Below the pieces are notes generated by a model that saw nothing but the letters and a program-made list of their open reading frames with translations, ran no database searches and was not told the origin of the DNA. A stretch of 35,816 nucleotides of DNA from Rhodothermia bacterium (GTDB taxonomy: Bacteria > Bacteroidota > Rhodothermia > Rhodothermales > JAAAOL01), in contig JAUIDY010000062.1 in NCBI GenBank assembly GCA_030428385.1, positions 1 through 35,816 of the forward strand, given 5' to 3'. Shown here piece by piece: positions 1 to 35,816 of the stretch. How positions within the stretch are numbered: the first letter of the stretch is position 1; the number at the start of each line of letters is the position of its first letter. The translations under genes and the position numbers were made by a program.

Positions 1-2350
1 ACTCGTATCGCAGGGCCTTTACCGGATCGACAAGAGCGGCTTTGGCCGATTGATAACTGACCGTGAGAACTGCCACCAACAGCGTCAGGACGCCCGCCAG
101 CACAAACGTGCCGATACCCAAACTCGTGCGGAAGGTGAAATCGCTGAGCCAGGCATCCATTGCGAAGTAGGCCACAGGGACCGCCAACACAAACGCCACG
201 CCCACCAGCCGGGCGAAGTCTTTCGACAAAAGCATCACGATGCCGGACACCGACGCGCCCAGCACCTTGCGCACGCCGATTTCTTTGGTGCGTTGCTCAG
301 CGGCGAAGGCGGCCAACCCAAACAGGCCCAGACACGCGATCAAGACGGCGAGCAGGGCGAAGACCCCAAAGACCTTCCCCAGTTGCACATCGGCGCGGTA
401 GAGCGCGTCGAACGCTTGATCCAGAAATTGAAACTCAAACGGGCGGTGCGTGACGTACTGCTGCCACGTCTGCTCAATGCCCCGCAACGCGCCCGTCACA
501 TCGCCGGCGGTGGTTTTGACGAGCAGGTATTCGTAATTCGGCGGCTCGAGAAAGAGCGCGAGTGGATCAATCCCGTCGCGCAAAGAGGAGTGGTTGAAGT
601 CTTCGACGACGCCAACGACCTCGCCCTGGCGGTTGCCCAGCAGGTTAAAGCGTTTGCCGATGGCTTCGGGGGGCGTCCACCCGAGTTGCTGCACCGTCGT
701 TTCGTTGATCAGGTACACGTAGCCCTGCTCAGTGGTGTAGCCCTCCGACTGCGGGAAGCCGTCGCCTGCGATCAGCCGCAAACCAAGGGTTTCCACCACG
801 TCTTTGTCGGCTTGCATCCCCCGAATGCCGAAAAACTCGCCTTCGGGCAGTTCGAGGCCTTCGGCTTCGAGCGCGTAGCCGCCGCGCTGATAGCCCGGAT
901 AGCTGTTCACCGCCGACACACTTTGCACCCCAGCTTGCTGCTGCAGCGCTGCCTTCAGCGTCGGGTAACTCTGCCGCAGTTGCTGGTCGCCAATAGGCAA
1001 CGCCACCACCTGCTCCTTGTCGAAGCCGAGGTTGGTGGTGCGCATGTAGTCGAGTTGTTGGTACACGACCACCGTGCCCACGATGAGCACGATGGAGGCC
1101 GCGAACTGGAACACCACCAGCACCTTGCGAAAGAGCCCCGCGCCTCGGTTGGTGGTGGGGCTGCCTTTTAAGACCTGCGCCGGACGGAAAGACGACAGCA
1201 ACAACGCGGGATAACTGCCTGCCACCAGACTCACGGTGACGCCGATAACAAGCAAGGCCAAGCCAACAAAGGGATGCATAAACGCGGCGGTGGCCAACGT
1301 TTTGCCGCTAAGTGCATTAAAGGCGGGTACCAGCATGATGGCGAGGGTCACCCCCAGCGCCAGCGCCAGAAAGGTCAGCAGCGCCGACTCGCCGAAGAAC
1401 TGCCCCATCAACTGGCCGCGTCCGGCCCCGGAGACCTTGCGCACGCCCACTTCGCGGGCCCGCCGCGCCGAACGCGCCGTTGCCAGGTTCATGTAGTTGA
1501 CGCATGCTACCAACAACACCAACAGCGCCAGGGCAAGGAACAGGTAGACATACGTGATGGCTCCTTCGACGTATAGGTGTATATCCGTCAGTCGCTGCAG
1601 GTTGAGGGTATAGTCTACCGGCAATCCCACCTCATCGCGGACATCATCCACATAGTCCGTCACCTGCCGCGCAAACGCTGGCCCCGACTGCCCATCTCCC
1701 AGCAGCACGTACGTGTAGAAATTGGCCGAACTCCAGATTTCGCGGGTGGACCATCGGGTGGAGCTAAACGACGCCAGCACCTCGAAGTGAACGTGGGAGT
1801 TGGATGGCATATCCTCGATCACTCCTGTCACCTCAAACGTGCTCCCGCCATCTATGGAAAGGGTTTGCCCGATGGGGTTGGTCGAGCCGAAGTATTTGGT
1901 GGCCGCTGAGGCGGTAAGTACCAGCGTATTGGGTCGGGTGAGAGCCGTCGCAGGACTCCCAGCACGGAATGGCAACGTAAAGACCTCGAACACCGTGGAA
2001 TCGGCGTACATAAATGCGTCTTCCTGAAAAAACTCGCTGCCCTGTTGAATCACGGTGGGCCGGAATGCACCAATGTCATACAGGCGGGTCGTGGCCTCCA
2101 CTTCGGGGAATGTCCGCTTAAACAACGGGGCCACAATCGTGGGCGTGACGACCTGGTCTTCTCCCACCGTCACCCGATAGATCTGATCTGCCTTTTCGTG
2201 AAACCGGTCATAGCTCACCTCATCCCGTACGTACAGCGCCATGAGCAAGCAGCAGGCAATCCCGATGGCGAGGCCAAACACGTTGATGAAGGCGTACCCC
2301 TTGTGACGGAGCAGGTTACGAACAGCAATCTTCCAGTAATTCTGTAGCAT
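1..2350 (-). CDS. ABC transporter permease, FtsX/MacB-like (stop codon cut by window edge)
   Basis: Inner-membrane permease of the MacB/FtsX exporter class, about 783 residues, the usual length for this Bacteroidota-type family. The N-terminus (MLQNYWKIAVRNLLRHKGY) is followed by a membrane segment (VFGLAIGIACCLLMALYV) and a large periplasmic MacB_PCD-like region. A first FtsX block contains NYMNLATARSARRAREVGVRK. A second half repeats the layout, with an FtsX block carrying AAFAAEQRTKEIGVRKVLGAS. The typical family ending DPVKALRYE is reached at base 2 and base 1 is T, so the stop codon almost certainly starts there. The start at 2350 matches the family; an in-frame ATG at 2359 would add MRA. 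No good Shine-Dalgarno site is visible. The partner ATPase is not in this window, so the substrate is unknown; such pairs export lipids, peptides or antibiotics. Confidence 0.93.
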   Translation of the reverse strand, partial: MLQNYWKIAVRNLLRHKGYAFINVFGLAIGIACCLLMALYVRDEVSYDRFHEKADQIYRVTVGEDQVVTPTIVAPLFKRTFPEVEATTRLYDIGAFRPTVIQQGSEFFQEDAFMYADSTVFEVFTLPFRAGSPATALTRPNTLVLTASAATKYFGSTNPIGQTLSIDGGSTFEVTGVIEDMPSNSHVHFEVLASFSSTRWSTREIWSSANFYTYVLLGDGQSGPAFARQVTDYVDDVRDEVGLPVDYTLNLQRLTDIHLYVEGAITYVYLFLALALLVLLVACVNYMNLATARSARRAREVGVRKVSGAGRGQLMGQFFGESALLTFLALALGVTLAIMLVPAFNALSGKTLATAAFMHPFVGLALLVIGVTVSLVAGSYPALLLSSFRPAQVLKGSPTTNRGAGLFRKVLVVFQFAASIVLIVGTVVVYQQLDYMRTTNLGFDKEQVVALPIGDQQLRQSYPTLKAALQQQAGVQSVSAVNSYPGYQRGGYALEAEGLELPEGEFFGIRGMQADKDVVETLGLRLIAGDGFPQSEGYTTEQGYVYLINETTVQQLGWTPPEAIGKRFNLLGNRQGEVVGVVEDFNHSSLRDGIDPLALFLEPPNYEYLLVKTTAGDVTGALRGIEQTWQQYVTHRPFEFQFLDQAFDALYRADVQLGKVFGVFALLAVLIACLGLFGLAAFAAEQRTKEIGVRKVLGASVSGIVMLLSKDFARLVGVAFVLAVPVAYFAMDAWLSDFTFRTSLGIGTFVLAGVLTLLVAVLTVSYQSAKAALVDPVKALRYE

Positions 2351-2477
2351 GGCGCGCATCGGGCGGGTGAGGAGGAGCAAGCTGCATGGCCTGGGGCTCG
2401 GCTAGCCTATGGTTCCTTGCCTTCGGATGAAAAGGGATGAGGTTGCATTTTGTCAAATTAATGGCGTGCCGTTCACC

Positions 2478-2509
2478 AAAAAAGGCCCGGCCCTTGCGGA
2501 CCAGACCTT
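2478..2509 (-). terminator. Rho-independent terminator after the 137-residue gene
   Basis: On the minus strand, an 11-bp stem (AAGGTCTGGTC with GGCCGGGCCTT, three G-U pairs) encloses a six-base loop and runs into TTTTTT. It lies 36 bases past the stop of the gene ending at 2545 and before the ABC permease, so it separates the two transcripts. Confidence 0.75.
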
Positions 2510-2544
2510 CGTTTACGAGAAGATGCGCATGACACGCTGACCCG

Positions 2545-2958
2545 TTATCCCAGGTTCGCACTCACCTCGGGCGAGAAACGCACGTCGCCGCGCGTCTCAG
2601 GCATGATGGTCGCCACCCCCAGATACTCTTCGCTTCCCGCTTCCTGGTTTCCAAAGTTCCAGTTGCGGCGGAAGGTGAAGGTGCGGGTCGACGCTCCATT
2701 CGGACGCACCCACTGCGACCCGACCGTCCCAATAAAGTCATCGAGGTTGCCAATGGAGAGCCAGTGGATGTTGCCATCGGGCAAGGTATCGTAGAAGTCG
2801 CGGCCGTCGTCGCGTTCCACCAAGAAGCCCCGCAGGATGTACCAGTAGTTTTCGGACACCTCGCGGGAGGTCCAGTTTACAGTAATGGTGATTTCAGCGA
2901 ACTCGGTCGCGCTGGAGACACGCCCCACACGGAGGCTGACATTTGAAATATTAGCCAT
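2545..2958 (-). CDS. Unrecognised 137-residue beta-rich protein
   Basis: I do not recognise the family. The chosen start gives MANISNVSLRVGRV; the frame is open further upstream, but that part is Cys/Pro/Arg-rich and unlike coding sequence. There is no signal peptide or membrane segment. The sequence alternates hydrophobic and polar residues (EFAEITITVNWTSREV, TRTFTFRRNWNF), suggesting a beta-sandwich. It is rich in Trp/Tyr/Phe and Asn and ends SPEVSANLG. It follows the SPMA-motif gene by 109 bases on the same strand and is closed by a clear terminator, so the two probably form a small operon. Function unknown. Confidence 0.7.
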   Translation of the reverse strand: MANISNVSLRVGRVSSATEFAEITITVNWTSREVSENYWYILRGFLVERDDGRDFYDTLPDGNIHWLSIGNLDDFIGTVGSQWVRPNGASTRTFTFRRNWNFGNQEAGSEEYLGVATIMPETRGDVRFSPEVSANLG

Positions 2959-3067
2959 GATATTGTGCTGAGATATAGAGAACCCTAGCCGATTCACGGC
3001 CCGGGCTCCCTGATGAGGAGGACAGGCATTTGCGGCCGGCAAACACCTGGAGAAAAAGCACGAGGGC

Positions 3068-3406
3068 CTAGTCGGAAGGCGGCTCGTTGGGCACGGCAAC
3101 GTCCTGCCGGAGCGCATACCGCTTCGAAGCGGGCGGGGCCGTCTGTACTTCTACAAACGTAGCCTCGCCATCCAGCGATTGGGCAGGCGCCTTCGGGGCC
3201 ACCCGCGACGTGCCGCCCGGTATCGCCATCGGTGACCGGAGGATGTCGGCAAAGCGCCCCTGATCAGCAGGCGGATCGGGCACGCCCCGCGAGGGGACCA
3301 GCGCCATCGGCGACCGCATGAGGGGCGCGTCGCCCCGGCCCAGGGCCATCGGGGACTTCAGGAGGTTGACTGCCCGCTTCTTTGGATAGGTTTTTTTTTC
3401 GTCCAT
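3068..3406 (-). CDS. Unrecognised 112-residue protein with three SPMA motifs
   Basis: A small, probably disordered protein rich in Pro, Ala, Arg and Gly. Its start gives MDEKKTYPKK. Three copies of [LI][LM][KR]SPMA[LI] occur at residues 15-22, 29-36 and 55-62 (LLKSPMAL, LMRSPMAL, ILRSPMAI), separated by unlike linkers of 6 and 18 residues. The codons of the copies differ at synonymous sites, which suggests selection on the peptide rather than a recent DNA duplication. There is no signal peptide and no membrane segment. The coding strand has a run of nine A within codons 3-6, a possible slippage site. It could be a scaffold or docking protein, or a multi-core precursor peptide, but no modifying enzyme is nearby. 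Function unknown. Confidence 0.65.
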   Translation of the reverse strand: MDEKKTYPKKRAVNLLKSPMALGRGDAPLMRSPMALVPSRGVPDPPADQGRFADILRSPMAIPGGTSRVAPKAPAQSLDGEATFVEVQTAPPASKRYALRQDVAVPNEPPSD

Positions 3407-4041
3407 CGTACAAAGAACGGTTTGGGTGAAGAAGGGATGTGATGAACCTGACCGCTCCGGAACGACACGTCGGTGCCAGGACCACAAGGCTTGCGCGGGC
3501 CTCTTGTTTTTTTCCTAGTCTGCAGCGTGCCTACCCATCTCCTTTCTAGAATTGACAGGCCTTTGGTGATGAGACATAGAGGGGCCACGGTACATCTTGA
3601 TATTCGTCACTTTTCCGTACGCTGGCTCATGGTTTTCTTGCTTTCATTCAAGATTACTACAATTCCCATCTTCTGAAAGAAGCCCTTAAATAATAATGTT
3701 TTACATGTAGTATTTCCTTTCCATCTTTTTCTACCTGTCATCGTCTCCATTCGCAAAGGCCTTGTCCGAACAAAACAGCGCTCCGGTCAGCTACAAACAG
3801 AGGCAAGAGCCAAACCTATCAGTCGTCTGCATCCGCCGTCATTTCCTGCTTTTTCCCACTTTGCCGTCCTACGACCAACCGTGGGATGTTACAATTTTTG
3901 TCTGAATGACACGAAGTGTCAGGGACTTCTGGTCATCCCGAACCTTCAGCAAAAAGCGTATGCAACCCATGCCCCCGCATATGGCGTACAACCCCCGCTG
4001 ATGCTGGGTCATCTTCCTTCGATTGTATCCCCCATATTTCC
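3407..4041. other. 635-base intergenic region with AT-rich core
   Basis: The region separates the divergent SPMA-motif gene and the GAF-protein gene. About 3630-3740 is markedly AT-rich compared with the surrounding sequence and contains short runs such as TTAAATAATAATG. It must hold the promoters of both flanking genes. I see no convincing open reading frame, tRNA or terminator in it. Confidence 0.6.
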
Positions 4042-6417
4042 ATGCCGATAGATACCGACTTCCTGTTTCGCCGCTCCCTCAGCCTCAAGCCGCTGATCGA
4101 CTTCTGGCGCGGCGTAGCCGAGGACCCTACCGCTCCGCTTGCTCCCCTCGCCCCGTCCATCCTCGAAGCCGTAGATGCCGCTCCCGAGTTGCTGGCTCCC
4201 ATTGAGGACTTCAGCCTCCTGGAGCCCCATCAGGGCCTGATCGAGCGGATGATGATTGCCGTTTTCCCAGCGGGCCTGAGTAAAGAGGTCTATGCCGCGG
4301 CCTTCCCGCCCTTCATGATGATGCCGATCCATGCGACGTCTCGCTTCTATAGGCTCATCGAACATGCGGAAAAACACGAGGACATGAACGAGCAAGTGGA
4401 AACCCGCAAAAAAATCATGCGGGCCTACCACCATTTGCTGGATACGTACTATGGGGTAAAGTTGCATTTTGATGTCCCCATGCTTTTCCCAACGAAGGGC
4501 AAAACAACCGGACTCAGCCGCTACTTCCGGTTTAATGTGGACTTCACCTTTTGCGACCCGGCCTTGCACGGCGACCTTCCACAACTGTCCGATGAAGACC
4601 TGTCGGAACTCCAATCCGACCCGATGAACCTGGACCTCTGGACGGAAAAACTCCCGCCCGACCTCTTTGAGTTGCAGGGCATGGTGATCCTCTCGGCGGT
4701 GGATGTGACGGACCAGGAAGTGCTGTCGCTGCTGAAACACGACCTGCTGCAAAAAGACGCGATGGCATCTGCCGAACGGCTGGATAAGCTCCAGGATCGG
4801 CTGCGGACGCTTTTGCGGTGCCCGGACCTCCAGGTGGGACTGCTGCACCTCGAACGCGTCGACCCCGAAGCCATCCCCACCGCCCGTCCGGTGGGACGCA
4901 GCTTGCTCTTTGGCACCCAGAACGCAGCCCCTGCCTGCACACACGGCCATGTTTCTTCGTACGGCCATGTGGTGAAGAAGATGGAGCCGATTGTGATCTC
5001 CGATCTGGAGCAGGCGCCGTATGAGACCGGCTTTGAGTATTACCTGCGTGAGCAGGGCTTTCGGAGCGTGATGTTGGCCCCGCTGACACAGGATCAAGAG
5101 ATTATCGGTGTGCTAGAGATTGCTTCACCCGCAGCCGGGGCGCTCAACAGCCTGAACGTGCTTAAGCTCGACGAAGTGATCTCGCTGTTTACCACCGCGC
5201 TGCGCCGCAGCCTGGACGAACGCGAGAACCGCTTGCAAGCTGTCATCAAGCAGCAGTACACCGCCGTGCACCCGACGGTGGAATGGCGCTTCCGCGAAGC
5301 CGCCGCCAGCTTCGTGCAACAGCAGATCGACGGCGTCCGGCCCACGCTCGAATCCATCGTCTTCCGCGACGTGTTTCCGCTGTATGGCCTCACCGATGTG
5401 CGCAATTCATCGGTGCACCGCAACGCCGCCATTCAGGCCGACCTGCTGGAACAGGTGGGGCTGGCGCTCGCCGTGGTGATGGAAGCCAAGCTGCATCGTC
5501 CGCTCCCGGTACTGGATGAACTGGCGTACCAGATGGAGCATTTTGTAGAGGAGTTGCAAGGCGAACTTAGTTCGGAGCATGAACTGACGGTTCTCGACTT
5601 CCTGCGCAACGATGTGGAGCCGTTGTTCGACCATCTCGCAGATTTTGGAACCAGCGTGCAGGAGCGCATCGACGCCTACCGCGCTTCGATCGACGCCGAA
5701 GTCGGCATCCTGTACCGCCGCCGCCGCGACTTCGACGCCACCATCCAGCGCATCAACGACACCGTCGGCATGGTGCTCGACATGCGGCAGGAACAGGCCC
5801 AGGCGATGTTTCCCCATTACTTCGAGAAGTACAAAACCGATGGGGTCGATTACAACCTCTACGTCGGCGCTTCGCTGGTGGACGACAAGCCGTTCGACAT
5901 GCTGTACCTGCGCAACCTGCGGCTGTGGCAACTCCTCAGCACCTGCGCCATCGACTGGGCGCTGGAAAAGCTGATGCCAGAGCTTAAGATTCCGCTCCGC
6001 ACCGCCCACCTGATCCTCGTGCAGCACCTCCCGCTCTCGATTCGCTTCCGCCAGGAAGAAAAACACTTCGACGTGGACGGGGCCTACAACATCCGCTACG
6101 AGATCATCAAGAAACGCATCGACAAGGCCCGCGTATTGGGCACCGGCGAGCGACTGACCCAGCCAGGCCACATCGCCATCGTGTACTCCCAGCAGCGCGA
6201 GATTGCGGAATACCACCGTTACCTCGACTTTCTGCGGGCCTCTGGCTACCTCACCGGCGACGCCGAGGAGCTGGAGCTTGAGGACTTGCAGGGCGTACAC
6301 GGGCTCAAGGCACTGCGGATCGCTATCGCCCCGCCCCCGCCCGAAATGGGCGACGGGCAAGCCGTGGACACCGCCCTGCCTGAAATCGAAGCCACCCCCG
6401 CAGAAACCGCCGCCTGA
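4042..6417 (+). CDS. Large GAF-domain protein of unknown function
   Basis: A 791-residue cytoplasmic protein starting MPIDTDFLFRRSLSLKPLIDFW. It has no signal peptide or membrane segment. A GAF-like sensor domain lies at roughly residues 230-400, with the typical PIVISDLEQAP and FRSVMLAPLTQDQEIIGVLEIAS stretches. The N-terminal ~230 residues and C-terminal ~390 residues match nothing I can name. The C-terminal part is helical and contains a coiled-coil-like RRRRDFDATIQRINDTVGMVLDM. No histidine-kinase, GGDEF or output-domain motif is visible. The start was chosen because upstream in-frame sequence looks non-coding. The next gene follows after 76 bases on the same strand. The ligand and the output are unknown. 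Confidence 0.88.
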   Translation: MPIDTDFLFRRSLSLKPLIDFWRGVAEDPTAPLAPLAPSILEAVDAAPELLAPIEDFSLLEPHQGLIERMMIAVFPAGLSKEVYAAAFPPFMMMPIHATSRFYRLIEHAEKHEDMNEQVETRKKIMRAYHHLLDTYYGVKLHFDVPMLFPTKGKTTGLSRYFRFNVDFTFCDPALHGDLPQLSDEDLSELQSDPMNLDLWTEKLPPDLFELQGMVILSAVDVTDQEVLSLLKHDLLQKDAMASAERLDKLQDRLRTLLRCPDLQVGLLHLERVDPEAIPTARPVGRSLLFGTQNAAPACTHGHVSSYGHVVKKMEPIVISDLEQAPYETGFEYYLREQGFRSVMLAPLTQDQEIIGVLEIASPAAGALNSLNVLKLDEVISLFTTALRRSLDERENRLQAVIKQQYTAVHPTVEWRFREAAASFVQQQIDGVRPTLESIVFRDVFPLYGLTDVRNSSVHRNAAIQADLLEQVGLALAVVMEAKLHRPLPVLDELAYQMEHFVEELQGELSSEHELTVLDFLRNDVEPLFDHLADFGTSVQERIDAYRASIDAEVGILYRRRRDFDATIQRINDTVGMVLDMRQEQAQAMFPHYFEKYKTDGVDYNLYVGASLVDDKPFDMLYLRNLRLWQLLSTCAIDWALEKLMPELKIPLRTAHLILVQHLPLSIRFRQEEKHFDVDGAYNIRYEIIKKRIDKARVLGTGERLTQPGHIAIVYSQQREIAEYHRYLDFLRASGYLTGDAEELELEDLQGVHGLKALRIAIAPPPPEMGDGQAVDTALPEIEATPAETAA

Positions 6418-6493
6418 ACACCGTCATTCTCAACACGATCCTCCTCAAACCTACGTACCGAAACGGTCTGAACCGCGACCAACTGTTTGTCTT

Positions 6494-7420
6494 ATGAAAT
6501 ACTTTGTGTTTGTTTTTGTGCTCGCCCTTTCGGGAATCGGGTGTACGCCTGTTCAGGGACAAGGCGATACGTCGCGCCGCGACCAGATCCACGCCAACCT
6601 GCAGGTGCATTTCCCGCAGCTTCGGGAGTATGAGTTTACGGTGGGACCGCTCGAAGAAAGTGGCATTGAGGGGCTGGATCAGGGCAGCTTCGTGATTGGG
6701 GCCAACCAGCAAACACAGCGCTTTCTCGTCACCGAAGACAACAAGATGCTGTATTTCATCGGCGGCGACCCGATTGACGTGAGCATGTCGCCTGAAGAAG
6801 TGGAAGCCACCCTGGCTGCCGCCCGCGAGTTAGAGGCCGAGCAAAACCGGCAGCGGGCCACCGCTTTGATGGCCGCGCTGCCCGACCTGCCGTCGAAGGG
6901 CAGTCCGAACGCCCGCGTCACCATCGTGGAGTTTTCCGACTTCCAGTGCCCGTACTGCGCGCGGGGCAATCAGATCATGGAGCAGGTGCTTGCACAGCAC
7001 GAGGATGACATTCGGTTCATCTTCGCCCACTTTCCGCTGCCCAACCACGACTGGGCACGCCCGGCCTCCATTGCCGCCGAGTGCGCCAACAACCAGGACA
7101 GCGACGCCTTCTGGTCGCTGCACGACGACTACTTTGCCAACCAGCGCCAGCTTACCACCGACAACGTGCTGCTGCGCAGCCGCAGCTTCCTCTCCAACGC
7201 GGGCATTGACCTCGACGTGTGGGAAAGCTGTGCCATGGACGCCACCACGGCTGAGCACCAGGAAGCCGCCCGCAAGGTAGATTTGGCGATGGCGGTGGGC
7301 CAGCAGTTCGGCGTCTCGGGCACACCAGGCTTCTTTATCAACGGCCACTTCGTCAACGGCGCCCAGCCCCCCGCCACCTTCGAGCGCTATATCCAGCAGG
7401 CGAAAGAAGACGTGCAGTAA
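6494..7420 (+). CDS. DsbA-like thioredoxin-fold lipoprotein
   Basis: A 308-residue exported thiol-disulfide protein. The signal peptide MKYFVFVFVLALSGIGC ends in a somewhat weak lipobox with Cys17. Residues ~24-135 form an extra N-terminal domain (FTVGPLEESGIEGLDQGSFVI... and a helical ELEAEQNRQRATALMAALP linker). The C-terminal Thioredoxin_4/DsbA-type domain carries the active site FSDFQCPYCARG (Cys152 and Cys155) and the cis-Pro loop GVSGTPGFFING. It probably oxidises or isomerises disulfides of exported proteins in the periplasm. The start follows the GAF-gene stop by 76 bases, so co-transcription is possible. The frame is open upstream but only the chosen start gives a signal peptide. Confidence 0.92.
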   Translation: MKYFVFVFVLALSGIGCTPVQGQGDTSRRDQIHANLQVHFPQLREYEFTVGPLEESGIEGLDQGSFVIGANQQTQRFLVTEDNKMLYFIGGDPIDVSMSPEEVEATLAAARELEAEQNRQRATALMAALPDLPSKGSPNARVTIVEFSDFQCPYCARGNQIMEQVLAQHEDDIRFIFAHFPLPNHDWARPASIAAECANNQDSDAFWSLHDDYFANQRQLTTDNVLLRSRSFLSNAGIDLDVWESCAMDATTAEHQEAARKVDLAMAVGQQFGVSGTPGFFINGHFVNGAQPPATFERYIQQAKEDVQ

Positions 7421-7509
7421 GGAGGTTTGAGGCGAAGAAAGGAAGCACCGAGGAAACGAAGCGGGAATCGGTTGTTTCGCTTGACGTAGCTACACAACAA
7501 CGTGTTGCT

Positions 7510-7540
7510 TTTGCGCAAGCGGGTACCCATGCTATCTTTG
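7510..7540 (+). promoter_or_regulatory. Bacteroidota-type promoter-like sequence (TTTG-N19-TATCTTTG)
   Basis: TTTG and TATCTTTG are separated by exactly 19 bases, matching the -33/-7 consensus TTTG-N19-TAnnTTTG known for Bacteroidota. It points rightwards into a gap whose only other gene is convergent, so it would drive either the small frame at 7602-7709 or an antisense RNA to the dioxygenase gene. Confidence 0.4.
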
Positions 7541-7601
7541 CCCTTTAGCAAATTACGACAAATCCAGCCTGCGTCATCTCCACGGGTCGTCGTATCATCA
7601 G

Positions 7602-7709
7602 ATGCTGCGTCAAGTCATTCGACTGCGCCAGATACGAATCCGAGTACAGCGGATGAAGCACGTCACGAATACGTGTGCATTACGTTCGAGTCCGAGCGAA
7701 GACGGATGA
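7602..7709 (+). CDS. Possible 35-residue arginine-rich peptide
   Basis: An ATG-to-TGA frame of 35 codons lies about 60 bases after a promoter-like sequence and stops 10 bases before the convergent dioxygenase stop, so it fits the gap neatly. The N-terminal half is strongly basic and amphipathic (MLRQVIRLRQIRIRVQRMK). There is no clear Shine-Dalgarno site. A chance frame is quite possible, and I cannot name a family. Confidence 0.25.
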   Translation: MLRQVIRLRQIRIRVQRMKHVTNTCALRSSPSEDG

Positions 7710-7719
7710 CGCACCGCTC

Positions 7720-8547
7720 TTACGCAACCTGAATGGTGTGATACGCAAGCAACGTACCATCGGTGTTCTGCTGCGTTGCCAGCAGGAAATTCTCATATCC
7801 CGAAGAGGGGAATACGGTGTCTCGGCCGCCGGACAGGGTGGTGTCCTGTTCACCCCTACTGCTGTACCGTTCATGTGTCGTACAGATCTCCCGGGCGAAT
7901 GCATCCGTAAAGCAGAACTGTGAAATAACCTTCGACTGCCCGGACCCATCGCTGACGGAAAAATGAATATGGATCGTGCGCCCTCTGTACCATCCCGGAA
8001 AACAGGTCTTGAAATTGACTCGGCCGTTCGAATCGGTGACCAACATGCCCCGAAACCAGGTGCTTTGTTCGGCCTCATCGTCACCTCCAGTGCAGAATCC
8101 CCCGGCAAACCGGCCGGCGTCTTCACTATCACTCGTGTCACCCGAATAGACGCCTCGATTGTCGCAGTGCCAGACCTCGACGAGGTGGCCCTCGAGGGGC
8201 TCGCAATTGCTGTCAACCACGCGCAAGCACAACTGCATTGGAAGACCCGCGAGCCCCAATGAAATATCTTCCCCGGTCGCATCCTCGAAATAGCAGGGGC
8301 CTTCGGTGGTCGGCTGCGTCAGGGATACGGTGCACGTATTGCCACTTGCGAAGATGTCATCGGCAGGGTAGTCAACCGTGATTAGGTCCGTTCCGCCAGA
8401 TGCCCACTCCGTCGAGCGAACGATGTCATCCATGTCCGTATCTTCCCCAACTCCGTTGGAATCGCATCCCAGTGGAACGAACAGGGATGCGATGGGCGTC
8501 CAAAACAAGCTCTTGATCAACTTGCGTCGTCCGGAGGATTTTTTCAT
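7720..8547 (-). CDS. Exported intradiol ring-cleavage dioxygenase
   Basis: A 275-residue member of the protocatechuate 3,4-/catechol 1,2-dioxygenase-like family, which cleave catechols between the hydroxyls with Fe(III). The core shows TTEGPCYFE (first Tyr ligand), LCLRVVDSNCEPLEGHLVEVWHCDNRGVYSG, and FKTCFPGWYRGRTIHIHF (second Tyr and the two His ligands). The N-terminus MKKSSGRRKLIKSLFWTPIASLFVPLGC has a twin-arginine-like RRKLIK and a possible lipidation Cys, so it is likely exported, perhaps by Tat. An acidic low-complexity linker follows. Exported members of this family are poorly characterised. No other aromatic-degradation gene is present, so the substrate is unknown. An unusual number of cysteines suggests disulfides. 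Confidence 0.9.
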   Translation of the reverse strand: MKKSSGRRKLIKSLFWTPIASLFVPLGCDSNGVGEDTDMDDIVRSTEWASGGTDLITVDYPADDIFASGNTCTVSLTQPTTEGPCYFEDATGEDISLGLAGLPMQLCLRVVDSNCEPLEGHLVEVWHCDNRGVYSGDTSDSEDAGRFAGGFCTGGDDEAEQSTWFRGMLVTDSNGRVNFKTCFPGWYRGRTIHIHFSVSDGSGQSKVISQFCFTDAFAREICTTHERYSSRGEQDTTLSGGRDTVFPSSGYENFLLATQQNTDGTLLAYHTIQVA

Positions 8548-8659
8548 AACTGTATCTCTTTCGTTGATTTAGGTGTTGGGGGACGCCGCTATTAAACGCA
8601 AAAAGCAACTTGAATATTACCTCTTGAGCGCTTGTAGGGATCGAATTTTTGCTCGCAGC

Positions 8660-8675
8660 GCATTCTGAAGAATGC
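8660..8675. promoter_or_regulatory. 16-base palindrome between divergent genes
   Basis: GCATTCTGAAGAATGC is a hairpin or operator-like perfect inverted repeat (6-bp arms, TGAA centre). It lies in the 258-base gap between the divergently transcribed dioxygenase and NTF2-like genes. A repressor site is plausible, but no regulator is encoded nearby. Confidence 0.3.
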
Positions 8676-8805
8676 ATAACCACCAAGTGGACAAACCGGA
8701 CGATGGTTCTAGGCGTTGGAATCGCCGAGGCTCGGCGCTCCCTTGACATGGCGGCGTTGCGGTTTGCCCCATGGTTCTACGGTATCCACATGAGTATATA
8801 GAGAG

Positions 8806-9246
8806 ATGACTTCCATTCGTTACTATGGCTTCGTGTTACTGGGCCTTCTGATCACGAACCTTCCGGCTCATGCACAATCTTCGGCTCATGAACCACCGAC
8901 CCGCATCGTCGAGCAATTCCTTGCTGCCTACAATGCGCACAACGTTGAAGCTATGCTGGCGCTGGTGCATCCAACCGTGCAGTGGTTGAGCGTCGACGGA
9001 GCGGCGGTCGCTGTAGAAGCAGACGGTGCAGAAACGCTGGGCGAGGCCATGAGCGGATATTTCGCCGCCCTCCCATCAAGCCGCTCCACCGCCGAGGCTA
9101 TCATGGAGGCGGGACACTTTGTCAGCGTGTGGGAGCGTGCGCAGTGGGAAAGCAACGGCAAAACGCGCACCCAACGTTCACTGGCTGTCTATGAAGTGGA
9201 AGAGGGGAAAATCCGTCGCGTATGGTACTATCCCGCACAGCGATGA
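8806..9246 (+). CDS. Exported NTF2-like/SnoaL-like protein
   Basis: A 146-residue protein with a signal peptide (MTSIRYYGFVLLGLLITNLPAHAQ, cut after AHA) and one NTF2-like cone-fold domain. The pattern is typical: RIVEQFLAAYNAHNVEAMLALVHPTVQW near the start of the mature protein, then a variable middle, then RSLAVYEVEEGKIRRVWYYPA at the end. Members bind small molecules or act as simple isomerases or dehydratases; the ligand here cannot be told. It is divergent from the dioxygenase gene and could share its control region. Its 3' end faces the BNR-protein gene. Confidence 0.88.
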   Translation: MTSIRYYGFVLLGLLITNLPAHAQSSAHEPPTRIVEQFLAAYNAHNVEAMLALVHPTVQWLSVDGAAVAVEADGAETLGEAMSGYFAALPSSRSTAEAIMEAGHFVSVWERAQWESNGKTRTQRSLAVYEVEEGKIRRVWYYPAQR

Positions 9247-9322
9247 AGCATGGACTTGCTTTTGCTGATCCGTACTCGTCTACCGTCGATAAATCTTACA
9301 CCCCCGATTCACGCTTGCGAAT

Positions 9323-12300
9323 TCAGTCCACCACGGGCGCTCCAGCAGCGCGAAGCGCGCTTTCCAGTGCTGCCAACCGGGGGCCCAAGAGGTCGTTGAT
9401 CGTGGATTGGACCTCGGCGAACGCCGTGGCGGCAATCTCCAGGTTGCGGCGGTGTGTGGCGGTGGGACCGTAGGTGGAATAACCCACGCCGAACTGCGTG
9501 GTGCTCAAACGGCTCGCGATGGTTGGCGGCTCGGTCTCGCCCAATCCAGCCTTGGCTTGGCTGCCGGATAGGCGCATTCGAACATCCAGCAACGCTGTCC
9601 GCAGGTCGTGCACCTGCTGGTCGAGACCGCCAGGGGCAGCCTGGGTCCGCCGGAGTGCCCACGCGTACGTCTCGACCTTTTCGAGCGCATTGGACAACCG
9701 GAGCGATGCCGCCGATACCTCCCGCTGGAGCGCCTGCACCTCGCGTAAGAAGGCAACCGCCTCCTCGGGCGACGCGCCCGGAAGCGCGCCCTGCCGGAGC
9801 CGCTCTACCTGGAACGGGACCGGTCCGTCCAACACCGTCACGACCCCATCTTCTTCCTTGGAAAGCGTCACCGTGTAGTCGCCCGGAGCCGCCAAAACGC
9901 CTTGCGGCTCTTGCGCTGGCGGCGAACTGCCCGCCGCGATGGCGTTGACGGCGGGGTAGCGCAGGTTCCAGGCGGTGCGGTGGAATCCTTTGGTAGTCTC
10001 CCCCGCCACACGGCGAACGACGGTGCCGCCGGCATCCCGAACCGTGAGCCAGATCATGGGCTCCCGCTGCCGCTCCTCGGCCTCCACGGCGTCCCAGCCG
10101 GGAAACGGCACGTCCTCATCTTCTCCGAGTGCCCGTTCCCGCTCCTGCCGCTCGGCTTTCGCCGTTTTTAACCCTTCGGCCAGATGATACGTGAACACCG
10201 CGCCAAAGGGCGGGTTGGGCGCAGTGAAATAGCTCGCGCCCTGTGACGCCTTTTCATCACCGCCCAGAGGCGATTGCTCCACATACCACCACGCGCGGCG
10301 GACAGGGAAAAGCGATCCCGGGGCAGCCAACCGTTCCGGGGTGGCGTCGCGCAGCACGCTGTAGTCGTCCAACACATAAAACCCCCGCCCGAAGGTTGCA
10401 CCCACTAAGTCGTTCTCCCGCCGCTGAATGGCGAGGTCGCGGAACGGAATCGGGGGCACGCCGCCCTTCAACTGGATCCACTGCCGCCCGCCATCGCGCG
10501 TGAAGTACACGCCGAACTCCGTCCCTGCGAAGAGCAAGTTGGGATCCACATGGTCTTGCACCACGCGCCAGACGAGCGTGCGCTCGGGCAGGTTGCCCGC
10601 GATGGACGACCACGTCCGGCCCCGGTCCGTGCTTTTGAGTAAGAACGGCCGGAAGTCGCCGAACTTGTGGTTGTCGAGGGCCACGTAGACCGTCGCGGCA
10701 TCAAAAAGGTCAGCCTTGACGTCGTTGACAAATGCCGTCGCGGGCACACCCGGCAGACGCCCCACCTCCATGCTCCGCCACGTCGCACCGCCATCTTCCG
10801 ACGCCTGAAGGAGGCCGTCGTCGGTCCCGGCGTAGAGCATCCCCTCCTGCACGGGCGACTCCGCCAGCGAAGTAATGGTGTTGTATTCCGACATCGCCAG
10901 GAAATCCCACGGCGAATCCCAACTCCAGGTCCGGTCCATGATGGGCAATGTGATGCGCTCCTGGTTGCGCGTGAGGTCGCCCGAGACCGTCTGCCAGCTA
11001 TCACCCCGGTCGTCCGAGCGCCACACCCGGTGCGAGGCGAAATACAGCCGCGTCGGGGCGTGGGGACTGACGAGGATGGGCGCATCCCAGTTAAACCGTT
11101 CTTCTGGTTCCCCCGCTTCGGGCTGGGGCTGGATATGAACAATCTCTCCGGTCGTGCGATCTACGCGCACCAGGTTGCCCTGCTGCCACTCCGAGTACAT
11201 GATGTCCGGGTTGCCCGGCTCCGTCGCGGGCTGGTGGCCGTCCGCGAAAAGGGTGATGAACCAATCGGCGTTGCGGATGCCATTAACATTTAACGTGCGC
11301 GACGGGCCGCCCTGCGTGTTGTTGTCCTGCGTGCCACCATAAACGGTGTAGAACGGCTCGGCGTCATCAACGGCGACCTTGTAAAACTGGGTGATGGGCA
11401 GGTTGCTGATAAAACGCCAGTTCGCGGCTCCGTCAAACGATTCGTACAGCCCGCCGTCGGTCCCAATGAGGAAATAATCCGGGTCGTCGGGGCGGAACGC
11501 AAGCGCATGGTCGTCCACATGCCGATGCTCCACGTTGAGCCGACGGAACGTAGTGCCTCCATCATCCGAGACCTGGGTCACGGTGTCCATCAGGTAGATG
11601 AGGTCGAACTGGTGCGGGCTCGCGTAGAGTTCCTGGTAATAATGCGGCCCCGTCGCGCCTGCAACGGTGTCCGAGCGTTTCTCCCACGTCGAGCCCCCGT
11701 CGGCGGAGCGATAGACACCCCCCGTACGGCGGTCGAGTTCGATGGCCGCATAAATCACATCCGGGTTCTGTGGAGACATCGCCAACCCGATCTTGCCCAT
11801 GTTCGACGTGGGCAAACCCCGCGATAGCTTCTCCCACGTCACACCGCCGTCGTCCGAGCGGTAAATCGCCGTGCCCGGCCCACCGCCCAGGTAGGCCGCA
11901 ACGGTGCGATGCCGTTGCCACGTAGCTGCATAAAGCCGGTCGGGGTTGCGCGGATCAATGAGGAGGTCCGTCGCGCCCACCCATTCGTCATCGCCGAGCA
12001 CCCGCGTCCACGATGCGCCCCCGTCTGTCGATTTGTAGACGCCCCGCTCACCGCCTTTTGACCAAAGTGGCCCCTGCGCCACCACCCACACCTTGTCCGA
12101 ATTATCGGGATGGACGATGATTTTTGAGATATGCTCCGACCCCTTCAGCCCGAGGTTCTCCCAGCTTTTGCCCCCGTCCACACTCCGGTAGACGCCGTCG
12201 CCGAAGCCGACGTGCCGCCCCCCAACGTTTTCGCCCGTGCCCACCCATATTGTCTGCGAATTAGATGGGTCGATGGTCACGCAGCCAATGGAATATGACG

Positions 12301-12580
12301 CCTCGTTGTCAAAAATTGGGGTCCAGGTGGTGCCTGCGTTTTTGGTCTTCCACACCCCGCCCGAACCCACGGCAACGTACCAGGTGCTGTAATCGCTTGG
12401 GTCTATGGCGATGTCGGCAATGCGCCCCGCCATCAGCGCGGGACCAATGCTGCGGAGTTGCAGGCCCGCGAAGGTGGTATCAGAAAGCGCCGCACGCGCC
12501 GTTGATTGCTGGGCCGTAGCAGTCTCCGTCCACAGGATTAGCGTAATAAAAACGGTGAGAAAGGTAGTCAGGCGGTTCAT
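9323..12580 (-). CDS. Secreted BNR/sortilin-like beta-propeller protein
   Basis: A 1085-residue exported protein of the WD40/YVTN/BNR-repeat ('VPS10-domain glycosyl hydrolase') group common in Bacteroidota and relatives. The signal peptide is MNRLTTFLTVFITLILWTETATA. At least nine Asp-box-type repeats (S-x-D-x-G-x-S/T-W) are visible, for example GVYRSVDGGKSW, GVYKSTDGGASW, AIYRSDDGGVTW, LLQASEDGGATW and FLLKSTDRGRTW, consistent with one or two propellers over residues ~40-740. The C-terminal ~300 residues hold a beta domain (GFHRTAWNLRYPAVN) and a helical region (AFLREVQALQREVSAASLRLSNAL). Hydrolase activity has generally not been shown for this group, so binding or assembly roles are equally likely. 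The frame extends 30 codons upstream but the signal peptide fixes the start. Confidence 0.92.
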   Translation of the reverse strand: MNRLTTFLTVFITLILWTETATAQQSTARAALSDTTFAGLQLRSIGPALMAGRIADIAIDPSDYSTWYVAVGSGGVWKTKNAGTTWTPIFDNEASYSIGCVTIDPSNSQTIWVGTGENVGGRHVGFGDGVYRSVDGGKSWENLGLKGSEHISKIIVHPDNSDKVWVVAQGPLWSKGGERGVYKSTDGGASWTRVLGDDEWVGATDLLIDPRNPDRLYAATWQRHRTVAAYLGGGPGTAIYRSDDGGVTWEKLSRGLPTSNMGKIGLAMSPQNPDVIYAAIELDRRTGGVYRSADGGSTWEKRSDTVAGATGPHYYQELYASPHQFDLIYLMDTVTQVSDDGGTTFRRLNVEHRHVDDHALAFRPDDPDYFLIGTDGGLYESFDGAANWRFISNLPITQFYKVAVDDAEPFYTVYGGTQDNNTQGGPSRTLNVNGIRNADWFITLFADGHQPATEPGNPDIMYSEWQQGNLVRVDRTTGEIVHIQPQPEAGEPEERFNWDAPILVSPHAPTRLYFASHRVWRSDDRGDSWQTVSGDLTRNQERITLPIMDRTWSWDSPWDFLAMSEYNTITSLAESPVQEGMLYAGTDDGLLQASEDGGATWRSMEVGRLPGVPATAFVNDVKADLFDAATVYVALDNHKFGDFRPFLLKSTDRGRTWSSIAGNLPERTLVWRVVQDHVDPNLLFAGTEFGVYFTRDGGRQWIQLKGGVPPIPFRDLAIQRRENDLVGATFGRGFYVLDDYSVLRDATPERLAAPGSLFPVRRAWWYVEQSPLGGDEKASQGASYFTAPNPPFGAVFTYHLAEGLKTAKAERQERERALGEDEDVPFPGWDAVEAEERQREPMIWLTVRDAGGTVVRRVAGETTKGFHRTAWNLRYPAVNAIAAGSSPPAQEPQGVLAAPGDYTVTLSKEEDGVVTVLDGPVPFQVERLRQGALPGASPEEAVAFLREVQALQREVSAASLRLSNALEKVETYAWALRRTQAAPGGLDQQVHDLRTALLDVRMRLSGSQAKAGLGETEPPTIASRLSTTQFGVGYSTYGPTATHRRNLEIAATAFAEVQSTINDLLGPRLAALESALRAAGAPVVD

Positions 12581-12853
12581 AGCGCTAAAAGAGTTTGAAG
12601 CAAGGAGAGGCGTCGCTATGATACTGCGCTGGGGCATTAACTGAAAGGACGCAGGCAGCAAGTCAACCATTTGGCATCGCGGTCCTCGCCGGCGTCTTCA
12701 ATGGCACCATTTCGATGACAACCAGGCGCGCCTTCTGTCTTCCCGCGTTTCAAGTGGTGCATTGCTCCGTGGCGCGTGTTTCCATAAGTTGGGTAAACCA
12801 TCAGCGCACCGTTGAGGGCTTTTTGCTGACCCAATGGCCTATGGCCTTTATGC

Positions 12854-13378
12854 ATGACGATCCGCGTCGCGAAAGCATCCGAGACCCACACCCTTGAGGC
12901 ATTAATTCACGAAGCGGTGTGGAAATTACAGGCCTCCTCCTATTCGGAGGCACAGCGGAAAGGAGCGCTGGGAACTGTGTTTGGTGTGGATAGCCAACTG
13001 ATCAAGGATTCCACGTATTACGTCATCGAGATCGAGGGCCGCGTGGTTGCCTGTGGCGGTTGGAGTTATCGGAGTACGTTGTTCGGAGCAGACGCCGGAA
13101 AGACATCGGAAGACACGGAGCTAAATCCCGAACGGGATGCGGCCCGTATCCGGGCTTTTTTTGTGTCGCCAGCGTTCGCGAGGCAGGGGTTGGGAACCAG
13201 AATTTTTCAAACTTGCGAAGAAAAGGCCCGAAGGAAGGGATTCCATAAATTTGAGCTGGTCGCCACGTTGGCAGGTGAACCCCTCTACGCCAAGCATGGG
13301 TTTGTAGCATCTGAGCGTTTTGAGGTCGCCTTGCCAAACGGTGCGTCGTTGCCAGTTGTGAGGATGGTCAAACCCTAA
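12854..13378 (+). CDS. GNAT-family N-acetyltransferase
   Basis: A 174-residue acetyl-CoA-dependent N-acyltransferase. The fold elements are recognisable: MTIRVAKASETHTLEALIHEAV (strand 1/helix 1), YYVIEIEGRVVACGGWSYR (strands 2-4), the motif A strand and loop ARIRAFFVSPAFARQGLGTRIFQTCEEKARRKG with the CoA-binding R/Q-x-x-G-x-G/A, and a C-terminal LYAKHGFVASERFEVALPNG. The substrate is unknown. It heads a plus-strand run with the methyltransferase (53 bases later) and the DUF1080 lipoprotein. Confidence 0.92.
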   Translation: MTIRVAKASETHTLEALIHEAVWKLQASSYSEAQRKGALGTVFGVDSQLIKDSTYYVIEIEGRVVACGGWSYRSTLFGADAGKTSEDTELNPERDAARIRAFFVSPAFARQGLGTRIFQTCEEKARRKGFHKFELVATLAGEPLYAKHGFVASERFEVALPNGASLPVVRMVKP

Positions 13379-13431
13379 CACCTACAGGCCCTTCTCAAGA
13401 GCGGCGTAGTCCCCCAACAAACCACCACGTT

Positions 13432-14079
13432 ATGTCAGATTTCTCAACACATACCAAGCATTTTTGGGATGAGCGGTATCAGGCGGATACCTTCCTCTAT
13501 GGAGCGATCCCCAACGACTACCTCGTCGCGCAGCGCCCGCGCTTTCGCTCCGGTATGCACGCCCTTGTACCAGGGGATGGCGAAGGGCGCAATGGGGTAT
13601 GGCTGGCCGAACAGGGCCTTCACGTCGTCACCGTCGATCTTTCCGATGTTGGCCAACGCAAGGCGCAGCAGCTCGCCGCGCAACGGGGCGTTGAACTCAC
13701 CGCGCTGCAAGCCGACCTGACGCGCTGGACGTGGCCCGTTTCTGAATTTGATGTGGTCGCCTCTATCTTCCTGCACTTACCCCCTTCCGTACGCCAGGAA
13801 ATGCATCAGGCCATGCTCAAAGCATTGCGCCCCGGGGGCCTGCTCATCATCGAGGCGTTCCGGCCAGAGCAGTTGCAATACCGGGAGAAATACGGTTCCT
13901 CTGGCGGCCCTCCGAAGGAAGAAATGCTCTTTAGCGCGGAGATGCTGCGCGCGGACTTCGCCGACGCCGAGGAAATCGAACTTGCGGCTGTGGATGTCGA
14001 TATGGGAGCACACGGCCCTCACCGTGGGTTGACCGCCGTGATTCATGGTGTCTTTCGGCGTTCGGGAGGAGATACATGA
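13432..14079 (+). CDS. Class I SAM-dependent methyltransferase (TehB/thiopurine-type)
   Basis: A 215-residue methyltransferase with SAM motif I in the form ALVPGDGEGRNGVWLAEQG, motif II VVTVDLSD, a motif IV-like FDVVASIFLHLPP, and motif V MLKALRPGGLLIIEAF. The start FWDERYQADTFLYGAIPNDYL is typical of the TehB/thiopurine methyltransferase-like subgroup, which methylates small molecules, sometimes toxic oxyanions or thiols. The substrate here is unknown. No signal peptide is present. It lies 53 bases after the GNAT gene on the same strand. Confidence 0.92.
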   Translation: MSDFSTHTKHFWDERYQADTFLYGAIPNDYLVAQRPRFRSGMHALVPGDGEGRNGVWLAEQGLHVVTVDLSDVGQRKAQQLAAQRGVELTALQADLTRWTWPVSEFDVVASIFLHLPPSVRQEMHQAMLKALRPGGLLIIEAFRPEQLQYREKYGSSGGPPKEEMLFSAEMLRADFADAEEIELAAVDVDMGAHGPHRGLTAVIHGVFRRSGGDT

Positions 14080-14129
14080 CCAGCAGCGCTCGTTTAACAC
14101 AACCCATGCGGCGCTGACGCCGTGGTTAT

Positions 14130-14813
14130 TTGAATCAAAATCGAGACACCGTGCTCCGTCAAAACTTGCTCACGGAAGCCTTGCGGCATCATCTGTGGCT
14201 TGGCCTCGGCCTTGCCTCCTTTCTCGCTTTCTTGCTCCTGGGGTGCGCCCCGTCGCCTACGCCCTCCGTTTCTGACGAGCACCTCCTTTTTAATGGAAAA
14301 GACCTAGAGGGATGGGCGGTGCATGGCACCGAGCGATGGTATGTTGAAAACGGTGATCTTGTCTGCGAAAGCGGCCCTGATTCGGCGTACGGCTATCTGG
14401 CCACCGATTCGGTGTACCGCGATTTTGACCTAACCCTGGATTTCTTACAGGAGGCCGATGGAAACAGTGGGGTGTTCTTCCGTTCCTCGCTCGACGGGAC
14501 ACGCATCAGCGGATGGCAGGCTGAGGTCGCACCGCCAAGCCATGATACCGGCGGCATCTATGAATCATATGGCCGTGGATGGCTGATTAAGCCGGAGGTG
14601 GAGAAAGACAGCGTGCTACGCATGGGCGCATGGAATACCATGCGACTCCGCGTGGTCGGCGACCGTGTCACGACCTGGCTCAATGGCACCGAAATGGTGG
14701 ACTTCGAGGACGCGCAAATTGGCGAGGCGGAGGGGGTGATTGCGTTACAAATACACGATGGTGGGGGCATCAAGGTGCGGTGGCGCAACCTGCGGATCAT
14801 TTCGGTTGAATAA
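14130..14813 (+). CDS. DUF1080 (3-keto-disaccharide hydrolase-like) lipoprotein
   Basis: A 227-residue lipoprotein with a long signal peptide ending LASFLAFLLLGC. The mature part is one DUF1080/PF06439 jelly-roll domain: LLFNGKDLEGWAVHG, GDLVCESG, DFDLTLDFLQEADGNSGVFFRS, GWQAEV, GIYESYGRGWLIKPE, WNTMRLRVVGDRVTTWLNGTEMVDFED and IALQIHDGGGIKVRWRNLRI. Characterised members act on 3-keto-glycosides or bind sugars; this one's substrate cannot be read from sequence. It is 50 bases after the methyltransferase. An internal in-frame start is unlikely because the signal peptide needs the upstream Met. Confidence 0.92.
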   Translation: MNQNRDTVLRQNLLTEALRHHLWLGLGLASFLAFLLLGCAPSPTPSVSDEHLLFNGKDLEGWAVHGTERWYVENGDLVCESGPDSAYGYLATDSVYRDFDLTLDFLQEADGNSGVFFRSSLDGTRISGWQAEVAPPSHDTGGIYESYGRGWLIKPEVEKDSVLRMGAWNTMRLRVVGDRVTTWLNGTEMVDFEDAQIGEAEGVIALQIHDGGGIKVRWRNLRIISVE

Positions 14814-14870
14814 CCCTTGTCTTTGCAGCTCTAGAGGCGCAAAAACGCCCACCTGCGATATCTCCACCCC

Positions 14871-15037
14871 TAAGAGGCCGTTGAGGTTTTCAGTTTGGAG
14901 CGAGCGAGATGCCCTTGTGGATGGATTTGGTCTCGACGTTGGAGGCACGTAGCAGCGCTACGGGCCGAGAACGCGGGGACAAAGACGCCACGAGGGCACT
15001 TGCGCAGCCCAAGATCACAAATCACAACAGCCTCTTA
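14871..15037 (+). repeat. MITE-like fold-back element, copy A
   Basis: A 167-base element bounded by perfect 8-base inverted ends TAAGAGGC / GCCTCTTA; the outermost TA could be a target duplication. Inside, GCCCTTGTGG can pair with CCACGAGGGC and GTAGC with GCTAC, so the whole unit can fold into one long imperfect hairpin. A second copy lies in inverted orientation at 24803-24968. The right end overlaps the moeB stop codon (TAA on the minus strand). No transposase is nearby, so it would be non-autonomous. Confidence 0.75.
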
Positions 15038-16216
15038 ATACTTCGGAATCGACGGGTCGATTTCGTCGCTCCACGCCAGGATGCCACCTTTGAGGTTGTA
15101 GAGTTTCTCAAAACCTTGCGCCTGGAGGTGCCGCAGTGCCGTCGCCGAGCGGGCACCGGAGCGACACATGAGCACAATCTCCTGGTCGCGGTAGGGCTCC
15201 AGTTCGTCGAGGCGAAACGCCAGTTCATGCAGCGGAATGATCGGCGCGCCGATGGTGGCGATGTCGGCTTCGTGGGGACGGCGGACGTCCAGCACAAACA
15301 GGTCGTCGCCCCGGTCGAGGCGTTCTTTGAGTTCGCGGACGGTAATTTCTGGAAGCGTGCTCATTTCAGTTTCTTCGGTTGAAGCGGGCGGTGTGATCCC
15401 GCAGAAAAGCTGGTAATCAATCAGTTCGGTAACGGTTGGATGCTCGCCGCAGACGGGGCAATCGGGGTTTTTGCGCACCTTCAGCGTGCGGAACTGCATC
15501 CCCAGCGTATCAATGAGGAGCAGCCGCCCGATGAGCGAGTCGCCCGCGCCCGTAATCTGCTTGATGACTTCGAGCGCCTGGATTGAACCGACGATGCCGG
15601 GTAGCACCCCCAACACGCCGCCTTCGGCGCAGGACGGTACCAATCCGGGCGGCGGAGGTTCGGCATAGAGGCAACGGTAACACGGTCCATCGGGCGCACC
15701 AAAGACCGAAGCCTGCCCCTCAAACCGAAAGATGGAGGCATACACATTGGGTTTGCCCGCCAGCACGCACGCGTCATTCACCAGATAACGCGTGGGGAAG
15801 TTATCGGTGCCGTCGGCTACGACATCATAATCTTGAATTATTTCTAGTGCATTGTCGCTGGTGAGGTGCACGGGATGGAGATCCACCTGCACGTTCGGGT
15901 TGATGTCGTGGATGCGGTCCCGTGCCGACTCCAGCTTGGGGCGGCCCACGTCTTTGGTGCCGTGCAGCAATTGGCGTTGCAGGTTCGACTCATCGACTAC
16001 ATCAAAATCGACGATGCCGATACGGCCCACGCCTGCTGCTGCGAGGTACATGCCCAGCGGTGAACCCAGCCCCCCTGCGCCTACCATCAGCACGGAGGCG
16101 GCTTTGAGCTTTTTCTGGCCTTCCATCCCCACCTCAGGCAGGATCAAATGGCGGCTGTAGCGCCGGATTTCTTCAGGACTCAGCGATATGGCAGCAGGAG
16201 CAAACGTCGTTTCCAT
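15035..16216 (-). CDS. moeB: MoeB/MoeZ-type adenylyltransferase-sulfurtransferase
   Basis: A 393-residue two-domain enzyme. The N-terminal ThiF/MoeB domain has the ATP site VGAGGLGSPLGMYLAAAG (~residues 45-62), DGTDNFPTRYLVND, and two CxxC zinc pairs (CYRC and CPVC). The C-terminal rhodanese domain has CRSGAR with active Cys351. Such fusions adenylate the C-terminal Gly of a ubiquitin-like carrier and then sulfurate it. As the gene follows the CysO-like carrier by 43 bases, the natural reading is that it charges that carrier for cysteine synthesis, as MoeZ does in mycobacteria; a role in molybdopterin or thiamin synthesis remains possible. Its stop codon lies inside the inverted end of the fold-back repeat. 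Confidence 0.94.
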   Translation of the reverse strand: METTFAPAAISLSPEEIRRYSRHLILPEVGMEGQKKLKAASVLMVGAGGLGSPLGMYLAAAGVGRIGIVDFDVVDESNLQRQLLHGTKDVGRPKLESARDRIHDINPNVQVDLHPVHLTSDNALEIIQDYDVVADGTDNFPTRYLVNDACVLAGKPNVYASIFRFEGQASVFGAPDGPCYRCLYAEPPPPGLVPSCAEGGVLGVLPGIVGSIQALEVIKQITGAGDSLIGRLLLIDTLGMQFRTLKVRKNPDCPVCGEHPTVTELIDYQLFCGITPPASTEETEMSTLPEITVRELKERLDRGDDLFVLDVRRPHEADIATIGAPIIPLHELAFRLDELEPYRDQEIVLMCRSGARSATALRHLQAQGFEKLYNLKGGILAWSDEIDPSIPKY

Positions 16217-16259
16217 AGCTATCGGTTGGTTCTATCAGTCTCGCAACTGGGGGGCGTGG

Positions 16260-16547
16260 TTATCCACCCGCGATGGACGGCACGATGGACAGCACATCCC
16301 CTGCTTGCAGCGTGGTCTGCTCGCCGTTCAGGTAGCGCACGTCGTCGTCGTTTTTGTAGATGTTAACGAACGAACGCAGGTCGCCCGCTTCGGTATAGAG
16401 GTGCGTTTTAATCTGCGGATGCAGGGTCACCAACTGCCGCAGGGCTTCGCTTACGGTTTCGCCGCTGACGCTGACGGAGGAATCACCGCCCACAAAGCCA
16501 CGCAGGGGCGTGGGGATATACAAGGTTACCGTTGTTGTTTCAGTCAT
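16260..16547 (-). CDS. cysO: CysO-like ubiquitin-fold sulfur carrier protein
   Basis: A 95-residue MoaD/ThiS-family carrier ending in the diagnostic Gly-Gly (SIVPSIAGG), the site of adenylation and thiocarboxylation. The beta-grasp pattern is clear: TVTLYIPTPLRGFVGG, VSEALRQLVTLHPQIK, FVNIYKNDDDVRYLNGEQTTLQAGDVLSI. The FVNIYKN-DDVR-L form fits CysO-type and MoaD-like carriers. The free GG end means no peptide extension needs removal first. It sits between the JAMM peptidase gene (45 bases upstream) and moeB, so its substrate role in CysM-dependent cysteine synthesis is a strong inference. Confidence 0.92.
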   Translation of the reverse strand: MTETTTVTLYIPTPLRGFVGGDSSVSVSGETVSEALRQLVTLHPQIKTHLYTEAGDLRSFVNIYKNDDDVRYLNGEQTTLQAGDVLSIVPSIAGG

Positions 16548-16592
16548 ACTTCGATTGAGGGTTTGCGCAAAATTGTGTGTCGGGAAGCAGGT

Positions 16593-17021
16593 TTATGTTT
16601 CAGCAGTCAGGCGGACAGCTTCTGGCTCAAAGCACGAGCGGTCGGGGGCCAGCGACCACGTCGTCAACTCACCCGGGACGCCCTGCTGCACCGACACGAT
16701 GATGTACGTGAAGCCGGGAAACGTGGCATGCTCCAGATCGGTCGCGGATGGCTGTGCGGGATGGTCGGGGTGCGAATGGTAGGTGCCCACCACATCGAGC
16801 CCCAGCTGCCGCGCCGCCCGGTCGGCCTTCAGGAAATCGCCGGGGCCCATTAGAAAGCGACGCTCGCGGTTTTCTTCTTGCGCGTTTTCGATGCGGTGAA
16901 TCGTCTGCACCACATTGCCTTCTGTAGAGACAGTGCCAAGCAAAAAGCCGCAACATTCCTCCCGGTACGTCGCCGCGCCGTGGTCGCGGATGGCTTGTAA
17001 AACGTCAGCGTTTGTTATCAT
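16593..17021 (-). CDS. mec: JAMM/M67 metallopeptidase, CysO-cysteine hydrolase (Mec)
   Basis: A 142-residue zinc peptidase. It shows the JAMM motif: Glu in YREECCGFLLG (~22), then HSHP (His83, His85), Ser93 and Asp96. In the mycobacterial-type pathway Mec hydrolyses the CysO-cysteine adduct to free cysteine and carrier. The ATG overlaps the cysM stop by one base (TGATG), implying translational coupling; a TTG one codon upstream is a less likely start. It is followed by the carrier gene. The family and the gene order cysM-mec-cysO together make the assignment firm. Confidence 0.93.
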   Translation of the reverse strand: MITNADVLQAIRDHGAATYREECCGFLLGTVSTEGNVVQTIHRIENAQEENRERRFLMGPGDFLKADRAARQLGLDVVGTYHSHPDHPAQPSATDLEHATFPGFTYIIVSVQQGVPGELTTWSLAPDRSCFEPEAVRLTAET

Positions 17022-18007
17022 CAATCAAGCCCTTCCTGGTCCCAGAACGATTCACTCAGGTAACGTCCGCCGCTGTCGCACAGCACCGTCACCACCACGC
17101 CTTTTTCCAGTTCACGGGCGACATCCAAAGCTGTCGCCACCGAGGCTCCCGCCGATTTTCCGACAAACAGCCCTTCTTCTCGCGCCAGCCGCTGCGCCAT
17201 CGCGATGGCGGCTTCGGTGGAGCAGTGCCGTTCCGCATCGGCCAGCGAGGCGTCGTAGATGCCCGGCACGCGGGCCGTGGGCAGATGCTTCATGCCTTCG
17301 AGCCCGTGCAGCGGCGAATCAGGCTGAAACGAGAGGCATTGGATGTTGGGGTTTTCATCTTTGAGGCGTCGGCTCACGCCCACAAAAGTCCCCGTCGTGC
17401 CCAGCCCCGCCACAAAATGTGTCAGCGCTCCGCCCGTCTGTTCCAAGATCTCAACGGCCGTGCCATGATAGTGTGCCTGCCAGTTAGCGTCGTTGTTGTA
17501 CTGGTCCGGGTAGAAATAGCGGTCGGGCGAGGCAGCTACGATTTCCTTCACGCGCACCTGTGCGCCGTCGGTGCCTTCCATTGGATCGGTGAACAGCAAT
17601 TCCGCGCCGTAGGCTTGCAACATCCGCTTGCGCTCCGGCGAGGCGTTAGCAGGCAACGCCAGCGTCACAGGGATGTCGAGGGCGGCACACAGCATCGCAT
17701 AGGCAATGCCGGTGTTGCCGCTGGTGGCATCGATGAGCGTTTTGCCTTCGCGTAGCGCGCCGGATGCTAGCCCCGCGCGAATCATTCCGAGTGCCGCCCG
17801 GTCCTTGACGGAGCCGCCTGGATTCAGGTGCTCGGCTTTGCCATACACGGCCACGGTGTCAGGCAGATCATGGGTGACCTGTGTGAGGCGCACCAGCGGC
17901 GTGTGGCCGATCTGCGCAGCAATGCCACCAGCGAGCGCCTGCTTTTGGCGGGCCGTGTGCCGGGTGCTACGTTCTCGAAATGCAGTTTGGAGCGCCGTTG
18001 CAGGCAT
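17021..18007 (-). CDS. cysM: PLP-dependent cysteine synthase, CysM type
   Basis: A 328-residue fold-type II PLP enzyme. The PLP lysine lies in LNPGGSVKDRAA (Lys68), the phosphate or substrate loop is DATSGNTGIAYA, and the C-terminal CDSGGRYLSESFW is typical. The neighbours (Mec, CysO-like carrier, MoeB) indicate use of carrier thiocarboxylate as sulfur donor, probably with O-phosphoserine, as for mycobacterial CysM; O-acetylserine plus sulfide cannot be excluded. The start was chosen at MPATALQTAF, preceded by an AAAAGGA Shine-Dalgarno-like stretch. Upstream in-frame codons lie in the terminator's U-tract region. A Cys-rich leader frame and an attenuator hairpin precede it, suggesting control by cysteinyl-tRNA charging. 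Confidence 0.95.
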   Translation of the reverse strand: MPATALQTAFRERSTRHTARQKQALAGGIAAQIGHTPLVRLTQVTHDLPDTVAVYGKAEHLNPGGSVKDRAALGMIRAGLASGALREGKTLIDATSGNTGIAYAMLCAALDIPVTLALPANASPERKRMLQAYGAELLFTDPMEGTDGAQVRVKEIVAASPDRYFYPDQYNNDANWQAHYHGTAVEILEQTGGALTHFVAGLGTTGTFVGVSRRLKDENPNIQCLSFQPDSPLHGLEGMKHLPTARVPGIYDASLADAERHCSTEAAIAMAQRLAREEGLFVGKSAGASVATALDVARELEKGVVVTVLCDSGGRYLSESFWDQEGLD

Positions 18008-18027
18008 GACAAAAATCCTTTTAAATG

Positions 18028-18061
18028 AAAAAAGCCCCTCCCGGATCAATCCAGAAGAGGC
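18028..18061 (-). terminator. Attenuator: intrinsic terminator before cysM
   Basis: On the minus strand a 12-bp stem (5' arm from GCCTCTTC, 3' arm to GGAGGGGC, several G-U pairs) with a TTGA loop is followed at once by TTTTTT. It ends only 20 bases before the cysM start and follows the Cys-rich leader frame, so it would stop transcripts before the operon. Its 5' arm (18050-18064 with flank) can instead pair with the leader segment at 18123-18137. Confidence 0.8.
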
Positions 18062-18086
18062 GCATCAGAAGCACGTAAGCGTAGGG

Positions 18087-18179
18087 TTAGACCATTCCTG
18101 TATCGCTAGCCGTTTGATCTGGCGCACCACTCCCGGAAAGTGGACAACAACAGCTACACGTACAGAAGCAGGCGCGCAT
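18087..18179 (-). CDS. Cysteine-rich leader peptide of the cysM operon
   Basis: A 30-codon frame (ATG to TAA) whose residues 4-12 read CFCTCSCCC: six cysteines in nine codons, then a Ser/Gly/Asp-rich tail without cysteine. It lies between the glutaminyl cyclase gene and the terminator hairpin before cysM. Directly after the Cys codons, CCACT and AGTGG form a small hairpin (18127-18143). The stretch at 18123-18137 pairs at 14 of 15 positions with 18050-18064, the foot and 5' arm of the terminator. By analogy with trp and his leaders, a ribosome stalled at Cys codons would free this segment to block the terminator and let cysM be transcribed. No Shine-Dalgarno site is seen, as for many genes here. 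Confidence 0.8.
   Translation of the reverse strand: MRACFCTCSCCCPLSGSGAPDQTASDTGMV
18123..18137 (-). promoter_or_regulatory. Antiterminator strand within the leader frame
   Basis: The segment TCCGGGAGTGGTGCG (minus strand) can pair with 18050-18064 at 14 of 15 positions, counting five G-U pairs, with one T-T mismatch. That pairing excludes the terminator. It competes with the short CCACT/AGTGG hairpin next to the Cys codons. Confidence 0.65.
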
Positions 18180-18203
18180 GAAAACAGCGGGGGTCTTTAA
18201 AAT

Positions 18204-18235
18204 GAAAGCAAGCGACTAATGCAACGCCGAACAAA
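18204..18235 (-). promoter_or_regulatory. Possible promoter of the cysM leader
   Basis: TTTG, 20 bases, then TTGCTTTC (6 of 8 to TAnnTTTG) on the minus strand. A start some seven bases downstream would place the leader ATG about 18 bases into the RNA. No terminator separates the upstream glutaminyl cyclase gene, so read-through is also possible. Confidence 0.35.
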
Positions 18236-18252
18236 GTGTTCCCTGGTTGGCG

Positions 18253-19116
18253 TCAGGCAGGCTCGTACTCCTCGGTGTCGCGTTGGAGGGGCGGATCATT
18301 TACGTCGATCTCGTACAGCTTCGGCCAGTTTTTGCCCGTCACAAACAACCGGTCGTTGGCAGCATCGTAGGCGATGCCGTTGAGCACGTCGGTGGTGTTG
18401 GTCCGCTCCACCAGCGGCAGCAAAAAGCGCAGGTCCACCCAGCCCGTCACATTTCCTGTCGCTGGGTCGATGCGGGCGATGAGGTCGGTCTTCCACACGT
18501 TGGCCCAGATCTCCCCGTGGATGTACTCCATCTCGTTCAGGCGGGAGATGATGAATCCCCCATCGCGTACCTTGATGGCGCGGGTTTCCTGAAGCGTCTC
18601 CGGGTCCCAGAAGCGAATGGTATCGGTGCCGTCGCTGACGATAAGCTGTGCCCCATCATGCGTAATGCCCCAACCTTGATGGGCATAGGCGAAGGTGTCC
18701 AGCACCGCAAAGGATGTCCGGTCGTAGATAAACCCTTGTTCGGCCTGCCAGGTGAGTTGAAAAATGCGCTCGCCAAAAATCGTGACGCCCTCGCCGAAGA
18801 GGGCATTGTCGAGATCCACCGATTGCAACACGGTTCCCGTCTCCAGGTCGACGCGGCGTAGCGTGGATTGTCCGCGCCTCCCCGTGCCTTCTACCAACTC
18901 CTCCCCATCCACCACGAGCCCCTGCGTAAACGCCCGCCGGTCATGCGGGTATTCGTTTACCACGTGGTACGCATACACGGGCGTTTCCGTCTGCGACAGG
19001 AAATGGACATTCCGGGCCGAGACACTCGTGGGCTCGTCAATTTTTTCAAACCCATCGCACCCGCTCGCAACAAGCAACAGCGCTACGACAAGCCAACCCC
19101 GTATCCGAACGTTCAT
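18253..19116 (-). CDS. Glutaminyl-peptide cyclotransferase (plant/bacterial type) lipoprotein
   Basis: A 287-residue lipoprotein of the five-bladed propeller glutaminyl cyclase family (PF05096), which converts N-terminal Gln to pyroglutamate. The signal peptide MNVRIRGWLVVALLLVASGC has a good lipobox. Family stretches are YPHDRRAFTQGLVVDGEELVEGTGRRGQSTLRRVDLETG, FGEGVTIFGERIFQLTWQ, GWGITHDGAQLIVSDGTDTIRFWDP, LNEMEYIHGEIWANVWKTDLIARIDPATGNV and LNGIAYDAANDRLFVTGKNWPKLYEI. It likely acts on exported proteins in the periplasm. In-frame sequence upstream of the start includes the hairpin repeats and looks non-coding. The cysM leader begins directly after its stop. Confidence 0.92.
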   Translation of the reverse strand: MNVRIRGWLVVALLLVASGCDGFEKIDEPTSVSARNVHFLSQTETPVYAYHVVNEYPHDRRAFTQGLVVDGEELVEGTGRRGQSTLRRVDLETGTVLQSVDLDNALFGEGVTIFGERIFQLTWQAEQGFIYDRTSFAVLDTFAYAHQGWGITHDGAQLIVSDGTDTIRFWDPETLQETRAIKVRDGGFIISRLNEMEYIHGEIWANVWKTDLIARIDPATGNVTGWVDLRFLLPLVERTNTTDVLNGIAYDAANDRLFVTGKNWPKLYEIDVNDPPLQRDTEEYEPA

Positions 19117-19175
19117 GGTACGTGTGATACCGTTTCCGTCTGTTGATGTCGGGATAGCGCTGCGGCTTCTATTCG

Positions 19176-19295
19176 CGTTCCCTCTCCCTCGATGGGAGAG
19201 GGACAGGGTGAGGGTGATTCGATAAACCGAACCGAGCGCTTGCATTGACATAGTTCCCCCTCACTCTGACTCTCTCCCGCCAGGGGAGAGAGGAC
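19176..19295. repeat. REPIN-like pair of inverted hairpin repeats
   Basis: Two GC-rich hairpins of the common CCCTCTCCC-loop-GGGAGAGGG type stand in opposite orientation. The first (19180-19202) is followed by ACAGGGTGAGGG. The second (19270-19292, CTCTCTCCC-gcca-GGGGAGAGAG) is preceded by CCCCCTCACTCTGA, the inverse counterpart. Together they resemble a REP doublet. They lie between the glutaminyl cyclase and the MBL-fold gene and could influence transcript ends. Confidence 0.7.
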
Positions 19296-19392
19296 CCGTT
19301 TGCGAAGGGAAGTATCCAGACATCAACAATTACAACATCTTGTGCTGGGAGAAAAAAAGTTTGAACTACTCATCACCCTGTTTGTGCCGCCC

Positions 19393-20217
19393 TCACAACG
19401 TGAGATGCATACCCTCATACGCAGCCGTACACGTGATCCCGTGGGGTGCAACAAGGGCCTTTGCCTCCTCCAAAATGCGGTCGATTTCCTCGTCCGTACG
19501 GTCAGGGTCGTGATGAAACAGGACGAGGTGCCGCACTGCTGCCTCGATGGCGAAGTCGCACACGTCACGCACGAGGCTGTGGCCCCACCCGCGTTTCATC
19601 GGCATATCTTCCGAGAGATACTGGGCGTCGTGGCAAAGGACATCGGCCTCCCTGCAAAAGGCCACCAACGCCTCGCGGGTGGTGGTGACGTCTTCCGGCG
19701 GATTTAATTCGTTGTCAGGAATAAAAACAAACGATTTCCCATGATCCTCGATGCGATAGCCAAACGCCCCGCCCGGATGGTTCACCGGAAGCTGCTGAAT
19801 ATCGAACCCATGTGCGGCGAGGTAGGGCATCGGCGGCTCGCTCACCCGCTTAACGTTGCATTTTAACATCTCCGGGACCATCGGGAAGAAGATGCCATTG
19901 AACAGTTCGAGCAACGTCCACAACCGCTCTTCGCGCGGGTAATCAATCAGGTGCACATTACGACCCGACTCCCACAGCGGCGCAAAAAAAGGAAAGCCAC
20001 CGATATGATCGGCGTGTAGGTGTGAGAGCAACACAAACACTTCTTCTTGGGTGTCCTTCAGTGCCTCGCCCAATAGCCGCACCCCCGTCCCCACATCCAG
20101 CACCAGCACCTTCTCCCCCACCTCCACGCTTACGCAGGTGGTATTCCCGCCATAACGCAGCGTATGTGCGTCTGGCACGGGCAACGAACCCCGGACGCCC
20201 CAGAAGGTGATGATCAT
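19393..20217 (-). CDS. MBL-fold metallohydrolase, phosphodiesterase-like
   Basis: A 274-residue metallo-beta-lactamase-fold hydrolase. It has the metal motif SHLHADHIGG (His66, His68, Asp70, His71), an early FWGVRGSLPVPD...YGGNTTCVSVEVG typical of the RNase Z/cyclic-nucleotide phosphodiesterase-like branch, PVNHPGGAFGYRIE, and later acidic/His residues (CHDAQYL, WGHS, LFHHDPDRTDEEID). No signal peptide is present. Its ATG overlaps the stop of the upstream Pycsar-effector-like gene by four bases, so the two are coupled. Cyclic nucleotide cleavage is a reasonable guess from both fold and neighbour but is not shown by the sequence. Confidence 0.9.
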   Translation of the reverse strand: MIITFWGVRGSLPVPDAHTLRYGGNTTCVSVEVGEKVLVLDVGTGVRLLGEALKDTQEEVFVLLSHLHADHIGGFPFFAPLWESGRNVHLIDYPREERLWTLLELFNGIFFPMVPEMLKCNVKRVSEPPMPYLAAHGFDIQQLPVNHPGGAFGYRIEDHGKSFVFIPDNELNPPEDVTTTREALVAFCREADVLCHDAQYLSEDMPMKRGWGHSLVRDVCDFAIEAAVRHLVLFHHDPDRTDEEIDRILEEAKALVAPHGITCTAAYEGMHLTL

Positions 20218-20975
20218 ACACCAACCTCGATATATCCCACGGCAATCATCACATACACCCCGATAAACAGGAGCACACCCAGCACCAGGCCAACCATGAA
20301 CACGTTGTACGAAATACGCAGCAGATAAAACTTTCGCTGCAACACGTTCCCCAGCCCAAAGATGTCGCGCATCATGTTGTGATACAGCCGGTTGGTGTTT
20401 TCCAGCAGCTCAATCATGCCCTGGATGTATTCATCCAGCTTCATGTTCACAAAGTTACCAAAGAACAGAATATTCTTACGGTCATTGCGGACATCCTCCA
20501 ACGTGACGTGTTCGCTGCTTACCCGTGGCCGGGCAGAGAGAATGGCAAACACCAACGAAATAACACAGCCGAGCAACAAGGCCGTGGTTGGAATCAGGAG
20601 CCAGGGGTTGGTGTCGATCTTCGGCGAGATAGAGGCGATGATGATGGAAATGATGATGCCGTTGATCGAGATCATGATGTTGGCCTTGTTATCGGCCAGT
20701 CCGCTCAGGTCCACATGCTGCCGGTACGACGTGCGAAACATCGTCTCGATGCCACGCGACGTACCCAGCGAGCTTTTGGGTTCTTTGTCTTTTTTTGCCC
20801 GCGCGGCCTCCAGCTTCTTACGCTGCTTTTTGAGGGCGTTCTGGTCTTCGATGAGGCGCAGCCGCTCTTCCTGAAGGCGCACCACCAAAGCCCGCTGTTC
20901 ATCCAGCGACAGGTCTTCGTCGGCCACAATCTGTTCGACCGACTTGTGAGCAGGTTGCTTGTGTTCGTCAGCCAT
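20214..20975 (-). CDS. Pycsar-effector-like transmembrane protein (DUF5706 type)
   Basis: A 253-residue membrane protein. Residues ~20-65 form a charged coiled coil (LDEQRALVVRLQEERLRLIEDQNALKKQ region). Then comes the family signature FRTSYRQHVDLSGLADNKANIMISINGIII, with membrane segments at ~98-117, 125-147 and 224-248, and a helical hairpin (FFGNFVNMKLDEYIQGMIELL...NVLQRKFYLLRISY). This matches my memory of the Pycsar effector domain family (PF18967). Known PycTM effectors disrupt the membrane on binding cCMP/cUMP during phage infection. No cyclase gene is in this window; instead an MBL-fold hydrolase overlaps downstream. A non-defence role is possible. It follows the metallophosphoesterase gene by 57 bases. 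Confidence 0.82.
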   Translation of the reverse strand: MADEHKQPAHKSVEQIVADEDLSLDEQRALVVRLQEERLRLIEDQNALKKQRKKLEAARAKKDKEPKSSLGTSRGIETMFRTSYRQHVDLSGLADNKANIMISINGIIISIIIASISPKIDTNPWLLIPTTALLLGCVISLVFAILSARPRVSSEHVTLEDVRNDRKNILFFGNFVNMKLDEYIQGMIELLENTNRLYHNMMRDIFGLGNVLQRKFYLLRISYNVFMVGLVLGVLLFIGVYVMIAVGYIEVGV

Positions 20976-20984
20976 AGATAAAAA

Positions 20985-21007
20985 GTGAAACGTAAAGCGT
21001 GAAACGT
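20985..21007 (-). promoter_or_regulatory. Direct repeat in the leader of the Pycsar-like gene
   Basis: GTGAAACGT occurs twice (plus-strand reading) with starts 14 bases apart, directly before the start of the membrane-protein gene. A direct repeat one to one and a half turns apart could be a binding site; it may also be chance. Confidence 0.25.
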
Positions 21008-21032
21008 GAGGGCGCCCCCCTCAACATCTGTG

Positions 21033-24000
21033 CTAATATAAGAACCCGAAGCGCAGCGAAAAGGCCCGGTCTTCATCAGATAAACCCAAGACCCCGGTGA
21101 TCACCACGGCGTCGAACAGGCTGAGCCACGCTCCGCCCCCATAGCCCTGATGCCACATGGACGAGTCTTCACCATCGGTCCACACCCGCCCGTTGTCGAG
21201 GAAACCGAGCAAGCCGAACTCGCCGATGGCAACGTAGGTGGAGAACTTAAACAGGCGGGTGCGCAACTCGACGTTCTGGTAGAAGCTGCTGCGCCCGGCA
21301 AAGCGGGTGCTGCGATACCCACGCAAGGCGTTCCGCTCGCCGAGCGTGTTGGCTCCGTAAAACGGAAAATCGCCCAGATTATGTGCCCCGCCCACCCGCA
21401 GCGCCAGCGTGATCTGCGGCGACAAGCTGGGCGACAGGTACCAGGCCATACTGGAACCAAGCGTTGTGTACGTTTCGCTGTTGAGGCCTACATTCACTGC
21501 CGCGCTGCTGTGCCATTCATAGCCCTGTTTCGGGTTCAACCCGCTGTCCACATACACCAGATCCAACCCCACTTCGGTGTGCGCAAACCACTGCTCATCA
21601 AACGTCGTCTCGGCGATGCCTTCCTGAATCGGTGCTTGCCCGATGAACCGATCTTCGTCTTCCTTCACATTTACAAACTGAAGGCCGCCGCCTACCCGAA
21701 TCGTCGCCACGCCCGACACCGCCCGCTGCATGGAAACAAGGGCATTGGCTTCGGTGAACCGCGCCTGGTAAAACTGGGCGTCTTCGACGGTGCTGGTGGT
21801 TTCATTACCTAACCCGTAGAAGTTGCGGATGTTATCGGGTGACAGGTATTGCAGATCGAGCCCCACATCCCATTTGCCCAGCGCCTCCACAAAATGGCCG
21901 CCGTACACGATATTAAACGCCTGTGTTTTGGCCGCTACATTGGCCACCAGCCGGTGTGCATGGGCATAGGGCGTCTTACGAAACCCTTGCTTAACCACCT
22001 TGACACCACCGCCCAGAAAAACGCCGTCGTCCTGGTTGCCTCCGAAGAAGAATTGCGGCATCGTAGCATCATAAACAAAACCCGTGGGCACGTACAAGTT
22101 ATTGGCCGGATCGTCAGAGCGCACCGTCCGTGTTTCGGATCCGGGGTTCCAGGTATTGGTGCTGCTTTCTGAATCGTAGAACACGGTTTGCTTGCGCGAA
22201 CCGCGCACGCGGGAATCGTCAATGAACGTATCATCGCCGCCGCCGCCGATGGCCCGTACGCGCAGGCTCTGCGCCACCTCGCCCGTCACCACAAACGTGT
22301 CATCACCGTCGAGGCCGTAGAGGCGCACTTCGTCGGTCTCGCTGTTCAGGAATTGCCGCCGGTAAAGCTCCCGTTGGATGTCGCCTTCTTTGAGGGTTTT
22401 GTAGACAACCACCTCGGTGTGCGCATCATCGAGGCGATGCACTTCGAAGCGCTCGTGTTTATTAGAGCCAACCACATCGGTCACCCCTGCGCGGATTTCG
22501 TATAGCTCCTCAGCAGCGTCTACCAAGAGGTCACGGCGCAGCTTGAGTAGCCGCGTCACCCGCTCTCCGTCGCGCTCGTAGATCGGTGCAGGCCACTGCC
22601 GCACGGCATTTTCGATCACCTCATCGGTGAGGCGCTTTTGTAATTCTTCCGCTGCCGCCACCCAATCCTCGCGGGTGAGGGAACTGAAGAAGCGCCGGTC
22701 CTGCGGCATCCCGTTGGTGGTCAGGCCGCGCAGGTCCCCAAAGTCGTCCGAGAAATCCTGAAATTTGGGGTCAAAAATCGGCATCAGCGACGGAAACACC
22801 CCGTTCATCTTGTTAAACGCCCAGTCGCGATCCCGGGGAATGGGGCGGTAGATTTTCCCTTCGGTGCGTGCCTCACCCGTTAACGTCGAATCCAGTTCAT
22901 ACGGCTCGAAGGCGGCCCAGCGCCATTGGCCTTTGTGCCGGTCCCAGTCCGAGAGCAGCATATCGAAGAGCCGTTGCTGCAAAAACCATTTCGCGTCGAT
23001 GCGATGGTCGTTGTCGTCGTTGACCTCGCGGTAAAGCTTTCCGGCGCTGACCACCTCGCTGGGCGACCCGTAGTTGGGCGCATCACTTTCGTCATCGTTG
23101 GGACGCTCTTCCAGCATCATCACCCGGTTGGCAAACTGCGACCGGTAGACTCCCAGGCGCGAATCGTCGGGTACATAGACCAATTCCGGAAGGGTATGGT
23201 TGACCCCAGCGGCCTGCGCCAGCGGCGGGATGATGTAGGCTCCGTACGGGTGAATGGAGGCGATCTGGTCCTGCACGATATCTGTGGCAACCGTGCCTTG
23301 CAGGCTGGCGGGCACGGTCTTCGAGGGATCCTTGTCCAGCGTGCGCAGGGCATACTCCTTGCCATCGCCTCCTTCGAGACGCAGGCTTAGGGTTTGCTGC
23401 CCCCCGCCGCGCTTGATGGGTGTGAGGCCGCCTTTGTCGCGCCCCAGGTCTAGCACCCGCATCTCCACGGGCGTAGCCCAGGCCCAGCGATTGTGATCGC
23501 CCCAAAAAAACCGGCGGAAGGCGCTGATCTCATCATACGCGGGGTTGATGGCAGCAACCACGGTGCTGTCGGTATAGTCAGGGAACGTACCTGCTTCGGG
23601 CACTACAGGATCAACAAGATCTGAGGCAGTGCCAAAAAGTTGGGTCTGATAAAGCAACACGGTTTCCTCGCCTTCTCGTCCCCACATGTTCAGCCACACC
23701 TGCCCATCGGCGTAGTAACTCACCTCCGCGAGGCCGTGCATACTGGCGGCAAACTGAGCCCCTCTTCCTTTGGCCACAGGATGGGGACGGGCACCGGCAC
23801 CGCTGACAATAAAATGCTGGGGATGCGAGGTGTTGTTGACTTCGAAATGCTGAAGGTTGTGGTCGTGCCCACTGGCGTAGATGAGCCGCTCATGGTTGGC
23901 AAACGCCTTGAGCATTCCGTTGTTAAGCTGTTTGCTCACCGGATGGGCCACATCCTGACGACTGCCGTACAGACTCGTAAACAGCGGATACAGCCCGCCG

Positions 24001-24785
24001 ATTAGGGGCAGCGGGACATAAAGCGCCTTGTGTAATTCCGTGAGCGGGAAGAAATATTCGCGGGCGGTATGATGGCCGCCGTGGCTTCCATTCGTAAAAA
24101 TGGGATGATGGCCTACAACCAACAAATCCTCATCGTCGCGGCGGGTAACCAGATCATCCAGTTCAATAAGAAAGTCACCCTCTTCTTCCACGTCGTAGTC
24201 TCCCGTATCCCCAAACGGCTTCTCATGACGATAGCGCCACCACTCGGTGTCGACGGCGATGAGGCGGATGCGGTCGGTGAGTTTGATTTCGGTGGGACCG
24301 GGAAAGCCATCGGAGGGCTGAAAAACATCGTCCTGCCCAAGGAATTCCTCCACAAATTGCTCCTGTCGGCGAAGATAGGCGAGTCCGTCCGGGCGCGAGT
24401 CGTTCCAGTCGTGGTTGCCCGGAATAACCACCACGCGCCCCGGGAAATCCTTCACGGCCTCTAGCTGCCCCAACATGCGGGATTCTGCGTCTTCCCGATC
24501 GGGGTGGTCCAGTTCGGGCATCCCGCAGCAGTAAATGTTGTCGCCCAGAAAAACCACCGCGCTGTTGGCGTTTGCCCCGGCAATCCGCTCGCGCAACACC
24601 GTTACGCCCACGGCCTGATTGACGACTTGCCCCCCTGCATCCCCGATAAGGAAGACCTGATAGACCCGTTCTGCCGCCGCCGGAGCACCTCCCTCCGCGA
24701 TGCGGTGATCTTCGGCAATGTATGGGCGGGTGGCGGTGCAGGCAGAAAACACCAGCAGCACCAACAGTAAACAGTACGTCCGCAT
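21033..24785 (-). CDS. Metallophosphoesterase fused to outer-membrane barrel, lipoprotein
   Basis: A 1250-residue protein. The signal peptide MRTYCLLLVLLVFSAC has a lipobox. Residues ~35-400 are a calcineurin-like phosphoesterase: FLIGDAGGQ, VFLGDNIYC, PGNHDWNDSRPDG, VVGHHPIFTNGSHGGHH and YASGHDHNLQHF. The middle (~430-850) is a domain often seen with it (YGSPSEVVSAGKLYREVNDD, FDMLLSDWDRHKGQWRW, IYRPIPRDRDWAFNKMNGV), resembling the HipA-like or kinase-like fold only loosely. The last ~350 residues form a surface-antigen/Omp85-like barrel ending in an aromatic residue (DRAFSLRFGFLY). The phosphoesterase could act at the cell surface or in the periplasm. The frame is open 49 codons upstream into the fold-back repeat, but the signal peptide fixes the start. 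Confidence 0.9.
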   Translation of the reverse strand: MRTYCLLLVLLVFSACTATRPYIAEDHRIAEGGAPAAAERVYQVFLIGDAGGQVVNQAVGVTVLRERIAGANANSAVVFLGDNIYCCGMPELDHPDREDAESRMLGQLEAVKDFPGRVVVIPGNHDWNDSRPDGLAYLRRQEQFVEEFLGQDDVFQPSDGFPGPTEIKLTDRIRLIAVDTEWWRYRHEKPFGDTGDYDVEEEGDFLIELDDLVTRRDDEDLLVVGHHPIFTNGSHGGHHTAREYFFPLTELHKALYVPLPLIGGLYPLFTSLYGSRQDVAHPVSKQLNNGMLKAFANHERLIYASGHDHNLQHFEVNNTSHPQHFIVSGAGARPHPVAKGRGAQFAASMHGLAEVSYYADGQVWLNMWGREGEETVLLYQTQLFGTASDLVDPVVPEAGTFPDYTDSTVVAAINPAYDEISAFRRFFWGDHNRWAWATPVEMRVLDLGRDKGGLTPIKRGGGQQTLSLRLEGGDGKEYALRTLDKDPSKTVPASLQGTVATDIVQDQIASIHPYGAYIIPPLAQAAGVNHTLPELVYVPDDSRLGVYRSQFANRVMMLEERPNDDESDAPNYGSPSEVVSAGKLYREVNDDNDHRIDAKWFLQQRLFDMLLSDWDRHKGQWRWAAFEPYELDSTLTGEARTEGKIYRPIPRDRDWAFNKMNGVFPSLMPIFDPKFQDFSDDFGDLRGLTTNGMPQDRRFFSSLTREDWVAAAEELQKRLTDEVIENAVRQWPAPIYERDGERVTRLLKLRRDLLVDAAEELYEIRAGVTDVVGSNKHERFEVHRLDDAHTEVVVYKTLKEGDIQRELYRRQFLNSETDEVRLYGLDGDDTFVVTGEVAQSLRVRAIGGGGDDTFIDDSRVRGSRKQTVFYDSESSTNTWNPGSETRTVRSDDPANNLYVPTGFVYDATMPQFFFGGNQDDGVFLGGGVKVVKQGFRKTPYAHAHRLVANVAAKTQAFNIVYGGHFVEALGKWDVGLDLQYLSPDNIRNFYGLGNETTSTVEDAQFYQARFTEANALVSMQRAVSGVATIRVGGGLQFVNVKEDEDRFIGQAPIQEGIAETTFDEQWFAHTEVGLDLVYVDSGLNPKQGYEWHSSAAVNVGLNSETYTTLGSSMAWYLSPSLSPQITLALRVGGAHNLGDFPFYGANTLGERNALRGYRSTRFAGRSSFYQNVELRTRLFKFSTYVAIGEFGLLGFLDNGRVWTDGEDSSMWHQGYGGGAWLSLFDAVVITGVLGLSDEDRAFSLRFGFLY

Positions 24786-24802
24786 GGGCTTCGAGGGCAG
24801 GC

Positions 24803-24968
24803 TAAGAGGCTGTTTGGGGTTTATGATCTTGCGCTGCGTAAGCGCCTTCGCAGCGTCTTTGCCCCCGCATTCGCGGCCCGTAGCGCTGCTAAGCGCCTCC
24901 AACATCGTAATCAAATCCATCCACGAGGGCATCTTGCTCGCTCCAAGCTGATAACCAAATAGCCTCTA
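24803..24968 (-). repeat. MITE-like fold-back element, copy B (inverted)
   Basis: The reverse complement matches copy A at 14871-15037 over its whole length, with many substitutions and near-equal size (about 166 bases). The ends are TAAGAGGC and GCCTCTAG, so one end is mutated. GTGGATGGATTTG and AGCAGCGCTACGGGCC are identical in both copies. Several stem positions differ on both sides. It lies 17 bases upstream of the metallophosphoesterase start and ends 14 bases after the stop of the next upstream gene. Confidence 0.75.
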
Positions 24969-24982
24969 GGACATCCAGCGGG

Positions 24983-25927
24983 TTAAAAATTATCCTTGGG
25001 ATGATACGTAAAACGAAGTAATGTCGCTGTTCCGCCTGCCGCCTCGTTGGAGACAAACAAGTCCCCGTTTGGCAAAAAAGCGAGTCCTTCGGGCTGGGCG
25101 AAGCGATCCGGTGGCAAAGGCCAGACGGCCGCCAGCGTCCCGTCGGACTCTAGCACCACCAATACCTTGCGTACGGAGGAGATAACGTAGATCTGTTGCG
25201 TAACCGGATGGATGGCCAACGCGGATGGCTTAAATGCCCCCACCTCTGCAACCGGCCGGGTCAGTCGGCGCACGGCGTTATTCAGGCCCGCGTCACCCAG
25301 AAACGCATCCAGGGCCTCCACCTCAATGCTGAAAACGGGCTCCTCAAGCAATTCCTCCTCATCGAGGTCGAACGCATAAATCGTTTTTTGGCCCGCCCGG
25401 TTTTTCCCGGCGTATTCCTTGCACGCGATGAGCAGGCGGTGATGGGCAGCATCGTAGGCCAACCCTTCAGTATCATACCGCTCGCTCAGGTCGGTCTTAT
25501 GGCGTTTGCTATCGCCTTTGTCGCCCTCCCATTCGTCGATTTCGTACAGCGAGCCATCGCTGCGTAACGCCCAGATCCGGTCACCCACGCGCTCAATGCC
25601 CTCATAATCGCCATCTTTTGCAAAGGTGACATCCCGCACTACCTCGCCGGTGGCCATTTCAATCAGGTACATTTTTCCGTCCTCGTCCTGCAACGCCGCC
25701 AGATGCGTGTCATCATAAACCGTAAGCCCCGATATTTCGTCGAGTCTGTTTGGCAGGGCAAAGGCAGCATCAGGAGACTCCAACGCATACGGCCTATCGT
25801 TTGACGGTTCCATTGGGGCGGTATTGGACGGTGCCGAACAACCCGGCGTGGTCATTCCACCAAGCAGGAACAACCAGAAGAACAACAACGCCGCCGTCAT
25901 ACCTCGTACCTGAAAGCTACTATTCAC
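24983..25927 (-). CDS. SdiA-regulated-domain lipoprotein
   Basis: A 314-residue exported propeller-like protein of the SdiA-regulated family (PF06977). Family stretches are LPNRLDEISGLTVYDDTHLAALQDEDGKMYLIEMATGEVV, GDYEGIERVGDRIWALRSDGSLYEID, RYDTEGLAYDAAHHRLLIACKEYAG, FKPSALAIHPVTQQIYVISSVRKVLVVLESDG and FAQPEGLAFLPNGDLFVSNEA. The signal peptide contains LFFWLFLLGGMTTPGC. I chose the GTG start because GGAGGAG lies five bases before it and it supplies the n-region Arg; an ATG nine codons in is the alternative. The start overlaps the preceding gene by eight bases. Members are exported and often bind calcium; the role is unknown. Confidence 0.88.
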   Translation of the reverse strand: MNSSFQVRGMTAALLFFWLFLLGGMTTPGCSAPSNTAPMEPSNDRPYALESPDAAFALPNRLDEISGLTVYDDTHLAALQDEDGKMYLIEMATGEVVRDVTFAKDGDYEGIERVGDRIWALRSDGSLYEIDEWEGDKGDSKRHKTDLSERYDTEGLAYDAAHHRLLIACKEYAGKNRAGQKTIYAFDLDEEELLEEPVFSIEVEALDAFLGDAGLNNAVRRLTRPVAEVGAFKPSALAIHPVTQQIYVISSVRKVLVVLESDGTLAAVWPLPPDRFAQPEGLAFLPNGDLFVSNEAAGGTATLLRFTYHPKDNF

Positions 25928-26783
25928 CGTGCTCCTCCAGCACCACCTGCATGCCCGACGAGGTCATGCGGAGCACTTTCGCCGCCCCTACCGCTTCCTG
26001 CACCACTACGAAGGTGTCTTGTCCTCCTGCCACAACCCCCAACGGCTCCAGCGTCGGCTCCAGCCCCTCTTCCTCGCAGGTCCCCAGCGTTACGTGTTCT
26101 TCGAGAATGGAAAGGCCGTCGGGCTCATCCGAGACCCACGCCGTCAACATCGCTTTACCGGGACAGTCGGGGCCTTCGTACGTTCGTTGCAATTGCAGGT
26201 AATACAACGTACCGGAGCCTACCACTTTACGGCTGCGCCAGAGCGCGTGAAAGGAGAGCGGCGTCCGCTTGCGGGTGCGTGCCGACACCGGCACGCCGGG
26301 CTCCACAAACCACACGTTGCTGATCTCCTCCGTGGCACCGCCTGCGTTCACGCGTGCATCCACCTGCTGCATCTCAAAACCATCAAATGGAATGCGCATG
26401 GCCTCCAGCAATTGTGTGGCCTCTTCCGCCTCAGGGTTCATCTGATCAAATCCAATGACGGGAATCTCGGGACTGACGGCAAGTCCGCTGGGCTTGTTGC
26501 CTTCCAGTTGGCGACTCCTTAGCCCGGTCTGATAACCCCCGGAGCCGTCGAGCGCCTTCGGTCCTCGCGGAATGGTCCATTCGACCCCGCTCCGCATGAC
26601 ATGAATCCACACGTCGGGCAGCCGCGCCTCGAATCCTTTGCTCCACTGTCCATCTTCGTAATAAAACAATGGAAACAACGAGCCATTGGGATGCAGGTAG
26701 GCCACGTCGAAAGATTGTGAGGGTTGCGCAAGAGCGGCTACCGGAAGAAGGAGCACCCACAGAATCACACCAAACAGACGCAT
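25920..26783 (-). CDS. Exported protein of unknown function
   Basis: A 287-residue protein with a clear signal peptide (MRLFGVILWVLLLPVAALA, cut before QPSQS). I do not recognise a family. The mature part is beta-rich, with a repeated ligand-like style (AYLHPNGSLFPLFYYEDGQW, FVEPGVPVSARTRKRTPLSFHALWRSRKVVGSGTLYYLQLQRTYEG). Two cysteine pairs could form disulfides (GPDCPG and LGTCEEEG). It overlaps the SdiA-regulated-type gene by eight bases, so the two are translated together and may act on the same exported process. Confidence 0.85.
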   Translation of the reverse strand: MRLFGVILWVLLLPVAALAQPSQSFDVAYLHPNGSLFPLFYYEDGQWSKGFEARLPDVWIHVMRSGVEWTIPRGPKALDGSGGYQTGLRSRQLEGNKPSGLAVSPEIPVIGFDQMNPEAEEATQLLEAMRIPFDGFEMQQVDARVNAGGATEEISNVWFVEPGVPVSARTRKRTPLSFHALWRSRKVVGSGTLYYLQLQRTYEGPDCPGKAMLTAWVSDEPDGLSILEEHVTLGTCEEEGLEPTLEPLGVVAGGQDTFVVVQEAVGAAKVLRMTSSGMQVVLEEHGE

Positions 26784-26824
26784 AGGATTTACTTTGCCTC
26801 AGGGAAACGGTAATCTTTTGCAAA

Positions 26825-26832
26825 CAAAGCTA
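26825..26832 (-). promoter_or_regulatory. Possible -7 element (TAGCTTTG)
   Basis: On the minus strand TAGCTTTG fits TAnnTTTG about 41 bases before the exported-protein start, in the 96-base gap between divergent genes. No good -33 TTTG lies 19-20 bases upstream, so support is partial. Confidence 0.3.
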
Positions 26833-26879
26833 GTGCCTCAGGTTCCAGCGATCCACCCCTCCGCCTTTTTTCTTGCCCC

Positions 26880-27482
26880 ATGCCCGACTTTTCCCTAGAA
26901 AAACTTCGCTGGAATGAGGGCTATCACCTCGTAGCAGGGATTGATGAGGCAGGGCGGGGTTGTCTGGCAGGGCCCGTGGTTGCCGCTGCCGTGATTTTAT
27001 CGCCCGATACCAAAATTGACGGACTGAACGATAGCAAAAAGCTCTCAGCGACCCGCCGCGAAGGGTTGCTCAAGGAGATTCAGGCCGAGGCAAATGCCAT
27101 CGGGGTCGGCGTTTGCTCCCCGGCAGAGATCGACGAACTGAACATCCTCTGGGCCGCGATGGAAGCCATGCGCCGGGCTGCTGCCGCCTGTTCGCCCCGC
27201 CCCGATTTTCTTCTTATTGATGGCAATCGTTCGTTCCCGGACTCCGCATGGCCTCTCGAAACGGTGGTCAAAGGCGATCAGCGCAGCCTGAGCATCGCCG
27301 CGGCCTCCATCGTTGCCAAAGTCACCCGCGACCACATGATGGCGCTGTTGCACGAAGAGTACCCGGCCTTCGGCTGGGCGGGCAACGCGGGCTATCCCAC
27401 GGCGGCCCACTACGACGCCTTGCACAAGCATGGCCCCACGCCCTACCATCGCCAATCGTTTCGGCTTTCACGCCAATCATAG
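26880..27482 (+). CDS. rnhB: Ribonuclease HII
   Basis: A 200-residue type 2 RNase H that cuts the RNA strand of RNA-DNA hybrids and removes misincorporated ribonucleotides. The catalytic start VAGIDEAGRGCLAGPVVAAAVIL carries Asp22 and Glu23. LNDSKKLSATRRE, LLIDGNRSFP and VVKGDQRSLSIAAASIVAKVTRDHMM follow the family pattern, and the C-terminal GYPTAAHYDALHKHGPTPYHRQSF is typical. Length is usual. The last six bases overlap the convergent aroK stop. Confidence 0.97.
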   Translation: MPDFSLEKLRWNEGYHLVAGIDEAGRGCLAGPVVAAAVILSPDTKIDGLNDSKKLSATRREGLLKEIQAEANAIGVGVCSPAEIDELNILWAAMEAMRRAAAACSPRPDFLLIDGNRSFPDSAWPLETVVKGDQRSLSIAAASIVAKVTRDHMMALLHEEYPAFGWAGNAGYPTAAHYDALHKHGPTPYHRQSFRLSRQS

Positions 27483-28058
27483 CTGCTCCAGCGCATCTAC
27501 CATGAGCCCAACCACTTCGTCCGGTTTGCCTGCTGCCTCCACCGTCACATGGGCACGTTCATAGAACGGAGCCCGCTTTTCTAGTAAGTCGGCAATGTGT
27601 GCATGCAGCGTGTCGGGAGCGTGGGGCTTGCCGTCGGCATCGTACAGCATCGGGCGGCCTTGGCGCTCGTTGAGCAACCGTTTTAATAATACCTCGATGG
27701 GCACGCGGAGATAGATGACGGATCCATGAGCCCGGGCCCAGGACAGGTTTTCTTCAAACGTCAGGGCGCCCCCTCCCAGTGCAATAACCGCCCGTTCTTC
27801 CGCCTCCGTCGCCCGCAGTTGGGTGGCTTCCAACGCCCGAAAGGCCGCTTCGCCCTGCGTTTCAAACAGGGCTGGAATAGAACACCCAGCCGCTTGCTCA
27901 ATCAAGGTATCCAGATCGGCAAAAGAATAGGCCAGCACGTTGGCAAGATGTCTCCCCACGGTGCTTTTGCCAGATCCCATAAACCCGGTCAGGTAGATGC
28001 GCGTTGGAGGGCTTTTCTTAATCACGTCGGGCACCAGCGGTGTCGGAACAGGCTTCAT
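27477..28058 (-). CDS. aroK: Shikimate kinase
   Basis: A 193-residue P-loop kinase that phosphorylates shikimate in the chorismate pathway. The Walker A motif is GFMGSGKST (~25-33). The shikimate site includes DLDTLIE and FRALE (as EAAFRALEATQL), then ALGGGAL and the lid region LLKRLLNERQGRPML. An N-terminal extension of ~15 residues (MKPVPTPLVPDVIKK) precedes the fold. Its start codon is separated from the divergent truA start by only five bases, so the promoters must lie inside the partner genes or the transcripts are leaderless. Confidence 0.96.
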   Translation of the reverse strand: MKPVPTPLVPDVIKKSPPTRIYLTGFMGSGKSTVGRHLANVLAYSFADLDTLIEQAAGCSIPALFETQGEAAFRALEATQLRATEAEERAVIALGGGALTFEENLSWARAHGSVIYLRVPIEVLLKRLLNERQGRPMLYDADGKPHAPDTLHAHIADLLEKRAPFYERAHVTVEAAGKPDEVVGLMVDALEQL

Positions 28059-28063
28059 AAACG

Positions 28064-28810
28064 ATGCCTACGTATCGGTTGTTGATAGAATACGATGGAA
28101 CGCGGTATAGCGGCTGGCAGATTCAACCCAACCAGTCAACCGTGCAGGAATCGCTGGAGCAGGCCCTCGCGACGGTGCTGCGCCAGCCGACGGCCCTCAC
28201 CGGCTCGGGGCGCACCGACGCCGGGGTGCATGCACGGGGACAGGTGGCCCACTTCACTACCCCGGACGCCATCGACGCGTTTCGGCTGGTGCGCTCACTC
28301 AATGGCCTCCTCCCGAACGACATCGCCGTGCTGGACGTACGACCCGCTCCCGATGGTTTTCATGCACGTTACGACGCCTGGAAACGGCGGTATCATTACT
28401 ACATCAGCACCCAGGCGCGGGCGCTAGACCGGCACTACCGCTGGAACATCCGCCCCGCCCCCGAACTGGACCTGATGAACCAGGCCGCCCGCTCCCTGCT
28501 GGGCACCCATACCTTCAGCGCCTTCTGTCGCACCAAATCCGAGACTCAAAACCGCGTCTGCACCGTCGAACATGCCCGTTGGGTAGCCGAAGACCGACCA
28601 GGCGATGCCCGCTTCGAAATTGCGGCCGATCGGTTTTTGCATGGGATGGTACGTGCCATTGTGGGTACGCTGGTCAAAATCGGCCAGGGCCGCTGGCCCA
28701 TCGATGATGTGCCCCGGATTCTAGCCTCAGAGGACCGGCGCGAGGCGGGGCCTGCGGCACCTCCGCATGGGTTGGTGTTGGAGCAGGTGTGGTACCCCAG
28801 CGACCGGTGA
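28064..28810 (+). CDS. truA: tRNA pseudouridine(38-40) synthase
   Basis: A 248-residue TruA that makes pseudouridine in the anticodon stem-loop of tRNAs. The catalytic Asp52 is in LTGSGRTDAGVHARGQ. YRLLIEYDGTRYSGWQIQPN at the N-terminus, FHARYDAWKRRYHYYI, FSAFCRTKSETQNRVCTVEHARW and FLHGMVRAIVGTLVKIGQGRW complete the family pattern. Length is normal. It is divergent from aroK with a five-base gap and is followed 68 bases later by a lipoprotein gene. Confidence 0.97.
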   Translation: MPTYRLLIEYDGTRYSGWQIQPNQSTVQESLEQALATVLRQPTALTGSGRTDAGVHARGQVAHFTTPDAIDAFRLVRSLNGLLPNDIAVLDVRPAPDGFHARYDAWKRRYHYYISTQARALDRHYRWNIRPAPELDLMNQAARSLLGTHTFSAFCRTKSETQNRVCTVEHARWVAEDRPGDARFEIAADRFLHGMVRAIVGTLVKIGQGRWPIDDVPRILASEDRREAGPAAPPHGLVLEQVWYPSDR

Positions 28811-28878
28811 ACCTCCCCGCCAAGTCTCGGTTGAAGCCATCCCTTTTGTCTTTTCAGCCCCATGCCCGCTGATTTTTG

Positions 28879-30210
28879 ATGCTTCGACGTTGTTTCTGGT
28901 TGCTTTTGGTGCTGCTCGGCACGGGCTGTGATCGCCCGTTTGTCGAGATGCAACCACCGGATATCCTGGTGGCAGGCCCCGACTTGTCGGTGATCCAAAC
29001 CGAAAGCCAAATCAGGTTGCAGTTGGAAGCCGCCTCACCCCGGTCCGTCATCGCCGTCTCGGTCGACGGAACTTCATTTGCCAGAAATCCAGAAACGGGG
29101 TTCTGGGAAGGCACCGTCACCTTGTCACGCGGGCTGAATACGTTACAGATCCTATCGGAAGACGAGGATGGCACCACGGGCACCACAACGGCCTACGCGC
29201 TCCATTATACCTTCCGAACGCCATCCTTTGCCCCCTTTCTTCCTTCGCCACGCGGAGGCCACACGGCTACCCGTTTGCTAGACGGAAGCCTTCTCATCAC
29301 GGGTGGGGCCAATGAACAAGATGTGCTTGCCTTCAACGAAGCCTTGTTGCTTGGTCCAGGCAGCATCGAATTCTCGCATTTGCTCGGCGACCTGATCACG
29401 CCTCGTGCCGGTCATACGGCCACCCTTCTTCCTGACGGCGATGTCATCATTGTGGGCGGGGGAACCAGCGATGCCATCTCCTCCGTGGATGAACTTCTGG
29501 AAACGGTGGAACGGTACGATGCCGAAACCCGCACCTTTGTGCCTATGGGATTCCGGGGGCAACCCATCCGGCGCATGCATCATACCGCCCTCCTCCGGGT
29601 GGAAAACAACCGGGTATTGCTGGACCTGTACGGCGGACGCGGCGATATTCGGTACGGAGACACACCCCGCCTAGGCATCCGCGAAGACTTACGTACGTTC
29701 GAGATTACGGCAGACTCGGTGATTGCACTCAATTCTCTCGCCTCGGCATCGCGTCTGCTTTCTGTAAGTGGGCACATCCAGGCTCCGCTGGCCCTCGCGG
29801 CCCCCGGCGACCTCAACCGCTACCTGGTGAGCGGAACTTCCTTTGGTGCCCAAAGCACTGATTCTATTAGCTTTATTCTCGACTACACCACCGAGCGTAT
29901 CACTTTCGATGACGATCTGCCGCCTCTGCTTCAGACACGCTCCCGCCATGCTGCGGTGACCCTGGCACCCGGCCTGGTTGCACTTCTTGGGGGACGGCAA
30001 GAGGAAGTGCCACCTGCAGAAATCAAGAGCGTCGAGTTGTATGTGGATGCGGCGCGTCAGTATTTTCTGTTTCCCTCCCCATCGGGCATCCAACGACGTT
30101 TTGGACATACTGCAACCTTCTTCCCCCCCAATCGAATACTGCTACTAGGCGGGTTCTTCGGAAGTGGCGATGCCACTCTCTATGGAGAATACCTCGAAAT
30201 TGATCTTTAA
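28879..30210 (+). CDS. Kelch-repeat lipoprotein
   Basis: A 443-residue lipoprotein with signal peptide MLRRCFWLLLVLLGTGC. Residues ~18-110 are an Ig-like or bacterial beta domain (RSVIAVSVDGTSFARNPETGFWEGTVTLSRGLNTLQILSEDEDG). Kelch-type blades follow: PRGGHTATRLLDGSLLITGG, PRAGHTATLLPDGDVIIVGGG, RMHHTALLRVENNRVLLDLYGG, RSRHAAVTLAPGLVALLGG and RFGHTATFFPPNRILLLGGF, so a five- or six-bladed propeller. The function is probably binding; the partner is unknown. The start is the ATG; a TTG codon precedes it in frame. Confidence 0.88.
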   Translation: MLRRCFWLLLVLLGTGCDRPFVEMQPPDILVAGPDLSVIQTESQIRLQLEAASPRSVIAVSVDGTSFARNPETGFWEGTVTLSRGLNTLQILSEDEDGTTGTTTAYALHYTFRTPSFAPFLPSPRGGHTATRLLDGSLLITGGANEQDVLAFNEALLLGPGSIEFSHLLGDLITPRAGHTATLLPDGDVIIVGGGTSDAISSVDELLETVERYDAETRTFVPMGFRGQPIRRMHHTALLRVENNRVLLDLYGGRGDIRYGDTPRLGIREDLRTFEITADSVIALNSLASASRLLSVSGHIQAPLALAAPGDLNRYLVSGTSFGAQSTDSISFILDYTTERITFDDDLPPLLQTRSRHAAVTLAPGLVALLGGRQEEVPPAEIKSVELYVDAARQYFLFPSPSGIQRRFGHTATFFPPNRILLLGGFFGSGDATLYGEYLEIDL

Positions 30211-30223
30211 CCCTGCTACCGGA

Positions 30224-30412
30224 ATGCCGGATATTCAACAAGTACTTCGCTGGATTGTCATTGCCATCGTGCTGGTGGTCGCCATCATGTTGCTCAATGT
30301 TATCCTTAATGTGGTGGGCCATCTCCTTCGGATTGCCATTCCCGTCTTGTTGATTTTATTGGTGCTGGCCTTGATTCTCCGATTTATCAAGCACCTGCAA
30401 GAACGCCGCTGA
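30224..30412 (+). CDS. Small two-helix membrane protein
   Basis: A 62-residue protein starting MPDIQQVLRW. Two hydrophobic segments (residues ~10-28 and ~34-52) are followed by the basic tail RFIKHLQERR, so it sits in the inner membrane with the C-terminus probably cytoplasmic. It begins 13 bases after the kelch lipoprotein stop and ends shortly before a terminator, so the two are co-transcribed. A longer in-frame start inside the kelch gene exists but is less likely. No named family. Confidence 0.75.
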   Translation: MPDIQQVLRWIVIAIVLVVAIMLLNVILNVVGHLLRIAIPVLLILLVLALILRFIKHLQERR

Positions 30413-30436
30413 CCCCTCCTTTTCCTTTTTTTCGAG

Positions 30437-30473
30437 CCCCGGCTTCCTTATGAGGTCGGGGTTTTCTTTTTGG
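30437..30473 (+). terminator. Rho-independent terminator
   Basis: CCCCG and CGGGG, with inner TTCC/GAGG pairing around TTAT, form a stem followed by GTTTTCTTTTT. It closes the kelch/small membrane protein transcript, 24 bases after the last stop. Confidence 0.7.
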
Positions 30474-30494
30474 CACTTCTCCCGCGTTTGCTGG

Positions 30495-30525
30495 TTGGAG
30501 AAGAAGCTATTTCATCCTGGCTTTG
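30495..30525 (+). promoter_or_regulatory. Possible arcA promoter
   Basis: TTG, 20 bases, then TGGCTTTG (7 of 8 to TAnnTTTG). A start near 30532 would lie downstream of the TTG codon at 30523 and upstream of the GTG at 30586, which supports the shorter ArcA. Confidence 0.4.
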
Positions 30526-30585
30526 TGGTCGATATTTTCAGGTCCACACCCTTCCACTCCTTTGTCTCCTTCATCCGGTTTTTCT

Positions 30586-31824
30586 GTGTCCTCCTTTGCT
30601 CCGTTTGTAACTACTGAGACCAGCCCCCTTCAGCATGTTATTGTGCACACCCCGGGGCGCGAAGTGGAACTCGTCCCGCCCGATAGTCGGCTCGACCTGC
30701 TTTTCGATGACATCTTGTTCGTAGAGCAAGCCCGGGAAGAACATGATTTGATGTGTGCGGTGTTTAACAAGATCGTGGGCAAGCCCGACGCCGTGCTTCA
30801 AATCACCACCTTGCTGGCTGAGGCGTTTGCGTTGGAAGACGCCCGGCTTGAATATGTGGCTCAGGCGTGCAGCATGGCGCGGATCACCAACCTGCAGGCA
30901 TTCGAATCGGAATTGCAGCGCCTCTCCCCTGACGAACTCCTTCGGTTTGCCCTCACAGGCGAAACGCCCCTGCCCATCCGCGTTCCGCCGTTGCCCAACC
31001 TCATGTTCACCCGCGACCTCGCCGCGACGGTGCACGACCATATGGTGATCAGCTATGCTGCCACTGCCGCTCGGCAACGCGAAGGGGTGGTTATCAAAAC
31101 AATCCTGCACCATCACCCGGCCTTTCATGCGCTACGAGACCGTATCATTGAGCTTCCACCGGGCGTCACCTTCGAAGGCGGCGACTTGTTGGTGGCAAGT
31201 CCGGAGGTGGTACTGATTGGCCTTTCTGAACGCACGTCGTTTGGCGGTGTCATGGCCGTGGCCGAAGCCCTCTTCAGCCGTACGCCTGTGGAGCATGTGA
31301 TTATGGTAGACGTGCCCAAAAAGCGCTCCTACATGCACCTCGACACGGTTTTTACGTTCAGTTCACCCACGGAATGTGTGGTCTTCCCTCCGCTATTTGT
31401 GGGCGATGTTCCAGGGAATGTGTTTCATTTAAGACGTGGTGATGAACCGGGGCGCTTTGTCTGCGAAACACGGCCCTATCTCAAACAAACCCTTGAAGAA
31501 CTACTCGGACGCACGCTGACGTTTATCCCGTGTGGTGGCAACGACATCTTGAGCCAGCATCGCGAGCAGTGGACCGATGGCGCGAATTTTTTCTGTATTG
31601 CACCTGGTGTCGTCATTGGGTACGAGCGAAACCGACGTACGTTTGACATCATGCGCGAACATGGATACCGGGTAGTAGCTGCAGATAGCTTCCTGGAGTT
31701 TTACTCCGAAAGCGACTTTGCCCACGGGACGGAAAAGGTAGCCATCAAACTCGCTGGAACGGAACTTTCCCGTGGACGTGGAGGGCCGCGTTGCATGACG
31801 CTCCCCATCGCACGCCTCGCCTGA
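30586..31824 (+). CDS. arcA: Arginine deiminase
   Basis: A 412-residue arginine deiminase that hydrolyses arginine to citrulline and ammonia. The catalytic Cys is near the end ([11 protein letters not shown], Cys403). Other family stretches are [69 protein letters not shown] and [17 protein letters not shown]...[17 protein letters not shown] chose the GTG start because it gives the usual family beginning ([16 protein letters not shown]) and length; a TTG at 30523 would add 21 unlike residues. ArcB, ArcC and ArcD genes are not here, so it may serve arginine or nitrogen use rather than a full ADI pathway. tadA follows five bases later. Confidence 0.94.
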
Positions 31825-31829
31825 GAACG

Positions 31830-32300
31830 ATGTCGCTGGCTACCCTGTTGGAAACGGACCGCCGCTGGATGAGACTCGCCCTAAAAGAGGCCGAGCGGGC
31901 TTTCGACGCGGGCGAAGTGCCTGTGGGAGCCGTTGTGGTGAAAGACGGACTGGTGGTAGGACGGGGCCACAATCAGGTGGAACGCCTCCTCGACCCCACT
32001 GCCCATGCCGAAATGATTGCGATTACGGCGGCCTGCCAGACCCTCGATACCAAGTTTTTGAGTGACTGCACGCTCTACGTAACCTTGGAGCCGTGCCCCA
32101 TGTGTGCGGGCGCACTGGTGTGGGCCCGGCTTTCGCGGCTGGTGTTCGGAGCTTTCGATGAAAAAGCAGGGGCTACGTCTACGTTGTATAACCTCGTCCA
32201 AGACCCCCGGCTGAATCACCAGATGGAGGTTATTTCTGGCGTGGAGGCGGATCATGCGGCCGCCCTTTTGCGCTCTTTTTTTCGTGCTAAGCGCACTTAG
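31830..32300 (+). CDS. tadA: tRNA-specific adenosine deaminase
   Basis: A 156-residue zinc deaminase that converts A34 to inosine in tRNA-Arg(ACG). The motif is complete: HAEM (His59, Glu61) and PCPMCAGAL (Cys89, Cys92). The N-terminal [29 protein letters not shown] and C-terminal Phe-rich SFFRAKRT fit. The start is the ATG five bases past the arcA stop, which gives the usual length; an ATG inside arcA would add 13 residues. Co-transcription with arcA is likely. Some family members deaminate other bases, but the sequence supports TadA. Confidence 0.94.
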
Positions 32301-32404
32301 GCTGCGGGATTCCTGCTTCTGAACAGCTCCTCACTTCTTCTTCGCGAAACAGGCGTCTTTCACAAAGGGTTTGTCTTGTGATCAACCATCCAGTGCCCCT
32401 TGGT

Positions 32405-33409
32405 ATGTACGACGTCGTAATTATTGGCGCTGGCCCGGTGGGGCTAGCCTGTGGTATCGAAGCCCAGCAGCAGGGCCTGAAGCCCTTGCTCATTGAAAAA
32501 GGAGCGCTTATCAACTCGTTCTTGGGCTACCCAAACAACATGGAGTTTTTCTCCACGCCCGACTTGATGGAGATCGGCGGGCATCCTTTTCCAACCATCG
32601 GCTACAAGCCGACCCGTGAAGAAGGCATCGCCTACTATCGGCGCATTGCCGAGTTGGAAAAGCTCAACGTCCGACTTTATGAGCGCGTGCTTCGTGTGGA
32701 AGGTGAAAAAGGAGCCTTTACGATAACAACCAACAAGGCGGCCTATGCCAGTCGGCATGTCATCGTGGCTACCGGTTTTTTCGATGTGCCCAACCTGCTA
32801 GCCGTGCCCGGCGAACACCTGCCGCATGTGACCCATTATTACAAAGAGCCGTATGCCTACACGGGACAACGCGTAGCCGTGATCGGGGCAAAAAATTCAG
32901 CGGCCAAGGCAGCACTCAGTTGTTACCGTCACGGGGCACAGGTGACGATGGTCGTCCGCGAACCCGAACTTTCGCCTAGCATCAAATATTGGCTCAAACC
33001 CGATCTCGAAAACCGCATCAAGGAGGGCAGCATCGCCGCCCATTTTAACACCACGGTCTCGGCCATTGAGCACGGTGTTCTTCATGTGGAAACGCCCGAT
33101 GGCTCCGATCATATCAACGCCGACTGGGTGCTCGCCATGACGGGATACCGCCCCGATTACCCCTTCCTCGAAACGCTGGGGCTGGCGTTCCAAGACGATG
33201 AATACCGGACGCCCGTCTTTGACGAAACCACCTTTGAAACCAACCGCCCCGGATTGTATCTGGCCGGCACCGTGTGTGGCGGCTTGCGCACCGGCCGTTG
33301 GTTTATCGAAAACGGGCGGTTTCATGCCAAACAAATCGCTGCACACATCACCTCGGGCCATGCCCCGGAGCAGGCGTGGGAAACCATGTCTTGGAAAACC
33401 GCAGAATAA
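32405..33409 (+). CDS. ypdA: YpdA-family bacillithiol disulfide reductase
   Basis: A 334-residue FAD/NADPH oxidoreductase. MYDVVIIGAGPVGLACG is the FAD dinucleotide site; LINSFLGYPNNMEFFSTPDLMEIGGHPF is the YpdA signature region; RVAVIGAKNSAAKAALSCYRHGAQVTMVVR is the NADPH site; and GLYLAGTVCGGLRTGRWFIENGRFHAKQIA closes the FAD domain. YpdA reduces oxidised bacillithiol, so the organism probably makes this thiol, which links to the cysteine operon in the same window. I chose the ATG because it gives the normal YpdA beginning; an upstream GTG would add nine residues. Confidence 0.94.
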   Translation: MYDVVIIGAGPVGLACGIEAQQQGLKPLLIEKGALINSFLGYPNNMEFFSTPDLMEIGGHPFPTIGYKPTREEGIAYYRRIAELEKLNVRLYERVLRVEGEKGAFTITTNKAAYASRHVIVATGFFDVPNLLAVPGEHLPHVTHYYKEPYAYTGQRVAVIGAKNSAAKAALSCYRHGAQVTMVVREPELSPSIKYWLKPDLENRIKEGSIAAHFNTTVSAIEHGVLHVETPDGSDHINADWVLAMTGYRPDYPFLETLGLAFQDDEYRTPVFDETTFETNRPGLYLAGTVCGGLRTGRWFIENGRFHAKQIAAHITSGHAPEQAWETMSWKTAE

Positions 33410-33410
33410 G

Positions 33411-35564
33411 CTACAGGGCATGCAGGATTTGCTGTGCCACCGGGTGATTGGGCTGGATGCGTAACGCCGCCTCGGCATAGCGGCGGGCCTCGCCCATCTG
33501 CTCGCTGCGGAAATGGGCAAGGGCGAGGTTCACCAACCCATCCACATAACCGGGGTCAACGGTTACGGCCTGCGAGAGCAACTGGATGGCTGCCGGCAAA
33601 TTATTGGCATTGAGGTGGTACGTTCCTAAATTTCCAAGCGCCACTGGGTTTTGAGGCTCGGCCTGTACGGCGGCTTCGAACTGTTCGCGTGCCTTTTCCG
33701 GTTCATCCTGTGTGGCGTACAAGAGCCCCAGGTTGCCACGTGCTTCGGCATAATCTGGATCTAACCGGATGGCTTCGAGCATGGCTTCCTCAGCTGCCTC
33801 AAACTGACCCTGGCGCAAAAAGGCCGTTCCCACATTAAAGTGCGCCACCGCCAACCAGGGCTGTTCAGCCGCCGCCTGCTGGTACTGATCCATGGCGGCC
33901 TCCAGTTGACCTTGGGCCTCCAGGAAGCGGCCGTAATTGACACGCACCTCAGCCAGGGCAGGCTGAATCCCCAGCGCCCGCTGATACAGGCGGCTGATGC
34001 GGCTGGGATCGCGCCCGGCAACCTCATAGGCCTGTGCCAGCGCATTCAGCCGCTCGGGGATATTGGGATTAATCCGTACTGCCTGTTCCAGTGCTCCTAA
34101 CGCCTCTGTTTCCCGCCCTAACCGACGCAGTCCCAATCCTCGCAGATAATACCCTTCTCCATGGGTTGTAGAATCTTGCAAGGCCTCAGCCAGGAGTTGC
34201 ACGCCTCGTTCCAGCGCATCCGTATCATCGTTTTGCTGCCCGTAGACGACGTATGCCATGCCTTCATAGATACGGCCCGCTTCGCTTTCCCTATCGTGCT
34301 CAAAATAGGGAGTCAGTTGAACGGAATGCGCCGCTATGGGCGCGGGCAGGGCTGCGGTTGTTTGCTCAACCACCCGTATCCGATGATCGGTGAACGAGGC
34401 ATGCGGTGCATCATCGGCCTCCACTTTCGGCATGTGACAGTCAAAACAGTTCGACGTGCCCTGATGCTGTGCCCGTGCTTCTTCGGATGCAAATTGCCCC
34501 TGCAATGCATCGAGGGCATGGCACGAAATGCAGGTGTTGTTAAAATAGGTAGCTCCCGCCTCCCGAAAGCCTTCATGGGGATTGTGGCAGGTCACGCAAT
34601 CCATAGCCCCAGGCGTCCCTTGGGTAGCAATAAAACACGCGCTCTGCTTCATCCGATCCGCGTGGGAGATTACCCCAATGCGCTCTTCATCTTCGGAGGC
34701 TTCCGAAAATAGGGCCAGAAATCCATCCAACGGTTGGGAAGGCCGAAAACCAAAGGGCTCCTGACCATCCCGCAGCAACGACACCGTACCGTGCAGATGA
34801 CATTGCTGGCACACATCCAGCCGCCGCTCCAGCGAGAGGTGGCGGGGGTTGACAATGGTCCAGTCTACCGAATCAGACGGTTCCGGATTCGCCAGCCGCG
34901 CATCAACATGGCGTTCTCCGGGACCATGGCACCGTTCACAGCCGATTCCATGCGGTACCGTGCGGTACTTCCCTTCGGCAAAGGGTTCACTTTCGGGCAA
35001 GCTGTTGTGACAGGCCATACACCGGTCTGGGACCAACCGAGCGAACCGGCTATTGGCTTCGGCATAGCCCGGACTGAAATCCCAGCGTTCCGTCTGCGTA
35101 TACCAGGTGAGTGGCAATTCAAACAGCCGCCCGTTGTTTTCTGTCAGATATGTGCGGGCTGCCGTGCCACTTCCCACCACAAACTGCATTTCACGCAGGA
35201 GTTGGTGTCCACCATCGCGGCGTTCCTCCTGGTACAGCTTCCCATCCCGCTCCACGATGCGATAGATAAGTCCCGAAGCAGCATCTGTCACTTCGACCCC
35301 TACCGTTTCCACCCGGTTCTCTTGGGTCAACGGATAGTAGGACTGTGCCATCCCATGCTGTTGATACCCACGCCACTCGTCTTCATGGCAGGAGAAGCAC
35401 GCCTCATCTCCCACATAGGCTACGCCAGCCGTCACGTTTTGAAAGGGTAATGCCGCCGCTGCTTCAGTGGGAATGCCAGCATCACCGTTTGCTGCTTCCT
35501 CGACTTTTTTCGTACACCCTCCGAGGACGATTCCAACGAAGCAACAAAGGACTAGGACGCGCAT
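33411..35564 (-). CDS. Seven-heme c-type cytochrome with TPR domain, lipoprotein
   Basis: A 717-residue lipoprotein (MRVLVLCCFVGIVLGGC). The N-terminal ~410 residues hold seven CxxCH heme sites: CFSCH (56-60), CMACH, CERCH, CQQCH, CVTCH, CISCH and CFDCH. They follow the cytochrome c554-like arrangement, including MKQSACFIATQG...CVTCHNPHEGF. The C-terminal ~300 residues are TPRs (for example LRGLGLRRLGRETEALGALEQAVRINP, HFNVGTAFLRQGQFEAAEEAMLEAIRLDP). Periplasmic or outer-membrane electron transfer is likely, with the TPRs as a protein-binding arm. Substrate and partner are unknown. The frame extends 13 codons upstream but the signal peptide sets the start. The stop is adjacent to the convergent ypdA stop. 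Confidence 0.93.
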   Translation of the reverse strand: MRVLVLCCFVGIVLGGCTKKVEEAANGDAGIPTEAAAALPFQNVTAGVAYVGDEACFSCHEDEWRGYQQHGMAQSYYPLTQENRVETVGVEVTDAASGLIYRIVERDGKLYQEERRDGGHQLLREMQFVVGSGTAARTYLTENNGRLFELPLTWYTQTERWDFSPGYAEANSRFARLVPDRCMACHNSLPESEPFAEGKYRTVPHGIGCERCHGPGERHVDARLANPEPSDSVDWTIVNPRHLSLERRLDVCQQCHLHGTVSLLRDGQEPFGFRPSQPLDGFLALFSEASEDEERIGVISHADRMKQSACFIATQGTPGAMDCVTCHNPHEGFREAGATYFNNTCISCHALDALQGQFASEEARAQHQGTSNCFDCHMPKVEADDAPHASFTDHRIRVVEQTTAALPAPIAAHSVQLTPYFEHDRESEAGRIYEGMAYVVYGQQNDDTDALERGVQLLAEALQDSTTHGEGYYLRGLGLRRLGRETEALGALEQAVRINPNIPERLNALAQAYEVAGRDPSRISRLYQRALGIQPALAEVRVNYGRFLEAQGQLEAAMDQYQQAAAEQPWLAVAHFNVGTAFLRQGQFEAAEEAMLEAIRLDPDYAEARGNLGLLYATQDEPEKAREQFEAAVQAEPQNPVALGNLGTYHLNANNLPAAIQLLSQAVTVDPGYVDGLVNLALAHFRSEQMGEARRYAEAALRIQPNHPVAQQILHAL

Positions 35565-35643
35565 GGCAGCCAGACTACCGATGAAAGGAGATTCAGCGTC
35601 CAAACAGTCGCCCTGGCATCAGGTTTCAAACACCAAAAAATAG

Positions 35644-35679
35644 AAAAGCGGAGCCCCCGAATGGAAGGCTCCGCTTTTT
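35644..35679. terminator. Bidirectional rho-independent terminator
   Basis: A perfect 12-bp inverted repeat (AAAAGCGGAGCC ... GGCTCCGCTTTT) with an 11-base loop has T-rich tracts on both strands. It lies just beyond the stop of the edge gene (minus strand) and 80 bases upstream of the cytochrome start, so its main task is to end the edge gene's transcript. Confidence 0.85.
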
Positions 35680-35705
35680 ATTTCACACCTGTAGCGGTTG
35701 TTCGC

Positions 35706-35816
35706 TTAGAGCGAGATGCTAGCGGTGATGAGCTGCACGTTGTCGAACGGATCCGTCGGACGATACGCGTAGTCGATCGACAACACGTTGCCGTCCAACT
35801 CCAGGTTCAATCCCGC
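35706..35816 (-). CDS. C-terminus of a probable outer-membrane barrel protein (partial)
   Basis: The last 36 residues of a minus-strand gene that begins outside the window. The visible end has alternating hydrophobic residues, LNLELDGNVLSIDYAYRPTD and DNVQLITASISL, as in the last two strands of an outer-membrane beta-barrel; the style recalls the PorV/UPF0164 group (…DYAYRP…). Most barrels end in Phe or Tyr and this one ends in Leu, so the call is tentative. A strong terminator follows. Confidence 0.6.
   Translation of the reverse strand, partial: AGLNLELDGNVLSIDYAYRPTDPFDNVQLITASISL

What the first reader, a model, noticed from the sequence alone, without database searches (positions are those of the whole stretch)
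18028..18179. Complete cysteine attenuator before a cysM-mec-cysO-moeB operon
Seen: a 30-codon frame with six Cys in residues 4-12, a small hairpin directly after these codons (18127-18143), a 12-bp terminator with U6 ending 20 bases before cysM, and a 14-of-15 pairing between 18123-18137 and 18050-18064 that would exclude the terminator. Known: trp/his leaders work this way, and Cys-rich leaders are reported for actinobacteria as far as I recall. Inference: Cys-tRNA shortage stalls the ribosome and turns on the operon. I do not know of this layout described for a Rhodothermota/Bacteroidota relative.
Basis: partly seen in the sequence, partly recalled or inferred. Interest (0 to 1): 0.88.

Follow-up and report, generated by a model that had tools for sequence, protein, structure and literature searches.

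The report
Cysteine attenuator before a cysteine-making operon
In front of a set of cysteine-making genes lies a short RNA switch that starts with a tiny cysteine-rich reading frame and very probably turns the genes on only when cysteine runs short; the same switch sits before the same genes in every close relative checked that holds the whole gene set, and in some bacteria of three other phyla.

Summary
The genes are PALP, JAMM, ThiS-like ending in GG, and ThiF-rhodanese, i.e. the CysO thiocarboxylate route. Chance is excluded: no shuffle of the window gave such a leader plus terminator. The window and 17 order-level orthologs all have a Cys-run leader, a stop codon 25-39 nt before a terminator, and a segment behind the Cys codons that copies the terminator's 3' arm. 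This copy tracks changes in the 5' arm; re-pairing between lineages loses about 8 kcal/mol (permutation P < 1e-5). Two orthologous loci with cysM alone, and twelve of twelve paralog loci, lack it. Similar leaders with terminators occur elsewhere in Bacteroidota and in Acidobacteriota, Gemmatimonadota and Chloroflexota. I found no description of this family; cysteine attenuators are known for cysS in Rhodobacterales and, without terminators, for mycobacterial cys genes. So: a real classical Cys-tRNA-sensing attenuator, a new, well-conserved member of a known kind. Expression evidence is missing.

The parts
18217..18243 (-). possible ECF-type promoter GGGAAC-N18-TTA (weak in the window; relatives have GRGAAC-N17/18-GTT or GTA)
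18087..18179 (-). leader ORF, MRACFCTCSCCCPLSGSGAPDQTASDTGMV
   Evidence: counterpart in 17 relatives
18144..18170 (-). regulatory Cys codons (6 Cys in leader residues 4-12)
   Evidence: chance test
18127..18143 (-). small hairpin directly after the Cys codons (1:2 candidate)
   Evidence: -6.2 kcal/mol, not better than shuffles; stronger counterparts in L005, L006, L010
18097..18137 (-). region 2: 5' strand of the antiterminator, within the leader ORF behind the Cys codons; copies the terminator 3' arm
18050..18085 (-). 3' strand of the antiterminator (stop-to-terminator spacer plus terminator 5' arm)
18034..18061 (-). intrinsic terminator stem-loop, 12 pairs
18028..18033 (-). U6 tract of the terminator
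17021..18007 (-). cysM, PLP-dependent cysteine synthase (PF00291)
16593..17021 (-). mec, JAMM protease (PF14464)
16260..16547 (-). cysO, ThiS/MoaD-like sulfur carrier ending in GG (PF02597)
15035..16216 (-). moeB/moeZ, ThiF + rhodanese (PF00899, PF00581)

Best explanation
A classical ribosome-mediated transcription attenuator that reads charged tRNA-Cys and controls the cysM-mec-cysO-moeB operon. When Cys-tRNA is plentiful the ribosome runs through the Cys codons to the stop codon, which lies in the apical loop of the antiterminator; it strips region 2 and the terminator forms, ending transcription before cysM. When Cys-tRNA is short the ribosome stalls on the Cys run, region 2 (straight behind the Cys codons) pairs with the spacer and the terminator's 5' arm before the 3' arm is made, and polymerase reads into the operon. 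Shown: the elements, their mutual exclusion, their conservation and coevolution. Inferred: translation of the leader, stalling, and the response to cysteine.
For: Elements present and beyond chance. The window and 17 order-level orthologs have a Cys run, a stop codon 25-39 nt before the terminator, and a U tract. The antiterminator reaches the terminator 5' arm in 18 of 18 and starts 0-10 nt after the last Cys codon. Cognate pairing -40.8 vs -32.4 kcal/mol for non-cognate; permutation over 11 lineages gave 0 of 100000. Region 2 copies region 4 through changes such as GCCCCTC/GCCTCTC/GCCGCTC and G-C to A-U. With the ribosome on a middle Cys codon and only the 5' arm transcribed, the arm pairs with region 2 at mean probability 0.81 over 24 leaders, against 0.47 for shuffled region 2 and at most 0.56 in 100 shuffled sets. 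At equilibrium in the window the terminator has probability 0.11 with the ribosome on Cys10 and 0.98 at the stop codon. The leader goes with the whole operon; two order relatives with cysM alone lack it.
Against: No RNA-seq, reporter or ribosome data. No convincing Shine-Dalgarno before the window's leader ATG. In several relatives equilibrium folding keeps the terminator even with a stalled ribosome, so switching there must be kinetic. With the ribosome on Cys12, and on some of the Cys codons before Cys10, the window's equilibrium model also keeps the terminator. The 1:2 hairpin is not generally conserved. Some relatives have few Cys codons (L016: three).
Confidence: 0.93

Rival explanations
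1. Attenuation acts on translation of cysM or through Rho, as proposed for polycysteine leaders of actinobacteria, and the hairpin is incidental.
For: Actinobacterial Cys leaders lack terminators (PMC1262725) and the mycobacterial ones are described as attenuating translation (PMC9031893).
Against: A strong hairpin with a U tract at a near-constant distance from the stop codon is kept in 18 of 18 leaders, with the antiterminator coevolving.
Confidence: 0.03
2. The ORF makes a functional Cys-rich micropeptide (metal or thiol binding); regulation by stalling is not its role.
For: Cys clusters of 3-9 residues could bind metal; the ORF is kept in all orthologs with the operon.
Against: Only the presence of clustered Cys is kept; number, spacing and flanking residues differ freely (MMLSPVHRCCCCCC, MRFITRCCCCCCPCCC, MAPEAVRCRCWCRCC), while the RNA pairing of the rest of the ORF is kept.
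Confidence: 0.02
3. A ligand-binding riboswitch or T-box controls the terminator and the Cys codons are accidental.
For: The terminator/antiterminator layout alone would also fit a riboswitch.
Against: No Rfam match, even at E <= 1; the Cys run is the main shared feature outside the stems; shuffles give no such ORF with terminator.
Confidence: 0.01

Closest known systems
uORFC-8-2 motif before cysS in Rhodobacterales (PMC8632094)
   Same: Predicted ribosome-mediated transcription attenuation with Cys codons in a uORF and an intrinsic terminator.
   Different: Controls cysteinyl-tRNA synthetase, usually two tandem Cys codons near position 14-15, Alphaproteobacteria only; a different gene, lineage and structure.
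Cys-rich leaders before cys operons and cbs in Actinobacteria (PMC1262725) and polycysteine leaderless sORFs of mycobacteria (Canestrari 2020, seen only as cited in PMC9031893 and PMC13236596)
   Same: Runs of Cys codons in a short ORF before cysteine genes; cysteine-responsive.
   Different: No terminator found; leaderless translation; described as translational or possibly Rho-dependent. Here an intrinsic terminator and antiterminator are conserved.
trp/his-type ribosome-mediated attenuators
   Same: Regulatory codons, antiterminator 2:3, terminator 3:4, order of parts.
   Different: Cognate amino acid is Cys; the ORF runs through region 2 and its stop codon lies in the loop of the antiterminator; 1:2 hairpin not generally conserved.
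SigH control of mec-cysO-cysM and moeZ in M. tuberculosis (PMC4803200)
   Same: Same pathway genes; promoter consensus GGAAYR-N17/18-GTT resembles the GRGAAC-N17/18-GTT/GTA found upstream of the relatives' leaders.
   Different: A promoter-level control; no SigH-family sigma factor passed the cut-off in six order genomes.

Membership tests
Ribosome-mediated transcription attenuator (trp/his type) | Short leader ORF with a start codon and clustered codons for the pathway's amino acid | tested here: met
   six Cys codons in the window, 3-9 in the main cluster of relatives
Ribosome-mediated transcription attenuator (trp/his type) | Intrinsic terminator between leader ORF and first gene | tested here: met
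   18 of 18 leaders of the order
Ribosome-mediated transcription attenuator (trp/his type) | Mutually exclusive antiterminator placed behind the regulatory codons | tested here: met
Ribosome-mediated transcription attenuator (trp/his type) | 1:2 (anti-antiterminator or pause) hairpin | tested here: inconclusive
   better than shuffles in L005, L006, L010 and L014; present but not significant in the window
Ribosome-mediated transcription attenuator (trp/his type) | Downstream genes make the sensed amino acid | tested here: met
   cysM, mec, cysO, moeB-rhodanese by family; the pathway itself is known from mycobacteria (PMC3227635)
Ribosome-mediated transcription attenuator (trp/his type) | Read-through rises on starvation for the amino acid | not testable with these tools
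   needs RNA-seq or reporters
uORFC-8-2 (cysS attenuator) | Lies before cysS, tandem Cys codons near position 14-15 | tested here: not met
   lies before cysM; Cys codons 4-12
Mycobacterial/actinobacterial polycysteine leaders | No intrinsic terminator found | tested here: not met
   terminator present and conserved
Mycobacterial/actinobacterial polycysteine leaders | Leaderless mRNA (start codon at the 5' end) | not testable with these tools
   start site of the mRNA not known
Any Rfam 15 family | Match to a covariance model | tested here: not met
   no match

The most novel reading that the evidence does not exclude
A widespread, undescribed family of cysteine transcription attenuators tied to the CysO thiocarboxylate pathway in at least four phyla, which in the window's order is stacked behind a thiol-stress ECF sigma promoter, so that the operon responds to both an oxidative signal and a shortage of Cys-tRNA, matching the SigH logic of the same genes in M. 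tuberculosis.
Probability: 0.35. Interest if true: 0.68.

Novelty: new member of a known kind. Interest (0 to 1): 0.52.

Why it matters
Cysteine attenuators with a complete, conserved terminator and antiterminator are hardly described; this one is well supported by comparison and controls the protein-thiocarboxylate route to cysteine, known mainly from mycobacteria. It gives these bacteria a direct gauge of Cys-tRNA, is testable in a cultured relative, and adds leaders missed by Rfam in several phyla.

Tried and rejected
Plus-strand reading of 18028-18179: no Cys ORF and no stable fold; the feature is on the minus strand. Search of seven genomes for four tandem Cys codons to find further Cys leaders: up to 117 matches per genome, often no more than the reversed-pattern control, too noisy to use. 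SigH-family sigma factor in six genomes: only generic ECF factors, none over the cut-off; an RsrA-like zinc anti-sigma motif beside the best ones gave no convincing hit. A covariance model was not built because the leaders looked too divergent for a sound alignment; an alignment-free cross-pairing test was used instead. The paper of Canestrari 2020 is not held.

Full report
What is there. The feature lies on the minus strand, between a glutamine cyclotransferase gene and cysM. From 5' to 3': a 30-codon ORF (18179-18087) with Cys at residues 4, 6, 8, 10, 11 and 12; a small hairpin behind the Cys codons (18143-18127); a 12-bp hairpin followed by U6 (18061-18028); and cysM from 18007. The antiterminator is larger than the finding says: 18137-18050, -35.9 kcal/mol, z -4.05, no shuffle as good, against about -20 to -21.5 for the terminator. 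The leader's stop codon falls in its apical loop. The whole leader folds better than shuffles (z -2.31). Sixty shuffles of the window gave no Cys-rich ORF followed by a terminator.

The genes. Pfam gives PALP, JAB, ThiS and ThiF plus rhodanese; the ThiS-like protein ends in GG. This is the set known from mycobacteria as CysM, Mec, CysO and MoeZ, where MoeZ makes the CysO thiocarboxylate, CysM joins it to O-phosphoserine and Mec releases cysteine (PMC3227635).

Conservation. A search of 60 relatives, nearly all of the same order, gave 19 CysM homologs of 60 to 73% identity besides the window's own. Seventeen of these have a Cys-run ORF and a terminator upstream, making 18 with the window; leaders include MMLSPVHRCCCCCC, MRFITRCCCCCCPCCC, MPFLRTILACCCAMCCC and MRELVSIATCCCPACCC. 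The stop codon lies 25-39 nt before the terminator in each. Twelve leader-bearing order loci in which the downstream DNA was read (L130-L137, L142, L146, L006, L008) all have the order cysM-mec-cysO-moeB; the two orthologs that lack a leader (L021, L023; read again as L143, L144) have cysM without the other three genes behind it. Twelve of twelve loci of more distant matches (36-42% identity, L002, L003, L024-L033) lack a leader. One relative, with a chromosome of 3,261,604 bp, fits Rhodothermus marinus DSM 4252 (total 3,386,737 bp with a 125-kb plasmid, PMC3035238); this is an inference from length.

Alternative structures. In all 18 the segment behind the Cys codons pairs with the spacer and terminator 5' arm, starting 0-10 nt after the last Cys codon. 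Pairing each lineage's region 2 with every lineage's region 3 gave -40.8 kcal/mol for true pairs and -32.4 for false; of 100000 permutations over 11 lineages none did as well. Letter by letter, region 2 copies region 4. With the ribosome on a middle Cys codon and the 3' arm not yet made, the 5' arm is already taken by region 2 with mean probability 0.81 in 24 leaders, against 0.47 for shuffled region 2. The value at the stop codon in that test is zero by construction and is no evidence. At equilibrium the switch is sharp at one codon in the window (0.11 at Cys10, 0.98 at stop) and over several Cys codons in one relative genus, but weak in others, where it would have to be kinetic. The 1:2 hairpin is not general.

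Wider spread. Other families of the same phylum have the same design (L116, L118, L129), with the full operon (L138-L140). A sampled survey found leaders with terminators in Gemmatimonadota (L189, L198), Acidobacteriota (L237, L242, L250, also L063) and Chloroflexota (L062), while most CysM loci there have none that my scan could see. Whether these share ancestry or arose repeatedly was not tested. The pairing in L237 and L250 covers only part of the terminator arm.

Promoter. Upstream of the leader, 17 of 18 orthologs have GAAC-N17/18-(G/T)T(A/T), and the strict form GRGAAC-N17/18-GT(A/T) occurs 10 times in the 18 loci, only at ten of these leaders. It resembles the SigH consensus of M. tuberculosis, which directly controls mec-cysO-cysM and moeZ (PMC4803200). 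The window's own copy is weak, the sigma factor was not identified, and part of the motif could be a primary-sigma element, so this is a lead only.

Known or new. Cys leaders without terminators were predicted in Actinobacteria (PMC1262725) and shown to respond to cysteine in mycobacteria (as cited in PMC9031893). A cysS attenuator with terminator is described in Rhodobacterales (PMC8632094). Full-text searches of the open library found no description for this operon or these phyla; subscription papers are not covered. I therefore call it a new member of a known kind.

Noticed in passing
window 18243-18217 (-) and the 170 nt upstream of the leader in L005-L019, L022: Conserved GRGAAC-N17/18-GTT/GTA motif resembling SigH/SigR thiol-stress promoters, in 17 of 18 loci in a loose form.
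   Followed up: partly
L129, about 421 to 120 nt upstream of cysM: Two Cys-rich leaders in tandem (MKWQKVHMACCCCLFWWSERR and MYCAQWTFCCAACCARFPFRKGGG), each followed by a terminator-like hairpin: possible tandem cysteine attenuators.
   Followed up: partly
L237: Acidobacteriota cysM with a Cys-run leader (MSIETSVKCTCCCCITCACCGAGG) and terminator but no mec, cysO or moeB found in the stretch held.
   Followed up: no
L015, L017, L019: The leader has a further in-frame ATG upstream; which start is used is unclear.
   Followed up: no
window 5974 (+): A second short ORF with clustered Cys (MGSITTSTSALRWWTTSRSTCCTCATCGCG...), without terminator; probably chance.
   Followed up: no
window 19180-19300: CCCTCTCCC-type sequences in both orientations (ccctctccctcgatgggagagggacagggtgaggg and ccctcactctgactctctcccgccaggggagaga) lie near the start of the glutamine cyclotransferase gene.
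   Followed up: no
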